Shown piece by piece: positions 1 through 64,000 of a DNA stretch of 64,000 bases (the stretch's first letter is position 1; the number at the start of each line of letters is the position of its first letter). The notes under the pieces are model-generated. The model did no database searches. It was not told the origin of the DNA and worked only from the letters and a program-made list of their open reading frames with translations. A program made the position numbers and the translations under genes. Source of the DNA: Lacrimispora xylanolytica (GTDB taxonomy: Bacteria > Bacillota > Clostridia > Lachnospirales > Lachnospiraceae); the NCBI RefSeq assembly GCF_026723765.1, contig NZ_CP113524.1, forward strand, positions 1,287,001 to 1,351,000, given 5' to 3'.

Positions 1-1
1 G

Positions 2-907
2 GAAGTAAATGGAGAAGATAACATTGTAACGCAGACAGGACATAAGTTTGCAGAATACGTGGATCAATTATCAGATGGCCGCATAAAAATTGAAATTTAT
101 CCAAACCATTCCCTGGGAGATGAAAGAACTTCCCTAAGAGATCTTCGAAGGGGTGGAAGATATATTGACATGTACCGGGGAAATACAAACGCTCTGACTG
201 GATACGGCTTTAAGAAGCTGAGCTTGTTTGGTCTTCCTTATATTTTTGAGAGCAGGGAAGGAATGTGGAAAGTCCTGGAAGATGAGCAGCTTGGGCAGGC
301 ATTTTTGTCAGAGGGCACGGAAGTAGGTGCCAATATGGTAGGGCTTTTTTATACCGATGAAGGTGCACGAAATATATTCTCTACCAAAAGGATTCGTAAT
401 TTAGATGACTTAAAAGGGATGAAGATCCGTGTTCCGGAATCGGTCCTTATGATGGACACTTTTTCCGCTCTCCAGGCACGCCCGATTCCTCTTCCTTATG
501 CTGATGTTTCAGAAGCATTGAAAAGCGGCGTCATTGAAGGGGGAGAAAATCCGGTCACTGCCTACCAGTCCAATCGCTTATTTGAAGTCGCACCCTACTA
601 TTTGTTAAGTGGACATGTATTCAGCCCCGGAATCGTTCTCATGGCGGAAGATAAATGGAACATGCTTAATGAGGAAAATAAAAATATACTTTTGGAAGCT
701 GGACGTATGGCATCTCAATGGAATCGGTCAGCCATTGAGCAGGAGGAAGCAAAGATATATCAGCTGCTGGAGAGCGAGGGCGTGACTGTAACCAATCTAT
801 CTCAAGAGGATATGGAAAAAGCCCGTAATTTAGAAGAAATTGTAAGAGTCAGCTTTACGCCAGGTCTGGAAGACTACCTGGCCAGAATCATCGAAATCCA
901 GAAATAA
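2..907 (+). CDS. TRAP transporter solute-binding protein, DctP family (5' end cut)
   Basis: Extracytoplasmic solute receptor of a tripartite ATP-independent periplasmic (TRAP) transporter, which would bind an organic acid outside the membrane and hand it to DctQ/DctM-type membrane subunits. The frame is open to the first base of the window, so the signal peptide and N-terminus lie upstream; an internal GTG at 59 is not the true start. DctP-family features visible are the LSDGRIKIEIYP segment, GLPYIF, the conserved region around MKIRVPES, and the ALKSGVIEGGENP stretch that lines the ligand pocket. No membrane subunits follow, so they must lie upstream. The ligand cannot be assigned from sequence alone. 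Confidence 0.85.
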   Translation, partial: EVNGEDNIVTQTGHKFAEYVDQLSDGRIKIEIYPNHSLGDERTSLRDLRRGGRYIDMYRGNTNALTGYGFKKLSLFGLPYIFESREGMWKVLEDEQLGQAFLSEGTEVGANMVGLFYTDEGARNIFSTKRIRNLDDLKGMKIRVPESVLMMDTFSALQARPIPLPYADVSEALKSGVIEGGENPVTAYQSNRLFEVAPYYLLSGHVFSPGIVLMAEDKWNMLNEENKNILLEAGRMASQWNRSAIEQEEAKIYQLLESEGVTVTNLSQEDMEKARNLEEIVRVSFTPGLEDYLARIIEIQK

Positions 908-911
908 TCAA

Positions 912-1009
912 GAGGGTGTTGTAAAATGAAGATTTCATACAAGATACGGTTGTAAATCAAACAGCCAGTTATTATATCTTGATGATGTATTTCATGTTGC
1001 AATACCCTC
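912..1009 (+). repeat. Imperfect inverted repeat downstream of the TRAP gene
   Basis: Arms at about 912-930 and 991-1009 pair over 19 bases with three mismatches or wobbles, enclosing about 60 bases. No U-tract follows the right arm, so it is not a standard terminator. It could be a 3'-end RNA structure or the remnant of a small repeat element. Confidence 0.45.
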
Positions 1010-1032
1010 CTATTTACTTATGGTCCTTTACA

Positions 1033-1052
1033 GTCCCTGTTCAATTAGGGAC
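1033..1052. promoter_or_regulatory. Short inverted repeat in the sbcDC promoter region
   Basis: GTCCCT and AGGGAC are separated by 8 bases just upstream of the likely -10 region (TATGAT or TATTAT) of sbcD. It may be a repressor operator. It does not match the Gram-positive LexA box. Confidence 0.3.
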
Positions 1053-1092
1053 AACTATGATATTATGAAGAAAAAAAGATAAGGAAGAAACT

Positions 1093-2262
1093 ATGAAATT
1101 TTTTCATTTGTCTGATTTACATATAGGAAAACAGTTAAATGGGCGAAGCTTAAAGGAAAATCAGGAAGCAGTTCTAAGTCAGGTTGTGGAATATGCAAAA
1201 AAACTCCATCCTGATGCCATATTAATTTGCGGTGATGTCTACGATAAAACAGTTCCTTCAGGAGAAGCTTACACCATGTTTGGAGACTTTCTTGGTGCTC
1301 TTTCTGAAATCAGCCCCAAAATCACTGTACTTATTATAGCAGGAAACCACGATTCACCAGAACGTCTTTCCTATGCCGGATCATTTTTAGAGAAGCACCA
1401 CATTCATTTGTCTGTATTTCCTCCTAAAAATCAAGATGAGTACCTAAAAAAAGTTGTGCTGCTAGATGAGTTTGGACCTGTGAATTTCTATCTTATGCCT
1501 TTCTTTAAGCCTGGATATGTCCGAACACTTTTTAAGGACAATCAGCCGGAAGGCTATGAAGAAGTTGTCCGGGCGGTTCTTAAACGGGAGAATATAGATG
1601 ACAGGGAGCGCAACGTCATTTTATCTCACCAGTTTTACGCGGGCGGCGGAAAAGACCCTGAAACTTGTGAATCAGAACAGGCAGTTATTATGACAGGGGG
1701 ACTGGACCGGGTGGATGCCTCTTTGCTCACCGGCTTTGATTATGCAGCCCTTGGCCATATTCATGGTTCCCAAAAGGTTTTAAAAGAGACGATTCGATAC
1801 TGCGGAACTCCATATAAGTATTCCGTCAGTGAAGAGTACCATAAAAAATCCATTCCCTATGTGACCATGAAAGAAAAGGGACAGGCTTTACAGCTGGAAT
1901 TCCTCCCTCTTTCCGGCATTCAGGATGTAAGGAGAGAACGGGGGAAATTAGACGAGATTCTTTCCAGAGCGACGGAAGAGAGCCGTCATGATTTTGTCAG
2001 CGTGACCATAACTGATGAGGAAGAGCCATATCGTATCAGAGAGCAGCTGGAGGAGGTTTTTGATCATTTATTAGAGCTTCGGATAGACAATGAACGGACC
2101 AGGAGCATGTTTTTAGATCAGGGAGAGCCGGTACCTGTCTTAAATCCCATGGAAGCATTCCTTCAGTTTTATCAGACCGTAAGAAATGATGAGATGACGC
2201 CAAAGGCCAGAAAGGTCATGGAGAAAATCATACAGGAAGCAAAGGAGGAGGAAGGATTATGA
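1093..2262 (+). CDS. sbcD: Exonuclease SbcCD subunit D
   Basis: Nuclease subunit of the SbcCD (Mre11-Rad50 type) complex, which cleaves hairpins and blocked double-strand ends in the cytoplasm. The 389-residue protein has the calcineurin-like phosphoesterase signatures in order: DLHIGK near residue 8, GDVYD near 48, GNHDSPERL near 84, LSHQ near 179 and GHIHG near 222, together providing the dinuclear metal ligands. The ATG follows AAGGAAG. The gene overlaps sbcC by 4 bases (ATGA), a translationally coupled pair, as expected for two subunits of one complex. Confidence 0.95.
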   Translation: MKFFHLSDLHIGKQLNGRSLKENQEAVLSQVVEYAKKLHPDAILICGDVYDKTVPSGEAYTMFGDFLGALSEISPKITVLIIAGNHDSPERLSYAGSFLEKHHIHLSVFPPKNQDEYLKKVVLLDEFGPVNFYLMPFFKPGYVRTLFKDNQPEGYEEVVRAVLKRENIDDRERNVILSHQFYAGGGKDPETCESEQAVIMTGGLDRVDASLLTGFDYAALGHIHGSQKVLKETIRYCGTPYKYSVSEEYHKKSIPYVTMKEKGQALQLEFLPLSGIQDVRRERGKLDEILSRATEESRHDFVSVTITDEEEPYRIREQLEEVFDHLLELRIDNERTRSMFLDQGEPVPVLNPMEAFLQFYQTVRNDEMTPKARKVMEKIIQEAKEEEGL

Positions 2263-5200
2263 AGCCTCTTACATTAACGTTGTCAGCATTTGGTTCCTAC
2301 GGCACCACCCAGACCATAGATTTTAATCGAATCGGACATGGAATATTTCTCATTACCGGAGATACGGGAGCAGGAAAGACTACCATATTTGATGCAGTAT
2401 CCTTTGCGCTTTTTGGTGAGACAAGCGGACAGAAGCGGGAACCTGCCATGATGAGGAGCCAATATGCTCCCGAGGATGAGGAAACCTATGTGACTTTGAC
2501 TTTTTTAGAGCATGGGGAAGTGTATGAAATAAAAAGGAGCCCTTCCTATATAAGAATGAGCAAACGAAAGAATAAAAGCGGTGAGTATACCGGCGTTCAA
2601 GTGCCTGCAAAGGCCTCTTTATTTCTTCCTGACGGGTCTGAATATCCTGGTAATCTTAAAGATATTAATGTTAAAATACAGGAAATCATAGGTGTTGACC
2701 AGAACCAGTTTTCCCAGATTGCAATGATTGCCCAGGGAGATTATTTACGGCTCCTCCACGCTTCCTCCAAAGAACGAAAAGAGATCTTTTCAAAGATTTT
2801 TAATACTGGAGTTTTCCAACGTATCCAGATGAAATTAAAAGAAAAGAACAGTCTTTGCCTTGAGAAGTTAGAGGATAACCGAAAGCTTTGTTTTCACGAG
2901 CTAAGCCATATGGAGCTATTAGAAGATAGTAAATACATCACAGACTGGCAGGAGCTTTTGAGGTTTAAAGAGACAAGAACAGAAGATATTCAGCTGGTTT
3001 TATATCAGGCAATGGACGAATTAAGAGAAAGAACGGAAACACTTCATGAACAGCAGGAAGAAAGCACGGCCCTGCTTTTTGAGGTGAAGAGCCGGCTGAG
3101 CCTGGCGGAGGAGGTCAACCGGATTTTTGACAGCCTTACAGAAGCAGAGAAACATATGGAGCAGCTGAAAGAGGAACAGGAGACATGGAAGAAAAAAGAG
3201 GAGCATTTAAAAAAAGCCAGGCTAGCTGAAAAGCTGGAGTCAGCTGCCGATCAGCGCCTGGAAAAAGAAAGTGCATATAAAGAGGCTCTCCACCTGTCTG
3301 ATATCCTGAAAAATGAGCTTGAAGCATTGAATCAGTCTCTTTCAGAGGCTGAGCGGGCAGCGGAAGATGAAAAGAAAATAGCAGATGAGGAGCTTCCACG
3401 TCTTCAGCTGGAGGTTAACCGGCTAAATGAGGCGATGCCACTGTATGCCACATGGAACCAGGAGAAAAAAATCTGGAAAGAGTTAAAGCATTCAGAGCAA
3501 GAGGAAAAAAGCAGATTAGAAAAGCTTGACTCCCAAATACATGACCGAAAAGCAACGCTCTTACTAAGGGAGTTAAAACAAAAGGAGTTTGAAAAAAAGG
3601 CGGAGCATCTACCCGTTTTGATTCAGGAAACAAACGAACTTAAGGAGCGGAAACAAGGATTAGAGCTCTTAAAAAATGAATTATCTCTGCTTGAAATAGA
3701 GCAGGCTCATAAAGAAAAGAGTCAGGAAAGTACTTTAAGAGCCCGAAAAAAATATATAGAAGCGGACCATATTTACAATGAACGATACGATCTGTTCCTG
3801 GCTCATCAGGCAGGTATTCTGGCAGAGAAGCTGTCCGAAGGAGAAGCCTGCCCGGTGTGTGGCTCCACCCACCACCCATTAAAGGCAAGTCTTTCCCATG
3901 ATGCCGTTACGCAGGATATGGTGGAGCAGGCAAAACTTCAGCGCAGCCAGGCAGAAGACGGACTTGCTCAGGCGACAAAAGAAAGCATTGCTGCTGAAGA
4001 GCGTTTAAAGCATCAGGAGGAACAAATCAGAAAAGATCTGAAACGGTGGTTTCATGCTCCCTTAACTTTTACTCAACTTAAGGAATGCCTGGGAGAAGAA
4101 ATCAATAAGAATGAAACTCTCCTTTCTAAAGCCATGGAACAGGAAGAGGAAGCAAAGGAAGCAGAAAAAGGCCGGAAGGAAATGCTTGAGACAATCAGAA
4201 CAGACCGCACGACTCTGGAGAAACTGGAGTCTGACAGGGAAGAGGCAAGAGTCAGTCTGCAGGAGAAAGAGATAAAAGCCTCTGCTTTTACGGAGAGAAT
4301 CAAACAATTGGAGGAGCGTTTGCCATTTCCAGAGGAGGAAGCTGCAAACGCTCATAGAGAAAGAATATTAAACCAGTTGGAGCACCGAAAACAATCTTTA
4401 AATATCTCAAATGAGAACGTCCGTCGTCTTTCGGAAGAAACAAGAGAAAAGAAGGGACGTCTGGCATCAGAACTTGAGAACCTGGAATGGAGAAGGCTGT
4501 CGGCAGAGCAGGCGGAAAAGAAATTCCTGGAAGGATTAAAAGCAATGGGATTTGACACAAAGGAATCATACTTAGAGGCCAGGAAAACTCCTGAAATTAT
4601 GGAACAATGGGAGAAGGATCTGGATGCTTACGAAAAAGAGCTTTTAAAGTCCCGTACCATATGCAGCCAGTTAAAGGAGCAGATAAAAGGAAGGGAAAGA
4701 ATCGATTCAGAGCCATTTAGAGAAAAAGAACAGGTATTAACGGAAAGGCAGAAAGAACTTCAGAAAGAAGAGGCGATAACGTCCGGCATCTTAAGCAGAT
4801 TGAAACAATCCTATGAAACCCTTAACCGTCTCTGGAAGGAGAGGGAAGTACTGGAGGAGGAATATAAGCTTTACCACGATCTTTTTCAGACTGCCAATGG
4901 AAAGCTTTCCGTCAGTCTGGATTTTCAGACCTTTGTACAGCGCCAGTATTTCAATCAGATGATCCAGGCAGCCAATAAGCGGTTAAAGGATATGACTGAC
5001 GGTCAATTTCTCCTTAAATGCAGGGAGCTTGACGCCCTTGGAAGGCAGGGAGAGGTTGGGCTTGATCTGGATGTTTACAGTATGACAGCCGGAAAGGTAC
5101 GGGATGTAAAAACGCTTTCCGGCGGAGAATCCTTTATGGCAGCTCTTGCCATGGCTCTTGGTATGTCAGATATCATACAGAGCACGGCAGGGAATGTATC

Positions 5201-5426
5201 CATGGATGCTCTTTTTATAGATGAAGGCTTTGGCTCCCTTGATGAGGATTCCAGAATGAAGTCTGTTCGCATACTGAAAGAACTGGCCGGGGAACGTCGC
5301 CTGATCGGTATTATTTCACACGTAACAGAATTAAAAGAACAGATTGGGAAAAAGCTTCTTGTGGAGAAAAGTGAAAGAGGAAGCAAAATACGCTGGGATA
5401 TTGACCAGTTTTCTCCTGAGTCATAG
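2259..5426 (+). CDS. sbcC: Exonuclease SbcCD subunit C (SMC-like ATPase)
   Basis: ATPase and coiled-coil subunit that bridges DNA ends and controls SbcD. The 1055-residue protein starts with a Walker A (GDTGAGKTT, about residues 34-42), then two long Glu/Lys-rich coiled-coil arms, a zinc-hook motif CPVCGS near residue 530 at the apex, and C-terminal signature LSGGES plus Walker B LFIDEGFGSLD. Length and order fit the family. The start ATG overlaps the sbcD stop, with GGAGGAAGGA as ribosome site. The antisense strand has several long open frames that reflect only the codon bias of the coiled coil. Confidence 0.95.
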   Translation: MKPLTLTLSAFGSYGTTQTIDFNRIGHGIFLITGDTGAGKTTIFDAVSFALFGETSGQKREPAMMRSQYAPEDEETYVTLTFLEHGEVYEIKRSPSYIRMSKRKNKSGEYTGVQVPAKASLFLPDGSEYPGNLKDINVKIQEIIGVDQNQFSQIAMIAQGDYLRLLHASSKERKEIFSKIFNTGVFQRIQMKLKEKNSLCLEKLEDNRKLCFHELSHMELLEDSKYITDWQELLRFKETRTEDIQLVLYQAMDELRERTETLHEQQEESTALLFEVKSRLSLAEEVNRIFDSLTEAEKHMEQLKEEQETWKKKEEHLKKARLAEKLESAADQRLEKESAYKEALHLSDILKNELEALNQSLSEAERAAEDEKKIADEELPRLQLEVNRLNEAMPLYATWNQEKKIWKELKHSEQEEKSRLEKLDSQIHDRKATLLLRELKQKEFEKKAEHLPVLIQETNELKERKQGLELLKNELSLLEIEQAHKEKSQESTLRARKKYIEADHIYNERYDLFLAHQAGILAEKLSEGEACPVCGSTHHPLKASLSHDAVTQDMVEQAKLQRSQAEDGLAQATKESIAAEERLKHQEEQIRKDLKRWFHAPLTFTQLKECLGEEINKNETLLSKAMEQEEEAKEAEKGRKEMLETIRTDRTTLEKLESDREEARVSLQEKEIKASAFTERIKQLEERLPFPEEEAANAHRERILNQLEHRKQSLNISNENVRRLSEETREKKGRLASELENLEWRRLSAEQAEKKFLEGLKAMGFDTKESYLEARKTPEIMEQWEKDLDAYEKELLKSRTICSQLKEQIKGRERIDSEPFREKEQVLTERQKELQKEEAITSGILSRLKQSYETLNRLWKEREVLEEEYKLYHDLFQTANGKLSVSLDFQTFVQRQYFNQMIQAANKRLKDMTDGQFLLKCRELDALGRQGEVGLDLDVYSMTAGKVRDVKTLSGGESFMAALAMALGMSDIIQSTAGNVSMDALFIDEGFGSLDEDSRMKSVRILKELAGERRLIGIISHVTELKEQIGKKLLVEKSERGSKIRWDIDQFSPES

Positions 5427-5433
5427 GATTACA

Positions 5434-5772
5434 TCAGGAAAACTTTTTTGTCTCTCTTTTCACACTGTTTCTGACTTCCGATAAGCGGGATAGCAGATCC
5501 TCTAAATCAGCCCCGCTTAGTGGAAGCAGCTTTTGCAGCAGCTGATTGAGAAGCGTTGGATTTAGATTTTCTTCATCGAAAAACTCTCCTGGAGTAATCT
5601 TAAAAAACTCACAAATGGACAGGAAGTCCTCCATGCAGGGGGTAAAACGGCTTTGCTCTATTTCTTCCACATATGTTTCCCTTTGTCCAAGAGAAAGGCT
5701 CATATCTTTTGCTGAGATACCCATTTGAGTGCGCAAAAGAACCAGTCTCTCCGATATAAATTTTTGATTCAA
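5434..5772 (-). CDS. XRE-family helix-turn-helix regulator
   Basis: Cytoplasmic DNA-binding protein of 112 residues. Residues 1-65 form a Cro/CI-type HTH (LVLLRTQMGISAKDMSLSLG, then YVEEIEQSRFTP as recognition and following helices), followed by a short acidic C-terminal tail. I chose a TTG start at 5772 because a perfect AAAGGAGGT lies 8 bases upstream of it; the ATG 45 bases further upstream would place this ribosome site inside the gene. It converges on sbcC with only 7 bases between stops. Target genes are unknown; autoregulation is likely for such proteins. Confidence 0.75.
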   Translation of the reverse strand: MNQKFISERLVLLRTQMGISAKDMSLSLGQRETYVEEIEQSRFTPCMEDFLSICEFFKITPGEFFDEENLNPTLLNQLLQKLLPLSGADLEDLLSRLSEVRNSVKRETKKFS

Positions 5773-5897
5773 TTTATTTGACCTCCTTTTTCCATATATT
5801 GGATATTTTGTTCTCAAGAGTCATTATAAGAGAGGATGGGAGAGGAATCAATAGAGAAGCATTTATTTTCTAAAGTGGGATTCCTATGACAAAGAAA

Positions 5898-5926
5898 TGG
5901 ACGAAATCGATAATATGTTCTATAAT
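5898..5926 (+). promoter_or_regulatory. Promoter of the thyX-like/folA unit
   Basis: TGGACG, 17-base spacer, TATAAT, placed about 45 bases before the ATG at 5972; a good vegetative sigma-A match. Confidence 0.55.
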
Positions 5927-5971
5927 AAACGTTGAATCAAACAATAGTTTTTGCTGGAAAGGAACGATACC

Positions 5972-6592
5972 ATGTTAAAATGTGAAAGAACAAGTGTAAT
6001 GAATATAGAAAATGCCATTCGCGGTGCAAGAAATCCAATGAACAGCTGGGACCGGATGGACAGCAGCTACAACGAGGATGGGGAATACATATTAGGGCCT
6101 AATGATTTAGGACTGGCAAAACGCCTTAGAAAAGCAGGAGGTGATCACCGGAAATACATTCGTCAGATTTTTGTATCCGTAGATATTACCGCTCCCCTTT
6201 ACTGGTGGAAGGAATACGATACCTACAAAGTATCGACCGTAGCCAATTCCACAAGTACCATGCATAAGATTCACAGTAAGCCGTTTGAGCTGTCTGATTT
6301 CAGTCATGATCATATGACAGAACAGACACTTGTGTTTATGGAATCTGTAGTGGCTGAGCTTGAAAAGATCCGCCTTCGTTATCTGGAGAATAAGAATAAG
6401 GACGACTGGTATGATATGATCCAGCTTCTTCCATCCAGCTACAACCAGATGCGGACATGCACCTTAAACTATGAAACGCTGATCAATATGTATTTTGCAA
6501 GAAAGAACCACAAGCTGGTGGAATGGCATACCTTCTGCCAATGGGTGGAGAGCCTTCCTTATGGGAAGGAACTGATTCTTTTAGAGGATTAA
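5972..6592 (+). CDS. ThyX-like protein of unknown activity, next to dihydrofolate reductase
   Basis: A 206-residue protein I cannot assign with certainty. Two stretches resemble flavin-dependent thymidylate synthase (ThyX): a central FVSVDITAPLYWWKEYDTYK followed by STSTMHKI, where ThyX has its substrate and FAD loop, and a C-terminal LNYETLINMYFARKNHKLVEW, where ThyX has its NaR...R....AQ.E helix. The diagnostic RHRxxSxNExS motif is absent; the equivalent region reads KVSTVANSTSTMH. The ATG at 5972 is preceded by GGAAAGGA at 8 bases. The dihydrofolate reductase gene follows 24 bases later, so a role in thymidylate or folate metabolism is plausible. Family membership is inference; a structure-based comparison would decide. 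Confidence 0.55.
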   Translation: MLKCERTSVMNIENAIRGARNPMNSWDRMDSSYNEDGEYILGPNDLGLAKRLRKAGGDHRKYIRQIFVSVDITAPLYWWKEYDTYKVSTVANSTSTMHKIHSKPFELSDFSHDHMTEQTLVFMESVVAELEKIRLRYLENKNKDDWYDMIQLLPSSYNQMRTCTLNYETLINMYFARKNHKLVEWHTFCQWVESLPYGKELILLED

Positions 6593-6616
6593 GACAGGAA
6601 AAGGAAAGGGTTAATT

Positions 6617-7114
6617 ATGAATCTAATTGTTGCAGTGGATAAAAACTGGTCCATCGGCAATCAGGGCCAGCTTCTCGTATCCATTCCCGAAGATAAGAGA
6701 CTGTTTCGGGAAGAGACTCTGGGAAAAGTGATTGTAATGGGCAGGAAAACGCTGGAAAGCCTTCCAGGGAAGCAGCCCCTGTACGGACGAACGAATATAG
6801 TGCTTACTAAGAATCCTGATTATAAAGTAAAAGGAGCCATTGTCTGCCATAGCTTTGAAGAAGCCATGGAAGAACTGGAAAAACACGATGAAAATGATTG
6901 TTTCATCATTGGAGGTCAGAGTATTTACGAACAATTCCTGCCCCACTGTCATACAGCACATGTGACATATATCGATTATTTATACAGTGCTGATACCCAT
7001 TTTCCAAATCTGGATAAGGACCCGGAATGGGAGATGACAGGGGAAAGTGATGAGCAGACCTACTTTAATCTTTGCTATACCTTTCGGTTATATCAGAAAA
7101 AAAATACTGATTAA
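6617..7114 (+). CDS. folA: Dihydrofolate reductase
   Basis: Reduces dihydrofolate to tetrahydrofolate with NADPH in the cytoplasm; target of trimethoprim. The 165-residue length is typical. Visible motifs: N-terminal MNLIVAVDKNWSIGNQGQL (substrate loop; family usually has GxDGxIG), VIVMGRKTLESLP with the NADPH-binding arginine, and FIIGGQSIYEQFLP. The ribosome site AAGGAAAGGG precedes the ATG. It follows the ThyX-like gene closely, so the two are probably cotranscribed. DHFR next to a ThyX-like protein is of note because a true ThyX would lower the need for DHFR. Confidence 0.93.
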   Translation: MNLIVAVDKNWSIGNQGQLLVSIPEDKRLFREETLGKVIVMGRKTLESLPGKQPLYGRTNIVLTKNPDYKVKGAIVCHSFEEAMEELEKHDENDCFIIGGQSIYEQFLPHCHTAHVTYIDYLYSADTHFPNLDKDPEWEMTGESDEQTYFNLCYTFRLYQKKNTD

Positions 7115-7279
7115 GCCTCCTGGAAAAAAACTTTGTTAAAATTTTATTGATATTTTCTATAAATGTTGTCATGGTCCTTCAAAGGTGGTAAGATGGTACT
7201 GATGGCATTCTCCTGAAGGATTTTGTCGATTTCAGGAACGGTGCTCAGGTATATTCACGAAGACATTAGGAGGATAAAG

Positions 7280-8170
7280 ATGTATAGGATTCTAAAAGCA
7301 GAATTGTTGGCCGACAAGATCTATCTGATGGATGTGGAAGCACCCCGGATCGCAAAAGCCTGTCAGCCAGGAGAGTTTGTTATCGTTAAGATGGATGACA
7401 AAGGGGAGAGAATTCCTCTCACCATTTGTGACTATAATCGGGAAGAAGGTTCGATTACAATTGTATTTCAGACTGTTGGCTCCAGCACCCAGAAGATGGC
7501 GGTTTTAAAGGCCGGAGACAGCTTTGAGGATGTGGTGGGACCATTAGGAAATCCCTCTGAATTCGTTCATGAAGATATCGAGGAGTTAAAGAAGAAAAAG
7601 TTCTTATTTGTGGCCGGAGGCGTGGGTACAGCACCGGTTTATCCTCAGGTAAAATGGATGAGAGAGCATGGCATTGATGTGGATGTAATCGTAGGTTCCA
7701 AGACTAAGAATCTTTTGATTCTTGAGGATGCCATGAGAGAACAGGCCGGCAATCTCTATGTTACAACGGATGACGGTTCCTATGAAAGAAAAGGAATGGT
7801 AACAGAAGTAATCAAGGATCTGGTACATAATCAGGGGAAGAAATACGATGTTTGTGTAGCCATCGGTCCTATGATTATGATGAAGTTTGTCTGCCTTTTA
7901 ACAAAAGAGCTTGAGATTCCAACCATTGTAAGTTTAAATCCGGTTATGGTAGACGGAACCGGCATGTGCGGTGCCTGTCGTATTACTGTTGGCGGTGAAG
8001 TGAAATTCGCCTGTGTAGATGGACCTGAATTTGACGGCCATCTGGTAAACTTTGATGAAGCCATGAAGCGTCAGATGATGTACAAGTCAGAAGAAGGACG
8101 TGCGGTTTTAAAGGAAAGTGAAGGCGATACCCATCACGGTGGATGCGGACAGTGTGGAGGTGACGAGTAA
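7280..8170 (+). CDS. nfnA: NADH-dependent ferredoxin:NADP+ oxidoreductase, small subunit (sulfide/dihydroorotate dehydrogenase-like)
   Basis: FAD and [2Fe-2S] subunit of the electron-bifurcating NfnAB complex, which couples NADH and reduced ferredoxin to NADP+ reduction. The 296-residue protein has an FAD-binding RIPLTI motif near residue 48, an NAD-binding GGVGTAP near 115, and a C-terminal cluster motif CGACRITV then C (about residues 233-247) preceded by GTGM. A glycine/cysteine tail ends in GGCGQCGGDE. I chose ATG 7280 because AGGAGG lies 6-7 bases upstream; an upstream in-frame start at 7223 has no ribosome site. The stop overlaps the start of the partner gene (TAATG). Confidence 0.88.
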   Translation: MYRILKAELLADKIYLMDVEAPRIAKACQPGEFVIVKMDDKGERIPLTICDYNREEGSITIVFQTVGSSTQKMAVLKAGDSFEDVVGPLGNPSEFVHEDIEELKKKKFLFVAGGVGTAPVYPQVKWMREHGIDVDVIVGSKTKNLLILEDAMREQAGNLYVTTDDGSYERKGMVTEVIKDLVHNQGKKYDVCVAIGPMIMMKFVCLLTKELEIPTIVSLNPVMVDGTGMCGACRITVGGEVKFACVDGPEFDGHLVNFDEAMKRQMMYKSEEGRAVLKESEGDTHHGGCGQCGGDE

Positions 8171-9558
8171 TGGACGTTTTAAAGAAAGTACCAGTAAGAG
8201 AACAGAATCCAAAGGTAAGAGCAACTAATTTTGAGGAAGTCTGCCTTGGATACAATGAAGAAGAAGCAAGAGAGGAAGCTTCACGCTGCATCAAGTGTAA
8301 AAACCCAAGATGTGTGGGCGGCTGTCCTGTTTCCATAAATATTCCAGGATTTATTAAAGAAGTGGAAGACGGTAATATCGAAGAAGCATCAAAGATCATT
8401 GCATTGTCTTCTGCCCTGCCTGCGGTATGCGGACGTGTATGCCCCCAGGAAAGTCAGTGTGAAGGCGTATGCATCCGTGGAATCAAGGGAGAACCGGTTT
8501 CCATTGGAAAGCTGGAGCGTTTCGTAGCGGATTGGTCCAGAGAACACGGTATCGTACCTCAGGCTCCAGAAAAGACCAACGGAAAAAAGGTAGCAGTCAT
8601 TGGTTCCGGCCCCTCCGGCCTTACCTGTGCGGGGGACCTTGCAAAGCTTGGTTATGAAGTGACCATTTTCGAAGCTCTTCATGAGCCAGGCGGAGTTTTG
8701 ACCTATGGTATCCCAGAGTTCCGTCTTCCCAAGGAACGCGTGGTTCAGCCTGAGATTGACAACGTAAGAAAGCTTGGCGTAACCATTGAGACCAATGTAA
8801 TCATTGGTAAATCTGTAACCATTGATCAGCTTTTCGATGAGGAAGGTTTTCAGGCCGTATTCATCGGTTCCGGTGCCGGACTCCCCATGTTTATGGGAAT
8901 ACCAGGTGAGAATGCCAACGGCGTATTCTCAGCCAATGAATATTTAACCAGAAGCAACCTGATGAAAGCATTCCGCGATGATTATGACACACCGATTGCA
9001 GCAGGCAAGAAGGTAGCAGTCGTAGGCGGCGGAAACGTTGCCATGGATGCAGCCAGAACAGCGCTTCGTCTTGGTGCAGAGGTTCATGTTGTTTATAGGA
9101 GAAGTGAAGCAGAGCTTCCTGCCAGAGCAGAAGAAGTTCATCACGCAAAAGAAGAAGGTATTATTTTTGACCTGCTGACCAATCCGACTGAAATCTTAAC
9201 CGATGAAAAAGGCTGGGTCAATGGAATGAAATGCATTAGAATGGAACTTGGAGAACCGGATGCATCCGGCAGAAGAAAACCGGTAGAGGTTAAGGATTCT
9301 GAATTTGTCATTGACGTAGATACCGTCATTATGTCTCTTGGTACCTCACCAAATCCTCTGATTTCCAATACGACTAAGGGATTGGATATCAATAAGCGCA
9401 GATGTATTATTGCGGAAGAGGATACTGGAAAGACCAGCAAGGAAGGCGTTTATGCCGGCGGAGATGCAGTAACAGGTGCTGCGACCGTAATTCTTGCCAT
9501 GGAAGCCGGCCGTGCCGGTGCCAGAGGAATTCACGAATTTCTTTCTGCCAAGGATTGA
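8170..9558 (+). CDS. gltA: NADPH-dependent glutamate synthase-like subunit (NfnB / GltA)
   Basis: Large flavoprotein partner of the preceding gene. The 462-residue protein has two N-terminal 4Fe-4S cysteine groups (CIKCKNPRCVGGCP near residues 40-53; CGRVCPQESQCEGVC near 86-100), an FAD dinucleotide fold (GSGPSGL near 145), and an NADPH fold (GGGNVAMDAARTAL near 284). This is the GltD/NfnB architecture. In Clostridia this gene is usually annotated gltA, but the partner here is NfnA-like and no glutamate synthase large subunit is nearby, so bifurcating transhydrogenase is the more likely job. Start and stop overlap the neighbour by one base. Confidence 0.9.
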   Translation: MDVLKKVPVREQNPKVRATNFEEVCLGYNEEEAREEASRCIKCKNPRCVGGCPVSINIPGFIKEVEDGNIEEASKIIALSSALPAVCGRVCPQESQCEGVCIRGIKGEPVSIGKLERFVADWSREHGIVPQAPEKTNGKKVAVIGSGPSGLTCAGDLAKLGYEVTIFEALHEPGGVLTYGIPEFRLPKERVVQPEIDNVRKLGVTIETNVIIGKSVTIDQLFDEEGFQAVFIGSGAGLPMFMGIPGENANGVFSANEYLTRSNLMKAFRDDYDTPIAAGKKVAVVGGGNVAMDAARTALRLGAEVHVVYRRSEAELPARAEEVHHAKEEGIIFDLLTNPTEILTDEKGWVNGMKCIRMELGEPDASGRRKPVEVKDSEFVIDVDTVIMSLGTSPNPLISNTTKGLDINKRRCIIAEEDTGKTSKEGVYAGGDAVTGAATVILAMEAGRAGARGIHEFLSAKD

Positions 9559-9569
9559 TCCGTAGATAG

Positions 9570-9597
9570 AAAAGGGCTGCCGTATGGCAGCCCTTTT
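9570..9597 (+). terminator. Terminator after nfnAB
   Basis: AAAAGGGCTGCC, short loop, GGCAGCCCTTTT: a 12-base stem with a U-rich 3' side. Confidence 0.85.
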
Positions 9598-9616
9598 GAA
9601 ACGGAGTAATTGATGT

Positions 9617-10963
9617 ATGAACAGAAAAATTGATTTGTTAAATGGAAAAATATTTAAAGCCTTAACTGGCCTGGCACTGCCTATTATGGGAACAGCCATG
9701 CTTCAGATGGCCTATAACTTAACGGATATGGCTTGGCTTGGACTGGTAGGGGCGGAAGCAGTTGCTGCCGTAGGTGCAGCGGGAATGTATGTATGGCTGT
9801 CCCAGGGAGTGGTAGCAATGGCCAAAATGGGCGGACAGGTTAAAGTGGCTCACTCCTTAGGCCGGAAAGAGCCGGAGGAAGCTGGGAAATATGTTACGGC
9901 TGCCTTACAGATGGGAATGTTATTTGCTGTTTTGTTTGGAGCAGTTTGCTATTTTGGAGCAAGCTTATTGATTGGATTTTTTGGATTGAATCATGAATCC
10001 ATTATTCTAAATGCCCAGGTATATTTAAAAATCACCTGCGGGCTTATTTTTTTCTCCTTTTTTAATGGAATTATAACTGGAATTATGACTGCAACGGGAG
10101 ACAGCAGAACGCCTTTATATGCAAATGTAGTCGGTCTCGTTTTAAATATTGTTTTAAACCCGTTATTAATCTTTGGGTTTGGTCCATTAAAGGGCTTTGG
10201 CGTGGCTGGTTCTGCATCAGCTACCGTGCTGGCGCAATTTATTGTTTCTGTGATGTTCTTAAGAGCCATCCGAAAGGACAAACATGTTTTTGACAAGGTT
10301 CATATATTACACAAGGTTCCCTGGAATTACAGAAAGGAAATCGTTAAAATAGGGTTTCCTACCTCAATCCAGAATTTAATCTACACCAGCATCTCCATGG
10401 TCCTGACCCGTTTTGTAGCCGGTTTTGGAGATACAGCTGTTGCAGTGCTAAGGGTTGGAGGCCAGATCGAGTCCATTTCCTGGATGACAGCCGATGGTTT
10501 CGCGGCTGCCATTAATTCCTTTATTGGACAAAACTATGGAGCCAGACAATTTAAACGGGTGAAAAAGGGATATTCCACAGCCATTGGTATTATGGCTGTC
10601 TGGGGGTTCTTCTGCTCTGCACTCTTAATATGCTTTCCCTCCCAGATATTTGGAGTTTTTATTCATGAGCAGGATGTGATTCCCCTTGGTGTTAAGTATC
10701 TTGTAATACTGGGATTCTCTCAGATGTTCATGTGCCTGGAGCTTACCACCATTGGAGCTTTATCCGGCCTTGGGAAAACATTGTTATGTTCCATCATAAG
10801 CATCATATTTACCTCCGCAAGAATCCCTCTTGCAATTCTTTTAAGCGGTACCTCTCTGGGACTTGATGGTATCTGGTGGGCATTCTCCATATCCTCGATT
10901 ATAAAAGGAATTTTGTTCTTCCTCTGCTTTTTGCTGGTTGCAAAAAAGCTTCCAAACGATTAA
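9617..10963 (+). CDS. MATE family efflux transporter
   Basis: Polytopic inner-membrane exporter of the multidrug and toxic compound extrusion family, normally driven by Na+ or H+. The 448-residue length and about 12 hydrophobic segments fit. Typical features are the N-terminal LALPIMGTAMLQMAYNLTDMAWLG, the mid-protein repeat start IVKIGFPTSIQNLIY near residue 245, and INSFIGQNYGA near 298. The substrate cannot be predicted. It stands alone between two terminated units; ribosome site CGGAG. Confidence 0.88.
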   Translation: MNRKIDLLNGKIFKALTGLALPIMGTAMLQMAYNLTDMAWLGLVGAEAVAAVGAAGMYVWLSQGVVAMAKMGGQVKVAHSLGRKEPEEAGKYVTAALQMGMLFAVLFGAVCYFGASLLIGFFGLNHESIILNAQVYLKITCGLIFFSFFNGIITGIMTATGDSRTPLYANVVGLVLNIVLNPLLIFGFGPLKGFGVAGSASATVLAQFIVSVMFLRAIRKDKHVFDKVHILHKVPWNYRKEIVKIGFPTSIQNLIYTSISMVLTRFVAGFGDTAVAVLRVGGQIESISWMTADGFAAAINSFIGQNYGARQFKRVKKGYSTAIGIMAVWGFFCSALLICFPSQIFGVFIHEQDVIPLGVKYLVILGFSQMFMCLELTTIGALSGLGKTLLCSIISIIFTSARIPLAILLSGTSLGLDGIWWAFSISSIIKGILFFLCFLLVAKKLPND

Positions 10964-11081
10964 AAATGGTAAAATAAAACAAAGTTATTACATCAAATTT
11001 AAAAAATTAATAATTTTGGACTTGAATTTTATTCCTGTTTTAGTTAACATATATAGTAGAAAATATGGTAAAAGGGAACGG

Positions 11082-12332
11082 ATGATGAAACGAAAATTAC
11101 TATTTAACAGCATTCATAAGAATGCAAAAGGACTACGAAAGTTTTTTTTAAGTTCGCTCATAGGTATCCTGGTCGTAAGCCAGACAGTGCCGGCTTATGC
11201 TCTTACGAAAGCAGAAAAAGAGAAACAGGAAGCGCAAAAAAAGATGGAAGAGGCCAATCAAAAGGCCAAGGATGCGGAGAATAAAAAGAGTGCCGCTCAA
11301 AGTCAGGTATCAAAGCTTACTTCTAATCTCACAGAACTTTTATCTGATATCAAGGTACTGGAAAATGATATGGCGAATAAAGAAGCCGAAATCAAACAGG
11401 CCGAAAAGGATTATGAAGAGGCAAAGAAAGAAGAAGAAAAACAGTATTCTGCAATGAAAAAGAGAATCCAGTATATGTATGAAAAGGGCGATACGGAATA
11501 TCTGGATATATTTCTTCAGGTAAAGAACATGTCTGATCTTCTTAATAAGGCTGAGTATGTAGAAGGCATTTATACATATGACCGTAAGATGCTTGAGACA
11601 TATCAGGAGACCAAACAAAAGGTTGCCGATTACAAGGCTGACTTGGAAGATGATAAAGCCGAGATGGAAGGCATGAAGCTTGAATATAAGGAACAGCAGG
11701 GCCAGCTTGAGACCTTGATCAGCAAAAAGAAAAAAGAGGTTTCCAACTTTGACGGCCAGCTTGCAGTTGCAAAGCAGGAAGCTGCAGCTTATGCCAAGAC
11801 TGTAGAGAAGAAGAATGAGGAAATCCGTAAGGCGAAGGAAGAAGAAGCCAGACGGAGAGCCGCTGAGGAAGCCAGGAAAAAAGCAGAAGAAGATGCAAGA
11901 AAGAAAGCCGCAAAGAATACTTCTGGTAAGTCCACAAGTGCCAACAATACATATTCCGGGCCAACCGCAGCAAAGAGCAGCGGCGGCAGCGCCTCGGGAC
12001 GAGCTGTGGCTGACTATGGCCTTCAGTTCCTTGGAAATCCATATGTCTTTGGCGGAACCAGCTTAACAAACGGAGCGGACTGTTCCGGCTTTACCCAGGC
12101 GGTCTACCGGAAATTCGGTTATTCTCTGCCCAGAAGCTCAACGGAGCAGCGCTCTGCTGGCCGGGAGGTGTCTTATGCAGATGCCCAGCCGGGAGATTTG
12201 ATCTGTTATGCAGGCCATATAGCTATTTACATCGGCAATGGACAGATTGTTCATGCAAGCAGCCCAAGGACTGGAATTAAGATAGGTACAGCTACTTACC
12301 GGACCATTCTATCTGTAAGAAGAATCGTTTAA
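11082..12332 (+). CDS. Secreted coiled-coil NlpC/P60 peptidoglycan endopeptidase
   Basis: A cell-wall hydrolase of 416 residues. A signal peptide (about residues 1-40, ending ...VPAYA, then LTKAEK) directs export. Residues about 45-265 form a Lys/Glu/Gln-rich coiled coil of the PcsB/CwlO type. An Ala/Lys and Ser/Gly linker leads to a C-terminal NlpC/P60 domain with catalytic Cys in GADCSGF, His in GHIAIYIGNG and a following HASS. Such proteins cut D-Glu-diaminopimelate stem bonds, and the coiled coil usually mediates FtsEX-type control. The first ATG with a ribosome site (AAGGGAACGG) is 11082; the frame extends upstream but without a ribosome site and into the MATE gene. Confidence 0.88.
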   Translation: MMKRKLLFNSIHKNAKGLRKFFLSSLIGILVVSQTVPAYALTKAEKEKQEAQKKMEEANQKAKDAENKKSAAQSQVSKLTSNLTELLSDIKVLENDMANKEAEIKQAEKDYEEAKKEEEKQYSAMKKRIQYMYEKGDTEYLDIFLQVKNMSDLLNKAEYVEGIYTYDRKMLETYQETKQKVADYKADLEDDKAEMEGMKLEYKEQQGQLETLISKKKKEVSNFDGQLAVAKQEAAAYAKTVEKKNEEIRKAKEEEARRRAAEEARKKAEEDARKKAAKNTSGKSTSANNTYSGPTAAKSSGGSASGRAVADYGLQFLGNPYVFGGTSLTNGADCSGFTQAVYRKFGYSLPRSSTEQRSAGREVSYADAQPGDLICYAGHIAIYIGNGQIVHASSPRTGIKIGTATYRTILSVRRIV

Positions 12333-12350
12333 ATGTCATAATATAGTTGA

Positions 12351-12398
12351 AAGCCGGAAGGCAGAAATCCCGTGATTTCTGCCTTCCGGCTTTTGTAT
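12351..12398 (+). terminator. Terminator after the NlpC/P60 gene
   Basis: Long stem AAGCCGGAAGGCAGAAATC paired with its complement, followed by TTTTG. Confidence 0.85.
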
Positions 12399-12514
12399 AA
12401 AATAAAAAACACTTGCGGAAATCGACATAATATGAGAAAATGTAATCAAGTATGATGTGATATATTTAACAAAGTACTTTTCACAATTATTACTTATTCG
12501 AAAGGAGTTTTAAC

Positions 12515-13207
12515 ATGATTTATTCACATGAAGTAGAAGAGATGTGCGTAGTAGCACAGGGCGTTCACCACGGCGCAGCTCCAATCCCGGAAGAAGCAAA
12601 ATGGGTAAAATCTAAAGAAGTTAAAGATATCTCCGGTTTAACACATGGCGTTGGTTGGTGTGCTCCTCAGCAGGGTGCATGCAAGCTGACTCTTAACGTA
12701 AAAGAAGGAATCGTTCAGGAAGCATTAGTAGAAACTATCGGTTGCTCCGGTATGACTCATTCCGCTGCTATGGCAGCTGAGATTCTGCCAGGTTTAACTG
12801 TTTTAGAAGCATTAAATACAGATCTTGTTTGTGACGCTATTAACACTGCTATGAGAGAGTTATTCTTACAGATCGCTTACGGAAGAACTCAGAGTGCATT
12901 TTCCGAAGACGGTCTTCCAGTAGGTGCGGGCCTGGAAGACTTAGGAAAAGGACTTCGTTCACAGGTAGGAACCATGTACGGAACCTTAAAGAAAGGTCCT
13001 CGTTATTTAGAGATGGCAGAAGGTTATGTAACCGGCATTGCTCTTGATGAGGAAAATCAGATCATTGGTTATCAGTTTGTAAGTCTTGGCAAGATGACTG
13101 ATTTTATTAAAAAGGGTGACGATCCGAATACCGCTTGGGAAAAGGCAAAAGGACAGTACGGCCGCGTTGCAGATGCTGTTAAGATCATTGACCCAAGACA
13201 TGAATAA
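12515..13207 (+). CDS. NifU-like iron-sulfur cluster scaffold family protein
   Basis: A 230-residue cytoplasmic protein annotated in related Clostridia as an iron-sulfur assembly scaffold. The N-terminal half keeps a NifU/IscU-like pattern with conserved cysteines: GWCAPQQGACKL near residues 48-59 and ETIGCSGMTHSAAMAAEIL near 78-96, the latter matching the IscU CxG...SAS core. The second half is not recognised. No cysteine desulfurase is adjacent; instead it is paired with the GGGtGRT gene, a pairing I recall from other Firmicutes. Ribosome site GAAAGGAG. Function of the pair is unknown. Confidence 0.7.
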   Translation: MIYSHEVEEMCVVAQGVHHGAAPIPEEAKWVKSKEVKDISGLTHGVGWCAPQQGACKLTLNVKEGIVQEALVETIGCSGMTHSAAMAAEILPGLTVLEALNTDLVCDAINTAMRELFLQIAYGRTQSAFSEDGLPVGAGLEDLGKGLRSQVGTMYGTLKKGPRYLEMAEGYVTGIALDEENQIIGYQFVSLGKMTDFIKKGDDPNTAWEKAKGQYGRVADAVKIIDPRHE

Positions 13208-13256
13208 TCGGCTGACCGGAAAATAGTTATTGGCCAATAATAAGGAGGACAAGGTA

Positions 13257-14267
13257 ATGGCATTATTTGAATCATATGAAAGAAGAATTGAAAAAATCAA
13301 TTCCGTATTAAATAGCTATGGGATTGCTTCTATCGAAGAAGCTGAGAAGATTACAAAAGATGCAGGTCTTGATGTATATGAGCAGGTAAAGAAGATTCAG
13401 CCGATTTGTTTTGAAAATGCGTGCTGGGCATACATAGTTGGTGCAGCAATCGCCATCAAAAAAGATTGCAGAAAAGCAGCAGACGCTGCAGCAGCCATTG
13501 GTGAAGGCCTTCAGGCTTTCTGTATTCCTGGATCTGTAGCTGATCAGCGTAACGTAGGTATCGGACACGGAAACTTAGGAAAGATGCTGTTAGAAGAAGG
13601 TACAGACTGCTTCTGCTTCCTTGCAGGACATGAGTCCTTCGCAGCAGCAGAAGGTGCCATCGGTATTGCTGAGAAGGCAAACAAAGTTCGCCAGAAACCT
13701 TTAAGAGTTATTTTAAATGGTTTAGGAAAAGATGCTGCTCAGATCATTTCCAGAATCAACGGCTTTACTTATGTAGAAACAGAGATGGATTACTACACAG
13801 GCGAAGTAAAAGAACTTTTCAGAAAATCTTATTCTGAAGGCTTAAGAGCAAAAGTAAACTGCTACGGTGCCAACGACGTAACCGAAGGCGTTGCTATCAT
13901 GTGGAAAGAGGGCGTAGATGTTTCCATCACCGGTAACTCCACAAACCCAACCAGATTCCAGCATCCAGTAGCAGGTACCTATAAAAAGGAATGCAACGAG
14001 AAAGGCAAACAGTACTTCTCCGTAGCTTCCGGCGGCGGTACAGGCCGTACCCTTCACCCAGATAACATGGGCGCAGGCCCAGCTTCCTATGGTATGACAG
14101 ATACTATGGGACGTATGCACTCTGACGCTCAGTTTGCAGGTTCTTCTTCCGTACCAGCTCACGTTGAGATGATGGGTCTTATTGGTATGGGTAATAACCC
14201 AATGGTAGGTGCTACTGTAGCTGTAGCTGTCGGAATTGAAGAGAGCGCTACTGCTGGTAAGTTCTAA
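13257..14267 (+). CDS. GGGtGRT protein family
   Basis: A 336-residue protein recognised by its C-terminal signature ASGGGTGRTLHPDN (about residues 258-271), after which the family is named. No biochemical function is established to my knowledge. Alanine/glycine-rich stretches and conserved GNSTNPTRFQHP suggest a compact enzyme-like fold. ATG 13257 has AAGGAGG upstream; the nine codons before it belong to the leader. It follows the NifU-like gene by 49 bases and ends in a strong terminator. The last 32 codons and the 3' untranslated region have a decayed second copy 2.6 kb downstream (see findings). Confidence 0.75.
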   Translation: MALFESYERRIEKINSVLNSYGIASIEEAEKITKDAGLDVYEQVKKIQPICFENACWAYIVGAAIAIKKDCRKAADAAAAIGEGLQAFCIPGSVADQRNVGIGHGNLGKMLLEEGTDCFCFLAGHESFAAAEGAIGIAEKANKVRQKPLRVILNGLGKDAAQIISRINGFTYVETEMDYYTGEVKELFRKSYSEGLRAKVNCYGANDVTEGVAIMWKEGVDVSITGNSTNPTRFQHPVAGTYKKECNEKGKQYFSVASGGGTGRTLHPDNMGAGPASYGMTDTMGRMHSDAQFAGSSSVPAHVEMMGLIGMGNNPMVGATVAVAVGIEESATAGKF

Positions 14268-14337
14268 GAAATAAGCTTGATTTTATTAGGGATTGTAATA
14301 AATAGACGAAAAAATACGCATAAGTAATCATAAGAAG

Positions 14338-14364
14338 AGGAGCCGTTTTTGCGGCTCCTTTTTT
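14338..14364 (+). terminator. Terminator after the GGGtGRT gene
   Basis: AGGAGCCG, loop TTTTT, CGGCTCC and a T-run. A near-identical hairpin occurs at 16933-16959. Confidence 0.85.
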
Positions 14365-14482
14365 CTGTATAAAATGAGGGTAAATTGAGATTATGAGACA
14401 TATTTCCTTATTAACATTAAGAAGTTACTATTTAGGACGATTATTTATATGTAACATTATAACTGAGAAGCGAGGGAATGAG

Positions 14483-14809
14483 ATGAATGAAGAAGTATTA
14501 GTATTTGGAAAAGGAATTAAGATTTGGAGCATTATTTGTATCGTTTTAAGCGCACTTGCTGCAATTGTCAATGGTACGTTAGGATTTTTTGATCTGGCTG
14601 TTATTGGTTTAGCTGGTTGTGCTGCATATGTACTGCTGTTAATTAAGAAAACGAAGATTGCCTTTTACGCCATTGTTGTTTGTACAATCATTATAATGGT
14701 TCTAAATGTGGCTATACATAGTGTGGGGATTATATCATCAATGGTCGGTCTGGTAAATCCTATCATTACATTTTGTTTTCTATCGAAATACTGGAAACAG
14801 ATGCAATAA
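14483..14809 (+). CDS. Small hydrophobic membrane protein, unknown
   Basis: A 108-residue protein with about three to four hydrophobic segments (IWSIICIVLSALAAIVN, LAVIGLAGCAAYVLLLI, IAFYAIVVCTIIIMVLNVAI and a shorter C-terminal one). I do not recognise the family. ATG 14483 has a GAGGG ribosome site; an upstream in-frame ATG at 14393 has none. It lies in an AT-rich island between two copies of the GGGtGRT gene end, so it is probably an acquired gene. Confidence 0.55.
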   Translation: MNEEVLVFGKGIKIWSIICIVLSALAAIVNGTLGFFDLAVIGLAGCAAYVLLLIKKTKIAFYAIVVCTIIIMVLNVAIHSVGIISSMVGLVNPIITFCFLSKYWKQMQ

Positions 14810-14886
14810 ATGATGATGGTAGGCGAACTATCTAATCTGTTTAGCTGTCAGATCATAGTTTAGAATACGAACAGGGGATCGAGTCA

Positions 14887-15336
14887 TTGAAAAATGCAAA
14901 GAGAAAGAAATTAAGAAATATTTTTTTAGTATTATTTGTAATAATAACTGTAGCCTGCGTAGTGTTAAACCTGAAAGTAAATAATGGAGTAAGGGAAGAG
15001 GACTGTGAGAAGGTAGAAGTAGAAATTTTAGATGTAAATAAAAATGTCGTTGCTAAAAAGATGTTTAGAAAAAAAGCGAAAGAATTCATAAAGGTCACCG
15101 CTGCCTATCAAAATAAGGAGTATGAAGTAAAGGGTGCGGTAGGTTATGATAAATTTGTAAGACTAAAGGGACACAAGTTTAATGCATTGCTTTATAATGA
15201 TGAAATCTATTATGACCTAGCCAGTGCAAAAACATCAACAGCTTTTGGAACTATATATTTTATATTATTAGCAGCAGATTTTGGGTGTTTAATGCTGGCG
15301 GCTCAATTTAGTACTAAGAAAAAAGATTCAGATTAA
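14887..15336 (+). CDS. Membrane protein with an extracytoplasmic domain, unknown
   Basis: A 149-residue protein with a basic N-terminus, one transmembrane segment (IFLVLFVIITVACVVLNL), a soluble stretch of about 75 residues rich in Lys and Glu, and a second hydrophobic segment (TIYFILLAADFGCLMLAA) before a KKK tail. No family recognised. The only suitable start is TTG 14887, preceded by AGGGGAT. Part of the same AT-rich island as its neighbours; followed by its own terminator. Confidence 0.5.
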   Translation: MKNAKRKKLRNIFLVLFVIITVACVVLNLKVNNGVREEDCEKVEVEILDVNKNVVAKKMFRKKAKEFIKVTAAYQNKEYEVKGAVGYDKFVRLKGHKFNALLYNDEIYYDLASAKTSTAFGTIYFILLAADFGCLMLAAQFSTKKKDSD

Positions 15337-15360
15337 TTGTGTAATAATTAATACTTTGAC

Positions 15361-15398
15361 AAAAGGTAGCATTCATGGGGATGCTGCCTTTTATTTTT
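15361..15398 (+). terminator. Terminator after 14887-15336
   Basis: AAAAGGTAGCAT paired with ATGCTGCCTTTT and then a T-rich tail. Confidence 0.75.
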
Positions 15399-15480
15399 AG
15401 ATTTTATTGAGTATCTGGAGTTTGTTTTATATGTATCAGATCTGTAGACAGTATTGTTTATTGGAGAGAAGTAAATCTAT

Positions 15481-15729
15481 TTATTTATAGAATATATGAA
15501 ATATTATCATAAACCAACACATTAAAGAAGTGACACCACCTATAACTAAAAAAATGCTTTCAATGCTAATTACACAATCAATTGCGCTTTGCATTTTAGA
15601 ATCCCTGTGGGATTTGAATTCCTCTTCACCAGCGATGTTTTTTCTGCGAACATGTCTTCTTTTTTCAACCGATTTTAGATACAGACCTGATCCTAAATAA
15701 AGTGCACCCATGATAAAATATGTTGACAA
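15481..15729 (-). CDS. Small membrane protein, unknown
   Basis: An 82-residue protein with an N-terminal hydrophobic segment (YFIMGALYLGSGLYL), a strongly charged middle (EKRRHVRRKNIAGEEEFKSHRD), and a C-terminal membrane helix (FLVIGGVTSLMCWFMIIFHIFY). The TTG start at 15729 is supported by AAGGGGG about 9 bases upstream. No family recognised; orphan on the opposite strand within the AT-rich island. Confidence 0.45.
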   Translation of the reverse strand: MSTYFIMGALYLGSGLYLKSVEKRRHVRRKNIAGEEEFKSHRDSKMQSAIDCVISIESIFLVIGGVTSLMCWFMIIFHIFYK

Positions 15730-16146
15730 GTCTCGTTTCCCCCTTATATCTGTAATTTAATATTTTGTATATTATACGAAATAAATCATATGATAGCAAG
15801 TAATCATAAAGTATAATTTATAAATGCCATAAGATATTACGCGAGTGCTAAAGGAAAAGCATTCATTTTGGATTGTAGATGGATAACGGTATAAGCGCTA
15901 CAGCTGAGTATTGTCATGATTGTACATATTGATAAATATTTGTGTTTTTGCAAATGGAGTGAGTCAAAAACAAATACGAAAAAATATAAGCCTTTCAATA
16001 AATATATTTAGAGGTTATGCGACCAGAGGGTAATGCAGAAGATTTCATCAAACTCGATTAGGATTTGATAACGTGTGCTAAAATGTTTTCATCGTCATGT
16101 AAAATAACTAAGTAATAATTGCTATATCACAAATTTATTATTTATG
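15730..16146. other. AT-rich non-coding stretch of the island
   Basis: No supported gene. It contains an inverted repeat TGTTTTTG / CAAAAACA (15943-15950 and 15965-15972) and a weaker ATCAAA / TTTGAT pair near 16047-16069, and ends in a terminator at 16147. Either a decayed gene or a short untranslated transcript may have been here. Confidence 0.3.
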
Positions 16147-16186
16147 AAACGTCCATCTTTAATTAACGCTAGGTGGGCGTTTTTTT
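16147..16186 (+). terminator. Orphan terminator
   Basis: AAACGTCCATC pairs (with wobbles) with GGTGGGCGTTT and runs into seven Ts. No gene ends just upstream on this strand, which points to a lost gene or small RNA. Confidence 0.6.
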
Positions 16187-16355
16187 AGTAAATATGAAAA
16201 TTTAGAAAATTATTAAAAAATCTATGTGCTTAAAAACCGTTTCCTATTCGTGTCCTGTTACTGATTATTTGGCAGATTTATAATAGAATTATTCCTAATT
16301 ATTTATTTTGGAATAGATACTGGTAAGTATAAAAGATGAAAGAGAGGTTTTATTT

Positions 16356-16793
16356 ATGGATGAAAAAAAGTGTTGTACTGTTGTTAATCACTATTATGGT
16401 TGCTGTGGTGGCTGCAGAAATGTTGGTCCAGAGACTGAAAACGTATATTCTACGGAAGAATTTGTATGCGGTAAATGGATTGACGGTAAGCCAATTTATC
16501 GAAAGGTCATTACAGGATCGCTAGCAAATGAAAGTGGTAATTCGTTAGTATTTGCAGATGTTTCAGGACTTAATATTGATAGACTGGTTGATTTGTACGG
16601 TAGTGCTACCAATAAGGCAGAAACGGGTCAGATCGTGTTGCAGACATCCTATAACCGCGCAGATGCGCTACCTGTTGCAGTAAATATGGTTTATGATGCG
16701 GGAGCAGGTGAGTTACAATATTACTTTGTTAATGTTGGTGGATTTTATTCTGGTGCCTCTGCATACGTGGTTATTGAATATACAAAGAAATAA
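16356..16793 (+). CDS. Phage-like receptor-binding or appendage protein
   Basis: A 145-residue protein. The N-terminus is Cys-rich (CCTVVNHYYGCCGGC). The segment FVCGKWIDGKPIYRKVITGS near residues 37-56 resembles the T.E..vGtWIDGKPlYrkt motif that often starts C-terminal domains of tail-associated or receptor-binding proteins of Firmicute phages; the remaining beta-rich sequence ends AYVVIEYTKK, also typical. Start ATG 16356 has AGAGAGG upstream. No other phage gene adjoins it, so it is probably a prophage or island remnant. A competing frame at 16336 is less likely because its ATG lacks a ribosome site. Confidence 0.55.
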   Translation: MDEKKCCTVVNHYYGCCGGCRNVGPETENVYSTEEFVCGKWIDGKPIYRKVITGSLANESGNSLVFADVSGLNIDRLVDLYGSATNKAETGQIVLQTSYNRADALPVAVNMVYDAGAGELQYYFVNVGGFYSGASAYVVIEYTKK

Positions 16794-16796
16794 TCT

Positions 16797-16886
16797 ATGC
16801 GACTGCTAGGTGTAATACTTTAAAAAATGGTAGACGCTAAGGTTGCGGTTAGATTTGAGGAAAGTGTTACAGTAGGCGAGCACTAA
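16797..16886 (+). pseudogene. Decayed duplicate of the GGGtGRT gene 3' end
   Basis: Thirty codons from ATG 16797 to TAA 16884-16886 align in frame to the last 32 codons of the gene ending at 14267: the reading is M-R-L-L-G-V-I-L-stop-K-M-V-D-A-K-V-A-V, then R-F-E-E-S-V-T-V-G-E-H-stop, against M-G-L-I-G-M-G-N-N-P-M-V-G-A-T-V-A-V-A-V-G-I-E-E-S-A-T-A-G-K-F-stop. About half the residues match, with an internal stop and loss of two codons in the VAVAV run. Similarity continues past the stop (AAGCTTGATTTT, GTAATAAATA) to the terminator. Confidence 0.7.
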
Positions 16887-16932
16887 AAAAAGCTTGATTT
16901 TTATAATGTTATGTAATAAATAACTAAAAATA

Positions 16933-16959
16933 AGGGAGCCGTTTTTGCGGCTCCTTTTT
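16933..16959 (+). terminator. Second copy of the GGGtGRT terminator
   Basis: GGAGCC, GTTTTTGC loop, GGCTCC, T-run; same core as the hairpin at 14338-14364. Can act on both strands. Confidence 0.75.
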
Positions 16960-17009
16960 CTAGTGATTTATTCAATTTCCGTATGTAAAAGCTATGAAAT
17001 CATATCATT

Positions 17010-17183
17010 TCAATTATGATACTTCTTTTTTTTATGAATAGTAATATGGTTATTGTTCCCGCAGTAAATCCCTTTTTTAATGGGAGCAATTAAAAAACCA
17101 ATAACAACTCCTGATAAGAAAAAGGTTGATACAATCAGCTTCTTTTCAAGATAGCTCCATTCATTTTTCAAAAACTTGTCCAT
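17010..17183 (-). CDS. Small single-span membrane protein, unknown
   Basis: A 57-residue frame: an amphipathic start (MDKFLKNEWSYLEKK), one membrane helix (LIVSTFFLSGVVIGFLIAP) and a basic tail (IKKGIYCGNNN... HKKKKYHN). GGGAG lies 6 bases before the ATG at 17183. Composition resembles YtxH-like small envelope proteins, but I do not recognise it firmly. It ends about 50 bases from the second terminator copy, which would also work on this strand. Confidence 0.5.
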   Translation of the reverse strand: MDKFLKNEWSYLEKKLIVSTFFLSGVVIGFLIAPIKKGIYCGNNNHITIHKKKKYHN

Positions 17184-17307
17184 AGTTTCTCCCTTTCAAT
17201 ATTTTTATTTTATATTACTATAAAAGTACAAAATAAGTAATACCTTTCAAACAGTATATCTCCATCTATATCATTGATTAATACAAGAAAAATATAGCTT
17301 AAAAGCT

Positions 17308-17336
17308 AAAAGAAAAGGAACCGTGATATCGGCTCC
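17308..17336 (-). terminator. Terminator of the superoxide dismutase gene
   Basis: On the minus strand GGAGCC pairs with GGTTCC (one G-U) and is followed by TTTTCTTTT. Confidence 0.6.
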
Positions 17337-17391
17337 GTATTTCTTACTAATATGCAAAAGAAACGTGCTGAACGAATATGTAAGCTATATA

Positions 17392-18204
17392 TCAAACCGT
17401 AGGAACAACTTCCTCTTCTGGAGCAGCAGGAGCCTCTGGCCCTGCAACCGGAAGCTCTTCCAGTCCGGAGCCAGGCCCTGTATAAGTCTCAGGAGCTGGA
17501 ACAGGCTCTTCTTCAGCAGTAGGAGCACCTAACGTATCAGCGGGCTGTTCTGGGGCATTTGCCCTCTGATTTTCCAGATTATTCATACACTGTTTATAAA
17601 GCTCGTCTGCCATCTCCCAGTTGACTACATGGAACCAGTCTTCGATGTACGCTGCACGGTCGTTAAATCGTTTCAGATAATAAGCGTGTTCCCATACATC
17701 CATGCCAGTTACCACGCAGAATCCATCGGCAAGAGGGGTATCCTGGTTCCGGGTGGTGACTATTTCAAGGCTTCCATCGGGAGCGACCACCAGCCAGGCA
17801 AATCCTGATCCAAATACAGATAAGGCTTTTCGTTTATATTCATTAAAGAACTCTTCCAGAGTACCGAAATCCCGAACAATGGCAGGATAGAGAGTTTCGG
17901 CCTGGGAACGGTTCAGAGCATTGGTCATGCCGTTAAAATAAAGAATATGGTTATAAACGCCTCCTCCATAATTGATAATGCCTTGGCGTATTTCTTCAGG
18001 AAGGTTTTCCGGGTTTGATATCAGCTCCGGAAGGGATAAGTTTTGCAGTTCCGGATAGTTTCTTAATATTGTATTGAGCTCAACCACATACCTCTGTAAA
18101 TGCCTGTCATGATGAAGATACATGGTTTGTGTGTCAATATAAGGCTCCAGAGCGTCATAGGCGTACGGAAGCGGAGGATTCACAAATGGGTAATGTTCGT
18201 TCAT
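17392..18204 (-). CDS. Fe/Mn superoxide dismutase family protein with a Pro/Glu-rich tail
   Basis: Converts superoxide to oxygen and peroxide. The 270-residue protein has all four metal ligands of the family: His31 (TMYLHHDRH), His86 (GGGVYNHILYF), Asp169 and His173 (GMDVWEHAYYL). The catalytic domain ends near residue 205; a tail of about 65 residues rich in Pro, Glu, Ala and Thr follows, which is unusual and could be a disordered or surface-exposed extension. No signal peptide is visible. Monocistronic, with AAGGAT before ATG 18204. Metal preference (Fe or Mn) cannot be read reliably. Confidence 0.88.
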   Translation of the reverse strand: MNEHYPFVNPPLPYAYDALEPYIDTQTMYLHHDRHLQRYVVELNTILRNYPELQNLSLPELISNPENLPEEIRQGIINYGGGVYNHILYFNGMTNALNRSQAETLYPAIVRDFGTLEEFFNEYKRKALSVFGSGFAWLVVAPDGSLEIVTTRNQDTPLADGFCVVTGMDVWEHAYYLKRFNDRAAYIEDWFHVVNWEMADELYKQCMNNLENQRANAPEQPADTLGAPTAEEEPVPAPETYTGPGSGLEELPVAGPEAPAAPEEEVVPTV

Positions 18205-18358
18205 GGGCTGTTATCCTTTTGCATTTTTGTATATGTATATTCAGGGATATCTGATATATGATGGATAAGCAAGGAAGAAAAAAATAGTGTAAGCTGCAAG
18301 AGAGTGTTGTATAATAAAGAAACAGTGAATGGTCAAGGAACCGACTTTGGGTGTTTGC

Positions 18359-18375
18359 TATAGGTTTTACCTATA
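18359..18375. promoter_or_regulatory. LysR-type recognition site upstream of metY
   Basis: Perfect palindrome TATAGGT-TTT-ACCTATA (core ATAG-N7-CTAT), centred near -66 of the predicted start, the usual place for a LysR-type recognition site. A second ATAG-N7-CTAT lies at the same distance before 20894. Confidence 0.55.
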
Positions 18376-18396
18376 ACCAGATAGTAATTATACATA

Positions 18397-18426
18397 TTAA
18401 CACTAACGCTTCAAACACGGTATAAT
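18397..18426 (+). promoter_or_regulatory. Promoter of metY
   Basis: TTAACA, 18-base spacer, TATAAT; predicted start near 18433, about 50 bases before the gene. Confidence 0.55.
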
Positions 18427-18482
18427 ACGATCAAGATAGAAATCAAACAAACCAGAGAAGATGTAAACAGGAGGAATTCCCC

Positions 18483-19790
18483 ATGGCAAAGAAGAATAGA
18501 GCAGAAAGAGAATTTAAGTTTGAAACATTACAGTTACACGTTGGTCAGGAACAGGCAGATTCTGTTACCGATGCCAGAGCAGTCCCTATTTACCAGACAT
18601 CCTCTTATGTATTTCATAGCAGCGAGCATGCGGCAGCAAGGTTTAATCTGACAGATGCAGGCAATATTTACGGAAGACTTACCAACCCTACCCAGGATGT
18701 ATTTGAACGGAGAATTGCAGCACTGGAAGGGGGACTCGCAGCCCTTGCCGTTGCCTCTGGAGCAGCAGCGGTAGCTTATTCCGTTGAGAACCTTGCAAAG
18801 AATGGCGATCATATTGTTGCAGCTAAAAATATTTACGGCGGAACCTATAACCTGCTGGCTCATACTCTTCCGGAGTACGGTATTGAAACCACATTCGTGG
18901 ATCCTTTTGATTACGATGCCTTAGATAAAGCGGTTCAGGAGAATACAAAGCTTATTTTTATCGAGACTCTTGGAAACCCTAACTCCGATGTCGTTGATAT
19001 TGAGAAAATTGCTCATATCGCTCATGCACATAAAATTCCGTTAATCGTGGATAATACCTTTGCGACTCCTTATTTGGTAAGACCTATTGAATACGGAGCG
19101 GATATCGTGGTACATTCAGCAACCAAATTCATCGGTGGCCACGGAACCACCATTGGCGGCGTGATTGTTGACAGCGGAAAATTTGACTGGGAAGCATCCG
19201 GTAAATTCGAGACCTTAACAGAGCCAAATCCAAGCTATCACGGAATCTGCTTTACAAAGGCAGCAGGAGCGGCAGCCTATATTACGAAGATTCGGGCGAT
19301 TTTACTTCGTGACACAGGGGCCTCCATTTCCCCGATTCACTCCTTTATCTTCTTACAGGGACTTGAGACCTTATCCTTAAGGGTTGAACGCCATGTGGAA
19401 AATGCCATTAAGGTAGTGGAATTCTTGAAAAATCATCCTCAGGTAGAGAAGGTGCATCACCCATCTATTTCAGAGGATGCACAGCAGCAGGAGCTTTATA
19501 AGAAGTATTTCCCAAATGGAGGCGGTTCCATCTTCACCTTTGAGATTAAGGGAGATGCAAAGAAAGCAAAAGATTTCATTGACCAGCTGGAGCTGTTTTC
19601 TCTACTGGCAAATGTAGCTGACGTAAAGTCTCTGGTAATCCATCCGGCTTCCACCACACATTCCCAGATGACGGAAGAGGAGCTTTTAGGCTCTGGAATT
19701 AAGCCGAACACCATTCGACTTTCCATTGGTACGGAGCATGCAGCGGATATCATTGAAGATTTAGCAGAAGCATTCAAAGCAGTGGAATAG
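18483..19790 (+). CDS. metY: O-acetylhomoserine sulfhydrylase / aminocarboxypropyltransferase
   Basis: PLP enzyme that makes homocysteine from O-acetylhomoserine and sulfide, or can transfer the group to other thiols. The 435-residue length is typical of MetY rather than the shorter MetB/MetC. Signatures: ETLQLHVGQ at the N-terminus, YGRLTNPTQDVFERRIAALEGG near residues 60-81, and the PLP-lysine motif SATKFIGGHGTTIGG near 212-226. Ribosome site AGGAGG. It is followed by a hairpin and then the LysR regulator gene, which probably controls it through the palindrome at 18359. It opens a 14-kb cluster of sulfur amino-acid genes. Confidence 0.92.
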   Translation: MAKKNRAEREFKFETLQLHVGQEQADSVTDARAVPIYQTSSYVFHSSEHAAARFNLTDAGNIYGRLTNPTQDVFERRIAALEGGLAALAVASGAAAVAYSVENLAKNGDHIVAAKNIYGGTYNLLAHTLPEYGIETTFVDPFDYDALDKAVQENTKLIFIETLGNPNSDVVDIEKIAHIAHAHKIPLIVDNTFATPYLVRPIEYGADIVVHSATKFIGGHGTTIGGVIVDSGKFDWEASGKFETLTEPNPSYHGICFTKAAGAAAYITKIRAILLRDTGASISPIHSFIFLQGLETLSLRVERHVENAIKVVEFLKNHPQVEKVHHPSISEDAQQQELYKKYFPNGGGSIFTFEIKGDAKKAKDFIDQLELFSLLANVADVKSLVIHPASTTHSQMTEEELLGSGIKPNTIRLSIGTEHAADIIEDLAEAFKAVE

Positions 19791-19807
19791 GATTACATAA
19801 CCGCACG

Positions 19808-19835
19808 CAGGCTGCCATTACCATATGGCAGCCTG
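19808..19835 (+). terminator. Hairpin between metY and the lysR gene
   Basis: Perfect 11-base stem CAGGCTGCCAT / ATGGCAGCCTG with a short loop; only TTG follows, so it may be a partial terminator or mRNA-end stabiliser. Confidence 0.5.
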
Positions 19836-19863
19836 TTGAGCGCGTGTCAGGAAAGGAGTAACT

Positions 19864-20772
19864 ATGACATTACAACAGTTACGGTATGCCGTCTGCATTG
19901 CCAACCAGAAGTCCATGAACAAGGCAGCAGCCGAACTATTCATTACCCAGCCAAGTCTGTCAAGCACCATAAGGGATTTAGAGGAGGAGATAGGTCTGAC
20001 CATATTTCTTCGTTCCAACCGTGGTATAGTGATCACATCGGAAGGGGAAGAATTTTTAGGATATGCAAGACAGATGTTGGAGCAGTACCGTCAGATGGAA
20101 GAACGGTTTGTAAAAAAGGAAAAATTCAAAAAGAAGTTCAGCGTTTCCATGCAGCATTATACCTTTGCGGTTCAGGCTTTCATTCATATGGCAAAAGAGT
20201 TTGGTATGGATGATTACGAATTTGCCGTCCATGAAACAAAGACCTATGAGGTCATTTTAAATGTGAAAAACCAGAAGAGCGAAGTGGGAATTCTTTATTT
20301 AAATGACTTTAACCAAAAAGCCATGGAAAAACTTCTTATCGACAATGACTTAGAGTTCATCGATCTGTTTCGATGCGGAATCTATGTGTATCTTTGGAAA
20401 GGAAATCCCCTTGCGGCCATGGACCGGATCGGATTTGAAGACCTTAAAAATTATCCCTGTCTTTCCTTTGAGCAGGGAAATAACAATTCCTTTTATCTGG
20501 CAGAAGAAGTATTCAGCACCTATGAATATAAGCAGATTATTAAGGCTGACGACAGGGCCACCTTATTAAATCTGATGGTGGGACTAAACGGATATACTCT
20601 TTGCTGTGGTATCATCTGCGAGGACTTAAACGGAGGAGAATATCGAGCCATTCCTCTTGATACAGAGGATAAGATGAGAATTGGGTATATTAAAAAGAAA
20701 AAAATGCCCTTAAGTGTTCTTGGAACGAAATATATTGACGAGCTTAAAAAGTATGAGGCCCAGCTATTGTAA
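19864..20772 (+). CDS. LysR-family transcriptional regulator of sulfur genes
   Basis: A 302-residue LysR-type regulator: N-terminal winged HTH (LQQLRYAVCIANQKSMNKAAAELFI, then TQPSLSSTIRDLEEEIG), linker helix, and a substrate-binding domain. It sits between metY and a trans-sulfuration gene on the same strand, so control of these genes is very likely; regulators of this type (CmbR, YwfK/CysL) sense O-acetylserine or related intermediates. ATAG-N7-CTAT sites at -66 of both neighbouring targets are candidate binding sites. Ribosome site GGAAAGGAG. Confidence 0.9.
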   Translation: MTLQQLRYAVCIANQKSMNKAAAELFITQPSLSSTIRDLEEEIGLTIFLRSNRGIVITSEGEEFLGYARQMLEQYRQMEERFVKKEKFKKKFSVSMQHYTFAVQAFIHMAKEFGMDDYEFAVHETKTYEVILNVKNQKSEVGILYLNDFNQKAMEKLLIDNDLEFIDLFRCGIYVYLWKGNPLAAMDRIGFEDLKNYPCLSFEQGNNNSFYLAEEVFSTYEYKQIIKADDRATLLNLMVGLNGYTLCCGIICEDLNGGEYRAIPLDTEDKMRIGYIKKKKMPLSVLGTKYIDELKKYEAQLL

Positions 20773-20786
20773 GAAAATATTGAACC

Positions 20787-20801
20787 ATAGAAAGAAACTA
20801 T
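20787..20801. promoter_or_regulatory. Second ATAG-N7-CTAT site, upstream of the trans-sulfuration gene
   Basis: Same core as the site at 18359, centred about 66 bases before the predicted start implied by the TATACT -10 at 20849-20854. The -35 region is poor, as expected for an activator-dependent promoter. Confidence 0.45.
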
Positions 20802-20893
20802 AGCAGGCTATTGTTTTTTAGTATTAGCGGTTCAACCTACCATATGGGTATACTTATAGGACAAAATAGAAAACGAGAAAGCGGTGGATAAGT

Positions 20894-22048
20894 ATGGAAT
20901 ATGGAATTTCAACAAAGTGTTTATACGGCAATGGAACAGAGGAAACGGTGGATCAATCAGGGGCAATCAGCTTCCCTATTTATCAAACAGCTACCTTTGC
21001 ACATAGAGGTGTAGGAGAAAGCACCGGGTACGATTACAGCCGTTTGCAGAACCCAACGAGAGAGCAACTGGAAAAGGTAGTGGCAGCATTGGAAAGCGGT
21101 GTGGATGCCCTGGCATTTTCCAGCGGAATGGCTGCCATTACAGCTTTGATGGAATTATTCCGTCCCGGTGACCATATTATTACGGATTGCGATTTATATG
21201 GAGGAAGCATTCGCCTTTTTGACAATGTGAGTAAGAAAAATGGAATCTTATTCAGCAACGTTGACTGCGCAAAATGTTCTCCGGAAGAATTTGAAAAGCT
21301 GGTAGGGGAGAATACAAAAGCCATCTTTATTGAAACTCCCACCAATCCAATGATGAATGTCATTGACATTGAAAGACTGGCAGAAATATCAAAAAAACAT
21401 GGACTTCTTCTCATTGTTGACAATACATTTATGTCTCCTTATTTTCAGAATCCCTTAAAACTGGGAGCGGATATTGTGGTTCACAGCGGAACCAAATATC
21501 TGGGAGGACATAACGATACCATAGCTGGATTTTTAGTAGCCTCCACAAAAGAGCTTTCTGAAAAGCTGCGCTTTCTTATTAAGACAGTGGGCTCCGGACT
21601 GGCTCCATTTGACAGCTGGCTGATCTTAAGAGGAATTAAGACACTGGCCCTTAGAATGGACCGGGCTGAGAAGAATGCAGAGCAGCTGGTTTCCTTTCTT
21701 TGTAACGAAAAGAAGGTAACAAAGGTCTGTTACCCGGGGCTTAAAGATCATCCGGGACATGAGGTCTGTAAAAAGCAGGCGAGAGGCTTTGGCTGTATGG
21801 TCACCTTTGAGGTGGAATCAAAGGAACTGGCTCATAAGATTTTAAAGGATGTCCGGTTGATCCGTTTCGCAGAAAGCCTGGGAGGCGTAGAAACTCTGAT
21901 TACTTATCCCATTACCCAGACCCATGCCGATGTACCGAAAGAGGTTCTGGCTGCGAATGGAGTTACGGACCGTATCTTACGGTTATCCGTAGGAATTGAA
22001 GACGCAGAAGATTTAATCAAAGAATTGGAGCAGGTATTTCATGAGTAA
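20894..22048 (+). CDS. Trans-sulfuration PLP enzyme (cystathionine gamma-synthase / gamma-lyase family)
   Basis: A 384-residue Cys/Met-metabolism PLP enzyme. It interconverts cysteine, cystathionine and homocysteine, or releases sulfide from cysteine or homocysteine. Signatures: YDYSRLQNPTREQLEKVVAALE near residues 46-67, SSGMAAI near 79, and the PLP-lysine motif HSGTKYLGGHNDTIAGF near 195-211. MetB, MetC and MGL-type activities cannot be separated reliably from sequence. Its stop overlaps the following lyase gene by 8 bases, so the two are coupled, which suggests synthase plus beta-lyase acting in sequence towards homocysteine. Confidence 0.88.
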   Translation: MEYGISTKCLYGNGTEETVDQSGAISFPIYQTATFAHRGVGESTGYDYSRLQNPTREQLEKVVAALESGVDALAFSSGMAAITALMELFRPGDHIITDCDLYGGSIRLFDNVSKKNGILFSNVDCAKCSPEEFEKLVGENTKAIFIETPTNPMMNVIDIERLAEISKKHGLLLIVDNTFMSPYFQNPLKLGADIVVHSGTKYLGGHNDTIAGFLVASTKELSEKLRFLIKTVGSGLAPFDSWLILRGIKTLALRMDRAEKNAEQLVSFLCNEKKVTKVCYPGLKDHPGHEVCKKQARGFGCMVTFEVESKELAHKILKDVRLIRFAESLGGVETLITYPITQTHADVPKEVLAANGVTDRILRLSVGIEDAEDLIKELEQVFHE

Positions 22049-23225
22049 GAGAAATTACGATTTTGATGAATTAATAGAGAGAAGGAATACCAACTGTCTG
22101 AAATACGACTTTGCCCTGCGCAGAGGAAAGCCGGAGCATGTGCTGCCCTTGTGGGTCGCAGATATGGATTTTAGAGTCTCCCAGGAGGTTTTAGATGCCA
22201 TAACGGAACGGGTCCAGCATGGTATTTTCGGCTACAGCGAAGTACAGGAGGATTATTTTGAGGCAGTAAGGGACTGGATGAAAAAGCGGCATGACTGGTC
22301 TGTGGAACGGAGATGGCTTGTTAAGACTCCTGGCGTCGTGTTCGCCCTGGCTATGGCTGTGAGAGCCTTTACAAAGCCGGGAGACGGAGTCATGATCCAG
22401 CAGCCGGTTTATTATCCCTTCAGCGAAGTGATTGAGGATAACGGCAGAAGGATTGTGGACAATACCCTGGTTCTTTCAGAAGACGGTATTTACAGAATGG
22501 ATCTGGCGGACTTTGAAAAAAAGGCTGTGGAAAACAAGGTGAAATTATTCCTCTTATGCAATCCCCATAATCCAGTGGGAAGAGTCTATTCCAGAGAGGA
22601 ATTAGAGCAGCTGGGTGAAATCTGCATCCGCCACGACATTCTGGTCATCAGCGATGAGATCCATCAGGATTTTGTCTACGACGGAAAGCATCAGGTATTT
22701 GCAAACATTGGAGACGAGCTTAAAAACAGGACGATTACCTGCACGGCTCCCAGCAAGACCTTTAACCTGGCCGGTCTTCAGGTCTCCAATATTTTTATAT
22801 CAAACGCTGATATCAGAAGAAGGTTTAAAAAAGAAATTGCAGCCGCAGGCTACAGTCAGCTAAACACCCTGGGACTTACGGCTTGTGAGGCGGCTTACCG
22901 CCATGGAGAAGCGTGGCATGAGGAGTTGATGGAATACCTAAAAGAAAATCTCGGCTTTGTAAGGGAGTATCTAAAGAAACATTTGCCTCAAATCAAGCTG
23001 ATCGAGCCAGAGGGTACCTATCTTGTATGGCTGGATTTTCGGGAGCTTGGACTCACAGAAGAAGAGCGGGAGTCAATGATTGTAACAAAAGCAGGCCTCT
23101 GGCTGGACAGCGGAGCCATTTTCGGAGAAGCCGGAGAAGGGTTTGAGCGGATTAACATTGCATGTCCGAAGTCAACGTTAAAGCAGGCTCTTGATAAGCT
23201 GAAGGCTGCCATAGCAGAACTTTAA
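22041..23225 (+). CDS. MalY/PatB family cystathionine beta-lyase
   Basis: Fold-type I PLP enzyme that cleaves cystathionine or other cysteine S-conjugates to a thiol, pyruvate and ammonia. The 394-residue protein has WVADMDF near residue 39, NPHNPVGRVY near 174, SDEIHQDFVY near 205, and the PLP-lysine motif APSKTFNLAGLQ near 237. MalY-type lyases accept many S-substituted cysteines, which fits the downstream operon of putative thiol-conjugate enzymes. It overlaps the preceding gene by 8 bases. Confidence 0.9.
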   Translation: MSKRNYDFDELIERRNTNCLKYDFALRRGKPEHVLPLWVADMDFRVSQEVLDAITERVQHGIFGYSEVQEDYFEAVRDWMKKRHDWSVERRWLVKTPGVVFALAMAVRAFTKPGDGVMIQQPVYYPFSEVIEDNGRRIVDNTLVLSEDGIYRMDLADFEKKAVENKVKLFLLCNPHNPVGRVYSREELEQLGEICIRHDILVISDEIHQDFVYDGKHQVFANIGDELKNRTITCTAPSKTFNLAGLQVSNIFISNADIRRRFKKEIAAAGYSQLNTLGLTACEAAYRHGEAWHEELMEYLKENLGFVREYLKKHLPQIKLIEPEGTYLVWLDFRELGLTEEERESMIVTKAGLWLDSGAIFGEAGEGFERINIACPKSTLKQALDKLKAAIAEL

Positions 23226-23243
23226 AAAAATATTAAAAAGTTA

Positions 23244-23272
23244 TTGACACACACCTTTTCATGTATTAATAT
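23244..23272 (+). promoter_or_regulatory. Promoter of the cysK leader
   Basis: Consensus TTGACA, 17-base spacer, TAATAT. Transcription would start near 23280 and give a leader of about 275 bases before cysK. Confidence 0.75.
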
Positions 23273-23327
23273 AATTATAACATATAAACATATTAAATAT
23301 GTATGTAAATAGAAGAGGTGGTCACAT

Positions 23328-23426
23328 ATGAAATATAATACGAATGTTATCTCTAATCGGATCTATTTTAATAATAAATGTTGTTGTCAGGCTGTATGTA
23401 TGGAGAGTGATACAGTTTTATTGTAA
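23328..23426 (+). CDS. Cysteine-codon leader peptide upstream of cysK
   Basis: A 32-residue ORF beginning MKYNTNVISN, with three consecutive Cys codons at positions 18-20 and a fourth at 24 (KCCCQAVC). GAGGTGG lies 6 bases before the ATG. The third Cys codon is the start of an arm (23383-23392) that pairs perfectly, with one G-U, with 23440-23449. A terminator follows at 23488. The arrangement matches leader peptides of amino-acid attenuators: ribosome stalling on Cys codons would break the first stem and favour read-through into cysK. Function is inferred from layout. Confidence 0.7.
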   Translation: MKYNTNVISNRIYFNNKCCCQAVCMESDTVLL

Positions 23427-23522
23427 TGCCATTTGCGTTGCCTGACAGCTTAAAGGGATGAAATAGCAGTTTATTTCATAAACACCAAAGAGCAGGTGCC
23501 AAAGTGGCAGCTGCTCTTTTTT
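23383..23522 (+). promoter_or_regulatory. Putative cysteine attenuator (alternative stem plus terminator)
   Basis: Stem A: 23383-23392 with 23440-23449 (10 base pairs; its 5' arm overlaps the Cys codons). Stem B: terminator AGAGCAG.TGCC / GGCA.CTGCTCT with a T-run, 23488-23522. The freed 3' arm of stem A (GCCTG) can pair with CAGGT in the 5' arm of the terminator, giving a possible antiterminator. Next gene: cysK. Confidence 0.65.
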
Positions 23523-23554
23523 CATAATCAAACTAAAAAATGGAGGAACATATC

Positions 23555-24487
23555 ATGGGAGCAATCAAAGAAAGTGCATTAGAATTAATTGGAGGAACAC
23601 CGTTACTTAAATTAAACCGCTACAGTGCAAAGGAAGGAATTAAGGACGCTACCATACTTGCGAAGCTGGAATACTTAAATCCGGCAGGTTCTGTAAAAGA
23701 TCGTATCGCGCTCGCCATGATCGAGGATGCGGAAGCAAGCGGCGTATTAAAGGAAGGCGCTACCATAATCGAGCCAACCTCCGGCAATACAGGAATCGGC
23801 CTTGCAGCGGTTGCAGCGGCAAAGGGCTATAAGACGATACTTACGCTTCCGGATACCATGAGTGTGGAACGAAGAAACTTATTAAAAGCATACGGCGCAG
23901 AGCTGGTACTGACAGAAGGAGCCAAGGGCATGAAGGGCGCCATTGCAAAGGCAGAGGAATTAAAGGAGTCCATTCCTGGTTCCGTCATCCTTGGTCAGTT
24001 CGTAAATCCAGCAAACCCTAAGGTGCACAGAGCTACCACCGGACCAGAGATCTGGGAGCAGACCGATGGAAGCGTAGATATCTTTGTCGCAGGCGTAGGA
24101 ACTGGCGGAACCATTACTGGAGCAGGCTCCTACTTAAAGGAAAAGAATCCGGATATTAAGATCGTAGCCGTAGAGCCTGCTAGCAGCCCGGTACTTTCCG
24201 GAGGAAACCCAGGCCCTCATAAGATTCAGGGAATCGGAGCAGGATTCGTACCAGAGGTATTGGATACAAAAATTTACGATGAGGTCATCACAGTAGAGAA
24301 TGAAGATTCATTTGCAGAAGGAAAGACCTTTGCAGTTACCGAGGGAATCCTGGTAGGTATTTCATCTGGTGCAGCATTGAGAGCAGCAAAAATATTAGCA
24401 GAAAGACCTGAAAACAAGGGAAAAACCATTGTTGTGGTATTACCTGATTCCGGTGACCGCTATCTGTCCACCCCATTATTTGGCTAA
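23555..24487 (+). CDS. cysK: Cysteine synthase (O-acetylserine sulfhydrylase)
   Basis: PLP enzyme making cysteine from O-acetylserine and sulfide, the last step of assimilation. The 310-residue protein has the PLP-lysine motif [12 protein letters not shown] near residues 35-46, the substrate loop [11 protein letters not shown] near 68-78, and the phosphate-binding [10 protein letters not shown] near 175-184. ATG 23555 has GGAGG 8 bases upstream; the in-frame ATG at 23540 would place that site inside the gene. It is monocistronic between its own leader and a strong terminator at 24521, which suggests regulation by cysteine supply. Confidence 0.95.
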
Positions 24488-24520
24488 AGAGATCTGACAT
24501 ACAAGGTGACTGGTGGTATT

Positions 24521-24563
24521 TACAGCTGGTTATAAGTAAATCTTATTGCCAGCTGTATTTTTT
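24521..24563 (+). terminator. Terminator after cysK
   Basis: TACAGCTGG and ATAAG arms pair with CTTAT and CCAGCTGTA and run into TTTTTT. Confidence 0.85.
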
Positions 24564-24637
24564 ATATATTATACAGAAACCTATAGGAATGGTATGATTT
24601 AAGAAAGAATAAAGAAAGTACAGAAAGGAGTTTTCAA

Positions 24638-24721
24638 ATGAAGTGTTGGAACATGAAATCAAACAATCATTTAATCGTCATGTGCAGACTCTCTTTATGC
24701 TATACCAATGGCGAAACCTGA
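24638..24721 (+). CDS. Second Cys-codon leader peptide, upstream of the thiol operon
   Basis: A 27-residue ORF beginning MKCWNMKSNN with Cys codons at positions 3, 16 and 21 (VMCRLSLC). AAAGGAG lies 7 bases before the ATG. It is followed by the terminator at 24752, whose core resembles that of the cysK leader. A TATGC stretch holding the third Cys codon can pair with GCATA at 24729-24733, and CATAG there with CTATG at 24743, so mutually exclusive folds exist. Promoter is probably the TATGAT at 24593-24598. Function is inferred. Confidence 0.6.
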   Translation: MKCWNMKSNNHLIVMCRLSLCYTNGET

Positions 24722-24751
24722 TATCCTATGCATAGAAAAAATGCTATGGGG

Positions 24752-24781
24752 AGCAGGCGTCAGACGGCATCTGCTTTTTTT
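24752..24781 (+). terminator. Attenuator-type terminator before the thiol operon
   Basis: AGCAG and GTC pair with GGC and CTGCT around a short loop, then seven or more Ts; 30 bases before the first structural gene. Same outline as the terminator at 23488-23522. Confidence 0.7.
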
Positions 24782-24812
24782 GTACCCAAAAATCAGAAAG
24801 AAGGAAAAAATA

Positions 24813-25802
24813 ATGGCAATAGATGAGAAATTTGGCAAGGTGGTAACCTCGGAAGATGCACACGAAGTATCAAAAACAGGAGCATTTGTAAGACAGGAAA
24901 ATTACTTTATTACCCCATTTGGAGATGGGGAAGGAGAACTTCCGGTGGAGGCCGGACGGTACCGCCTTATCTGGACTCCCCTTTGTCCCTGGGCCACGAG
25001 ACAGATCATTGCATTAAAGCTTCTTGGCTTGGAGGATGCGATCAGCGTAGGAACCGTAAGCCCCATACGAAGAGAGCAGGGCTGGGAATTTTCCTTAGAT
25101 GAAGGAGGCGTTGATCCCGTATTACAGATTCGCTATCTTCCAGAAATCTATGCAGAGACAGCACCGGAGTATGAGGGAAGAGCAACGGTTCCAACTGTAG
25201 TAGATGTAAAGACCAGAAAGGTGGTAAATAACGATTACCACCACCTGACGAACCATTGGGAAACGGCATGGAAGCCGCTTCATAAGGAAGGAGCACCTGA
25301 TCTATACCCAGAAGAATTAAGAAAAGAAATCGATGAACTGAATGTTATTTTGTTCCATGATGTGAATAACGGAGTTTATAAGTCCGGCTTTGCCCAGTCC
25401 CAGGAGGAATATGAAAAAGCCTATGAGGTACTGTTTGAACGGCTTGACTGGTTGGAGGAACGCCTGTCAAAAAGCAGGTATCTGTTTGGAGATCAGATCA
25501 CAGATTCCGATATCCGCCTATACGTGACCCTGGCAAGATTCGATATAGCCTATTATTTCTGCTTTAAGACAAACAGAAACCGGCTTACCGATTTTGAGAA
25601 CCTGTGGAATTATGCAAAGGACTTATATTCCATTCAAGCTTTTAAAGAAGCAACGGATTTTGAATCCATTAAGAAAGGATATCTCCTGGGTAATCACGCC
25701 CATAATCCTTACAATATCCTTCCCCTTGGCCCGGATACTTCCACTTGGACCGAACCACATAACAGAGATGAGAAATTTGGAAAAAGACTAGTTCAATATT
25801 AA
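24813..25802 (+). CDS. Glutathionyl-hydroquinone reductase-like protein (xi-class GST), paralog 1
   Basis: A 329-residue member of the YqjG/Ecm4 family, whose known members use a cysteine to remove glutathione from S-conjugates, releasing the reduced aglycone. The catalytic motif is CPW with Cys58 in LIWTPLCPWATRQ; the typical N-terminal ITPFGDGEGELPVEAGRYRL precedes it, NNDYHHLTNHW is near residue 145, and the alpha-helical C-terminal domain has LFGDQITDSDIRLYVTLARFD. ATG 24813 has GAAGGA upstream. First gene of an operon with two paralogs. Clostridia generally do not make glutathione, so the physiological thiol is open. Confidence 0.85.
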   Translation: MAIDEKFGKVVTSEDAHEVSKTGAFVRQENYFITPFGDGEGELPVEAGRYRLIWTPLCPWATRQIIALKLLGLEDAISVGTVSPIRREQGWEFSLDEGGVDPVLQIRYLPEIYAETAPEYEGRATVPTVVDVKTRKVVNNDYHHLTNHWETAWKPLHKEGAPDLYPEELRKEIDELNVILFHDVNNGVYKSGFAQSQEEYEKAYEVLFERLDWLEERLSKSRYLFGDQITDSDIRLYVTLARFDIAYYFCFKTNRNRLTDFENLWNYAKDLYSIQAFKEATDFESIKKGYLLGNHAHNPYNILPLGPDTSTWTEPHNRDEKFGKRLVQY

Positions 25803-25825
25803 ACTTAAAAATGAGGAGAAAAGTT

Positions 25826-26758
25826 ATGAAGAAAAATTTTGCGAAAAAGACAGTATTAGGATTCCTTACAGCAGCAGCCGTAATCGGCGCATTGGCAGGC
25901 TGCGCAAAGCAGGAGAGCAAACCATCAGAAGCCCAGACGAGTAAAGCCAGTGAGGCTGCCTCAGAGGGAACAAAGACAGCGGAAAGCACAACAGCAGCAG
26001 GAGAGAATAAAACAGAGCCAATCACTATCTACGCAGCTACAGGCGGCTCCCCAAAGCCATTTACCTTCGTAGATAAGGACAATACGCTGACAGGACATAA
26101 CATTGAATTAATCAAAGCTATATTTGAACGTCTTCCCCAGTATAAGCTTGAAATTGAAGTGACTGATTTTCCATCCATCTTTGCCGGCCTGGATTCTGAC
26201 CGTTACCAGATTGGTGTAAACAACTTTGCAAAGAATGAAAAGCGAAAAGAAAAGTACTTATTTACAGACCCGATTTTTGCCAATGAATACGTTGCCATTT
26301 TTAAAAAAGACAATGCCAAAGCAGAAACCATTGAATCATGGGATGACCTTTCAGGCTTAAAGACCATTTCCCAGGCAGGCATCAACATAACCACTGCACT
26401 TGAAAATTATAATGCAGCCAATCCATCAAAGCCAATCAACATCGAATACAGCGAAGAAGACCTTGTTCTTCAGATTCAGGATGTAGAGGCCGGAAAATAC
26501 GATTTCGTTTTAATGGATAAACCAATGTTTGAGTATTACCAGAAAGAGTTTAACTTTAATGTAACCGGCGTTTCTTTAAATAATGATGTTTCCAAGGATC
26601 TGATGGGAGAGCCATTCAGCTACTTAATTGTCAGCAAAGGAAATGAAACACTGGTAGAAGATTTAAATAAAGCCTTAAAAGAAGTCATTGAAGACGGAAC
26701 CTCAAAGGAAATCAACTTAAAATGGTTTGGTAACGATTATTCCCCTTCCTATAAATAA
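25826..26758 (+). CDS. Amino-acid ABC transporter substrate-binding lipoprotein
   Basis: Extracellular receptor of a polar amino-acid importer, 310 residues. A signal peptide ends in the lipobox LAGC (Cys near residue 24), followed by a Ser/Thr/Glu linker, then a family 3 binding domain (TLTGHNIELIKAIFERLP, DRYQIGVNNFAKNEKRKEKYLF). The family includes cystine binders such as TcyJ/TcyK; the context of cysteine genes makes cystine or an S-substituted cysteine the likely ligand. ATG 25826 has GAGGAG upstream; the in-frame ATG at 25811 does not. Confidence 0.88.
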   Translation: MKKNFAKKTVLGFLTAAAVIGALAGCAKQESKPSEAQTSKASEAASEGTKTAESTTAAGENKTEPITIYAATGGSPKPFTFVDKDNTLTGHNIELIKAIFERLPQYKLEIEVTDFPSIFAGLDSDRYQIGVNNFAKNEKRKEKYLFTDPIFANEYVAIFKKDNAKAETIESWDDLSGLKTISQAGINITTALENYNAANPSKPINIEYSEEDLVLQIQDVEAGKYDFVLMDKPMFEYYQKEFNFNVTGVSLNNDVSKDLMGEPFSYLIVSKGNETLVEDLNKALKEVIEDGTSKEINLKWFGNDYSPSYK

Positions 26759-26782
26759 AGAAGGATTAGCTGGAGGAACAAG

Positions 26783-27526
26783 ATGAGCAAAATATTTGAT
26801 TGGCAGCTGGTATTTACGGAAATTCCCGCATTACTGAAATACTTGCCCGTAACCTTAAAACTGACGGTAATCGCCCTGGTGATCGGCTGGGTAGTAGGGC
26901 TTTTGATTGCATTTGTAAAAATTCACAACATTCCGGTCTTACGGCAGATTTGTTCTCTGTTCGTATCGGTAGTAAGAGGAACCCCTATTATCGTTCAGCT
27001 CTACTTAACCTACTTTGGGATTCCCATTGCCTTAAAATACTACAATTTCTACAATGGAACCGAATATAACGTCAACGGGATACCGCCAATTATTTTTGCC
27101 ATCGTGGCATTGGGCTTAAATCAGTCCGCTTTTGACTCGGAAACCATACGTGCTGCCATCCAGTCCGTGGAAAAAGGCCAGGTGGAAGCCGCTAAATCCT
27201 TAGGGATGAACGGCTTCCAGATCTTTCGGAGAGTGCTGTTTCCCCAGGCTGTAACGGTTGCCATACCGTCCCTTGGAAACTCCCTCATCGGTCTGGTAAA
27301 AGGCACGTCTCTTGCATTTACCTGTTCGGTGGTGGAAATAACCGCTCAGGGTAAGATTTTAGCCGGCAGCAGCTACCGGTATTTTGAGATTTACTGTTCT
27401 CTTGCCATCATCTACTGGGTGCTGACAATCTTCATTGAAAGACTGTTTGCATACATAGAAAAAAGAATGAGTGTACCGGAGCAGGTCACAGTGGTAAAAG
27501 GAGGTGCAGGAAATGAGCGCAATTGA
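26783..27526 (+). CDS. Amino-acid ABC transporter permease
   Basis: Membrane subunit of the same importer, 247 residues with about five membrane helices. The HisMQ-type features are FVSVVRGTPIIVQLYLTYFG near residues 52-71 and the EAA loop around EAAKSLGMNGFQIFRRVLFPQA near 134-155, which contacts the ATPase. GGAGG precedes the ATG. The 3' end overlaps the ATPase gene by 14 bases. Confidence 0.92.
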   Translation: MSKIFDWQLVFTEIPALLKYLPVTLKLTVIALVIGWVVGLLIAFVKIHNIPVLRQICSLFVSVVRGTPIIVQLYLTYFGIPIALKYYNFYNGTEYNVNGIPPIIFAIVALGLNQSAFDSETIRAAIQSVEKGQVEAAKSLGMNGFQIFRRVLFPQAVTVAIPSLGNSLIGLVKGTSLAFTCSVVEITAQGKILAGSSYRYFEIYCSLAIIYWVLTIFIERLFAYIEKRMSVPEQVTVVKGGAGNERN

Positions 27527-28277
27527 AATCCGCGGATTAAGTAAAAAGTACGGCGAAAACGTGGTACTCGATAACATGGATTTAACCGTTAATAAGGGAG
27601 ATGTGGTTGCTATCATCGGTCCTTCCGGCACGGGAAAGTCAACCCTTTTACGCTCCATCAATCTCCTGGAGAAGCCAGAACAGGGCACTGTAGTCATCAA
27701 TGGCAGAACCATTGATTTAACCACCAAATCCTCCAAAGAAAAGCTGGAGCTGAGGCGATACACGGAAATGGTTTTCCAGCAGTTCAATCTTTTTAAGAAC
27801 CGAACGGCTCTTGAAAATGTAATGGAAGGCTTAATGGTAGTAAAGAAGTTAAAAAAGAACGAAGCCAGGGAGATTGCAGTTAAGCACCTTCAAAAGGTAG
27901 GAATGGGAGACCGCCTCTTTCATTATCCCAGACACTTGTCTGGCGGACAGCAGCAGCGGGTCGCCATAGCCAGAGCGCTTGCCATGGACCCGGGACTTCT
28001 TCTCATGGATGAACCAACCTCTGCTCTTGACCCGGAATTAGTCAGTGAAGTACTGACCACTATCCGGAATGCGGCCAAAGAGGGTAACACCATATTACTG
28101 GTCACCCATGAAATGAACTTTGTTAAAAACGTAGCAAACCGAATCCTATTTCTGGAAAATGGAAAAATTGTAGCGGATGGAACCCCAAAGGAAATTTTTG
28201 ATAATCCTCAAAATGAACGCTTAAAAGAGTTCCTGGTGAAGATTCATATGCTGGAAAGCCCGGATTTTACAATATAG
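27513..28277 (+). CDS. Amino-acid ABC transporter ATP-binding protein
   Basis: Energises the importer; 254 residues. Walker A GPSGTGKST near residue 35, Q-loop MVFQQFNLF near 83, signature LSGGQQQR near 146, Walker B LLLMDEPTSALD near 166 and H-loop VTHEM near 201. ATG 27513 has AAAGGAGG 8 bases upstream; the in-frame GTG at 27504 overlaps that site. The three transporter genes form a complete importer between GST-like paralogs 1 and 2. Confidence 0.93.
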   Translation: MSAIEIRGLSKKYGENVVLDNMDLTVNKGDVVAIIGPSGTGKSTLLRSINLLEKPEQGTVVINGRTIDLTTKSSKEKLELRRYTEMVFQQFNLFKNRTALENVMEGLMVVKKLKKNEAREIAVKHLQKVGMGDRLFHYPRHLSGGQQQRVAIARALAMDPGLLLMDEPTSALDPELVSEVLTTIRNAAKEGNTILLVTHEMNFVKNVANRILFLENGKIVADGTPKEIFDNPQNERLKEFLVKIHMLESPDFTI

Positions 28278-28308
28278 GAAAAAAGTTTAAGCCTCGGGAG
28301 GTATTTTT

Positions 28309-28800
28309 ATGAACGATATTATTTATAAGACAACAAAAGAACATGTGAACTGGCAGGAAGTTTCTGATATCCTCCGCCGGTCCGGACTTTCGAACCATAC
28401 GAAGGAGGAGCAGGAGACCATCTTCACGAACAGCTACGCCGTGGTATTTGTTTACCATGGGGAAAGACTTATCGGAGTGGGGAGAGCCTTATCCGACGGA
28501 GTCTGCCAGGCAGCCATTTATAACATAGCCCTTGAGGAAGAATTTCAGGGAAATGGAGTGGGCAGAAAGCTGATCACTCTTCTTCTTGATCAGGTAAAAG
28601 GCCAGAATGTAATTCTTTATACCCACCCAAGAACAGTAGCCCTATATGAAAAAATGGGATTTCGAAGAAGCAAGACCGCCATGTGTATCTTTAACGGTTC
28701 CGAAGAGTCCAGAGCCTTTATGGAGGAGGAAGGATTTATGCTTCCGGAATCATACCGGTTCGTGGATGAGTATGGAAGGGAAGATATGAAAAGGTCATAA
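28309..28800 (+). CDS. GNAT family N-acetyltransferase 1
   Basis: Cytoplasmic acetyl-CoA-dependent acetyltransferase, 163 residues. The acetyl-CoA loop is EEEFQGNGVGRKLITLLLD (about residues 82-100), followed by LYTHPRTVALYEKMGF, a typical GNAT end. Substrate unknown; in the Bacillus S-(2-succino)cysteine and ytm systems a GNAT enzyme acetylates an S-modified cysteine before cleavage, and the neighbours here make a comparable role plausible. GGGAGG precedes the ATG. Confidence 0.82.
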   Translation: MNDIIYKTTKEHVNWQEVSDILRRSGLSNHTKEEQETIFTNSYAVVFVYHGERLIGVGRALSDGVCQAAIYNIALEEEFQGNGVGRKLITLLLDQVKGQNVILYTHPRTVALYEKMGFRRSKTAMCIFNGSEESRAFMEEEGFMLPESYRFVDEYGREDMKRS

Positions 28801-28827
28801 AAGCCAATAGGAAAAGAGGAAATTGCC

Positions 28828-29784
28828 ATGTCAAAGAGATTTATCACCAATGAAGTAGAAAAAGACGGGAAGTTTAAACGACAGGAGAATCGTTTTACCA
28901 CTCCCTTTGGAATAGAGGAGGGGCAGCTCCCCATAGAACCTTCCAGATACCGCCTGCTTTGGTCACCTGCCTGTCCATGGGCCCACAGGTCTGTGATTGT
29001 TCGAAGCCTTTTAGGCCTTCATGATGTCATAAGCCTGGGTACCTTAGACCCTGTAAGGCCAGATGTAGAGCGGACGGACTGGGCATTTACCTTAGATGCT
29101 GGTGAGGTGGACCCGGTATTAAAGATTCATTATATAAGCGAGGCTTATCTAAAAGCGGACCCGGATTACACAGGTAGATTTACCGTTCCAGCCGTAGTGG
29201 ATGTGGCAACAGGAACCGTAGTAAATAATGATTACTATCACCTGACCAGATACTGGGAGGTAGAGTGGAGCAAATACCATAAGCCGGATGCCCTTGACCT
29301 CTATCCTGAAGCATTAAGAGAAGAGATTGACGCATTAAACCAGATTCTTTTTGACGAGATCAACAACGGGGTATACAAGGCTGGATTTGCCAGAAGCCAG
29401 GAGGCGTATGAAGAGGCTTATTCCCTCGTATTTAACCGCCTGGATTGGCTGGAAGAGCGTTTAAGCCACAGCCGTTATTTATTTGGAGATAAAATCACAG
29501 AATCGGATGTAAGACTATATGTTACACTGGTTCGGTTTGACGTCGCATACTATAACGGCTTTTTCTTAAATCGTAACCGGATTTCTGAATTTCCCAATCT
29601 TTGGGGCTATGTAAGAGACTTATATTCCCAGAAAGGCTTTGGGGATACCACAGATCTTGATGCCATTAAAAAGCATTACCATCTCTGCGCCGTATCCAAT
29701 AATCCCTACGGTATTGTGCCAAAAGGCCCTGATCTATCCGGCTTGTTAAAACCTCATGGTAGAGATACCATCCATTATAAATAG
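28828..29784 (+). CDS. Glutathionyl-hydroquinone reductase-like protein (xi-class GST), paralog 2
   Basis: A 318-residue paralog of the gene at 24813. Catalytic Cys49 lies in SPACPWAHRS, the canonical xi-class form. FTTPFGIEEGQLPIEPSRYRL is near the N-terminus, and LFGDKITESDVRLYVTLVRFD in the helical domain. It overlaps the following GNAT gene region by position only: the GNAT start chosen at 29798 is 13 bases downstream. Three xi-class paralogs in one operon suggest substrate specialisation. Confidence 0.85.
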   Translation: MSKRFITNEVEKDGKFKRQENRFTTPFGIEEGQLPIEPSRYRLLWSPACPWAHRSVIVRSLLGLHDVISLGTLDPVRPDVERTDWAFTLDAGEVDPVLKIHYISEAYLKADPDYTGRFTVPAVVDVATGTVVNNDYYHLTRYWEVEWSKYHKPDALDLYPEALREEIDALNQILFDEINNGVYKAGFARSQEAYEEAYSLVFNRLDWLEERLSHSRYLFGDKITESDVRLYVTLVRFDVAYYNGFFLNRNRISEFPNLWGYVRDLYSQKGFGDTTDLDAIKKHYHLCAVSNNPYGIVPKGPDLSGLLKPHGRDTIHYK

Positions 29785-29797
29785 GGGAGGCGAAAGG

Positions 29798-30232
29798 GTG
29801 AAGGCAGTAAGAGTATCGGAAAACTGGCAGTATGCAGGTGTCTATTATGTCAGAGTAGAAACCATGGTGAAAGGATTTCGTGTCCCCATGGACAAAGAAT
29901 TCGATGAGGGAGATTTTAACGAACCTCTGTATGTTTTAGTTCTTGACGGCATTTACCCTGTGGCAACCTGCAGAATTCATCTTCTGGAGGAAGAGAACAT
30001 AGCAAAAATTGAGCGTGTCAGTGTTTTAAGTGAATACCGTAGTAGGGGAGTCGGAAGGCTTTTGATTGACGAAGCGGAGAATTGGATCCGGGAATGGGGC
30101 GTTAAAAAAATTGTTATCACCAGCCGGGATGAAGCCGTGGGCTTTTATGAAGCCCTGGGCTATCAGCCGGATTATGGAGTAAAGATAGATGGAGGAATCT
30201 TTCAGATTATCCATACGGAAAAATATGTCTGA
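29798..30232 (+). CDS. GNAT family N-acetyltransferase 2
   Basis: A 144-residue acetyltransferase. The N-terminal half matches ElaA/YjcF-like GNATs (VRVETMVKGFRVPMDKEFDE, VLVLDGIYPVATCRI), and the CoA loop is LSEYRSRGVGRLLIDEAE near residues 80-97. I chose GTG 29798 because GGGAGGCG lies 6 bases upstream; the longer frame from 29756 lacks a site and overlaps the previous gene. Substrate unknown. Confidence 0.8.
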   Translation: MKAVRVSENWQYAGVYYVRVETMVKGFRVPMDKEFDEGDFNEPLYVLVLDGIYPVATCRIHLLEEENIAKIERVSVLSEYRSRGVGRLLIDEAENWIREWGVKKIVITSRDEAVGFYEALGYQPDYGVKIDGGIFQIIHTEKYV

Positions 30233-30248
30233 AAAAGGAGGATTTGAT

Positions 30249-31274
30249 ATGTCAAGCTTGAGTACGAAACAGAGACTGCGTCCAAAAGAAATCGAAAATG
30301 AAATTGATGAAAGAGGGGCATTCATCCGCCAGCCCAATCATTTTACAACTCCTTTTGGAGAGGGAGAAGGTGAGCTAAAGGCGGAAGCCGGAAGATACCG
30401 TCTCTTCTGGGCCAAGGGCTGTCATTGGTCCAACCGGGCCTCCATTGTAAGGGAGCTTCTTGGGCTTACGGATGCCATTGGAATCAATCTTGTGGGACAC
30501 AGCAAGGAAAACAGTGCATTTGGATGGGAATTCGTGTATAATGAGGACAGAAAAGATCCGGTACTGGGGGCTCAGTTCTTAAGTGAATTTTATTATAACG
30601 CTGATCCGGATTATCAGGGACGCTGCACGGTTCCAGCTCTTGTAGACATCACAACAAAGCAGGTGGTGAACAATGATTATCACAGACTCACCAACTATTT
30701 TGAAACAGCCTTCCGGCCGTTCCAGGCTCCGGATGCTCCGGACTTATATCCGGAAGAAATACGTCAGGAAATCGATGATTACAATGACTGGCTTTTTCCC
30801 AATGTAAACAATGCTACCTACCGTATGATGTTTGCCCAGTCCCTTGAAGCCTATGAAGAGGCATTTGAAGATTTCTACAAGGCTCTGGATGAGATAGAAG
30901 AGAGACTGTCAAAGAACCGCTTTTTATTCGGCGATTATGTCACAGACAGTGATGTCCGGCTTTTTGTTACATTAGCGAGGTTTGACACCCATTATTACCG
31001 CAATCTCGGCCCGATTAAGCGACGGGTGGTGGATTACGAGAATATATGGGCATACTTAAGAGACTTATATGTAATTCCGGCTTTCCGCAATAACACATAT
31101 TTCCGGGATATTGCGGCGCCCCGGTCAGAGAATAAATCCCTTTTCCAGGACTTTAATTCCCGTTTTGTGAATCAGATTGATTACGAAGGTATTTGGTCTG
31201 CCCCTCAAACCCGGAAGGAATTAAGCAAAACTCCAGAGGAGAAGTTCAAACGCCATGGAAAGGGAAATGAATAA
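30249..31274 (+). CDS. Glutathionyl-hydroquinone reductase-like protein (xi-class GST), paralog 3
   Basis: A 341-residue paralog with a changed active-site motif: AKGCHWSNRA (Cys58) instead of CPWAHR. The usual FTTPFGEGEGELKAEAGRYRL, NNDYHRLTNYFE and LFGDYVTDSDVRLFVTLARFD are present. A C-terminal extension of about 30 residues (after FRNNTYFRDIAAPRSE) is absent from paralogs 1 and 2. ATG 30249 has AAAGGAGG. The altered motif and extension suggest a different substrate. Confidence 0.83.
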   Translation: MSSLSTKQRLRPKEIENEIDERGAFIRQPNHFTTPFGEGEGELKAEAGRYRLFWAKGCHWSNRASIVRELLGLTDAIGINLVGHSKENSAFGWEFVYNEDRKDPVLGAQFLSEFYYNADPDYQGRCTVPALVDITTKQVVNNDYHRLTNYFETAFRPFQAPDAPDLYPEEIRQEIDDYNDWLFPNVNNATYRMMFAQSLEAYEEAFEDFYKALDEIEERLSKNRFLFGDYVTDSDVRLFVTLARFDTHYYRNLGPIKRRVVDYENIWAYLRDLYVIPAFRNNTYFRDIAAPRSENKSLFQDFNSRFVNQIDYEGIWSAPQTRKELSKTPEEKFKRHGKGNE

Positions 31275-31291
31275 TCCAGGCAGGTGATCGT

Positions 31292-32440
31292 ATGATAAAC
31301 ACAAACAGGCTTGTCAGCCAATTTAAAACAATGGTAGAGTTTGATTCTGAAACTTACCACGAAAGAGAGATTGCAGACTATCTGACTCTTCAGTTAAAGG
31401 AATTGGGATTTGAGGTAGAGGAAGATGATGCCGGAATACAGCTAAAAGAGCGTATTACCGGATACGGAAATCAGTCCCCCACCGGAAATCTCTATGGACG
31501 ATTAAAAGGAAACACAGAGGGCAGCCCGGTTCTTTTATCGGCCCATATGGATACCGTACGTCCGGGCATAGGAAAACGGGCCATTGAGGACGAACACGGA
31601 GTCATTACTTCAGAAGGCGAGACCATCCTTGGTGCTGACGATCTTTCTGGGGTTGCGGCCATCTTAGAGGCAGTCCGGGTCATAAAAGAAGAAAATCTGT
31701 CTCATCCGGACATTGAAATACTTTTCCCAGTGGCAGAAGAAAACTATGGAAAAGGAAGTCAGATCTTTGACTATTCTAAAGTCAGTTCCAATCTGGCATA
31801 CGTCTTTGATTTAAGCGGAGAGATTGGTCTGGCCGCCACGGCAGCTCCAACCCTCATTTCTTTTGAAATCAGAATACAGGGGAGAAATGCTCATGCGGGA
31901 TTTTGTCCCCAGCTTGGAATCAATGCCATTGAAATAGGAGCCCATGCCATCTCCCAGTTAATGCAGGGCTGGGTGGATGAAGTGACAACGGTGAATATCG
32001 GAAAAATAAGCGGCGGAAAACAGACCAATATTGTACCGGATGACTGCATCATACTGGGAGAAATCAGAAGCCTAAAGGATGAAAGGGCACTTGAGCAGCT
32101 GGAAAAATTAAGAGAAATATTCTCAAAGACAGCAGCTCTTTATGAGGGAAGTATAGAATTTATTTATGAGAAGCAGATTGAAGCCTATGAAATCGGTGAC
32201 GAAGAGGAAGTGGTAAAACGATTCCGCAAGGTCTGCGGCCAGCTTGGTCTCACTCCTGTGACTCAGGTTACGTTAGGAGGAAGCGATAATAATCATTTTG
32301 TAAAGAATGGTATCCGCGGAATTGTAGTTGCCTGCGGCATGAATGAAGTCCATACCACAAAGGAATATACCACGGTGGATCAGCTTGAGAAAACCGCTTC
32401 TCTTGCCCTGGGATTGATCACCGTAGAATACGACCAATAA
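31292..32440 (+). CDS. M20 family metallohydrolase (peptidase T-like)
   Basis: A zinc hydrolase of 382 residues acting on peptides or N-acyl amino acids. Metal and catalytic residues: LLSAHMDTV near residue 78, GADDLSGVAA near 111, VAEENYGKG near 145 with the catalytic Glu pair, VFDLSGE near 168, and a C-terminal GGSDNNHF near 330. The shape is PepT-like with a dimerisation insert. As the last gene of the operon it could deacetylate N-acetyl cysteine conjugates or cleave imported peptides. AGGTGAT precedes the ATG; a terminator follows at once. Confidence 0.85.
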   Translation: MINTNRLVSQFKTMVEFDSETYHEREIADYLTLQLKELGFEVEEDDAGIQLKERITGYGNQSPTGNLYGRLKGNTEGSPVLLSAHMDTVRPGIGKRAIEDEHGVITSEGETILGADDLSGVAAILEAVRVIKEENLSHPDIEILFPVAEENYGKGSQIFDYSKVSSNLAYVFDLSGEIGLAATAAPTLISFEIRIQGRNAHAGFCPQLGINAIEIGAHAISQLMQGWVDEVTTVNIGKISGGKQTNIVPDDCIILGEIRSLKDERALEQLEKLREIFSKTAALYEGSIEFIYEKQIEAYEIGDEEEVVKRFRKVCGQLGLTPVTQVTLGGSDNNHFVKNGIRGIVVACGMNEVHTTKEYTTVDQLEKTASLALGLITVEYDQ

Positions 32441-32470
32441 AAAAGAAGAAGCCTTGGCTTCTTCTTTCTC
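32441..32470 (+). terminator. Terminator of the thiol operon
   Basis: AAAGAAGAAGCC / GGCTTCTTCTTT with a two-base loop. Confidence 0.85.
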
Positions 32471-32815
32471 TATATAAAAGACTGTTCCAAGTGTTTGAAA
32501 TTCAGGAATCAGTCTTAATCATTAGGTTGAGCCGGCAAAGAGGCCATTCAGGACGACTCCGCCGACTTAGAAAAACATATGTAGTAAGCTCTCTGACTGC
32601 TTTGGGTTTTTTCTATGTTCGTATTAATATCATACCGTAAAATTGTGAAGAAATTTTGTCCTGCTCCTAAAGAAAGCATAAAATTAATGAAGAATTTCTG
32701 TAAAAAATTGGAAAAGTATACGAGCCTATGTTGCAGATAATATGATATAGTAGAAAATTTCCCATTAAGCAAATTCAGTATTGCCTGTAGGTGCAAAATA
32801 TGATATTTATATATT
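32471..32815. other. Non-coding stretch before the DUF3793 gene
   Basis: No supported gene. A GC-richer patch at 32530-32570 can fold (CGGC / GCCG) and the rest is AT-rich. An 82-codon frame on the minus strand (32548-32796) lacks a ribosome site and any recognisable protein feature. The promoter for the next gene is probably TTGCCT at 32781 with an AT-rich -10 near 32804. Confidence 0.3.
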
Positions 32816-32833
32816 AGTTAGCCAAAACTAACC
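32816..32833. promoter_or_regulatory. AGTTAG-N6-CTAACC site (iron-module motif, copy 1)
   Basis: AGTTAG, six bases, CTAACC, just after the predicted -10 of the DUF3793/flavodoxin unit. It shares form and place with the sites at 37540 and 39724. Confidence 0.5.
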
Positions 32834-32891
32834 TAAAACCTGCAAAAAATGGAATAATGGGAAACAACAATTTGACTGTGGAGGTATTGAA

Positions 32892-33446
32892 ATGCTATTG
32901 GAAAGACATCTAATCGAATATTGTTCCCCAACGCTGGCTTCCTTAAAGACAGCCAGTCTGTTTAATCATTCCTTCACATCGGAAGAAGAGCTTCAAAAAC
33001 AGCTGGATCACTTAAACAACCAGCTGGGTGAAAAAGGAATATCTCTCATAGAATTATACCGTCGCAATAACAAGGCGCTGATCTATGTTTATCGGAAAAC
33101 TCATTTAGAAGCTGATTTAAATCGACCCGGTGTGTGCAGATTTCTTAAAAAATACGGTTATGAGCATATGGATGTAGAGTATGCTCTTAGCAGGCTGACA
33201 GAGCGGTTGAAGGAATCCGGCTCCTTCCCTCATGAAATAGGACTCTTTCTTGGATATCCTTTGGGTGATGTGATCGGATTTATTAACAATGCAGGTAAAA
33301 ACTGCAAATGCATCGGCTGCTGGAAGGTTTATTGCAATGAATGCGAGGCGGAGAAAAAATTTGCAAGATACCGCAAATGCAGAGTCATTTACTCGCGTTT
33401 ATGGAAAAATGGCAGAACGGTCTGGCAGTTAACAGTGGCTGCCTGA
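32892..33446 (+). CDS. DUF3793 family protein
   Basis: A 184-residue cytoplasmic protein of a family without known function, recognised by the N-terminal LIEYCSPTLASLKTASLF, the LGYPLGDVIGFI segment near residue 130, and the C-terminal cysteine cluster CKCIGCWKVYCNEC (about residues 137-150). The family is common in Clostridia beside flavodoxin or iron genes, and here the flavodoxin gene follows 32 bases later. The cysteines suggest metal or cluster binding (inference). GGAGG precedes the ATG. Confidence 0.82.
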   Translation: MLLERHLIEYCSPTLASLKTASLFNHSFTSEEELQKQLDHLNNQLGEKGISLIELYRRNNKALIYVYRKTHLEADLNRPGVCRFLKKYGYEHMDVEYALSRLTERLKESGSFPHEIGLFLGYPLGDVIGFINNAGKNCKCIGCWKVYCNECEAEKKFARYRKCRVIYSRLWKNGRTVWQLTVAA

Positions 33447-33478
33447 GCAAATAAAGAGGAAAGAAGAGGTAGGATAAG

Positions 33479-33901
33479 ATGAGTAAAGTAGCAGTTGTTT
33501 TTTGGAGCGGCACAGGAAATACAGAAGCAATGGCAAAGAAGGTAGCGGATGGAGCGAAGGAAGCGGGCGCAGAAGTATCTTTATTTACAGCATCTGATTT
33601 TCAGCCAGAACAGGTGGATGAATTCGATGCGATTGCCTTTGGATGTCCATCCATGGGAAGCGAAGAATTAGAAGACGGCGAATTTGAACCAATGTTCAAG
33701 GGCTGTGAGCCAAAGCTGTCAGGAAAAAAGATTGCTTTATTCGGTTCCTACGGCTGGGGAGACGGCGAATGGATGAGAGACTGGGAAGAAACCTGTAAAA
33801 AGGATGGCGCAGTGCTCGCTCATGAAAGCGTAATCTGTAACAATGAGCCAGATGCAGATGGAGAAGCACAGTGTGTAGAGCTTGGAAAGGCACTTGCATA
33901 A
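33479..33901 (+). CDS. Flavodoxin
   Basis: FMN electron carrier of 140 residues. The phosphate-binding loop WSGTGNTEAMA is near residues 9-19, and GCPSMGSEELED and GSYGWGDGEWM line the flavin. Flavodoxins replace ferredoxin under iron limitation, and the iron-module motif at 32816 in front of the operon fits that. RBS AGAGGTAGG. Converges on the DUF4180 gene with a shared hairpin between. Confidence 0.93.
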   Translation: MSKVAVVFWSGTGNTEAMAKKVADGAKEAGAEVSLFTASDFQPEQVDEFDAIAFGCPSMGSEELEDGEFEPMFKGCEPKLSGKKIALFGSYGWGDGEWMRDWEETCKKDGAVLAHESVICNNEPDADGEAQCVELGKALA

Positions 33902-33909
33902 CTTTTAAT

Positions 33910-33963
33910 GAAAATAAGCCATGGATCATTGCTAGCGCTTAGCAGTAATCCATGGTTTATTTG
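33910..33963. terminator. Bidirectional terminator between flavodoxin and DUF4180 genes
   Basis: AAATAAGCCATGGAT..ATTGCT pairs with AGCA.TAATCCATGG.TTATTT; AT-rich ends serve both strands. Confidence 0.75.
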
Positions 33964-33980
33964 ATGGAATGATATCTGGT

Positions 33981-34334
33981 TTAAGGAACAAGTGCCAATA
34001 GTGCCTCATCCAGACTTCCCTTAAAGAAAGCCAGATTCCCATGATTGCTCTCATATATAAAATCTCTCAGACTTTTGCTGGTATAATGGGAATAATCCCC
34101 GATCACTGCCAGCTTCATATTATAATTAGCAAATTTCTGCAAAATCTCACCTGCAAAGCCAGTCTTAAGATCAAAAAAGCTTTCATCCAGACTCTCCTTA
34201 TATAAAACAACACCCATGCACTCACTGTTGTAATGAGCAGAAGCCATAATATCAAGCATGGTCTGAACGTCTTTGATTTTCATTTCCTTATCCACCACTC
34301 CGATGGACCGATTGTTTCTTATAATCACATTCAT
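33981..34334 (-). CDS. DUF4180 domain protein
   Basis: A 117-residue protein matching the DUF4180 family in length and pattern: a central YNSECMGVVLYKESLDESFFDLKTGFAG and a C-terminal RDFIYESNHGNLAFFKGSLDEAL. Function unknown. The start ATG overlaps the stop of the hydrolase gene by 4 bases, so it is the last gene of a three-gene operon with an HTH regulator. AGGAGGG precedes the ATG. Confidence 0.8.
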   Translation of the reverse strand: MNVIIRNNRSIGVVDKEMKIKDVQTMLDIMASAHYNSECMGVVLYKESLDESFFDLKTGFAGEILQKFANYNMKLAVIGDYSHYTSKSLRDFIYESNHGNLAFFKGSLDEALLALVP

Positions 34335-35185
34335 TTGTTACCCTCCTTTTCAAGAAATGGGGCGATGATGTCACCTGCATCCCCAATGATATGACCATAA
34401 CCGGAAAGAATATGGATTTCAGGGGAAAGTGTAAGAGCAGTGAGCCGGTTAGCCACCTGATGAACATCAATGGTCACATCCTGTTCTCCTGCAATCAAAA
34501 GAACCGGCATACGAAGTTTTTTAATTTCTTCCTCTGAAAATGCGGGAAGAGGATCTGTCATAGGGTTAAAGTTCCTTAGTATCAGCATAATAAATTCTTT
34601 TGCTTTATCTGGTATATCGCTCTCTCCAATAATGGAATCGTCAAAAGACTCCAGCTCATCAGAACCCTGAGCTACATACTCAGATGATTTTGATAAGAAT
34701 TCAGGCTTAATGGGAGATAGTCCGGAAGGGGAGATCAGCACCAGTTTATCAGCATATTCCGGAAATGCAGTTGTAAATTTAAGAGCCATCCATCCGCCAA
34801 AAGAATTCCCTATAATAACAGCATGGGAAATCATAAGCTGGTCAAATACCTCTTTCAGCCAAAGGGAGTAGGCGCTGTCGTTTACATCGTACCGATTCTC
34901 CTCACTGTTACCAGCTTCACCGATGGTATCAATGGCATACACCCGGTATTTTTCTGAAAACCGGGAAATCTCAGCAGCCCAGAATGCACTGTTGCTGCAG
35001 GAACCATGCAACAATACCATAGGCGGAAGATGAGGCTGTCCACAGGCAAGCACAAACGTTTTTCCATATGTGGTATCAAGATAAATAGATTCTCCGGGAA
35101 GATGGTTTATAATCTGATTGTAATAAGTTAAAAATTTTTCTTTTCCTTCTGGTGTTTTAAACACCTTATTGGTCTGATGATTCAT
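34331..35185 (-). CDS. Alpha/beta hydrolase
   Basis: A 284-residue serine hydrolase. The oxyanion region is VLLHGSCSNSAFW near residue 57, the nucleophile elbow GNSFGGW near 124 with Ser126, the acid Asp likely in LLIAGEQDVTID near 230, and His in LSGYGHIIGDA near 262. It could act on an ester or lactone; substrate unknown. It overlaps the regulator gene by 20 bases and the DUF4180 gene by 4, so expression is tightly coupled to the regulator. Confidence 0.88.
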   Translation of the reverse strand: MNHQTNKVFKTPEGKEKFLTYYNQIINHLPGESIYLDTTYGKTFVLACGQPHLPPMVLLHGSCSNSAFWAAEISRFSEKYRVYAIDTIGEAGNSEENRYDVNDSAYSLWLKEVFDQLMISHAVIIGNSFGGWMALKFTTAFPEYADKLVLISPSGLSPIKPEFLSKSSEYVAQGSDELESFDDSIIGESDIPDKAKEFIMLILRNFNPMTDPLPAFSEEEIKKLRMPVLLIAGEQDVTIDVHQVANRLTALTLSPEIHILSGYGHIIGDAGDIIAPFLEKEGNK

Positions 35186-35645
35186 AAGAATCTTCTCCTT
35201 TCATTCTTTCTGTCAAAGTATCAATAAAGTGAAGCACATCCTGAGCCAGCTTCAAGTTTCCATATAACGTAATTCTAACCTTACTTTCTGGCTGGATGAA
35301 CAGAGCGTGAACGGCTGGATAATCGTAATCGGTGTGAGGGGAGTTAAGGGCCGCGAGAAGCATATTTGTGATGCGGTCAGCTTCGTCAATTCCTTTTACT
35401 TCAATATCAATCACAGAAGATACCTTTATATCATACTGTCCTTTCACTTCCTTCTTGTCTCTATCAAAATCAACGGTTGTTTTCGTAAGCTCCATAAAAA
35501 TACTTAAATCATGTCCTGTTACTCGCCAGCTTTTCCCCAGCTTGGAAGCCCGAAGCTTTCCTTCCCGGATATAACGCTGAACTGTCTTCGGGTGAATGTG
35601 AAGCATTTCTGAAATCTGTTCCACAGAGTAGTATGTCTCATTCAT
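35166..35645 (-). CDS. Helix-turn-helix (excisionase-type) regulator
   Basis: A 159-residue protein with an N-terminal MerR-like HTH_17 domain (YYSVEQISEMLHIHPKTVQRYIREGKL, then KLGKSWRVTGHDL) and a C-terminal domain I do not recognise (IKVSSVIDIEVKG, VRITLYGNL), which might bind a ligand. First gene of the operon. The promoter has three similar AT-rich repeats, one exactly between the -35 and -10, so repression of its own operon is likely. Ribosome site AAGGAG. Confidence 0.82.
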   Translation of the reverse strand: MNETYYSVEQISEMLHIHPKTVQRYIREGKLRASKLGKSWRVTGHDLSIFMELTKTTVDFDRDKKEVKGQYDIKVSSVIDIEVKGIDEADRITNMLLAALNSPHTDYDYPAVHALFIQPESKVRITLYGNLKLAQDVLHFIDTLTERMKGEDSYESSDQ

Positions 35646-35654
35646 ATATTTTTG

Positions 35655-35742
35655 CTCCTTATTGTTACTTGTAATCTGATTATAGGGAACAATAAGGAAT
35701 AAGTCAAGGCGTATTTTGAAAAATTATATTCCTTATTATTCC
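35655..35742. promoter_or_regulatory. Operator region with three CCTTATT-type repeats
   Basis: Copies at 35655-35668 (CTCCTTATTGTTAC), 35686-35701 (GGAACAATAAGGAATA, reverse) and 35727-35742 (TATTCCTTATTATTCC). The last two are inverted relative to each other with one mismatch over 16 bases. Confidence 0.6.
35679..35707 (-). promoter_or_regulatory. Promoter of the HTH/hydrolase/DUF4180 operon
   Basis: On the minus strand TTGACT, 17-base spacer, TATAAT. The spacer is filled by the middle operator repeat. Confidence 0.75.
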
Positions 35743-35800
35743 TTTTAGATGGATTCATATCCAACGTTCTCTAGCCTTTAATCAATCAGTAAGGAACGCA

Positions 35801-35838
35801 AAAAAAACCTGATTTTCCAAAAAGAAAAATCAGGTTTT
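35801..35838 (-). terminator. Terminator after tRNA-Glu
   Basis: On the minus strand AAACCTGATTTTTC pairs with GGAAAATCAGGTTT and continues into a T-run. Confidence 0.8.
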
Positions 35839-35840
35839 AT

Positions 35841-35911
35841 GACCTATCCGGGAATCGAACCCGGGTTTCCGCCGTGAGAGGGCGGCGTCTTGACCGCTTG
35901 ACCAATAGGCC
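35841..35911 (-). tRNA. tRNA-Glu (anticodon CTC)
   Basis: The minus-strand sequence folds as a cloverleaf: acceptor GGCCTAT / ATAGGTC (one G-U), D arm GTCAAGCGGTCAAGAC, anticodon stem CCGCC / GGCGG around CTCTCAC with anticodon CTC, and T arm CCGGG-TTCGATT-CCCGG. The CCA end is not encoded. A terminator follows it directly. Confidence 0.93.
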
Positions 35912-36058
35912 GTTTTTTTCTCTGTCCTTGCTGACAGCTTCATAATAATACCATAGGATTTTTCGTTTGTCTACACTTTTTTTGAAAAAAATAAAAAATT
36001 TGTCAATGACCGTATTTTTATGATATACTTTCTACTAAAAAGGGAGGTGAAAGCTGCC

Positions 36059-37126
36059 ATGGAATCTAAGAAACGTGAAATCAAATATGACTATTTAAGA
36101 ACCCTGGCTGTCCTTGCAGTTATCATGGTTCATGCCATTCCTGGAGAGACGGCAAATGAAAAGCAATGGCTGTTTTCTGCTGCCCTAACTCCACTGCTCT
36201 TAACCTCAGTGGGCATCTTTTTTATGCTAAGCGGCCTTTTTTTATTGCAATCCTACAAACAGGATATCAAAGAATTTTACTGGAAGAGATTTTTGGGAAT
36301 AGTCATTCCATTTATAGTCTATAGTGGAATCTATTACTGGTATTATAACGTAAATCTGTCCCTGACACCGCGCCCCTTACATGAACATGCAGGACTCTTT
36401 ATCCGGGAGTTCATTACAGAGTCAATCCCTTCGGCCCCCCATCTGTGGTTTATGTATGTCATCATAGCGCTTTACGTGTGCACCCCGTTTCTTGCCCGTA
36501 TGTTCCATGCCATGACGGACCGGGAATTAAAAAGCTTTTTCATCATGATTCTTTTGGCTCAGGGAATTAATACCTATTTGCCGGCTCTTGGCCTGGAGGT
36601 TTCACCGGTTATGGAATACCTGATATTTAAAGGCTGGCTGATATATTTTGTTTTAGGATACATCATCATTCGTTTATACGGAAAAAAAACGTATCTGCCC
36701 TTTGGAGTCCTTGGGGCGGCAGGCTTTTTCATTACCTTATTTCAAAAAATTGTCACTCCTGGCTTTACTCCCGGAATCCACGATATGGCTTATCCCATGA
36801 TAGCCATGTCAATATCCATACTCTTATTGTTTGAGCATTACGGCGATATTAAAATTCTGGTTTTTAGGAAACTTGTGACCATCATCAGCCGTTACAGCTT
36901 TTCTATCTATTTGATTCATTACCTGATCTTAAATCAGGTGGTCAAAGGAATCATAGAAAGAACAGGATTTCGTCATTACTATATCCCAAGGATACTGATT
37001 GAGACAGCACTGACCTTTTTGATTTCCCTGGCAGTGGCGGTCATTTTAGATGAAACAGTGGTAAAGCTGTTAAAAAGGGGAGCGGAGGCTCTCAAAAGCA
37101 AAGGGAAGTTAAAAAAGGAGAATTAG
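36059..37126 (+). CDS. Membrane acyltransferase (acyltransferase family 3)
   Basis: A 355-residue integral membrane protein with about ten helices, of the OatA/WecH/YiaH family that acylates sugars or envelope polymers. N-terminal KYDYLRTLAVLAVIMVHAIPG carries the catalytic His of the family; HLWFMYVIIALYVCTPFL near residue 130 is also typical. ATG 36059 has GGGAGGTG upstream; the longer frame from 36020 lacks a site. No dedicated polysaccharide genes are near, so the target is unknown. Confidence 0.87.
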   Translation: MESKKREIKYDYLRTLAVLAVIMVHAIPGETANEKQWLFSAALTPLLLTSVGIFFMLSGLFLLQSYKQDIKEFYWKRFLGIVIPFIVYSGIYYWYYNVNLSLTPRPLHEHAGLFIREFITESIPSAPHLWFMYVIIALYVCTPFLARMFHAMTDRELKSFFIMILLAQGINTYLPALGLEVSPVMEYLIFKGWLIYFVLGYIIIRLYGKKTYLPFGVLGAAGFFITLFQKIVTPGFTPGIHDMAYPMIAMSISILLLFEHYGDIKILVFRKLVTIISRYSFSIYLIHYLILNQVVKGIIERTGFRHYYIPRILIETALTFLISLAVAVILDETVVKLLKRGAEALKSKGKLKKEN

Positions 37127-37128
37127 AC

Positions 37129-37311
37129 ATGGCAGGAAAAGATAGCTGCGAAAGCTGTATGTATTATAATTATAACGAAGAATATGAGTACTACGAATGT
37201 GAAATGAATTTAGATGAGGACGAGTATATGCGTTTTATCACCAGCTCGTCCAGGCAGTGTCCGTACTACAAATTCGGAGATGAGTACACCATAGTAAGAA
37301 AGCAGATATAA
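37129..37311 (+). CDS. DUF6472 family small cysteine/tyrosine-rich protein
   Basis: A 60-residue protein with a CESCMYYNYNEEYEYYECEMNLDEDE core and C-terminal QCPYYKFGDEY. The four or five cysteines in a CxxC...C...C pattern suggest zinc binding. The family is widespread in Lachnospiraceae with no function known. AAAGGAG precedes the ATG, and the gene starts 2 bases after the acyltransferase stop. Confidence 0.75.
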   Translation: MAGKDSCESCMYYNYNEEYEYYECEMNLDEDEYMRFITSSSRQCPYYKFGDEYTIVRKQI

Positions 37312-37336
37312 AAAAAAGCCCTGTAAAAAGGGAGGA

Positions 37337-37363
37337 GCCGGTATTCCAATCTGGAACACCGGC
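37337..37363 (+). terminator. Hairpin after the DUF6472 gene
   Basis: GCCGGT..TCCA / TGGA..ACCGGC; the following sequence is A-rich and then TTTTTTC, so termination is probable but not textbook. Confidence 0.55.
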
Positions 37364-37429
37364 AATTATGAAAAAAATTTTTTCTTAAAGTATGTTGGCA
37401 ACATCTTTATCTGATAAACTTAGTATATC

Positions 37430-37454
37430 GGTCAAATATGAAGAGAGTTTGACC
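37430..37454. promoter_or_regulatory. Inverted repeat upstream of the first siderophore receptor gene
   Basis: GGTCAAA, 11 bases, TTTGACC. A possible operator, about 90 bases before the predicted promoter. Confidence 0.35.
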
Positions 37455-37539
37455 ATGTTGTAAAAAGATTATGACCAGAATGTGAACATTGTCCACTGAC
37501 ATGGTGTACTTTTATTCCCTTCCATGATATACTTTTTCG

Positions 37540-37557
37540 AGTTAGTCATAACGAACT
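37540..37557. promoter_or_regulatory. AGTTAG-N6-CGAACT site (iron-module motif, copy 2)
   Basis: Lies 7 bases after the predicted -10 TATACT (37528-37533) and just before the ribosome site of the receptor gene. One arm position differs from the other copies. Confidence 0.55.
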
Positions 37558-37578
37558 CATATAAAAGGAGTAACTATC

Positions 37579-38502
37579 ATGTACAAAATGAAAAAAATTG
37601 CTACAGCATTTGTGTCTGCAATATCCCTTACCCTCATTATTTCTGGATGCAGCAAGGCTCCGGCAGCCAATGCTGTTACGGAAGCTTCCAATGATTTAAA
37701 AACTTCAGGGAGAATTGTTAACACTTCCCAGGGAGATGTGGAGGTGCCCGCAGAACCCAAACGGGTGATTGCTACCTACGGAATGGGAGATTTGCTGGCA
37801 CTGGGGGTAAAGCCGGTAGCCACCTATAATGCCAGGGGAACCGCCTACGAAAAAGAAGTGGCAGATTTGCCGGTCTGGGATAAGTTTGAGTCAGAAGAGA
37901 TTATGTCATATGATCCGGATTTGATTTTTGTCGTCAATCAAGAGCAGTATGACAAGGTTTCTAAAATTGCACCAACTATTATGATTCCTTTCACAGAGCT
38001 ATCCCTGGAGGAACGTGTTACATACCTGGGAGAAGTCCTTAATAAAGAGGAAGAGGCAAAGAAAGCTCTTTCAGAATTTAGGGAAAAGATAGGAAAAGCA
38101 AAGGAAACCATGAAAGAGAGCGGTCTTGATACCATGACCTATAGTATTTTTGACACCAGCAGCGATGGACGCATTTTTGTCTATGGTGATAAGTGGGGCC
38201 GGGGAGGAGATTTGATTTACAGCCAGCTTAAACTGAAAGCACCTGATGTGATCCAGAAAGATATCATAGGGAAAGACCAGTACCGGGAGCTTTCCATAGA
38301 GTCTGTCAAAGAGTATGCCGGTGACTATATCATATTAAGCGGTGAACTGGGATTTCTTTCCGATAATCCTGTCTGGAACTCCATTCCTGCAGTGAAGGCA
38401 GGCCATGTTATCCGGATTGACCACGACCTTTTCTATGACATTGATTTATATTCATCCAATGTACAGCTTGATTTCCTCATGAAAGAGCTGACCGGGAAAT
38501 AA
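37579..38502 (+). CDS. Siderophore-binding lipoprotein (FecB/FhuD-like), orphan
   Basis: Substrate receptor of an iron-siderophore ABC importer, 307 residues. The signal peptide ends in the lipobox ISGC (Cys near residue 24). The periplasmic-binding-protein type III fold has VEVPAEPKRVIATYGMGDLLALGVKP near residue 55 and SYDPDLIFVVNQEQYDKVSKIAPTI near 110. No permease follows; the permeases of the operon at 40820 probably serve both receptors. RBS AAAGGAG. The AraC gene converges on it. Confidence 0.87.
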   Translation: MYKMKKIATAFVSAISLTLIISGCSKAPAANAVTEASNDLKTSGRIVNTSQGDVEVPAEPKRVIATYGMGDLLALGVKPVATYNARGTAYEKEVADLPVWDKFESEEIMSYDPDLIFVVNQEQYDKVSKIAPTIMIPFTELSLEERVTYLGEVLNKEEEAKKALSEFREKIGKAKETMKESGLDTMTYSIFDTSSDGRIFVYGDKWGRGGDLIYSQLKLKAPDVIQKDIIGKDQYRELSIESVKEYAGDYIILSGELGFLSDNPVWNSIPAVKAGHVIRIDHDLFYDIDLYSSNVQLDFLMKELTGK

Positions 38503-38512
38503 ATGAAAAACC

Positions 38513-39484
38513 CTACAAACCAAATCCTTTCCGGAATTCACTTGGTGTGATTCCGTGAACCTCTTTAAATGCCGCAGCGAATTTTGCGGCATTTTCATAT
38601 CCACAAAGATGGGCTATGTTTTTGATGTTCAAATCGTCATCAGCCAGCATCTGCATGGCCCGTTTCATAATGGATTCCCTGATATATGAATAAAGTGTTT
38701 TGCCGTAGAGGCTCTTAAAGGAAATGCGCAGCTTGCTTTCACTCATTTGAGCGATGCGGCATAATTCCTCGTTGGAGGGGAGGGAGAGAGGAGACTCATC
38801 AATCCGCTCCTTGACCCGGTAAAGCTTTATTTCATCGCTCCAGGTGACGTATTTGCGGCGTTCTGGTTTCTTCGCTTCCTTGTCCTTGTTATGTGCAAAA
38901 AGGAAAAGAAGCTCCATGGCCTTTAAAAGGTATGCCGGGAGAGGAAGCCGGTTTCCTCGGACACCCCAGCGGAGCTGCTCCATGACCAGCATGACATTGG
39001 GGGCGTCTATATTCCCAGGTTTCCATTTGACTGCATCAAGAACCCGTATGGGGTAGGAATATCCTGTGGCAGAGAGAAAATTATCAATGCAGGAATCAAA
39101 AATCAGCACACTGGTAAAGCACATATGCATACCTGCCGGTATGGTCAGGCGCAAAGGGGTCCCTTTGCTGATGATCAGTTGAGTGAAAGGACTTAGGGTT
39201 TTTGCCTTCTTGCCTTTCTGCGTAATCGTCATATCTCCCGTATCTATGCAGAGAATAAGAAGACATGGTTTTTCTGTAAACATCTTATAATCCAGCTTTT
39301 CATCCGCTTTAAACCAGGCACTGGCAATAAACAGACCCTTGGCAGGATTCACCTCTGTGATCCAGCCGTTTTCCCAGTTGCCAGGTACCGTATGCATGGC
39401 ATAATTTCCCTCTCTTTTTGTATCAAAACCAAAATGCTTTGAAAAAGCGCCCCAGCCTAAATTGTATTCATCGGTATATTCCAA
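38513..39484 (-). CDS. AraC-family regulator of siderophore uptake
   Basis: A 323-residue regulator whose C-terminal 100 residues form the AraC double HTH (LCRIAQMSESKLRISFKSLYGKTLYSYI, then IKNIAHLCGYENAAKFAAAFKEVHGITPSEFRKGFG). The N-terminal domain (about 200 residues) likely senses a ligand. Located between two siderophore receptor genes and divergent from the uptake operon, as for PchR/YbtA/Btr-type regulators that sense siderophores. Start TTG 39484 has GGAAGGAGGG upstream. Ligand and targets are inferred. Confidence 0.85.
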   Translation of the reverse strand: MEYTDEYNLGWGAFSKHFGFDTKREGNYAMHTVPGNWENGWITEVNPAKGLFIASAWFKADEKLDYKMFTEKPCLLILCIDTGDMTITQKGKKAKTLSPFTQLIISKGTPLRLTIPAGMHMCFTSVLIFDSCIDNFLSATGYSYPIRVLDAVKWKPGNIDAPNVMLVMEQLRWGVRGNRLPLPAYLLKAMELLFLFAHNKDKEAKKPERRKYVTWSDEIKLYRVKERIDESPLSLPSNEELCRIAQMSESKLRISFKSLYGKTLYSYIRESIMKRAMQMLADDDLNIKNIAHLCGYENAAKFAAAFKEVHGITPSEFRKGFGL

Positions 39485-39685
39485 GTCAATCCCTCCTTCC
39501 GTCAGTTCTTAAAAGTATATCATGCTTTCCCCGGAGCTTTCAAGCTGATATAATCCAAAATGTGATAAGGGTAATCCAAAATAATAATATAAAAAAAGTG
39601 AATTATAGATAGAAAGCTATATATAACGGGATAAATCCAATCTATATCATCGGAATCCACCTACCCTTATAATTGCTCTTCCTCA

Positions 39686-39714
39686 TTGACAGAATAGAGG
39701 TAACATGATAGAAT
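39686..39714 (+). promoter_or_regulatory. Promoter of the siderophore uptake operon
   Basis: TTGACA, 17-base spacer, TAGAAT; the iron-module motif begins 10 bases downstream. Confidence 0.7.
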
Positions 39715-39723
39715 ATCACCGCG

Positions 39724-39741
39724 AGTTAGCTAAGTCTAACT
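39724..39741. promoter_or_regulatory. AGTTAG-N6-CTAACT site (iron-module motif, copy 3)
   Basis: Perfect 6+6+6 palindrome over the predicted transcription start. The best of the three copies; a repressor bound here would block initiation. Confidence 0.6.
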
Positions 39742-39797
39742 AATGTTCGTGCAATATAATAAATACCATTTCAGGGATAAGGATTAAAGGAGATATT

Positions 39798-40799
39798 ATG
39801 ATGAAGAGAAGCAGCAAACGAATTCTTACTGCTATTTTAGGTATGACCATGTTACTGGCAGTAACTGGCTGTCAAAACACAAAACAAGCTTCCAGTACCA
39901 GCACACAGGCGGGCACTGGGACAGAGACAGAACAACCGACTCAGTCTGAGGCAAAGGGGACCCGGAAGGTACAGACGGTAAAGGGAGAAATTGAAGTGCC
40001 AACAGACCCAAAGCGGGTAGTAGTAAATTGGTATGTTGGAGATGTAGTAGCACTTGATTTAAATATAGTTGGATATTATGGCTGGGAACATGAAGGTATG
40101 CCTTACTATGATAAGATGATGGCTACAACAAAAATCCAAAACTGGGAGCAGGAAGAGGTCATGGCCTTGGATCCGGACCTTATTGTAACCTATAGTGATG
40201 AAGATTACGATAAGTTTAAAAGTATTGCTCCTGTTATTGTAATTCCTGAGGGAGACTTAAGTTCCATCGACAGGGTATTGTTTCTGGGAGAAGCAACCGG
40301 CACAAAAGAAAAAGCCCAGTCAGTGGTAGACACCTTTGAAACAAAACTGGCGGCTGCAAAGGAAACTCTTCAAAGCGATAAGTTTAAAGACAAAACATTC
40401 AGCATCAATGAGGATTGGGGTTCTGGCTCTTATGGCATTTTTTATGAAACAGAATCAAGAGGAGGCACTCTTGTTTATAAATATCTTGGCTTAAAGAAGC
40501 CGGAAAAGCTGGAGCAGCTCATTAAAGAAAAAGGGGAAAATCGAGAAGGCTTAAGCTATGAAGTGGCAGCCAATTATTTTGGTGATTACATGCTTTGGTT
40601 TCACCCCTATGATTCCGCTGAGGGAGAGCCCAGCGAATATGAAATGTCTGACATATGGAAAAGCCTTCCGGCAGTGGTGAACAATCAGGTGATAAGCATA
40701 CCAAGCAGTAAGTCTGGTCTCTTCTATTATTCAGATGTGTTAAGCTTGACCGCCCAGATGGATTATATCGTAGATGCCATCAATTCCATAACAAAATAG
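39798..40799 (+). CDS. Siderophore-binding lipoprotein of the uptake operon
   Basis: A 333-residue receptor. The signal peptide ends in the lipobox VTGC (Cys near 26), then a Ser/Thr/Gly linker, then a FhuD-like domain (GEIEVPTDPKRVVVNWYVGDVVALDLNIVG; ALDPDLIVTYSDEDYDKFKSIAPVIVIP). About the same size as the receptor at 37579 and clearly related. Two ATGs are adjacent (39798, 39801); GGAGAT precedes. First gene of an operon with two permeases, an ATPase and an ABC exporter. Confidence 0.9.
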   Translation: MMKRSSKRILTAILGMTMLLAVTGCQNTKQASSTSTQAGTGTETEQPTQSEAKGTRKVQTVKGEIEVPTDPKRVVVNWYVGDVVALDLNIVGYYGWEHEGMPYYDKMMATTKIQNWEQEEVMALDPDLIVTYSDEDYDKFKSIAPVIVIPEGDLSSIDRVLFLGEATGTKEKAQSVVDTFETKLAAAKETLQSDKFKDKTFSINEDWGSGSYGIFYETESRGGTLVYKYLGLKKPEKLEQLIKEKGENREGLSYEVAANYFGDYMLWFHPYDSAEGEPSEYEMSDIWKSLPAVVNNQVISIPSSKSGLFYYSDVLSLTAQMDYIVDAINSITK

Positions 40800-40819
40800 A
40801 CCGGAAAGGAACGAAAATA

Positions 40820-41842
40820 ATGCAGAATTTCCCCAACAAGTGGAAAGGCGTGGCCCGCTTTTCCTTCTATATGATATTGGGGGTTGGACTACTTATACTG
40901 GTATCGGCAGCATCCATTTCTTTTGGCGCTGCCGATATGCGTTTGTCCACCGCCTGGGGTGCGGTTTTTAACTTTGATCCCACATCCACAGAACATCAGA
41001 TCATTCAGTCCCTGCGGTTTCCAAGGACCGTGGCGGATATTATCGTGGGATGCAGTCTTGCAGTCTGCGGTGCCCTGATGCAGGGAACCACCAGAAACCC
41101 GCTGGCTGATTCCGGACTTATGGGAATCAGCAGCGGTGCTACCTTTGCCATTGCGGTTGCTATGGCATTTTTTCCGGCACGTACCTATGGTCAGACCATG
41201 GCATTTGCCTTTTTGGGAGCAGCAATCGCCACTGGGATCACATATTTCATTGCCTCCCTGGGAAAACGGGGGATGACGCCTCAAAGACTGGTACTCGCAG
41301 GTATCTCCATCTCCATGTTATTTGGGGCATTCAGCCAATACCTGTCTATTCGGTACCATTTAGGACAGGCACTGGCCTACTGGACCGCAGGCGGGACCGC
41401 GGGCGCTAAATGGAGTGAGCTTGCCATCGTTGCTCCCTTTTTTGTGTGCGGTCTCCTGATTGCCATAGGAGTGTCTTCCCAGGTTACCCTCATGAGCTTA
41501 GGAGAGGATGTGGCAATCGGACTTGGGCTCAACACCGGATTATTAAAAATAATTTCCACTGTCATCGTTCTGGTCTTAACCGGTCTTTCCGTAGTCGTGG
41601 TAGGGCCTGTTGGCTTTGTCGGCTTAATTACCCCTCATATTGTCCGCTATATGGTTGGCGTGGATTACCGTTACATCATTCCAGCCTCAGGGCTTTATGG
41701 AGCCCTTTTAACTGTGTTTGCAGATCTCACAGGACGTCTGATCAATAAACCGTATGAGACTCCCATCGGCATTATCTTCGCAGTCATTGGAGTTCCCTAT
41801 TTCCTCTATCTTGCAAGAAAGCAAAGGAGGGAATTCGAATGA
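40820..41842 (+). CDS. FecCD-family siderophore permease 1
   Basis: A 340-residue membrane protein with about ten helices. Family features: SLRFPRTVADIIVGCSLAVCGALMQGTTRNPLADSGLMGISSGA near residues 65-110 and VGFVGLITPHIVRYMVG near 262. It forms a heterodimeric channel with the next gene, which it overlaps by 4 bases (ATGA). RBS GGAAAGGA. Confidence 0.93.
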   Translation: MQNFPNKWKGVARFSFYMILGVGLLILVSAASISFGAADMRLSTAWGAVFNFDPTSTEHQIIQSLRFPRTVADIIVGCSLAVCGALMQGTTRNPLADSGLMGISSGATFAIAVAMAFFPARTYGQTMAFAFLGAAIATGITYFIASLGKRGMTPQRLVLAGISISMLFGAFSQYLSIRYHLGQALAYWTAGGTAGAKWSELAIVAPFFVCGLLIAIGVSSQVTLMSLGEDVAIGLGLNTGLLKIISTVIVLVLTGLSVVVVGPVGFVGLITPHIVRYMVGVDYRYIIPASGLYGALLTVFADLTGRLINKPYETPIGIIFAVIGVPYFLYLARKQRREFE

Positions 41843-42855
41843 AAAAGAAACGGTTTACCTATGGCCGGGGAATTACGATTCTCCTATTAATGGTCTTTAT
41901 TATGGTGTTAGCTGCAATCATCAGCATCAATACGGGCAAAATGAGCTTGTCCGTCTCTGAAGTATTTCGTGTTCTCATGGGAGAAGGAACGGATAAGCAA
42001 AATCTCATTGTATTTGAATTCCGCCTTCCCCGTATTATCCTGGCTATCCTTGTTGGCTTTGGTATGGGAGCCTCCGGCTGTATTATGCAAAGTCTTTTAA
42101 GAAATGATATGGCAAGTCCGGGTACCCTGGGAATCAGCTCAGGCTCCGGTCTTTTCGTACTTATATTTGTCGTAATGTTTGCTTCCAAAGGAGTATCCTC
42201 AGCCTTTGTCCTCCCCCTTCTTGCCTTTATCGGAGGTCTGACTGCCGCAGGACTGATATTCATACTTTCCTATCGGAGAGGAAGAGATATTTCGCCCACT
42301 GGACTGATTTTAACGGGTGTTGCCTTATCAAGCGGCTACAGTGCCCTCACTACACTTCTGACGTTAAAGCTGGATCAGAATCAGATGGATTTTATACAGC
42401 GCTGGAGCGCCGGAAGCCTTTGGGGAGATGACTGGAAATATTTAGCAGTGCTGGCTCCCTGGACCCTCATTTTAATCCTGTACGTAATTTATAAATCACG
42501 TATCATCAATACGCTTCACCTTGGAAATGAAACCGCCTCTGGACTTGGTGTAGCAGTAAAGCCTGAATTCATAGGGCTTTCCATTGCAGCCGTGGCTCTT
42601 GCTTCCGGCGGTGTTGCACTTGGCGGCAATTTTTTCTTTGTGGGAATGATAACCCCTCATATGGCAAGAAAGCTGGTGGGACCAAACCATAAGCTTTTAA
42701 TGCCTGCATCCTGCTTATCAGGAGCGATCCTTATCCTCATTGCCGACACCATAACAAGAACCATAAGCCTTGGCACTGACGTGCCTACAGGAATTGTCAT
42801 TACCGTATTAAGCACCCCTTACTTCTTATATCTATTAGGAAAATCAAACGGGTAG
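41839..42855 (+). CDS. FecCD-family siderophore permease 2
   Basis: A 338-residue partner of permease 1, with RLPRIILAILVGFGMGASGCIMQSLLRNDMASPGTLGISSGSG near residues 65-107 and FFFVGMITPHMARKLVG near 258. The start overlaps the permease 1 stop by 4 bases; AAAGGAGGG lies upstream within the previous gene. Confidence 0.93.
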   Translation: MKKKRFTYGRGITILLLMVFIMVLAAIISINTGKMSLSVSEVFRVLMGEGTDKQNLIVFEFRLPRIILAILVGFGMGASGCIMQSLLRNDMASPGTLGISSGSGLFVLIFVVMFASKGVSSAFVLPLLAFIGGLTAAGLIFILSYRRGRDISPTGLILTGVALSSGYSALTTLLTLKLDQNQMDFIQRWSAGSLWGDDWKYLAVLAPWTLILILYVIYKSRIINTLHLGNETASGLGVAVKPEFIGLSIAAVALASGGVALGGNFFFVGMITPHMARKLVGPNHKLLMPASCLSGAILILIADTITRTISLGTDVPTGIVITVLSTPYFLYLLGKSNG

Positions 42856-42876
42856 CTTTTTAGAAAAGGAGGATTT

Positions 42877-43689
42877 ATGAACAGCATTACGACAGAAGAT
42901 CTGGATATTGCATATGAAGATGCCATGATTGTAAAATCCCTGGATATAAATATACCGAAGGGAAAGGTAACAACCATCATTGGTCCCAACGGCTGCGGAA
43001 AATCAACGGTATTAAAGGCCGTAGGCCGTATTTTAAAACCAAAAAACGGAATGGTCTATTTAAATGGAGACGACATCAGAAAGCTCCCCACCAAAGAAAT
43101 AGCCAAAAAAATGGCGATCCTTCCACAGACACCAACAGCTCCAAGCGGTCTGACGGTCAGCGAACTGGTCGCCTACGGAAGATTTCCTCATCAAAAAGGG
43201 TTTGGAAAACTGACACCAGAAGATAAAAAAATCATACAGTGGGCTCTTTCTGTGACAAAGCTGACAGAATTTGAGAACCGGGAGGTGGATACCCTTTCCG
43301 GCGGACAAAGACAGCGAGTATGGATTTCCATGGCCCTTGCCCAGCAAACCGATTTGATTCTTCTGGATGAGCCTACGACTTACTTGGACCTTGCCCATCA
43401 GCTTGAGGTATTGGAGCTGTTATACGATTTAAACCGCAGACAGGGCTGCACCATAGCCATGGTACTGCACGATTTAAACCTGGCCGCACGTTTTTCCGAC
43501 TATATGATTGCAATCCGATCCGGCAAGGTAATTAAACATGGAGCGCCAGAAGAAGTTATGGTGCCGGAGGTACTAAAAGAAGCGTTCTCCATAGACGCTC
43601 AGATTGTTCTTGAACCAAAGACCGGGCGGCCTGTTTGTCTTACCTATGATTTATTATCTACAGAACCAGCCGACGAAAAGGAGGTGTAA
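42877..43689 (+). CDS. Siderophore ABC transporter ATP-binding protein (FhuC-like)
   Basis: A 270-residue ATPase powering the importer. Walker A GPNGCGKST near residue 37, signature LSGGQRQRVW near 142, Walker B LILLDEPTTYLD near 163, H-loop VLHDLN near 197. AAAGGAGG precedes the ATG. The following exporter gene begins 6 bases after the stop, so this is one operon. Confidence 0.94.
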   Translation: MNSITTEDLDIAYEDAMIVKSLDINIPKGKVTTIIGPNGCGKSTVLKAVGRILKPKNGMVYLNGDDIRKLPTKEIAKKMAILPQTPTAPSGLTVSELVAYGRFPHQKGFGKLTPEDKKIIQWALSVTKLTEFENREVDTLSGGQRQRVWISMALAQQTDLILLDEPTTYLDLAHQLEVLELLYDLNRRQGCTIAMVLHDLNLAARFSDYMIAIRSGKVIKHGAPEEVMVPEVLKEAFSIDAQIVLEPKTGRPVCLTYDLLSTEPADEKEV

Positions 43690-43694
43690 GGATT

Positions 43695-45419
43695 ATGGAG
43701 ACCTCCCTTCGAATATTCAGAGAAGCAAAAAAATATTGGATACATTTGATCGCAGCTCTGCTTTCCCTGATTGTTTCAACCGCAGCAGGCTTTTATACGC
43801 CCTGGGCCCTTCGGGAACTGACGAAGCTAGCCACAGAGGGCACTGCTGATTTCGGGAAAGAAGCTCTCCGCATCGGCCTTTTTCTTTTATTTGCCACTGC
43901 CCTTCAGGCAGCAGGAAGTTCCGCCTCCGGATACTTAAATCACTATGCAGCCTTACATTATGTGGCTGATTTAAGAACCCGGCTTTATGGCAAGCTGCAG
44001 CGCATGAGCCTTAAGTATTTCCACAAAAGCCGTACCGGAGACTTAACCGGCCGTGTGGTCATAGACGCACTGGATGCAGAAGTTTTACTGGCTCATGTGA
44101 TCCCTGATTTTGTTACGAATATCCTGACCTTTTTAGGGGTCGGAGCCCTTCTTTTTACTATTAACTGGAGACTTTCCATTGTGAGCCTTATAACGGTTCC
44201 CATACTGGTATGGATCACCATCTGGCAGAGCAATCATGTCTCTCCCGTATGGAAAGAAAATTCCAGAATAAGAGGAGAGTTAGCCGGAACCGTACAGGAT
44301 AACCTGTCTGGAATTAAGGAAATTCAGATTTTTAACCAGCAAAAGCAGGAGGAATTAAAAGTAACCGAGTTAGCAAAAAAGCACAGCATGGCATACCTTC
44401 GCGCTAGCTTCTTTTTTGAGACTACATACCCCCTGTTATCCTTTGTAACAGCCCTTGGAACTGTAATTGTGATTGTATATGGAGGCCATTTAATCAGCGT
44501 TGGTACCGTTTCCATTGCTGATATCGTGGGCTTTGTTATGTACCTTTCCATGTTTTACGGCCCGGTCAAAAACTTCTCAAGTCTCGTGGAAAAGGCAGGA
44601 GAGGCAGCCGCAGGGTGCCGCCGTGTCTTTGAGGTCATAGACGAGGTTTCTGATGTTAAGGAAGTGGAGCAAGCCAGGGAGCTGCCTCGTGTTAAGGGTG
44701 AGATTCAGCTTAAGAACTTATCCTTCTCATACAATGAGGAAATCCCCATTTTAGAGAATGTCGACCTTACCATAAAACCCGGCCAGACCGTAGCCCTGGT
44801 TGGAGCTACAGGTGTTGGCAAAAGTACCATTGCCAATCTTGTGAACCGGTTCTACGACCCCCAAAAGGGAGCTGTTTTAGTGGACGGAGTAGATATCCGG
44901 GATGTGACCTTAGAAAGTCTCAGAGATAACATTTCCATGGTGCTTCAGGATACCTTTTTATTTCATGGCACTGTGTATGAGAACATCGCCTATGGCTGGA
45001 AGGAAGCCACGAGAGAACAGGTCATTGCAGCCGCTGAGGCTGCCAATGCACACAGCTTCATAAAAGAACTGGAACAGGGATATGAGACAGAAATCGGAGA
45101 GCGGGGAATCCGGCTCTCAGGCGGCCAAAAGCAGCGAATCTCCATTGCCAGGGCTATACTTCGTAATTCTCCTATCTTAATCCTTGATGAAGCAACCTCT
45201 GCCCTGGATACAAAAACAGAGCAGGAGATTCAGGAGGCACTTGATGAAGTCTCCAAGGAGAGGACCACGCTGGTGGTCGCTCACAGACTTTCTACCATTC
45301 GAAATGCAGATCAGATTGTTGTTTTAGAGGGAACCGGAATTGCAGAAACCGGCACTCACGAGGAGCTGATTGCCCGGGGCGGTCTCTATGCCAGACTGCA
45401 TGAGGCGTCAAAAAACTAA
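43695..45419 (+). CDS. ABC transporter, fused permease/ATPase (MsbA/LmrA type)
   Basis: A 574-residue half-transporter: six membrane helices in residues 1-310 and an ATPase domain with Walker A GATGVGKST near 373, signature LSGGQKQRISIARA near 475, Walker B ILILDEATSALD near 495 and H-loop VAHRLS near 530. It is the exporter architecture, yet it is the last gene of a siderophore importer operon. It may export a siderophore or its precursor, or, like mycobacterial IrtAB, act in import despite the fold. It probably works as a homodimer, as no partner adjoins. RBS GGAGGTG. Confidence 0.88.
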   Translation: METSLRIFREAKKYWIHLIAALLSLIVSTAAGFYTPWALRELTKLATEGTADFGKEALRIGLFLLFATALQAAGSSASGYLNHYAALHYVADLRTRLYGKLQRMSLKYFHKSRTGDLTGRVVIDALDAEVLLAHVIPDFVTNILTFLGVGALLFTINWRLSIVSLITVPILVWITIWQSNHVSPVWKENSRIRGELAGTVQDNLSGIKEIQIFNQQKQEELKVTELAKKHSMAYLRASFFFETTYPLLSFVTALGTVIVIVYGGHLISVGTVSIADIVGFVMYLSMFYGPVKNFSSLVEKAGEAAAGCRRVFEVIDEVSDVKEVEQARELPRVKGEIQLKNLSFSYNEEIPILENVDLTIKPGQTVALVGATGVGKSTIANLVNRFYDPQKGAVLVDGVDIRDVTLESLRDNISMVLQDTFLFHGTVYENIAYGWKEATREQVIAAAEAANAHSFIKELEQGYETEIGERGIRLSGGQKQRISIARAILRNSPILILDEATSALDTKTEQEIQEALDEVSKERTTLVVAHRLSTIRNADQIVVLEGTGIAETGTHEELIARGGLYARLHEASKN

Positions 45420-45438
45420 AAAATATAACAAAAACATA

Positions 45439-45467
45439 TTGCCTTTTATTTCACAAAATAATAAGAT
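45439..45467 (+). promoter_or_regulatory. Promoter of the ROK kinase gene
   Basis: TTGCCT, 17-base spacer, TAAGAT. The roughly 100-base leader can fold (ATCC / GGAT) but shows no known riboswitch. Confidence 0.45.
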
Positions 45468-45570
45468 AGGACATATCTGAAGCCGTAAGAAGAATCCGGG
45501 AGGGGTTATGGATTCCTGATACCAATGGTTTCAGAATCATGTTACGAATCAGAATGACAGGAGGAGAAGG

Positions 45571-46482
45571 ATGAAATACTTGGCAATTGACAACGGAGGA
45601 ACTTTTATCAAGTATGCTGTAATGGATGAGTCCGGCAATATTTTGGAGAAAGGCAAAGAGCCTACCCCGGACCATAAAAAAACAGCAGAAGATTACTTTC
45701 ATGTCTTAGATCAGATTGTTCTGCCCAGAAAACAGGAGATAGAAGGGATTGCGTTCAGCACGCCCGGACAGGTAGATGTTTTAACGGGCTTTTTGCATAC
45801 CGCAGGCGGTCTTGTATACCTTATGGGCCTTAACCTGTGTGAGGAAATAGAGAAACGATACCATCTGCCCTCTTCCGTAGACAATGACGCAAAATGCGCT
45901 GCCATGGCAGAGCAATGGAATGGAAGCCTTAAGGGTGTAAAGAACGGAGCGGTTATTGTTCTTGGAACCGGTGTTGGAATGGGCATTATCATTGATGGCA
46001 AGCTATACCGGGGTACTAATTATACGGCTGGAGAAATCAGCTTTTTGAACCTGTATATCGATAAGCCAAAGCATTCAGACAGCTATATGGCGGTAAACGG
46101 TTCTTCTCTGGCTTTGGGACGTACCTATGCCAAAGAGACAGGGATTGACCCATCTGAGATTGACGGACACAGAATGTTTGAATTGATCAATGAAGGAGAT
46201 GAGACAGCCTGCCGGGTCCTTCGTAATTATGTGCAAAAGCTTGCAGGGAGCATCTATAATTTCCAGACACTTTTGGATCTGGAGATCTTCGCCATAGGCG
46301 GAGGCATCAGCCAGCAGCCAGTCTTATTAGAAGAGATAAAAAAAGAGATTGATTACCTGTTTGAAGCCCACCCAAGTTCATCCTATGGAATGGCGGTAAA
46401 AAAGCCTAAAATCACAGCATGTCAGTATTATAACGACTCCAATTTAAGAGGAGCGCTCTATCATTTTCTTAACAGGAAATAA
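45571..46482 (+). CDS. ROK family sugar kinase
   Basis: A 303-residue cytoplasmic kinase or regulator of the ROK family. ATP-binding DNGGTFIKYAVMDESG at residues 7-22, VDNDAKCAAMAEQWNGS near 107, the second phosphate motif VLGTGVGMGIIIDGKLYRG near 130, and IFAIGGGISQQP near 247. The usual ROK CxCGxxGCxE zinc motif is absent (equivalent region ISFLNLYIDKPK), as in several ROK glucokinase-like proteins of Firmicutes. Sugar unknown. AGGAGGAGAAGG precedes the ATG; monocistronic. Confidence 0.85.
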   Translation: MKYLAIDNGGTFIKYAVMDESGNILEKGKEPTPDHKKTAEDYFHVLDQIVLPRKQEIEGIAFSTPGQVDVLTGFLHTAGGLVYLMGLNLCEEIEKRYHLPSSVDNDAKCAAMAEQWNGSLKGVKNGAVIVLGTGVGMGIIIDGKLYRGTNYTAGEISFLNLYIDKPKHSDSYMAVNGSSLALGRTYAKETGIDPSEIDGHRMFELINEGDETACRVLRNYVQKLAGSIYNFQTLLDLEIFAIGGGISQQPVLLEEIKKEIDYLFEAHPSSSYGMAVKKPKITACQYYNDSNLRGALYHFLNRK

Positions 46483-46487
46483 TATAA

Positions 46488-46532
46488 AAAGAACAGGAGC
46501 ATGTCCCTTTTTTGGTCATGCTCCTGTTCTTT
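46488..46532. terminator. Bidirectional terminator between ROK kinase and pncB
   Basis: AAAGAACAGGAGCATG pairs with CATGCTCCTGTTCTTT; A- and T-rich flanks serve both strands. Confidence 0.85.
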
Positions 46533-46548
46533 TGCTGTAAAATCATAA

Positions 46549-48012
46549 TCAGGAGTTTGTAAAATGATAGCTGTCCAGCAGTTCATTTTTCATCTCCCAA
46601 AGCTTCTTTGATAAATCCACATGGACTTCGTGAGGGTTTACAAGACGTCTCGACTCTTCCCAAAGGGTGTTAAGCTCCTTGGTACAGTAAGTCTGAATAT
46701 CCATAACAGCAGGAGAGTGGTAGATACATTCTCCTTTTTTAAATACCTGAACCATAAGATCACGTATGGTATAGGTCTCAGGCGCCAGATGGGTCTTCTT
46801 CCATGTCTCAATGGGATCAAAAAGTAAAAGGGAATGGCTTTCTTTAATGGTCTCTCCGTCCAGGCAGATCAAATCAGCAATGATTTTTCCGGTTTCCTTG
46901 CTGTAAATACGCTTAATGACCTTATTTCCTGGATTGGTTATTTTCTCCGCATTTTCTGATAGCTTGATTTTAGGTACAAATTCCCCTGTCTTTCGGTCAA
47001 GGATGGCAGCCAGCTTATATACGCCTCCGAAGGAAGGGCAGTCCTTGGAAGTAATTAAATTGGTTCCAACGCCCCAGGAATTGATGGTGGCTCCCTGAAT
47101 CTTTAAGCTGTTAATGAGGGTCTCATCGAGATCATTGGAAGCAGAAATAATGGCATCGGAAAAGCCTGCTTCATGAAGCATTCGCTTTGCCTTCTTAGAA
47201 AGGTAAGCCAAATCTCCACTGTCCAGCCGGATTCCATAATTCTTAAGTGGAATTCCGGCCTCCTTCATTTCCTTAAACACCTGGATGGCATTTGGAACAC
47301 CGGATTTTAATGTATCATAAGTATCGACCAGAAGAATACAGGAGGTAGGATATAGCCTTGCATAGTTACGGAATGCAGTCAGCTCATCAGGGAAGCTCAT
47401 GATCCAGCTATGTGCGTGGGTTCCCCGAATGGGAACGTTGAACATCTTTCCTGCCAATACATTGGAGGTTCCCACACAGCCTGCGATCATGGCAGCCCTG
47501 GCCCCATAGATTCCGGCATCCGGGCCCTGGGCACGGCGAAGACCAAATTCCATGACCCCATCCCCGTCGGCAGCATAAACCACTCTGGCGGTTTTCGTTG
47601 CTATCAGACTCTGGTGATTGATGATGGTTAAGAGAGCTGTTTCAATCAGCTGCGCTTCCATAATGGGAGCAATCACTTTAATAAGTGGCTCTCTTGGGAA
47701 TACTACGGTTCCTTCCGGAATGGCATAAATATCGCCGGAAAATTTAAAATGGCGAAGGTATTCAAGAAAGTCATCTTCAAAGAGTCCGGTTGATTTTAAG
47801 TAATCAAGATCCTCCTGGTTAAAGCTTAGCTCGTTTATATATTCAATGACCTGCTCTAAGCCAGCGCAGATAGCATATCCGTTACCGCTTGGATTACTGC
47901 GGTAGAAAGCATCAAATATGACAGTCTCGTTGGCGTCCTTTTCTTTAAAATACCCTTGCATCATGGTTAATTCATAGAGATCTGTTAATAAAGTCAAATT
48001 TCGCTGGCTCAT
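46549..48012 (-). CDS. pncB: Nicotinate phosphoribosyltransferase
   Basis: First enzyme of NAD salvage from nicotinate, ATP-stimulated, 487 residues, the longer Gram-positive form. Features: LLTDLYELTMMQGYF at residues 8-22, FGLRRAQGPDAG near 158, GTHAHSW near 198, GIRLDSGDLAYLSKKAK near 265 and NSWGVGTNLITS near 321. AAGGAG precedes the ATG. Monocistronic, reading towards the ROK kinase. Confidence 0.93.
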   Translation of the reverse strand: MSQRNLTLLTDLYELTMMQGYFKEKDANETVIFDAFYRSNPSGNGYAICAGLEQVIEYINELSFNQEDLDYLKSTGLFEDDFLEYLRHFKFSGDIYAIPEGTVVFPREPLIKVIAPIMEAQLIETALLTIINHQSLIATKTARVVYAADGDGVMEFGLRRAQGPDAGIYGARAAMIAGCVGTSNVLAGKMFNVPIRGTHAHSWIMSFPDELTAFRNYARLYPTSCILLVDTYDTLKSGVPNAIQVFKEMKEAGIPLKNYGIRLDSGDLAYLSKKAKRMLHEAGFSDAIISASNDLDETLINSLKIQGATINSWGVGTNLITSKDCPSFGGVYKLAAILDRKTGEFVPKIKLSENAEKITNPGNKVIKRIYSKETGKIIADLICLDGETIKESHSLLLFDPIETWKKTHLAPETYTIRDLMVQVFKKGECIYHSPAVMDIQTYCTKELNTLWEESRRLVNPHEVHVDLSKKLWEMKNELLDSYHFTNS

Positions 48013-48207
48013 AGTTTTTCTCCTTTTACAAATCCTTTTCGCACATTATACCACAAGATTACAAAAAAACAATGGAATTGATAAAAAAATAACAATATCG
48101 ACAAGATCAGAAACAATAAAGAAATTTTCGAAACAGTTTAAATTATCAGAATAAAGCTATACAATATGACAATTAATAATTTATTTTTAAAATAATTTTA
48201 AAAAGAC

Positions 48208-48236
48208 TTGCAAAATAGAAGGGTATGGTATATAAT
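48208..48236 (+). promoter_or_regulatory. Strong promoter of a non-coding transcript
   Basis: TTGCAA, 17-base spacer, TATAAT, preceded by A/T tracts that resemble an UP element. No gene starts within 450 bases downstream. Confidence 0.75.
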
Positions 48237-48242
48237 AAAGTC

Positions 48243-48712
48243 ATCAACAAAAGATAAAAACAAATCCATTTTTCCAATGGTATTACGAAAGATGGCAGGT
48301 AGAAAAGGAGGTCGATTCCACCAAAAATGTAAACTTAGCCTGATTTTTTAAAACATCAGGCAATAGGACCAACCGTTTCACTTTTGCAGAACAAATATTT
48401 ACCAATCTCATATATGCCTATCATTCGTTATAACTGCAAGGGAATATTCCCCGAATCAACTTATTTGATTCATGTAATCAAATTAACCCAGGCAGTAAAA
48501 TAACAAGATAGAAGAATAAATCAGGAAAGCAGTTAAAGTAAGATGGTAGATAAGGCTATAAAGACAAAAGGGAACGGAACAAATTCATATAGAGCATCCA
48601 AGGATTGCCAAAGGAAAATAACGAGAGAAAGGTAATTAGAAACGAATGGATGAAAGCATGTAGGGCGGGTATCGAATTTCATGAATATGATTCGGTACCC
48701 GTTCTTCTTTTT
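48243..48712 (+). ncRNA. Candidate non-coding RNA of unknown class
   Basis: About 470 bases between a near-consensus promoter and a strong terminator (stem 48666-48677 with 48690-48701, then a T-rich tail), with no convincing reading frame. Local folds include GCCTGAT / ATCAGGC near 48340-48362 and a possible long-range TCCATT / AATGGA pair. A consensus ribosome site (AAAAGGAGGT near 48306) is followed only by ATG-TAA. It lacks the hallmark sequences of RNase P RNA, tmRNA and SRP RNA. It lies just upstream of the ileS T-box leader, but has its own terminator. Confidence 0.5.
48666..48712 (+). terminator. Terminator of the candidate ncRNA
   Basis: CGGGTATCGAAT pairs with ATTCGGTACCCG, then TTCTTCTTTTTT. 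Confidence 0.8.
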
Positions 48713-48814
48713 TGCCTTCCTGTTTCCAATCTAAAATGGCCTTGACATTTCATTTCCAAATCCCTATAATTAGGAAGTATATAAGAAAAATATCTCCTTA
48801 TATTAAAAATAAAA

Positions 48815-49049
48815 ACGTTGATGGAGACAGTAGGTCTCAGCGAAATGGACAGAGAGCCGGGGAGGGTGGAAACCTGGTGAAAGTAGCTGGAATCGAATAT
48901 CACTCCGGAGTTTCCGGCTGAACGCTTTGGCATTAGGTCAGGACGTAGTTTCTGCGTTAAAGAAAAGCATATGTTGGTATGCGGTAATAGGTGGTATAAC
49001 GAAGCGTAAGTATAGCCTTCGTCCTGATTACGGGACGTGGCTTTTTTTT
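48815..49049 (+). promoter_or_regulatory. T-box riboswitch, isoleucine-specific, of ileS
   Basis: Leader RNA that reads uncharged tRNA-Ile. Stem I is closed by AGCCGG / CCGGCT (about 48854-48919) and contains GAATATCACTCC, giving specifier ATC (Ile) at 48899-48901; a second ATC lies at 48892. A T-box-like AGGTGGTATAACGAAGC is at about 48989-49005, a divergent form of AGGGTGGNACCGCG that keeps the TGG needed to pair with the tRNA end. The terminator is GCC..GTCC / GGAC..GGC with eight Ts at 49014-49049. Confidence 0.8.
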
Positions 49050-49201
49050 ATGTAATATTAAGTGCTTCTTATTACGTAAAAAGCCCTGCCGGGCAGGATG
49101 CACATGACGCTTAAGAGGAAGATGTCACTGAAGTGACAGCGCGTCAGCGCCTGAGTCTGACAAGTCAGACTCTTTATATAAAAGAAATGGAGGTCGCAAA
49201 T

Positions 49202-52200
49202 ATGTACAGAAAAGTCCCTACAGACTTGAATTTCGTAGCGAGAGAAAAAGAGGTTGAAAAATTCTGGGAGGACCGTGAAATCTTTAAAAAGAGCATGGAG
49301 AACCGGAAAGAAGCGGAGACCTATACGTTTTACGACGGTCCCCCAACGGCCAATGGTAAGCCTCACATCGGGCATGTGTTAACCCGTGTTATTAAAGATA
49401 TGATCCCAAGATACCGTACCATGAAAGGGTATGACGTACCACGTAAAGCAGGCTGGGATACTCACGGACTTCCGGTAGAGCTGGAAGTGGAGAAGCACCT
49501 TGGACTTGACGGTAAAGAGCAGATCGAGGAATATGGTCTGGAGCCATTTATTAAATATTGTAAGGAAAGCGTTTGGAAATACAAAGGGATGTGGGAGGAT
49601 TTTTCAAAGACGGTTGGCTTTTGGGCCGATATGGATGACCCCTATGTTACCTATGAAAATAACTTTATAGAATCAGAATGGTGGGCATTAAAGCAGATCT
49701 GGGAAAAAGGTCTTCTTTATAAAGGCTTTAAAATCGTTCCCTACTGCCCGCGCTGTGGAACTCCTCTTTCCAGCCACGAGGTTGCTCAGGGCTATAAGGA
49801 TGTAAAAGAACGCTCCGCAATCGTGCGTTTTAAGGTAAAAGGGGAAGATGCTTATATTTTAGCATGGACCACAACTCCTTGGACCCTTCCTTCCAATGTA
49901 GGTCTTTGTGTGAATCCAAACGAGACTTATGTAAAAGTAAAAAGCGGAGAATATACCTACTATATGGCAGAAGCTCTTTGCGAAAAGGTGTTAGAAGAAG
50001 GCTATTCTATCCTTGAGACCTTTGTGGGCAAGGATTTAGAGTATAAGGAATACGAGCCACTATTTGACTTTGTAAATCCTGATAAAAAAGCTTTCTTTGT
50101 TACCTGTGATACCTACGTAACTCTGACCGATGGTACCGGTGTGGTTCATATCGCTCCAGCCTTTGGTGAGGATGATAATAAGGTAGGGAGAAAATACGAT
50201 CTTCCTTTTGTACAGCTGGTGAATGCAGCAGGAGAGATGACAAAGGAGACCAAGTGGGCCGGTGTGTTCTGTAAAAAGGCAGATCCAATGATTTTAAAGG
50301 ATTTAGAAGAAAGGGGACTCCTGTTCTCGGCTCCAGTCTTTGAACATAGCTATCCACATTGCTGGAGATGCGACACTCCTCTCATCTATTATGCAAGAGA
50401 ATCCTGGTTTATCAAGATGACTGCTGTAAAAGAGGATTTAATCCGCAACAACAATACCATCAACTGGATTCCGGAAAGCATCGGCAAAGGACGTTTCGGC
50501 GACTGGCTGGAAAACGTTCAGGACTGGGGAATCAGCAGAAACCGTTATTGGGGAACTCCTCTTAATGTATGGGAATGTGAATGCGGCCATCAGCACGCCA
50601 TTGGAAGCATTGAAGAATTAAAGAAGATGTCTGGTAATTGTCCGGATGAAATTGAGCTTCACCGCCCATATATTGATGCAGTGACCATCTCCTGTCCGGA
50701 ATGTGGCAAAGAGATGAAGAGAGTCCCGGAAGTCATTGACTGCTGGTTCGATTCTGGTTCCATGCCATTTGCACAGCATCATTATCCATTTGAAAACAAG
50801 GACTTATTTGAACAGCAGTTCCCGGCTAACTTTATTTCCGAGGCTGTGGATCAGACAAGAGGCTGGTTCTATTCCCTTCTTGCCATCTCCACCCTTATTT
50901 TCAATCAGGCGCCCTATAAGAATGTTATCGTTCTTGGCCACGTCCAGGATGAGAATGGTCAGAAGATGAGTAAGTCAAAGGGCAATGCGGTGGATCCGTT
51001 TGATGCTCTTGAGACATATGGAGCCGATGCCATCCGTTGGTACTTCTATGTAAACAGTGCCCCATGGCTTCCAAACCGTTTCCATGGAAAAGCAGTTATG
51101 GAAGGACAGCGTAAGTTTATGGGTACTCTTTGGAATACCTATGCATTCTTTGTGCTCTACGCGAATATTGATGAATTTGACCCGACAAAATACTCTCTGG
51201 ATTATGAAAAGCTTCCAGTCATGGATAAATGGCTGCTTTCCAAGTTAAATACACTGGTAAAAACAGTGGATACCTGCCTTGAGAACTATCAGATTCCAGA
51301 ATCCGCAAGAGCTCTTCAGGAATTTGTAGATGATATGAGTAACTGGTATGTCCGCAGAAGCAGAGAGCGTTTCTGGGCAAAGGGAATGGAGCAGGATAAA
51401 ATCAATGCTTATATGACTCTTTACACAGCCCTTGTGACCGTAAGTAAGATCGCAGCTCCTCTCATTCCATTTATGACCGAGCAGATTTATCAGAATCTGG
51501 TCTGCGCAGTGGATAAAACAGCACCGGAAAGCATTCACCTTTGCGATTATCCTGTTGCAGAAGAATCCTTTATCGACAAGCAGTTAGAAGTAGATATGGA
51601 TGAAGTATTAAAAATCGTAGTAATGGGCCGTGCTGCAAGAAATACAGCTAACATCAAAAACCGTCAGCCTATCGGCCAGATGTTCGTAAAAGCACCTCAC
51701 AGCCTGCCTGTTTTTTATCAGGAGATCATTGAGGAAGAGCTGAACGTGAAAAAGGTAGTATTTACCGATGATGTACGTGATTTCACTTCCTACAGCTTCA
51801 AGCCACAGTTAAAGACCGTAGGTCCAAAATACGGCAAACAGCTTGGAAGCATTAAAAATGCCCTTTCTGAAATCAACGGAAATGAGGCAATGGATACCTT
51901 AAATGAAACCGGAGCGCTCACCTTTACCTTTGACGGAACAGAAGTAGTGCTCACCAAAGAAGATTTACTCATTGATACCGCTCAGACAGAAGGATATGTA
52001 TCTGAGGGAGATAATACCATAACCGTAGTACTGGATACCAATCTGACACCAGAGCTTTTAGCAGAAGGCTTTGTGCGTGAGCTGATCAGCAAGATTCAGA
52101 CCATGCGTAAGGAAGCTGGTTTTGAAGTCATGGATCACATTTTGGTGTACAGTAAGGACAATGAAGCCATTGAAGGAATCTTAAAGGACAACGAAGAGGA

Positions 52201-52315
52201 AGTAAAGAGCGAGGTCCTTGCAGACAGCATTCAATTTGGAACAGCAGCCGGATATGTGAAAGAATGGAACATTAACGGGGAAAACGTGACCTTAGGAGTG
52301 GAAAAGATTCAGTAA
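49202..52315 (+). CDS. ileS: Isoleucyl-tRNA synthetase (long, eukaryote-like type)
   Basis: Charges tRNA-Ile in the cytoplasm; 1037 residues. Class I signatures: PHIGH near residue 52 and KMSKS near 588, with the CP1 editing domain between and an anticodon-binding domain after. The N-terminal [20 protein letters not shown] and the length place it in the type 2 branch, known for low sensitivity to mupirocin, rather than the roughly 920-residue bacterial type with a C-terminal zinc finger. ATG 49202 has GGAGG upstream; the frame is open further up but that part lies between T-box terminator and ribosome site. Controlled by the T-box leader. Confidence 0.95.
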   Translation: [1037 protein letters not shown]

Positions 52316-52336
52316 ACGGTGAGGAGGTTTTGTGGA

Positions 52337-54796
52337 ATGGGCATGGGATTTGATAAGGAAACCTTTAAAAAAAGCGTTCTCTTTAATATGAAGAACGTGT
52401 TTCGCAGGACAGTAGATGAGGCGACGAAAGAGCAGATGTACCAGGCAGTTGCCTATGCAGTAAAAGATGTGATTATCGATGAATGGATCGCGACCCATAA
52501 GGAGTATGAAAAGCAGGATGTAAAAACGCTTTACTATCTTTCCATGGAATTTTTAATGGGCCGTGCACTTGGAAACAATATCATTAACATTATGGCGCAG
52601 CCAGAGGTAAAGGAAGTTTTAGATGAGCTGGGCTTTGATTTAAACGCCATTGAAGACCAGGAGCCGGACCCGGCTCTTGGCAATGGCGGCCTTGGCCGTC
52701 TTGCGGCCTGCTTTTTAGACTCCCTGGCAACTCTTGGCTATCCGGCATACGGATGCGGAATCCGCTATCGTTATGGTATGTTTAAACAGAAGATCGAGAA
52801 TGGATACCAGTTAGAGGTGCCGGATGACTGGCTGAAAAATGGCTATCCATTTGAAATCCGCCGTGCCGAATATGCCACCGAAGTAAAATTCGGCGGTTAC
52901 GTCAATACTGTATGGGAAAATGGAAAGGAACGTTTTGTGCAGGAGGGATATCAGTCCGTCCGTGCCGTGCCTTATGACATGCCCATTGTAGGCTATGGAA
53001 ACAATGTGGTGAATACCCTTCGTATATGGGATGCAGAAGCCATCAACACCTTTAGCCTGGATTCCTTTGATAAAGGCGATTATCAAAAGGCTGTGGAGCA
53101 GCAAAACCTGGCAAAGACCATTGTAGAAGTCTTATATCCCAATGACAACCACTATGCTGGAAAAGAATTACGCTTAAAGCAGCAGTATTTCTTTATCTCT
53201 GCAAGCGTTCAAAGAGCCGTGAAAAAATATATGGAAGCCCATGAGGACATCCATAAGTTCTATGAAAAGACCGTATTCCAGCTTAATGATACCCACCCGA
53301 CCGTAGCCGTTCCAGAGCTCATGCGAATCCTTCTTGATGAGTATGGCCTGGGCTGGGATGAGGCATGGGAGATCACCACAAAGACCTGTGCATACACCAA
53401 CCACACCATTATGTCGGAAGCTCTTGAAAAATGGCCCATTGAGCTGTTTTCCAGACTCCTTCCAAGAATCTATCAGATTGTAGAAGAAATAAACCGCCGG
53501 TTCCAGCTAACGATCATGGAGATGTATCCCGGCAATCAGGATAAAGTAAAAAGCATGGCAATCATCTATGACGGGCAGGTCCGCATGGCTAATCTGGCCA
53601 TTGTAGGCGGCTTTTCCGTCAACGGAGTTGCAAGGCTTCATACAGAGATTTTAAAGAATCAGGAATTAAAAGATTTTTATCAGATGATGCCGGATAAATT
53701 CAACAACAAAACAAACGGCATTACCCAAAGACGGTTCCTTCTTCATGGAAATCCTCTCCTTGCGGACTGGGTGACAAAGAAGATCGGGAAGGACTGGATT
53801 GTTGACCTTCCTCACATCCACCGCCTGGCCGTTTATGCAGAGGATCCTAAATGCCAGCAGGAATTTATGGATATCAAGTATCAGAACAAGGTCCGTCTGG
53901 CAGACTATATCAGGGAACATAACGGAATCGAGATAGACCCAAGATCCATCTTTGATGTACAGGTGAAGCGGCTTCATGAGTATAAACGCCAGCTGCTAAA
54001 CATACTTCATGTTATGTACTTATACAATCAGTTAAAGGATAATCCAAATTTGGAGATGGTTCCAAGAACCTTTATCTTTGGAGCCAAAGCAGCCGCCGGA
54101 TATAAGAGAGCGAAGCTGACCATAAAACTGATCAATGCAGTTGCTGAGGTAATCAACAATGACCGGAGTATTAATGGCAAGATCAAAGTAGTTTTTATTG
54201 AAGATTATAAGGTTTCCAATGCAGAAATTATTTTTGCGGCGGCTGATGTCAGCGAGCAGATTTCCACAGCCAGTAAGGAAGCCTCTGGTACCGGCAACAT
54301 GAAATTTATGTTAAACGGCGCTCTCACTCTTGGAACTATGGATGGAGCCAATGTGGAAATTGTAGAGGAAGTGGGAAGTGATTATGCCTTCATCTTTGGC
54401 ATGACCTCGGATGAAGTGATCCGTTATGAAAAAGAAGGCGGATACGACCCCATGGAAATCTTCAATCAGGATTATGAGATCCGCCGGGTGCTTATGCAGC
54501 TGATTAACGGCTACTATTCCCCGGAAGACCCGGAGCTGTTCCGCGACATTTATAATTCCTTATTAAATACCATAAGCAGTGACCGGGCAGATACCTATTT
54601 TATCCTGAAGGATTTTAAGTCCTACGCAGAGGCAAGAAGCAGAATCGCTTCTGCATACCAGGATGAAGCATGGTGGGCCAAGGCAGCGATTTTAAATGTA
54701 GCCTCAAGCGGCAAATTCACCTCAGACCGAACCATAACAGAATATGTCAATGATATCTGGCACTTAAGTAAGGTAAAAGTTGAGCTGGAAGAATAA
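52337..54796 (+). CDS. glgP: Glycogen/maltodextrin phosphorylase
   Basis: Releases glucose 1-phosphate from alpha-1,4-glucans; 819 residues, PLP-dependent. Features: YYLSMEFLMGRALGNN near residues 59-74, DPALGNGGLGRLAACF near 111, QLNDTHPTVAVPELMR near 313, VKRLHEYKRQLLN near 538, and the PLP-lysine site EASGTGNMKFMLNGA near 647. I chose ATG 52337, 9 bases after GAGGAGG; the GTG at 52319 precedes that site. It begins 21 bases after ileS and could be partly read from it. A terminator follows. Confidence 0.94.
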   Translation: MGMGFDKETFKKSVLFNMKNVFRRTVDEATKEQMYQAVAYAVKDVIIDEWIATHKEYEKQDVKTLYYLSMEFLMGRALGNNIINIMAQPEVKEVLDELGFDLNAIEDQEPDPALGNGGLGRLAACFLDSLATLGYPAYGCGIRYRYGMFKQKIENGYQLEVPDDWLKNGYPFEIRRAEYATEVKFGGYVNTVWENGKERFVQEGYQSVRAVPYDMPIVGYGNNVVNTLRIWDAEAINTFSLDSFDKGDYQKAVEQQNLAKTIVEVLYPNDNHYAGKELRLKQQYFFISASVQRAVKKYMEAHEDIHKFYEKTVFQLNDTHPTVAVPELMRILLDEYGLGWDEAWEITTKTCAYTNHTIMSEALEKWPIELFSRLLPRIYQIVEEINRRFQLTIMEMYPGNQDKVKSMAIIYDGQVRMANLAIVGGFSVNGVARLHTEILKNQELKDFYQMMPDKFNNKTNGITQRRFLLHGNPLLADWVTKKIGKDWIVDLPHIHRLAVYAEDPKCQQEFMDIKYQNKVRLADYIREHNGIEIDPRSIFDVQVKRLHEYKRQLLNILHVMYLYNQLKDNPNLEMVPRTFIFGAKAAAGYKRAKLTIKLINAVAEVINNDRSINGKIKVVFIEDYKVSNAEIIFAAADVSEQISTASKEASGTGNMKFMLNGALTLGTMDGANVEIVEEVGSDYAFIFGMTSDEVIRYEKEGGYDPMEIFNQDYEIRRVLMQLINGYYSPEDPELFRDIYNSLLNTISSDRADTYFILKDFKSYAEARSRIASAYQDEAWWAKAAILNVASSGKFTSDRTITEYVNDIWHLSKVKVELEE

Positions 54797-54801
54797 AGAT
54801 T

Positions 54802-54837
54802 AAAACGCTTCGGAAGTGATTCCGGGGCGTTTTTTTG
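54802..54837 (+). terminator. Terminator after glgP
   Basis: AAAACGC..CGGAA / TTCCG.GGCGTTTT with seven Ts. Confidence 0.85.
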
Positions 54838-54906
54838 CATATATTGAAAGAGGCCTTGGACAAAATTAAGTTACACTCTCTATCCAGGCAGAAAGGTGGT
54901 ATGTTT

Positions 54907-55827
54907 ATGGTGAAAAAAATAACAATGGCATGCATCATCGCTCTGTTATTTCCTTATATAATAACTTTGGCCTGGACGGGTAAAATAGAAGAAAAAAAGA
55001 GCTTTCCTTTGGAAATGAGCGGAAAGACCATTATCCTTGATAGAAAAGGCGCATCTTCGTCCATGGATGTGGAAGAATATCTCCCGGGAGTTGTGGCAAA
55101 ACAGATGCCAGCTGACTATGGAAAAGAAGCCTTAAGAGCCCAGGCAATCATTGCAAGGACTTATATCTATGGTAAAATGAATGGCAAAAATGAAATTAAC
55201 GAATCAGAGCTTCACATGGAGTACCTGGAAAAAAAACAGATGGAGCGGCTTTGGGGCAGCGAATCATTTGTGGCAAGCTATACACTCATTGAGGATGCCG
55301 TGCGCTCTACGTCAAAGATGGTTATGACCTATAACGATACCTTGATAGATCCCCTGTTTCATCGTGCCAGCACTGGTAAGACAAGAAAGGGAGATGATAA
55401 TCACCCTTATCTGCAGCCTGTTGAATGCAAAAGAGATGTGGAAGCAGAGGGATATTTATCGGTGAATGAATTAAGCAAAGAAGATTTTGCAGGAAAAATC
55501 AATCAGATAGCAGGAGATGTGCCGGTAAAGGCAGATCAGATTCCAGGAAGCATTCAGATTATCAGCCGGGATGAAGGCGGCTATGTGGGACAGATTCAGA
55601 TTGGTACCAAAACATACAGCGGAGAAGATATCCAGCGTGCCCTTGGGCTGCCGTCCACTTCCTATTCCTTTGAAGAATATGAGGGAAGAATCCGCATTGT
55701 ATGCCAGGGAATCGGCCATGGATACGGCATGAGCCAGTTCGGGGCAAAATGCAAAGCAGACGAGGGGTGGACCGCAGAAAAAATTCTCTCATATTTTTAT
55801 AAAAATATTGTGATTAATCCTGTATAA
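54907..55827 (+). CDS. spoIID: Stage II sporulation protein D (SpoIID)
   Basis: Lytic transglycosylase that, with SpoIIP and SpoIIM, drives forespore engulfment; made in the mother cell. The 306-residue protein has an N-terminal membrane anchor (ITMACIIALLFPYIITLAW) and the SpoIID/LytB domain: VEEYLPGVVAKQMPADYGKEALRAQAIIARTYI near residues 54-86 with the catalytic Glu replaced by a Gln-Met-Pro context (typically EMP), a FHRASTGKTR region near 152, and a C-terminal GIGHGYGMSQFGA near 272. I chose ATG 54907, 8 bases after AAAGGTGG. The spoIIQ-like gene follows 40 bases later. Confidence 0.9.
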   Translation: MVKKITMACIIALLFPYIITLAWTGKIEEKKSFPLEMSGKTIILDRKGASSSMDVEEYLPGVVAKQMPADYGKEALRAQAIIARTYIYGKMNGKNEINESELHMEYLEKKQMERLWGSESFVASYTLIEDAVRSTSKMVMTYNDTLIDPLFHRASTGKTRKGDDNHPYLQPVECKRDVEAEGYLSVNELSKEDFAGKINQIAGDVPVKADQIPGSIQIISRDEGGYVGQIQIGTKTYSGEDIQRALGLPSTSYSFEEYEGRIRIVCQGIGHGYGMSQFGAKCKADEGWTAEKILSYFYKNIVINPV

Positions 55828-55867
55828 CTCTTTCACACTTGGTAAGAATATTACCGAGGTGATAAAC

Positions 55868-56626
55868 GTGAAAGAGAGAATAGGTCAAATGTTCAAGGAT
55901 AAAGTATTCCTTGTCCTGTTGGTTCTAGGCCTGCTGACTATAGTAGCTGCAGCAGGAGTTATTACTGTACAAAGAGGAAATGGTGGAGGAGAAAGCCCTT
56001 ATCTCAAAGTTCCGGATCAGAGCAATATGATTGTTCAGGAATCAGTTCCCCAGGAAACACAAGTAGCCGTTGCAGGAGATTCCAATGCAACCAAGAGCAA
56101 AGAAGAAATGCAGGCAGTTGATTCAGCAAAAGCAACTGCAAAGCAGGAAACACAGGCACCAGCAGTAAAAGCCGGAACAGACAAAAATGCTGCAAAGTCT
56201 ATGGTACTTAATTTTACCGATGCAACCAGAATGACATGGCCGGTAAAGGGAAATGTCATTTTAGACTACAGCATGGATTCCACCATCTACTTCCCAACTC
56301 TGGACCAGTATAAATGCAATCCAGGCGTTGTGATCCAGGGAGATGTGAGCACACCGGTTGTCGCACCAGCTAATGCTAAGGTGAAAGAAATCGGAGCCAA
56401 TGAAGAAATTGGTAACTACGTTGTTCTTGATATGGGCAACAAATATACTGCTGTCTGCGGTCAGTTAAAAGAGATGCAGGTAAAGGAAAATGAATATGTG
56501 AAAGAAGGTCAGGTATTAGGCTATGTGGCTGAACCTACCAAGTATTATTCCGTAGAAGGAGCAAACATATTCTTCGAAATTACCCATGAGGACAAAGCCA
56601 TTGATCCTCTGAATCAGATGAAATAA
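55868..56626 (+). CDS. spoIIQ: SpoIIQ-like M23 (LytM) protein, catalytically degenerate
   Basis: Forespore membrane protein that in spore formers forms a channel with SpoIIIAH across the two membranes. The 252-residue protein has an N-terminal helix (VFLVLLVLGLLTIVAAAGVITV), a Ser/Thr/Ala/Gln linker, and a LytM fold. The zinc ligands appear lost: CNPGVVIQGD where active enzymes have HxG.D, AVCGQL for Y.H, and ANIFFEI for HLHFE. B. subtilis SpoIIQ is likewise inactive, whereas some clostridial SpoIIQ keep zinc. Start GTG 55868 has GAGGTGAT. Position after spoIID supports the call. Confidence 0.8.
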   Translation: MKERIGQMFKDKVFLVLLVLGLLTIVAAAGVITVQRGNGGGESPYLKVPDQSNMIVQESVPQETQVAVAGDSNATKSKEEMQAVDSAKATAKQETQAPAVKAGTDKNAAKSMVLNFTDATRMTWPVKGNVILDYSMDSTIYFPTLDQYKCNPGVVIQGDVSTPVVAPANAKVKEIGANEEIGNYVVLDMGNKYTAVCGQLKEMQVKENEYVKEGQVLGYVAEPTKYYSVEGANIFFEITHEDKAIDPLNQMK

Positions 56627-56732
56627 CAATAAAAACTTCTGGAAAAAAGTTATAAAAAAATAATAAATTGTTCATACACGATTAAGAGTCATCTGCTATA
56701 CTGATACCGAACAATAAACGGGGAGTGTGGCT

Positions 56733-57185
56733 ATGAACATATTATTTTTTTTAACACCTAAGAACGAAGTGGCTTATATTTACGAGGATGATTCTCTGCG
56801 CCAGGCGCTGGAGAAGATGGAGTATCATAAGTACTCAGCCATACCTGTTATTAATCGTACGGGGAAATACGTTGGTACCATAACTGAAGGGGACATGCTT
56901 TGGGGGATTAAGAACAAGCTGAATCTAAGCCTGAAAGAATCAGAGCGGGTAACTGTGGCGGCCATTGACAGAAGATCTGACAATCGTCCGGTCTATGCGG
57001 ATTCTGATATGGAAGGCTTAATCGATAAAGCACTAAAGCAAAATTTCGTCCCTGTGGTAGATGACCAGAAGAATTTCATCGGGATAATTACACGCAAGGA
57101 TATTATCCGCTATTTCTATGAAAAGTCTCAGGAAGTACAAAAACTGGCGGTGAAAAGCCAGTCAGTGATTGGAAATGAATATTAA
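56733..57185 (+). CDS. CBS domain pair protein
   Basis: A 150-residue protein of two CBS domains: residues about 1-60 (VAYIYEDDSLRQALEKMEYHKYSAIPVINRTGKYVGTI read as the first) and about 80-135 (ADSDMEGLIDKALKQNFVPVVDDQKNFIGIITRKDII). Such pairs bind adenine nucleotides and act as sensors, but no partner enzyme is fused. ATG 56733 has GGGGAG upstream; the GTG at 56727 overlaps it. Promoter probably TATACT near 56697. Confidence 0.85.
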   Translation: MNILFFLTPKNEVAYIYEDDSLRQALEKMEYHKYSAIPVINRTGKYVGTITEGDMLWGIKNKLNLSLKESERVTVAAIDRRSDNRPVYADSDMEGLIDKALKQNFVPVVDDQKNFIGIITRKDIIRYFYEKSQEVQKLAVKSQSVIGNEY

Positions 57186-57187
57186 AA

Positions 57188-57229
57188 AGAAGCGTTTCCC
57201 GCCCCGGTGGCTGGAAGCGCTTCTTTTTT
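57188..57229. terminator. Terminator between the CBS and EAL genes
   Basis: AAGAAGCG.TTCC.GCC pairs with GGC..GGAA.GCGCTTCTT and a T-run; flanks suit both strands. Confidence 0.75.
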
Positions 57230-58622
57230 ATGATTGGCTCATCTTTTGCTTTTCTTCTGACAGGAGAGGAATGGAATCATCTAAGGACGTACCAAGGATT
57301 TGTAACAACGCCTGTTTCTCCAAGGTAGGAGAGTAGTAAAATCCCTGCTGGTAATTACACCCTGCTTCTGTGAGAAGTGTTACCTGGTTTTCTGTTTCCA
57401 CACCCTCAGCAATTATGGTAAGGTTTAAATCTCTTGCCATTCGGATGAGGCCTTCCATAATGTACCGGGATTTTGGATTGGTTTCCAGCTGCCAAACAAA
57501 TAAACGCTCCAGTTTTAACGTATCCACCGGAAGGTCTAAAATCGTGGAAATTCCCGAATAGCCGGAACCGAATTCATTAAGAATCAGCTCAACCCCTAAA
57601 TCCTTTAAGGTCTGCAACGTGACATTTGCATTTAGGTATCCCGTGGTCAGAGCAGATTCCTGAATTTCCAAAGCCAGCTTTCCCTTGGGAATTCCATATT
57701 CTTCCATCTCCCGTTTCACTTCCTGGGGAAAGTCTTCCTGCAAAAGAAGTACCGGGGAGATGGGAAGAGCCACAGATTCAAACTCACAACCCTTTTTAAG
57801 AAGCCCTGAAATACACTCACACACCTGTTTCAGTCCGTAGTACTGTATGGCTTTAATCTGCCCGGAGTCTTCCGCCACGGGCAGGAATTCACCTGCACCG
57901 ATCAGTCCAAGACCCTTAATAAAGATGCGCATATAAAGCTCTGCCCGGACAAATACCTTTGTACCTGCATTTAGAGTAGGCCTGTAACGAATTTCCACCT
58001 CATCGTTTTCAAGAGCTGTCTTTAGATAATGTGCAATGGTTTGTCTTCTCAGAAGCTGCTGGTACAATGCGGTATCAAAAACAACAGCCTGGTTAGGTCC
58101 GCCTTCTCCCGCTTTTGAAACAGCAAGATCCAGACATTTAAGCATCTGATCCGTCGTTTCCGCATGGCCGGGATAGGAACAAATTCCCATTTGAGCTGAG
58201 CATAGACAGTCGGTACCATTCACTTTCCATGCCCGGTCAAACCGTTCTGCCACATCTTCTGCCAGATAAAGAGCCTGACCCTGGGTATATCCGTCCAAAA
58301 TAATGATGAACTCCACACCAATATAATGATAAACGTTCTTTTGTGTCAATTCCCTTAAAAAATCAAGGATCTGTTCTAAAAGAGATTCACAGTAATCATA
58401 TCCGAAAATCTGATTCAGGCGCTTGAAGTTTTCAATGTAAAGCTTTAATACAACGCCTCGTTCTCCTGATTCCATGGCTTGATTTAAATGCTTATAGAAG
58501 GTATCCCGTTCCAGCTTATATTTCTCAGCTGCTGATTCAGCCGTTGATTCGGCCTGTGATTCAACCTGTGGTTTAACCACCGTCCCGTCTGGTTTGTTTT
58601 TTGTTTTTCGGAACCAACTCAT
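57228..58622 (-). CDS. Degenerate GGDEF-EAL protein
   Basis: A 464-residue soluble protein with a GGDEF-like domain (about residues 40-190) and an EAL-like domain (about 200-455). Both active sites are altered: HYIGVEF stands for GGDEF, RAELYMR for the EALLR motif, NEFGSGYS for DDFGTGYS, and KLERLFV for KiDr.fv; EGVETENQ is kept. It is therefore probably a cyclic-di-GMP effector or an inactive scaffold rather than a synthase or esterase. An N-terminal Gln/Glu/Ser-rich stretch shows no membrane segment. AGGAGG precedes the ATG. Confidence 0.85.
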   Translation of the reverse strand: MSWFRKTKNKPDGTVVKPQVESQAESTAESAAEKYKLERDTFYKHLNQAMESGERGVVLKLYIENFKRLNQIFGYDYCESLLEQILDFLRELTQKNVYHYIGVEFIIILDGYTQGQALYLAEDVAERFDRAWKVNGTDCLCSAQMGICSYPGHAETTDQMLKCLDLAVSKAGEGGPNQAVVFDTALYQQLLRRQTIAHYLKTALENDEVEIRYRPTLNAGTKVFVRAELYMRIFIKGLGLIGAGEFLPVAEDSGQIKAIQYYGLKQVCECISGLLKKGCEFESVALPISPVLLLQEDFPQEVKREMEEYGIPKGKLALEIQESALTTGYLNANVTLQTLKDLGVELILNEFGSGYSGISTILDLPVDTLKLERLFVWQLETNPKSRYIMEGLIRMARDLNLTIIAEGVETENQVTLLTEAGCNYQQGFYYSPTLEKQALLQILGTSLDDSIPLLSEEKQKMSQS

Positions 58623-58775
58623 TGAATCTGCCTCCTGTTTTCTTCAGTCTGTGTCTTAAGTTATTGTATGACAATTAATGGGTGAAAGCAAGAAATAATT
58701 GGCAGGAAATTCATAAGCATTATTCTAAAAATTGGGAGAATACTATTGGTATGGAACGCATGCAGGAGGTTAAAC

Positions 58776-60110
58776 ATGAAATCAATTTGGATGGATTCAA
58801 CATTAATTCCCAGACGTAATTCCCTGACAGGAAACAAACGGACTGAGGTTGTGATCATAGGAGCTGGAATGGCTGGAATTTTGACTGCATTTTATTTGCA
58901 AAGACATGGAGTTCACGTCGTTGTATTGGAGGCGAACCGCATAGGAAGCGGACAGTCAGGCTTTACCACTGCAAAAATCACATCTCAGCACAATTTAATT
59001 TATCATAAACTGGAAAAATCCGTTGGTAAAGAATCTGCCAGACTATACGGAAAGGCAAATCAGTTAGCTGTGGAGGAGTATGGAAAGCTGATCAAACGAT
59101 ACTCCATTCAGTGCCATTATGAGAAAAAAGATGCTTATCTTTATTCCGTACAGGAATCAAAAAAACTTTTAGAGGAAGTCCAGTCAGCAAAAGAGCTTGG
59201 TATGCCAGCCTCTTTTGTCAGAGAGACAAAGCTGCCATTTCCAGTTTGCGGGGCTGTTCGATTTACCGGTCAGGCACAATTTAACCCACTGGAATTTATA
59301 AAAGAGATTTCCTCCGGGATCACTGTATATGAACGGACAAAAGTATTAAAAGTACAGGGACATGATGTAATCACGGACAGAGGTGTAGTAAAGGCAGAAA
59401 AGATTGTCTTTGCTTCTCACTATCCTTTTGTTAATGTGCCTGGATTTTATTTTGCAAAAATGTATCAGGAAAAAAGCTATGTCATGGAGCTTGGTCCGGT
59501 TGAGGATCTTGAGGGAATGTATCTGGGAGTGGATAAAAAAGCCTATTCTTTTAGAAATTACGATGGAAAGCTTCTCCTGGGTTTTGGGAGCCATCGGACG
59601 GGGAAAGCACCGGATACGGACCCATTTATTACGATGCGGCATACGGCAGAGCATTTATTTCATCAGGCAGAAGAGTTTCGAAGCTGGACGGCTCAGGACT
59701 GTATGACTTTAGACAGCATTCCCTATATTGGAACATTTTCAGCCTTCCGCCCGGACTGGTACGTTGCCACCGGCTTTGGCAAATGGGGAATGAGCTCTTC
59801 CATGGTAGCCGCTAAAATGCTTTCTATGCAGATAACTGGTAAGAGAACGCCTTATGACGCCGTATTTTCTCCTCAGAGACATCATATAAAAGCGTCCGCT
59901 CTGAGGTTTGCAGAACATGGCCTGGAGTCAGTAAAAGGATTGTCAGCAGGAGTTAAGCCTGGAGCAGTCAATTGCCCCCATATGGGATGCAGATTGATCT
60001 GGAACCAATATGACAAGCGCTGGGAATGCCCCTGCCATGGCTCGGGCTTTGAAATAAGTGGAAAAATTTCTGCTGGCCCTGCACAACAGAGTCTTCCTTT
60101 CATAGATTGA
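58776..60110 (+). CDS. FAD-dependent oxidoreductase with C-terminal Rieske domain
   Basis: A 444-residue flavoprotein: a DAO-type FAD fold (GAGMAGILTAFYLQ near residues 28-41, GSGQSGFTTAKITSQH near 60-75) and a C-terminal Rieske [2Fe-2S] domain with CPHMGC near 402 and CPCHGSGF near 420. This is the YhfW-like architecture known from Bacillus and Clostridia; the substrate is not established. ATG 58776 has AGGAGG 7 bases upstream; earlier in-frame starts lack it. It ends 41 bases before the cotJA-like gene, so a sporulation link is possible but not shown. Confidence 0.87.
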   Translation: MKSIWMDSTLIPRRNSLTGNKRTEVVIIGAGMAGILTAFYLQRHGVHVVVLEANRIGSGQSGFTTAKITSQHNLIYHKLEKSVGKESARLYGKANQLAVEEYGKLIKRYSIQCHYEKKDAYLYSVQESKKLLEEVQSAKELGMPASFVRETKLPFPVCGAVRFTGQAQFNPLEFIKEISSGITVYERTKVLKVQGHDVITDRGVVKAEKIVFASHYPFVNVPGFYFAKMYQEKSYVMELGPVEDLEGMYLGVDKKAYSFRNYDGKLLLGFGSHRTGKAPDTDPFITMRHTAEHLFHQAEEFRSWTAQDCMTLDSIPYIGTFSAFRPDWYVATGFGKWGMSSSMVAAKMLSMQITGKRTPYDAVFSPQRHHIKASALRFAEHGLESVKGLSAGVKPGAVNCPHMGCRLIWNQYDKRWECPCHGSGFEISGKISAGPAQQSLPFID

Positions 60111-60150
60111 TAGTAGAAACTTTTCATAATTGAAAGGAGTCAAACATCCT

Positions 60151-61374
60151 ATGGATTGTTATGCAAAACAAGGATATCCCGACGGCTTCGACCGTAACGG
60201 TACATCCTACCCATGGGAGCCTGCTATGGGCTTTGATATGTCTATGAGCCCCGGTACGGTAATCCGCCCTGATATGCCTCTTGGCTCAGGCCCGGCAAGG
60301 ACCAATGATCCAGTACCAGCTCCCATACCATTGAGCCGCCAGGATATTTCTGTTGGCCCATGTTCCTGGAACCAAAGACCATGCTGTAACGTATCAAACA
60401 GCGCTGCAAATAATTGTACAATGAAATGTCCGGAAAGACCAAGCTGCGTAATGCCGGCAAAATGTCCGGAGAGACCAAGCTGCGTAATGCCGGCAAAATG
60501 CCCGGAGAGACCAAGCTGCGTAATGCCGGCAAAATGCCCGGAGAGACCAAGCTGCGTAATGCCAGCAAAATGTGTAGAAAAACCAAGCTGTGTGATGCCA
60601 GTAAGATGTCCGGAGAAACCTTCTTGCGTAATGCCAGCAAGAGTGATGCCAGCAAAATGTGTAGAAAAACCCTCATGTGTGATGCCAGCAAAATGTGTAG
60701 AAAAGCCATCCTGCGTAATGCCAGCAAAATGTGTTGAGAAGCCTTCCTGCGTAATGCCAGCAAAATGTGTAGAAAAACCCTCTTGCGTAATGCCAGCAAA
60801 ATGTGTAGAAAAGCCTTCCTGCGTAATGCCAGCAAAATGTGTAGAGAAGCCCTCCTGCGTAATGCCAGCAAAATGTCCAGAGAAACCCTCCTGTGTGATG
60901 CCGGCAAGATGTCCAGAAAAGCCTTCCTGTGTGAAACCGGCAAGATGTCCGGAAAGACCATCTTGTGTAATGCCAGCAAAGTGTCCAGAGAAACCTTCTT
61001 GTGTAATGCCAGCAAAGTGTCCGGAGAAACCATCTTGTGTGATGCCGGCAAGATGTCCAGAAAAACCTTCCTGTGTAAAACCAGCAAAATGTCCAGAAAA
61101 ACCAAGCTGCGTGATGCCGGCAAAATGTCCTGAGCCCTCATTCACATCTCCAGCTACGAGTCCCTGCTGGTCTCCAGCTCCAAACGTATGTCCGGGCTGG
61201 TGTCCGCCTCCCGCTGCTGAAGCAGCTACCGAATGCATTGACCAATATCCAGTTGGAATGGCTTATGTGCCATGGCAGAACTGGCAGCAGGTTTATTCTG
61301 TTGAAACAGCAATAAATATGGGTACAATTTTCCCTGATTTATTTAAACCATTTACGATGGGAGGGTGCCGCTGA
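60151..61374 (+). CDS. cotJA: CotJA-type spore coat protein with a long cysteine-rich repeat array
   Basis: A 407-residue spore-coat protein. The C-terminal 40 residues (YVPWQNWQQVYSVETAINMG, then TIFPDLFKPF) are the CotJA domain. Between a Pro/Gly/Asp-rich start and this domain lie 19 full copies of a 12-residue unit of the form K/R-C-P/V-E-K/R-P-S-C-V-M/K-P-A, plus partial units, giving nearly 40 cysteines. Ordinary CotJA is about 80 residues, so this is a large expansion. Disulfide cross-linking in the coat is likely (inference). ATG 60151 has GAAAGGAG. The stop overlaps the cotJB start (TGATG). Confidence 0.85.
   Translation: MDCYAKQGYPDGFDRNGTSYPWEPAMGFDMSMSPGTVIRPDMPLGSGPARTNDPVPAPIPLSRQDISVGPCSWNQRPCCNVSNSAANNCTMKCPERPSCVMPAKCPERPSCVMPAKCPERPSCVMPAKCPERPSCVMPAKCVEKPSCVMPVRCPEKPSCVMPARVMPAKCVEKPSCVMPAKCVEKPSCVMPAKCVEKPSCVMPAKCVEKPSCVMPAKCVEKPSCVMPAKCVEKPSCVMPAKCPEKPSCVMPARCPEKPSCVKPARCPERPSCVMPAKCPEKPSCVMPAKCPEKPSCVMPARCPEKPSCVKPAKCPEKPSCVMPAKCPEPSFTSPATSPCWSPAPNVCPGWCPPPAAEAATECIDQYPVGMAYVPWQNWQQVYSVETAINMGTIFPDLFKPFTMGGCR
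60421..61134 (+). repeat. Tandem 36-base coding repeats in cotJA
   Basis: About 19.8 units of 36 bases with two main subtypes (CPE and CVE), in blocks: four near-identical CPER units, then six CVEK units, then mixed CPEK/CPER units. The block pattern shows recent local duplication. A partial unit (RVMPA) after the sixth copy marks an unequal event. Confidence 0.9.
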
Positions 61375-61709
61375 TGAGTTGTAATATGAATTGTAACATG
61401 GATTGTAACATCGATTGTAACATGGATTGTAACATGGGCAATACCATGGGCAGTAACGTGGATTGCGATATGTTATTAAAACATGTTTACCAAGCCAGTT
61501 TTGCATTGGATGACGTGGTATTGTATCTTGACACTCATCCCTGTGATAAGGATGCATTAAACTTTTATTATTATGTTTCAGATTTAAGAAGAAGAGCAGT
61601 TGAGGCGTATGAAGAGCAGTGTGGCCCTCTGATGACAGATGGTGTTATGGATAAAAATTATTGGACCTGGATTAATGATCCATGGCCATGGGAAGGAGTG
61701 TGCGGCTGA
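61374..61709 (+). CDS. cotJB: Spore coat protein CotJB with Cys-rich N-terminal repeats
   Basis: A 111-residue coat protein. Residues about 35-111 are the CotJB domain (LLKHVYQASFALDDVVLYLDTHPCDKDAL, YYVSDLRRRAVEAYEEQCGPL, WTWINDPWPWEG). The first 33 residues are Asn/Met/Cys/Asp repeats (NMNCNMDCNIDCNMDCNM) encoded by short DNA repeats; they are an extra over usual CotJB. The ATG overlaps the cotJA stop, and its own stop overlaps the cotJC start (TGATG), so all three are coupled. Confidence 0.88.
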   Translation: MSCNMNCNMDCNIDCNMDCNMGNTMGSNVDCDMLLKHVYQASFALDDVVLYLDTHPCDKDALNFYYYVSDLRRRAVEAYEEQCGPLMTDGVMDKNYWTWINDPWPWEGVCG

Positions 61710-61825
61710 TGTGGAGATATGAAAAAAGATTACAGTATCCGGTAAACATTACCACTCCCAATCCCAAGATTGCCACTTTCATTATGAGTCAGTACGGCGG
61801 GCCTTATTGTAACAGCAGATAAGTT
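61709..61825 (+). pseudogene. cotJC: cotJC, interrupted after about 33 codons
   Basis: The first 33 residues (MWRYEKRLQYPVNI, then PNPKIATFIMSQYGGP) match the start of CotJC, a manganese-catalase-like coat protein of about 190 residues. After QYGGP the sequence leaves the family (expected next D-G-E-L) and reads YCNSR-stop. The rest of the gene is not in the window. A serine recombinase gene begins, on the other strand, at 61863, so the break is the edge of an integrated element. Whether the gene is rebuilt by excision in the mother cell is an inference. Confidence 0.85.
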
Positions 61826-61860
61826 TTCACAAAAGAACCCTGGTTCTACTGGTTATAGTA
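61795..61860. other. Putative attachment-site half (att) at the cotJC junction
   Basis: The element edge lies within or just after TACGGCGGGCC of cotJC. About 30 bases further is a palindrome AGAACC-CT-GGTTCT (61834-61847), and the recombinase stop is at 61863. Large serine recombinases act on such short palindromic sites beside their own gene, so this is the likely attL or attR. Confidence 0.5.
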
Positions 61861-61862
61861 CT

Positions 61863-63341
61863 TTAATAATAGAAGAACCTCACCGTATTACGCTCCTTAT
61901 CATAAACGATTCTTTTTACAATAGTCCTTAAAGCAGTCCCTTTAATCGTGTTATCGGTATCTGGGTCGGATAATATTTCATAAGCACTTTTGATTTTGAA
62001 CAGCTGCCGGCTGTTTTTCTTACCGACATTATCAACCAGTTTTCTTTTTATATCATTATATTGTCTGTCTAATTCCATTCTTTCGCTCTCTAAGCGCTCT
62101 TTGCTGCATTTATATTCCTCTATGGAATCAATTCCTTTTTCGTATGCTTCCTTAATTCTTGCCAGCTTAGCCGCATTCCTCAGACGGGCTGCTTTATTTT
62201 TTTCTGCTTCGTCATCCTTTATTAAATCTGGCTTCTTTTTATATTCACATTCTTGTTCCCCAAAATCAAGGACATTTTTTAAGGACTCCAGAATAAGAGT
62301 CTCTGCTTTGCTTACGGTAATACTACAGGATTGGGAGTGAGTCCCCTTGGCATACCGCCAGCATTGAAAATAACCATTTTTAAGATTTGTTTTACCAGCT
62401 CTGTTGCACCCCAGGCTTGCCCCGCAATAACCACAAGTCAGGAGACCTGAGGCCCAATGCCTGCAATCGGAGCTTTCTCTTCTGTTTCTGGGGCGAAATT
62501 CCCTTTGAAGCCGGCTCTGATTGTCATGAAAGACAGAGGTCACGGAGCTTCTTACTTCATGAGACCCATGAAAGGATATGTCTTTCCATATGACAATCCC
62601 GTTATAAAACTGATTGGTCAATATACGTTCGATGGAACGTCTGTCAAATGAATTTCCTCTCTTGGTCAAATACCCTCTTTCGTTCGCTTCTCTGGCAATG
62701 GAAGATAAATCCATGCCGTTATGGTAGGATTGGTGAATGAATTCCACAATTTTATATTCTTCCTCCTGAATAAGAAACGGCTTTCCACCTCCCCGGGCAG
62801 TATAACCAAGGCAAGGGGTAGTCTGATATCCTTCCCTTAGGGCCTTTTCTGTCATGCCCCGCGTTACCTCTCCGGAGAGATTAAATGAGTAGTACTCATC
62901 AAACCATTCAATAATGCTTTCAATCAAACGTCCGAACATGCCTTCCATAATAGGCTCTGATACACTTTTGATGGTTACCCCGCATTTCTTACGGAGAACA
63001 CTTTTGTAAAAGGTACTTTCCTCCTGGTTTCTTGCAAATCTGGAAAATTTCCATAGATAAAGATACTGAAAGGGAGAGGGCTGTGATTTTGCAATGGAAA
63101 TCATTCGCTGAAATTCTTTCCGATTATCAGCACGGCGGCCGCTTACTCCTCTTTCTTCTATAAAAATATATTCTTTTGGAATGATAATACCATCTGCTTT
63201 TGCAGCCTTCATAATTTCTCTTACCTGAGCAGCTGGTGATAATTCAGTCTGATCATTGGTGCTTACCCTTACATAAGCAGCCCCGGTTTCATTGGATTCA
63301 TATCTTTTCAATCTATAATCACTTCTTTCTGCTTGCCCCAT
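61863..63341 (-). CDS. Large serine recombinase
   Basis: Site-specific integrase/excisionase of about 490 residues. Order: resolvase N-terminal catalytic domain (YVRVSTNDQTE with the nucleophile Ser, RGVSGRRADNRKEFQRMI, LWKFSRFARN), recombinase domain (GYTARGGGKPF, REANERGYLTKRGNSF, ILTNQFYNGI), zinc ribbon (CGYCGASLGC ... FQCWRY ... SCS), and a coiled coil rich in Lys/Glu/Arg. The start is uncertain: ATG 63341 is used here, ATG 63380 is possible and TTG 63311 has the only weak ribosome site. Its 3' end is about 60 bases from the cotJC break. Confidence 0.9.
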   Translation of the reverse strand: MGQAERSDYRLKRYESNETGAAYVRVSTNDQTELSPAAQVREIMKAAKADGIIIPKEYIFIEERGVSGRRADNRKEFQRMISIAKSQPSPFQYLYLWKFSRFARNQEESTFYKSVLRKKCGVTIKSVSEPIMEGMFGRLIESIIEWFDEYYSFNLSGEVTRGMTEKALREGYQTTPCLGYTARGGGKPFLIQEEEYKIVEFIHQSYHNGMDLSSIAREANERGYLTKRGNSFDRRSIERILTNQFYNGIVIWKDISFHGSHEVRSSVTSVFHDNQSRLQREFRPRNRRESSDCRHWASGLLTCGYCGASLGCNRAGKTNLKNGYFQCWRYAKGTHSQSCSITVSKAETLILESLKNVLDFGEQECEYKKKPDLIKDDEAEKNKAARLRNAAKLARIKEAYEKGIDSIEEYKCSKERLESERMELDRQYNDIKRKLVDNVGKKNSRQLFKIKSAYEILSDPDTDNTIKGTALRTIVKRIVYDKERNTVRFFYY

Positions 63342-63403
63342 GGAAAATGGCGAAACAAGTACAATCCATGTCACATACATTTTATCAGGAAGGGGCGGAG
63401 AAT

Positions 63404-63562
63404 ATGAATAAAATGCCGGTAATAGAAAATTACATAGAAATAAATGGTAAAACGATTCTTATAGATTCATTGCCAAAGGAAAAAAGAGAGGAAATAGCAG
63501 AAGTGCTACAGGACAAATTTATGGAATCCATGGGCTATCAGCGTATTAAGACACTAAAATAG
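63404..63562 (+). CDS. Small element-encoded protein, unknown
   Basis: A 52-residue protein beginning MNKMPVIENYIEINGKTI and ending GYQRIKTLK, with a helical acidic middle. It is divergent from the recombinase gene with about 20 to 60 bases between starts, and AAGGGGCGGAG precedes the ATG. I do not recognise it firmly. Small proteins beside large serine recombinases can be recombination directionality factors (SprB, for example, is about this size), so that role is worth testing; there is no sequence proof. Confidence 0.5.
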   Translation: MNKMPVIENYIEINGKTILIDSLPKEKREEIAEVLQDKFMESMGYQRIKTLK

Positions 63563-63575
63563 GTTAAATGGAGGA

Positions 63576-63605
63576 AGCCGGCAGAATGATACCATCCTGC
63601 CGGCT
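63576..63605. terminator. Hairpin after the small element protein
   Basis: AGCCGGCAG / CTGCCGGCT, 9 base pairs, without a clear T-run; a weak terminator. Confidence 0.45.
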
Positions 63606-63818
63606 GAGTATGAAAAAGTTTTGAATAAAAGGGTTATTACCTTCTATACATGTTAATATACAGGTTATATGTGTTGATAATTTGTAGAAAATGTGATGTT
63701 TTAGTGAAATAGATGATGCAAATGGTGGAGTCATTTCCTCCAAGGAATAGGATTGTATCAAAGGGGCCAAAATGTAATGAGTAGAGAAAATTTGATGTGG
63801 GATTAAAGGAGGAAAAAC

Positions 63819-64000
63819 GTGAAAAGGACAGTGGTATTTGACTTTGATGGTGTGATCCATAGCTATAAACAGCGTTACGTAAGTGCGGAAGTGATACCGG
63901 ATGAGCCGGTAGAAGGAATCAGGGAGGCCATCCATAGCATCAGAGCTGCAGGCTATGACGTAGTGGTCGTCTCTTCCAGGGCATCAAGTGCAGAAGGAAA
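63819..64000 (+). CDS. HAD-family hydrolase (3' end cut)
   Basis: A GTG-started frame after AAAGGAGG, open to the window end (60 codons seen). VVFDFDGVIHSY is the HAD nucleophile motif I (DxD), followed by PDEPVEGIREAIHSIRAAGYDVVVVSSRAS with motif II (SSR). The shape matches small HAD hydrolases found in phages and mobile elements. It is part of the element inserted in cotJC. Confidence 0.75.
   Translation, partial: MKRTVVFDFDGVIHSYKQRYVSAEVIPDEPVEGIREAIHSIRAAGYDVVVVSSRASSAEG

Follow-up and report, generated by a model that had tools for sequence, protein, structure and literature searches.

A small recombinase-encoding element that splits the spore-coat gene cotJC in Lacrimispora and is probably excised during sporulation

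In Bacillus and Clostridium, a few sporulation genes are known to be interrupted by intervening elements. In skin, found in sigK of B. subtilis and of C. difficile (skinCd), a large serine recombinase (LSR) insert lies in a mother-cell sporulation gene that is rejoined seamlessly, as is proposed below for another gene; the sections of the report available here describe CD1234 of C. difficile as a small directionality factor that is controlled by sigma-E and SpoIIID and has a transcription start 14 bp 5′ of its gene (PMC5025042). The temperate phage SP-beta splits the spore-envelope gene spsM of B. subtilis and is excised in sporulation (PMC4191935, in the part consulted). Likewise in the available portions of the reports, gin, in gerE of B. 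cereus ATCC10987, is a non-phage element with the LSR GirC and the factor GirX and is excised specifically in sporulation (PMC5595907), and yin, in yabG of C. botulinum V73, has its LSR gene adjoining the 5′ part of the gene, a candidate recombination directionality factor (RDF) and a putative SigK promoter (PMC10747680). The nearest case involving cotJC is phi027 of C. difficile, a prophage that adjoins a CotJC-like gene; the homolog is placed downstream of attR, and the sections seen make no claim of a split coding sequence (PMC11222575, PMC12122855). In the open PMC papers searched, no account was found of an element that intervenes in cotJC itself.

The split gene and its element

The window is a stretch of 64,000 nt (C1:1287001-1351000) from the single 4.52-Mb contig of the Lacrimispora xylanolytica genome (G000). 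It contains, on the + strand, the start of a second cotJABC operon, in which cotJA (60151..61374; PF11007, E 4.6e-16), an ORF with a long CPEKPSCVMPA-type repeat, and cotJB (61365..61709; PF12652, E 9.9e-29) are followed by the 5′ part of cotJC (61709..61800 up to the proposed crossover dinucleotide), identified by a profile match over its first 32 residues. All three lie where a sequence-only reading had placed them. A CATA-containing stretch upstream of this cotJA is conserved in this locus and in 11 others looked at.

The cotJC frame from the ATG at 61709 reads MWRYEKRLQYPVNITTPNPKIATFIMSQYGGP, beyond which resemblance to the family ends; the interruption falls within codon 31, at window positions 61796-61803. 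The same reading had predicted that the rest of the gene would be found downstream, next to a copy of the short core, and had named its absence as evidence against itself. The remainder is present 1.2 kb beyond the window (C1:1352206-1352727), opens with GGTGGACC-CGATGGAGAG and is in frame with no stop; the distance from core to core is 3,410 bp. A sporulation gene is thus split, with both parts present and in frame. The split is confirmed as a real observation and is not due to chance, since the same codon is split in 17 of the 25 genomes surveyed in the genus. The reading had also named as counter-evidence an intact second cotJC together with a lack of excision in sporulating cells; the first half of this pair was found, as the other cotJABC operon (approximately C1:3066.4-3067.6 kb) has an intact cotJC, with 65 % identity to the split gene.

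Between the two parts, the element encodes an LSR on the - strand (61863..63380), which ends 59 bases past the core octamer, in agreement with the roughly 60 bases given before. The 505-aa ORF has Resolvase, Recombinase and Zn-ribbon domains (PF00239, PF07508, PF13408) and matches the phrog_95 integrase family (E 5.5e-80); its true start is probably nearer 63311 than the ORF start. The Y-x-R-V-S-T motif at the N-terminus is invariant in 27 aligned sequences. The nearest named record, from Clostridium sp. 12(A), has 100 % identity over the match, and further matches include L. xylanisolvens, L. amygdalina and L. celerecrescens. In addition, the element contains sm52 (63404..63562, +), encoding 52 aa, with homologs in mini-elements and prophages; a HAD-IIIA-like hydrolase gene, of which the start is in the window (63819..64000, +; PF25109 above its cut-off, TIGR01662 below its own); and, past the window, a PdaC/DUF3298-like gene (C1:1351204-1351869, -) and the small ORF sm54 (C1:1351983-1352138, +). 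None of the five element ORFs given to PHROGs matched a phage structural family.

Attachment sites, sm52 and the predicted excision

The left core octamer, GGCGGGCC (61796..61803, +), marks attL. When the ends of the element are set head to tail, a symmetric attP is obtained, and in all four loci tested its palindrome centre is the GG in the middle of GGNGGNCC, that is, mid-octamer. This points to the GG in the codon for the second glycine (61799-61800) as the likely crossover. Across 14 loci, near-duplicates included, the summed inverted-repeat score of the attP arms was 152, against a mean of 79 and a maximum of 104 in 2000 shuffles; symmetry was weak in two of the 14 taken singly (L059, P 0.26; L039, P 0.05). 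The att sites share a short core and carry inverted repeats. A second-site element, present in four genomes (G004, G005, G006 and G015), has an attP centred on GA in all four.

Possible traces of excision come from the assemblies of relatives. In [Clostridium] aerotolerans DSM 5434 (G001), the element is a 3,417-bp contig that starts GGTGGGCC and stops ...CTCAGGTGG. Both ends are the base at which attL/attR and attP diverge, the attL divergence being judged with the 5′ part of its sister, the L. xylanolytica genome, and the contig shares an overlap of exactly 95 nt with the next; the cotJB/5′ cotJC side was not found in this assembly. With a graph-based assembler, a cut of this sort points to a second continuation, of the kind that attP would give. 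In Clostridium sp. Marseille-P2415 (G019), an attP-type junction is present in the assembly, inside a tandem array. Tandem copies, instead of free circles, could be the source of the attP evidence in both genomes. In the metagenome-assembled genome G015, the second-site element has its core at the start of the 3′ contig, which shows a 77-nt overlap; a mixture of strains could also be the cause. Among 35 named loci that reach a contig end, no clear further case of an end at the core was found; the octamer lies 80 and 176 nt from the end in two of them. The octamer pattern misses the DSM 5434 contig, because the ends of that contig cut inside the octamer.

The product of sm52 is the candidate, and a likely one, for the directionality factor of the LSR. 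When a profile was built from 13 sequences of the genus, it matched relatives in prophages and viral contigs. The gene is common to the mini-elements and to cotJC-targeting prophages, and among the element genes only the LSR and sm52 were matched by tblastn in the loci examined outside Lacrimispora. Its product is predicted to fold as a beta-hairpin plus helix (mean pLDDT 90); comparison with solved proteins by sequence and by fold gave no significant match, hence none to a known RDF.

Upstream of sm52 lies a block, ACAAGTACAATC-N7-CATACATTTTA (63355..63384, +), that is conserved in the genus alignment as GGAAACARGTACAATCYRTGTCACATACATTTTAC, with departures in G006, G002 and G010. Promoters for sigma-E and sigma-K have a consensus that a -10-like CATA with AC about 16 bp upstream resembles, and the block accordingly resembles a promoter of mother-cell type. 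A pattern drawn from this block precedes sm52 in all 34 Lacrimispora rows, a number that counts duplicate records, in 18 of 33 non-redundant relatives outside the genus and before 9 of 3420 other ORFs of at least 100 aa; among the 15 outside relatives from which it is absent, at least one, L247, lacks it through a misplaced start. The same motif lies 5′ of a small ORF of the second-site element in two of four genomes. In the L. xylanolytica genome there are two matches at up to three mismatches against two in the control, and a pattern so nearly unique is not enough, therefore, to place sm52 in a known regulon.

The following course of events is proposed. The 3.4-kb element, which would be the remnant of a temperate phage lineage that targets cotJC, interrupts the gene in codon 31. 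A promoter of sigma-E or sigma-K type would turn on sm52 in the mother cell, and sm52, as directionality factor, would switch the LSR from integration to excision. Crossover between attL and attR at the GG of GGN-GGN-CC would then yield a seamless ...QYGG-PDGE... frame and a circular element. The element would be lost only from the mother cell, which dies, and kept in the spore, and would in this way be transmitted vertically. The phage origin is probable, and we infer both excision in this strain and its timing in sporulation. For the account as a whole, in which sm52-directed excision by the LSR in the mother cell restores cotJC, the probability is put at about 0.86. Excision is supported because the halves are under selection, the element is inherited vertically, the att sites are symmetric, the promoter-like block before the candidate directionality factor is of mother-cell type and two relatives give attP evidence; the earlier suggestion that the element leaves to rebuild cotJC is supported to the same extent.

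Descent, selection and rival explanations

In the survey of 25 genomes of the genus, the element occupies this codon in 17 (G000, G023, G001, G003, G004, G006, G008, G009, G011, G012, G013, G015, G016, G018, G019, G022 and G024), being seen only to the contig edge in G016 and over two contigs in G001. The core-to-core length is 2,470-3,410 bp in 12 of the 14 loci measured, the others being G006 (5,058 bp) and G019 (a 9,280-bp tandem array). The gene, here called cotJC-2, is whole and uninterrupted in G020 and G021; in G005 it is whole at the codon-31 site and split further along; in G002 and G010 it is whole and accompanied by leftover element; and the operon with cotJC-2 is absent from G014 and G017. 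G007, considered as an excised allele, was rejected: one base too many and a noisy end mark its joined contig, and its best LSR has 33 % identity, with no close E1 LSR in the assembly; it is the one genome of the 25 classed as ambiguous.

Distances between LSR proteins follow those of rpoB (r = 0.82 for 15 loci; 0.92 for 14 loci without G006), a correlation reached by 0 of 5000 permutations in each set, and a minimum of three state changes is needed on the rpoB tree. These distances indicate that the element is vertically inherited in the genus. In G006, the LSR is more distant and other ORFs lie between the gene halves; this element is probably a later arrival, the sisters G005, G020 and G021 being empty. 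In the two sister species G002 and G010, the whole cotJC carries the predicted junction QYGGPDGE; downstream of it in G002 come the hairpin usual for cotJC and, next, sm52. No E1-type LSR was matched at E 1e-40 in G002 or in G010 (67 % complete). The leftover cotJC 3′ part is truncated in G002 and has an early frame-shift in G010, as judged by eye.

Excision by the LSR could be real and yet untied to sporulation, occurring at low frequency at any time, as in a phage, with rejoining in the mother cell being incidental. Related LSRs are indeed carried by viral contigs with phage genes, and the DSM 5434 contig ends come from a culture that need not have been sporulating. This is nevertheless considered unlikely, as the sm52 block with its CATA-type -10 is strongly conserved and is like those used by mother-cell sigma factors, the target is itself a mother-cell gene, as cotJABC are in B. 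subtilis, and retention by vertical descent across the genus is what would be expected if the element were lost from dying cells alone.

A paralog of cotJC is present in 24 of the 25 genomes, and therefore loss of cotJC-2 might be tolerated. This paralog, cotJC-1, could cover the function of a cotJC-2 that was killed by the element and is now dead, as the lack of cotJC-2 in two genomes might suggest. Selection on the interrupted gene makes this very improbable. Pooled over nine interrupted species, pN/pS is 0.072 for the 5′ part and 0.071 for the 3′ part, at pS values close to saturation (about 0.64-0.68). The ratio is higher in cotJB (0.18), the LSR (0.25), the PdaC-like gene (0.31) and sm52 (0.46). 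The nine loci are distinct and have a full 3′ part; a same-species copy and near-duplicates (L045, L054 and L058), the loci in which a second element divides the gene once more (L036, L038 and L039) and the incomplete L043 and L052 were left out. Both halves are open in all nine, the stop of L056 lying beyond the reading cut. On these values, both halves are under strong purifying selection. The orphaned 3′ parts in G002 and G010 have decayed, the LSR frame is unbroken in 33 of 33 loci, and the search of G011 turned up no cotJC besides the split gene.

Least probable of all is that the halves are separate polypeptides that work together, or that nothing but the 3′ half is made: in L. xylanolytica the 3′ part is preceded by a frame that is open and has start codons, as it is in 9 of 15 loci, but in the other six there is an in-frame stop 0-2 codons upstream with no start between, and the contiguous genes of G020, G021, G002 and G010 carry the joined frame.

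Splitting across the family and comparison with known systems

Recombinases of the E1 type are present in 43 of 299 family genomes (E 1e-60). In the 79 named loci kept, from the best 80 of 373 relatives, a cotJC match was found in 73, mostly with an end near residue 30; the tblastn ends scatter between about residues 8 and 44, a few alignments cross the break, and L144 aligns in full. A cotJC piece is also present in 15 of the 80 viral loci kept. Two viral contigs were looked at more closely: L175 has a cotJC 5′ piece with phage-type replication genes, and L247 has tail and baseplate genes, with no cotJC in the stretch covered.

Other breaks were also seen. A cotJC match was obtained in 125 of 200 family genomes, and among the matches listed, pieces ending at one of four places were counted by eye in at least 47 genomes: at least 17 near residue 30, 18 near 60, seven near 137 and five near 178, counts that include possible contig edges and were made without regard to recombinases. 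Among 18 loci picked for further breaks in cotJC, 16 have an E1-type LSR no more than 0.5 kb from the first break; in L164 the distance is 1.7 kb and in L136 it is 3.1 kb. Eight of the 18 also have a second, different LSR at most 0.1 kb from a further break, near residue 65 in L104, L158, L163 and L171, near 136 in L107, L110 and L172, and near 180 in L169; it is farther away in L094 (0.6 kb) and L111 (3.7 kb). In the remaining eight, no second LSR was found in the stretch covered, several stretches ending soon after. Three gene parts and two small elements are present on one contig in L104, and in L171 the last of three gene parts is followed by a fragment of another recombinase.

It is somewhat more probable than an even chance that cotJC in the Lachnospiraceae is serially interrupted, with attB sites near residues 32, 65, 136 and 180, two or three LSR elements per gene, several independent mother-cell deletions and a common promoter type for the RDFs, some elements having shrunk to 2.5-3.4 kb and behaving like vertically inherited DNA introns. 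This is weakened because a second LSR lies beside the further break in only part of the loci.

Within a large, gut-associated family, a single coat gene is targeted repeatedly. In the genus, one gene can be compared in its occupied, empty, re-fused and doubly split states, and therefore whether such an element is parasite, regulator or neutral passenger can be tested. The sm52 family supplies many candidate pairs of LSR and directionality factor. Annotation may easily label split cotJC genes of this family as truncated or as pseudogenes.

In kind, the cotJC element belongs with skin, SP-beta, gin and yin as a sporulation-gene intervening element, while its target gene, tiny size and multi-site splitting are without account in the open PMC papers searched. 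The arrangement of sm52 with its promoter block resembles that of CD1234 in skin, whereas the skin target is sigK and the C. difficile element has 19 genes (PMC5025042, in the sections seen). For the cotJC element, excision is predicted. Like SP-beta, the cotJC element has LSR relatives in viral contigs; unlike it, the element is 3.4 kb, has no phage structural genes and is vertically inherited in the genus. As far as the available parts of the reports go, gin is 28.6 kb with three LSRs (PMC5595907), against one LSR and 2.5-3.4 kb in most of the loci measured here, and yin is a predicted prophage unique to one isolate (PMC10747680), whereas cotJC elements are widespread in the family. Its sequence and relatives mark the cotJC element as an unusually small and long-lived one that belongs to a multi-site pattern extending across the family.

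Repeats and duplications in the cotJ operons

In the second cotJABC operon, where cotJC is split, cotJA contains an extended series of CPEKPSCVMPAK-type repeats (window positions 60430-61130). The cotJA of the intact paralogous operon encodes 65 aa and is without CPEKPSCVMPAK-type repeats. At the cotJC locus of Clostridium sp. Marseille-P2415, cotJA, cotJB, and the 5′ part of cotJC, together with the element, are amplified in tandem (extracted locus L055, 3093-12908, reverse strand); two element copies in this array are joined by an attP-type junction. In [Clostridium] aerotolerans DSM 5434, a partial additional 3′ half of cotJC is present immediately downstream of the intact 3′ half (L046 7295-7636).

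Other elements within cotJC

The second-site element, a further insert in cotJC of four genomes (G004, G005, G006, and G015), occupies L064 5500-11450 and L036 5630-11670. It encodes an S8 peptidase (PF00082), and ORFs judged by eye to be sigma-factor-like, zinc-finger-like, and heavy-metal-domain-like. Its attP has strong symmetry around a GA core. Two small elements are found within cotJC of Clostridium sp. MCC353 (L104). The first of them encodes a protein in which the Spo0A C-terminal domain stands alone (L104 7798-8310; match to PF08769 with E 1e-26).

The sigK region

Outside the window, sigK of the L. xylanolytica genome is likewise split (contig C1:2134583-2139448; L305 1081-5967). Profile searching placed 4.3 kb between the sigK matches, and the intervening sequence encodes a 556-aa large serine recombinase (LSR) and a divergent 57-aa ORF, plus other ORFs. 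A few kb past sigK, there are three different LSR genes in series (C1:2143490-2147085; L305 9418-14201). Pairs of matches resembling a split sigK were found in many Lacrimispora genomes, with a spacing of about 2.6-2.7 kb in G011 and G012.

What the first reader, a model, noticed from the sequence alone, without database searches (positions are those of the whole stretch)
61709..64000. Spore-coat gene cotJC split by an element with a large serine recombinase: possible sporulation-excised element
cotJA and cotJB are intact and coupled to a cotJC start that keeps 33 family residues and then diverges exactly at QYGGP. The recombinase gene ends about 60 bases away. Known precedents are skin in sigK and SP-beta in spsM, where such elements leave in the mother cell to rebuild the gene. 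A coat catalase gene is needed only in the mother cell, so precise excision there would cost nothing to vegetative cells. I know of no described example for cotJC in this group, but cannot exclude one.
Basis: partly seen in the sequence, partly recalled or inferred. Interest (0 to 1): 0.9.

Follow-up and report, generated by a model that had tools for sequence, protein, structure and literature searches.

The report
Excisable recombinase element splitting cotJC
A spore-coat gene in a Lacrimispora bacterium is cut in two by a small DNA element that most likely leaves during spore formation to rebuild the gene, and relatives carry the same gene cut at this and other places.

Summary
The rest of cotJC lies just past the window end, on the same strand; the insert is 3410 bp. 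Joining the halves at the shared GG gives a 202-aa CotJC without stops. The insert encodes a large serine recombinase, a 52-aa ORF (candidate directionality factor), a HAD-like protein, a PdaC/DUF3298 protein and a 51-aa ORF; no phage structural gene was recognised. This cotJC copy is interrupted in 18 of 25 genus genomes. Both halves show purifying selection (median dN/dS 0.036 and 0.022). The recombinase diverged in step with an unlinked gene (Mantel r 0.93, n 11; 0.74, n 12). In the L. aerotolerans draft the element is a separate contig ending at the att core on both sides. Related phage contigs carry a joined attP. In other Lachnospirales cotJC is cut at further sites, up to three cuts in one gene, and related recombinases also split sleC. 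Against: an intact cotJC paralog exists here, and no joined copy of this species' gene was found. Excision in the mother cell is inferred, not shown.

The parts
60130..61374 (+). cotJA, with a long Cys-rich tandem-repeat region (start codon uncertain)
   Evidence: Pfam CotJA E 4.6e-16; repeats
61371..61709 (+). cotJB (start codon uncertain)
   Evidence: Pfam CotJB E 9.6e-29
61709..61797 (+). cotJC 5' part, codons 1-30 up to the core; the chimeric frame goes on to a stop at 61820-61822
   Evidence: Mn_catalase positions 1-32; junction
61796..61797 (+). attL core GG (within GGCGGGCC 61796-61803); partner attR core at genome C1:1352206-1352207, outside the window
61796..64000 (.). left part of the 3410-bp element; it continues to genome C1:1352207, where the cotJC 3' part begins (to C1:1352727)
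61863..63380 (-). large serine recombinase (505-aa ORF; real start probably further in, since homologs begin near residue 24)
   Evidence: Pfam; PHROG integrase E 2.7e-80; alignment A1
63352..63384 (+). conserved block GAAACARGTACAATCYRTGTCACATACATTTTA before the 52-aa ORF; SpoIIID-like box and sigma-E-like -10
   Evidence: present in 15 of 16 genus site-I elements scanned
63404..63562 (+). 52-aa ORF, candidate recombination directionality factor
   Evidence: homologs in 14 of 20 site-I elements compared and beside the integrase in 3 viral contigs; no known family
63819..64000 (+). HAD-like protein (116 aa), cut by the window end
   Evidence: Pfam HAD_PNKP E 5.5e-7

Best explanation
A 3.41-kb element, probably derived from a prophage but now without phage structural genes, sits at codon 30 of one of two cotJC genes. 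Its large serine recombinase recombines attL and attR at a GG core, most likely when the neighbouring 52-aa protein is made in the sporulating mother cell. That rebuilds cotJC behind cotJA-cotJB and releases a circle; the forespore keeps the split copy, so nothing is lost to the next generation. Shown from sequence: the split, the sites, the restored frame, conservation, vertical inheritance in the genus, and an assembly branch in a sister species that fits a circle. Inferred: timing, role of the 52-aa protein, need for the product.
For: 3' part found, frame restored at the core; composite 90.6% identical over 202 aa to a naturally continuous gene. Interrupted in 18 of 25 genus genomes. dN/dS 0.036 and 0.022 for the halves, 0.079 for the recombinase. 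Mantel r 0.74 (n 12) and 0.93 (n 11, G008 left out) with unlinked cotJC-B. Element contig of L. aerotolerans DSM 5434 ends at the 5-bp core on both sides and overlaps the attR contig by exactly 95 nt. Joined attP in related phage contigs. Conserved regulatory block in 15 of 16 elements, like the sigma-E/SpoIIID control of the skin RDF in C. difficile (passages of PMC5025042). Nearest solved relative by profile is the SPbeta recombinase YokA, E 3.4e-20.
Against: An intact paralog with its own cotJA and cotJB exists in the same genome. No full-length joined copy of this species' gene among the 120 listed of 6921 hits: best full-length match 91%. The block before the 52-aa ORF has two mismatches to the published SpoIIID consensus in the window's own element (one in 13 others), and lacks a recognisable sigma-E -35. 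dN/dS values rest on finite pairs only (32, 39 and 12 of 45, 45 and 36), synonymous sites being saturated. Arm symmetry of the window's own attP is weak: 89 of 2000 shuffles reach it. A tandem copy, as in G001, could also make the assembly branch.
Confidence: 0.77

Rival explanations
1. A decayed prophage remnant has simply broken this cotJC copy; the gene is dead and the paralog does the work.
For: An intact paralog is present; the element has lost phage structural genes; 2 of 25 genus genomes show no type-A copy.
Against: Both halves are kept in frame without internal stops and with low dN/dS; the recombinase keeps its conserved residues and is inherited vertically.
Confidence: 0.12
2. The element excises at low frequency in any cell, as a small mobile element or satellite, without developmental control; rebuilding cotJC is a by-product.
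For: The L. aerotolerans assembly suggests a circular junction in an ordinary sequencing culture (growth state unknown). Relatives are integrases of phages. G008 shows replacement by a different element.
Against: Vertical inheritance in the other 11 genomes compared; conserved SpoIIID/sigma-E-like block; the related recombinases found here lie mostly in cotJC and sleC (74 of 79 loci assigned to cotJC, sleC or an amidase gene).
Confidence: 0.1
3. Assembly artefact.
For: None found.
Against: The genome is one contig; the same-species genome G110 has the same arrangement at 98.4% identity over 5824 bp; other single-contig genomes show split genes (G002, G009, G012, G015, G049, G159).
Confidence: 0.01

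Closest known systems
skin element in sigK (Clostridioides difficile; CD1231 recombinase, CD1234 RDF)
   Same: Large serine recombinase element in a mother-cell gene; small acidic RDF of 53-72 aa class; RDF under sigma-E and SpoIIID (PMC5025042 passages; sizes in PMC10747680 passages)
   Different: Other gene, other recombinase family, far smaller element here; excision not shown here
SPbeta in spsM (Bacillus subtilis; SprA/YokA and SprB)
   Same: Prophage recombinase of the same broad family (nearest solved relative) rebuilding a spore-envelope gene (PMC4191935 passages)
   Different: SPbeta is a full phage; the element here has five ORFs
gin in gerE (Bacillus cereus ATCC10987)
   Same: Non-phage element with serine recombinase in a sporulation gene (PMC5595907 passages)
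   Different: gin is 28.6 kb with three recombinases; here 3.4 kb with one
yin in yabG (Clostridium botulinum V73)
   Same: Clostridial sporulation gene interrupted by an excisable element (PMC10747680 passages)
   Different: Prophage-like and reported as unique to one strain; here genus-wide
phi027 of C. difficile R20291
   Same: Its attR lies next to a CotJC homolog (PMC11222575 passages)
   Different: The homolog is described as a whole 678-bp ORF outside the prophage, not a split gene

Membership tests
Sporulation-gene intervening element (skin/SPbeta/gin kind) | A sporulation gene split with both halves intact, in frame after recombination at a shared core | tested here: met
Sporulation-gene intervening element (skin/SPbeta/gin kind) | Element encodes its own site-specific recombinase next to an end | tested here: met
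   stop 66 bp from the core
Sporulation-gene intervening element (skin/SPbeta/gin kind) | Element encodes a directionality factor | tested here: inconclusive
   52-aa ORF conserved beside the recombinase, no homology to a known RDF
Sporulation-gene intervening element (skin/SPbeta/gin kind) | Excision and circle formation | tested here: inconclusive
   assembly branch at the core in L. aerotolerans; attP in phage relatives; tandem copy not excluded
Sporulation-gene intervening element (skin/SPbeta/gin kind) | Excision confined to the sporulating mother cell | not testable with these tools
   needs cultures; only a conserved SpoIIID/sigma-E-like block
Large serine recombinase | Resolvase catalytic domain, Recombinase domain, zinc ribbon | tested here: met
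   invariant residues in A1 include R38, S40, R114, R117 (catalytic roles recalled)
Intact prophage | Phage structural or lysis genes within the element | tested here: not met
   five ORFs, only an integrase and weak HAD matches in PHROGs
CotJC (Mn-catalase-type coat protein) | Mn_catalase family sequence | tested here: met
   both pieces match PF05067; continuous ortholog matches solved Mn catalases, e.g. 1jku E 3.8e-12

The most novel reading that the evidence does not exclude
In Lachnospirales cotJC is a gene assembled by DNA excision. Separate serine-recombinase lineages, from phages to stripped elements of about 2.5 kb, occupy different sites in it (near codons 30, 62-68, 98, 136 and 170, several next to presumed metal-ligand codons). 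Up to three sit in one gene, and in some genomes another splits sleC, so one mother cell would have to remove several elements to make working late-sporulation proteins.
Probability: 0.58. Interest if true: 0.93.

Novelty: new variant of a known kind. Interest (0 to 1): 0.84.

Why it matters
If true, programmed DNA excision in sporulation is not a handful of curiosities but a recurrent feature of late spore genes in a large order of gut and soil Clostridia. It would show a series from phages to a domesticated 3-kb remnant, offer a compact natural recombinase system, and mean that apparent cotJC and sleC pseudogenes in many commensals may be functional split genes. It makes testable why phages settle in mother-cell genes and why hosts keep them.

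Tried and rejected
Artefact: rejected, since the arrangement recurs in a same-species genome and in several single-contig relatives.

Dead gene: judged unlikely from dN/dS, but synonymous sites are largely saturated, so the ratios are rough.

Joined copy of this species' own gene in the protein collection: none among the 120 hits listed of 6921. Joined site-II attP in viral contigs: 0 hits with one narrow pattern. Solved relative of the 52-aa ORF: best E 0.075, unconvincing.

phi027 as an earlier split cotJC: not borne out by the passages read. PMC11318856 and PMC8008629 were searched for catalase, spore coat and cotJ: no occurrence. PMC10083194: the two passages shown lie in the reference list.

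G018 (cotJC read through at a contig edge with one extra C; no element in its assembly) and G016 (a contig starting where site-II attB and attR diverge) would fit coexisting forms but are not used as proof. Three loci with a piece cut on both sides were left out of the multi-cut count: L049 (contig end), L053 and L055 (relics).

Full report
What is there. The window is G000:C1:1287001-1351000 of a single-contig genome of 4,516,221 bases. The genus is Lacrimispora: the same-species genome G110 has a contig of 3,532,345 bases, the length of the Clostridium sp. 12(A) contig whose recombinase is 100% identical, and records of L. xylanisolvens, L. amygdalina and L. celerecrescens carry the closest named relatives. 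At the window end cotJA and cotJB run into cotJC, which keeps its family sequence to SQYGGP and then reads YCNSR and stop. A Mn_catalase search of the whole genome gave three matches: this 5' piece, a 3' piece at C1:1352173-1352667 on the same strand, and an intact paralog at 3066935-3067492 with its own cotJA and cotJB.

The joint. attL reads AGTCAGTAC-GG-CGGGCCTTATTG and attR TTTTTGAACTCA-GG-TGGACCCGATGG. Joining at GG gives an uninterrupted 202-aa CotJC, 90.6% identical over 202 aa to the naturally continuous gene of G006. The element is 3410 bp from core to core. It holds the recombinase, a 52-aa ORF, a HAD-like protein, a PdaC/DUF3298 protein and a 51-aa ORF. In PHROGs the recombinase matches an integrase family (E 2.7e-80), the HAD protein has weaker matches, and the other three have none. 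G+C is 0.393, against 0.459 and 0.431 in the flanks.

The genus. One search lists 25 genus genomes. I classed their type-A cotJC: interrupted in 18 (G000-G004, G008-G010, G012, G013, G015, G016, G019-G023, G110), continuous in 4 (G006, G007, G011, G014), read through at a contig edge in 1 (G018), not found in 2 (G005, 82% complete; G017). G015 is cut only at site II; G008, G010 and G016 at sites I and II. For G021 only the element contig and the 3' side are in the assembly. Of 13 site-I elements of the genus measured, 11 are 2.5-3.4 kb; G008 has 5.1 kb and G001 a 9.3-kb array with three recombinase copies. Over 45 pairs from 10 split loci the median dN/dS is 0.036 for the 5' part (32 pairs finite) and 0.022 for the 3' part (39 finite); for 9 recombinases, 36 pairs, 0.079 (12 finite). 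Recombinase distances follow those of the unlinked cotJC-B gene: Mantel r 0.74 for 12 genomes and 0.93 for the 11 without G008, p 0.00005 in both. So the split has passed down with the chromosome; G008 carries a replacement whose recombinase pairs with that of [Clostridium] clostridioforme AGR2157.

Signs of movement. The L. aerotolerans DSM 5434 record holds the element as a separate contig of 3417 bp (L072); the locus taken from G021 contig C39 lies within it letter for letter. Both its ends are the 5-bp sequence GGTGG at the att core, and it overlaps the contig with attR by exactly 95 nt, as a branch in a k = 96 assembly graph would leave (recalled). The integrated form alone should give no branch there; a circle would, and so would a tandem copy. 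Relatives of the recombinase occur in viral contigs, many of phage size. Of 82 viral loci (80, 2; not all independent) 15 carry cotJC pieces and 13 sleC pieces. A joined attP is clear in L197, L198, L202 and L216 and probable in L213 and L271 (judged by eye). For the window's own element the predicted arms match at 12 of 20 positions, reached by 89 of 2000 shuffles, so its own symmetry is weak evidence.

Control. In C. difficile the skin recombinase is not mother-cell-specific, and its RDF CD1234 depends on sigma-E and SpoIIID (passages of PMC5025042). Here the 52-aa ORF follows GAAACARGTACAATCYRTGTCACATACATTTTA in 15 of 16 genus elements scanned; G008 lacks it. The box differs from the published SpoIIID consensus KRTAACARK at one position in 12 of the 15 and at two in this species' elements and in L. 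aerotolerans; CATACATT resembles a sigma-E -10 (recalled); I saw no clear -35. Homologs of the 52-aa ORF occur in 14 of 20 site-I elements compared and beside the integrase of three viral contigs, which look like one phage.

Beyond this element. Of the 79, 48 carry cotJC pieces and 24 carry sleC pieces, none both; 2 near-identical ones abut an Amidase_3/CwlD-like gene; 5 are unassigned, one of them L072. SleC was identified by E 3.1e-85 to PDB 9h68; its pieces end or start near residue 305-309 in most rows, and both halves flank the element in 5 loci. In this genus sleC is continuous in this genome and cut near residue 306 in G006. CotJC is cut near codon 30 (I), 62-68 (II, at least two recombinase lineages), 98 (G222), 136 (III) and about 170 (L117). 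A piece cut on both sides, hence two or more cuts, is seen in 21 loci; leaving out three artefacts or relics and pooling repeats of one genome leaves 16 records. Examples: Clostridium sp. MCC353, three pieces within 13.4 kb; Blautia parvula; Roseburia sp. 1XD42-69; G040, four pieces on three contigs. On a tree of 97 recombinases (quick method, long branches flagged) targets cluster: 12 changes against 42.5 in shuffles. In 196 order genomes of at least 90% completeness 118 match PF05067; in the printed, cut list I count by eye 50 genomes with a partial piece, drafts included and not checked one by one. Sites I-III lie within about five codons of E35, E65 and E136, which I take for metal ligands (recalled; positions).

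Known or new. In the passages read, known cases lie in sigK, spsM, spoVFB, spoVR, gerE and yabG. Nine searches of the open library listed no paper that, by title, abstract start or the passages I opened, describes a split cotJC or sleC. Most listed papers were seen in the listing only, and subscription papers are not held.

Verdict. The kind of system is known; the gene, the stripped element, the several cuts in one gene and the breadth are new as far as searched. That the element can leave is well supported; that it leaves in the mother cell to make CotJC is likely but untested.

Noticed in passing
window 60424-61130: CotJA carries a long array of 36-base repeats coding Cys-rich units (KCPEKPSCVMPA-like), and CotJB starts with CNMDCN-type repeats at 61379-61449.
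   Followed up: partly
G000:C1:2138038-2147085 and other places: The genome has ten matches to the large serine recombinase domain PF07508, four within 9 kb; whether others split host genes was not examined.
   Followed up: no
L055 (G007), 3.8 kb into the oriented locus: G007 has a continuous cotJC-A followed about 2 kb downstream by a relic attR with part of a second 3' piece and the element's HAD, PdaC, 52-aa and 51-aa genes, without the recombinase: a possible record of repair or loss.
   Followed up: partly
L035 (G001): Tandem array: three identical-length recombinase copies and two copies of the cotJC 5' piece in one split gene.
   Followed up: no
L279 (G006:C2:375000-391500): sleC of G006 breaks near residue 306; its 3' part was not found in the 16.5 kb fetched.
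   Followed up: partly
L158, L159, L168 (G208, G127, G113): In another family the site-I recombinase lies at the attR end in the opposite orientation, so orientation at this site is not fixed.
   Followed up: no
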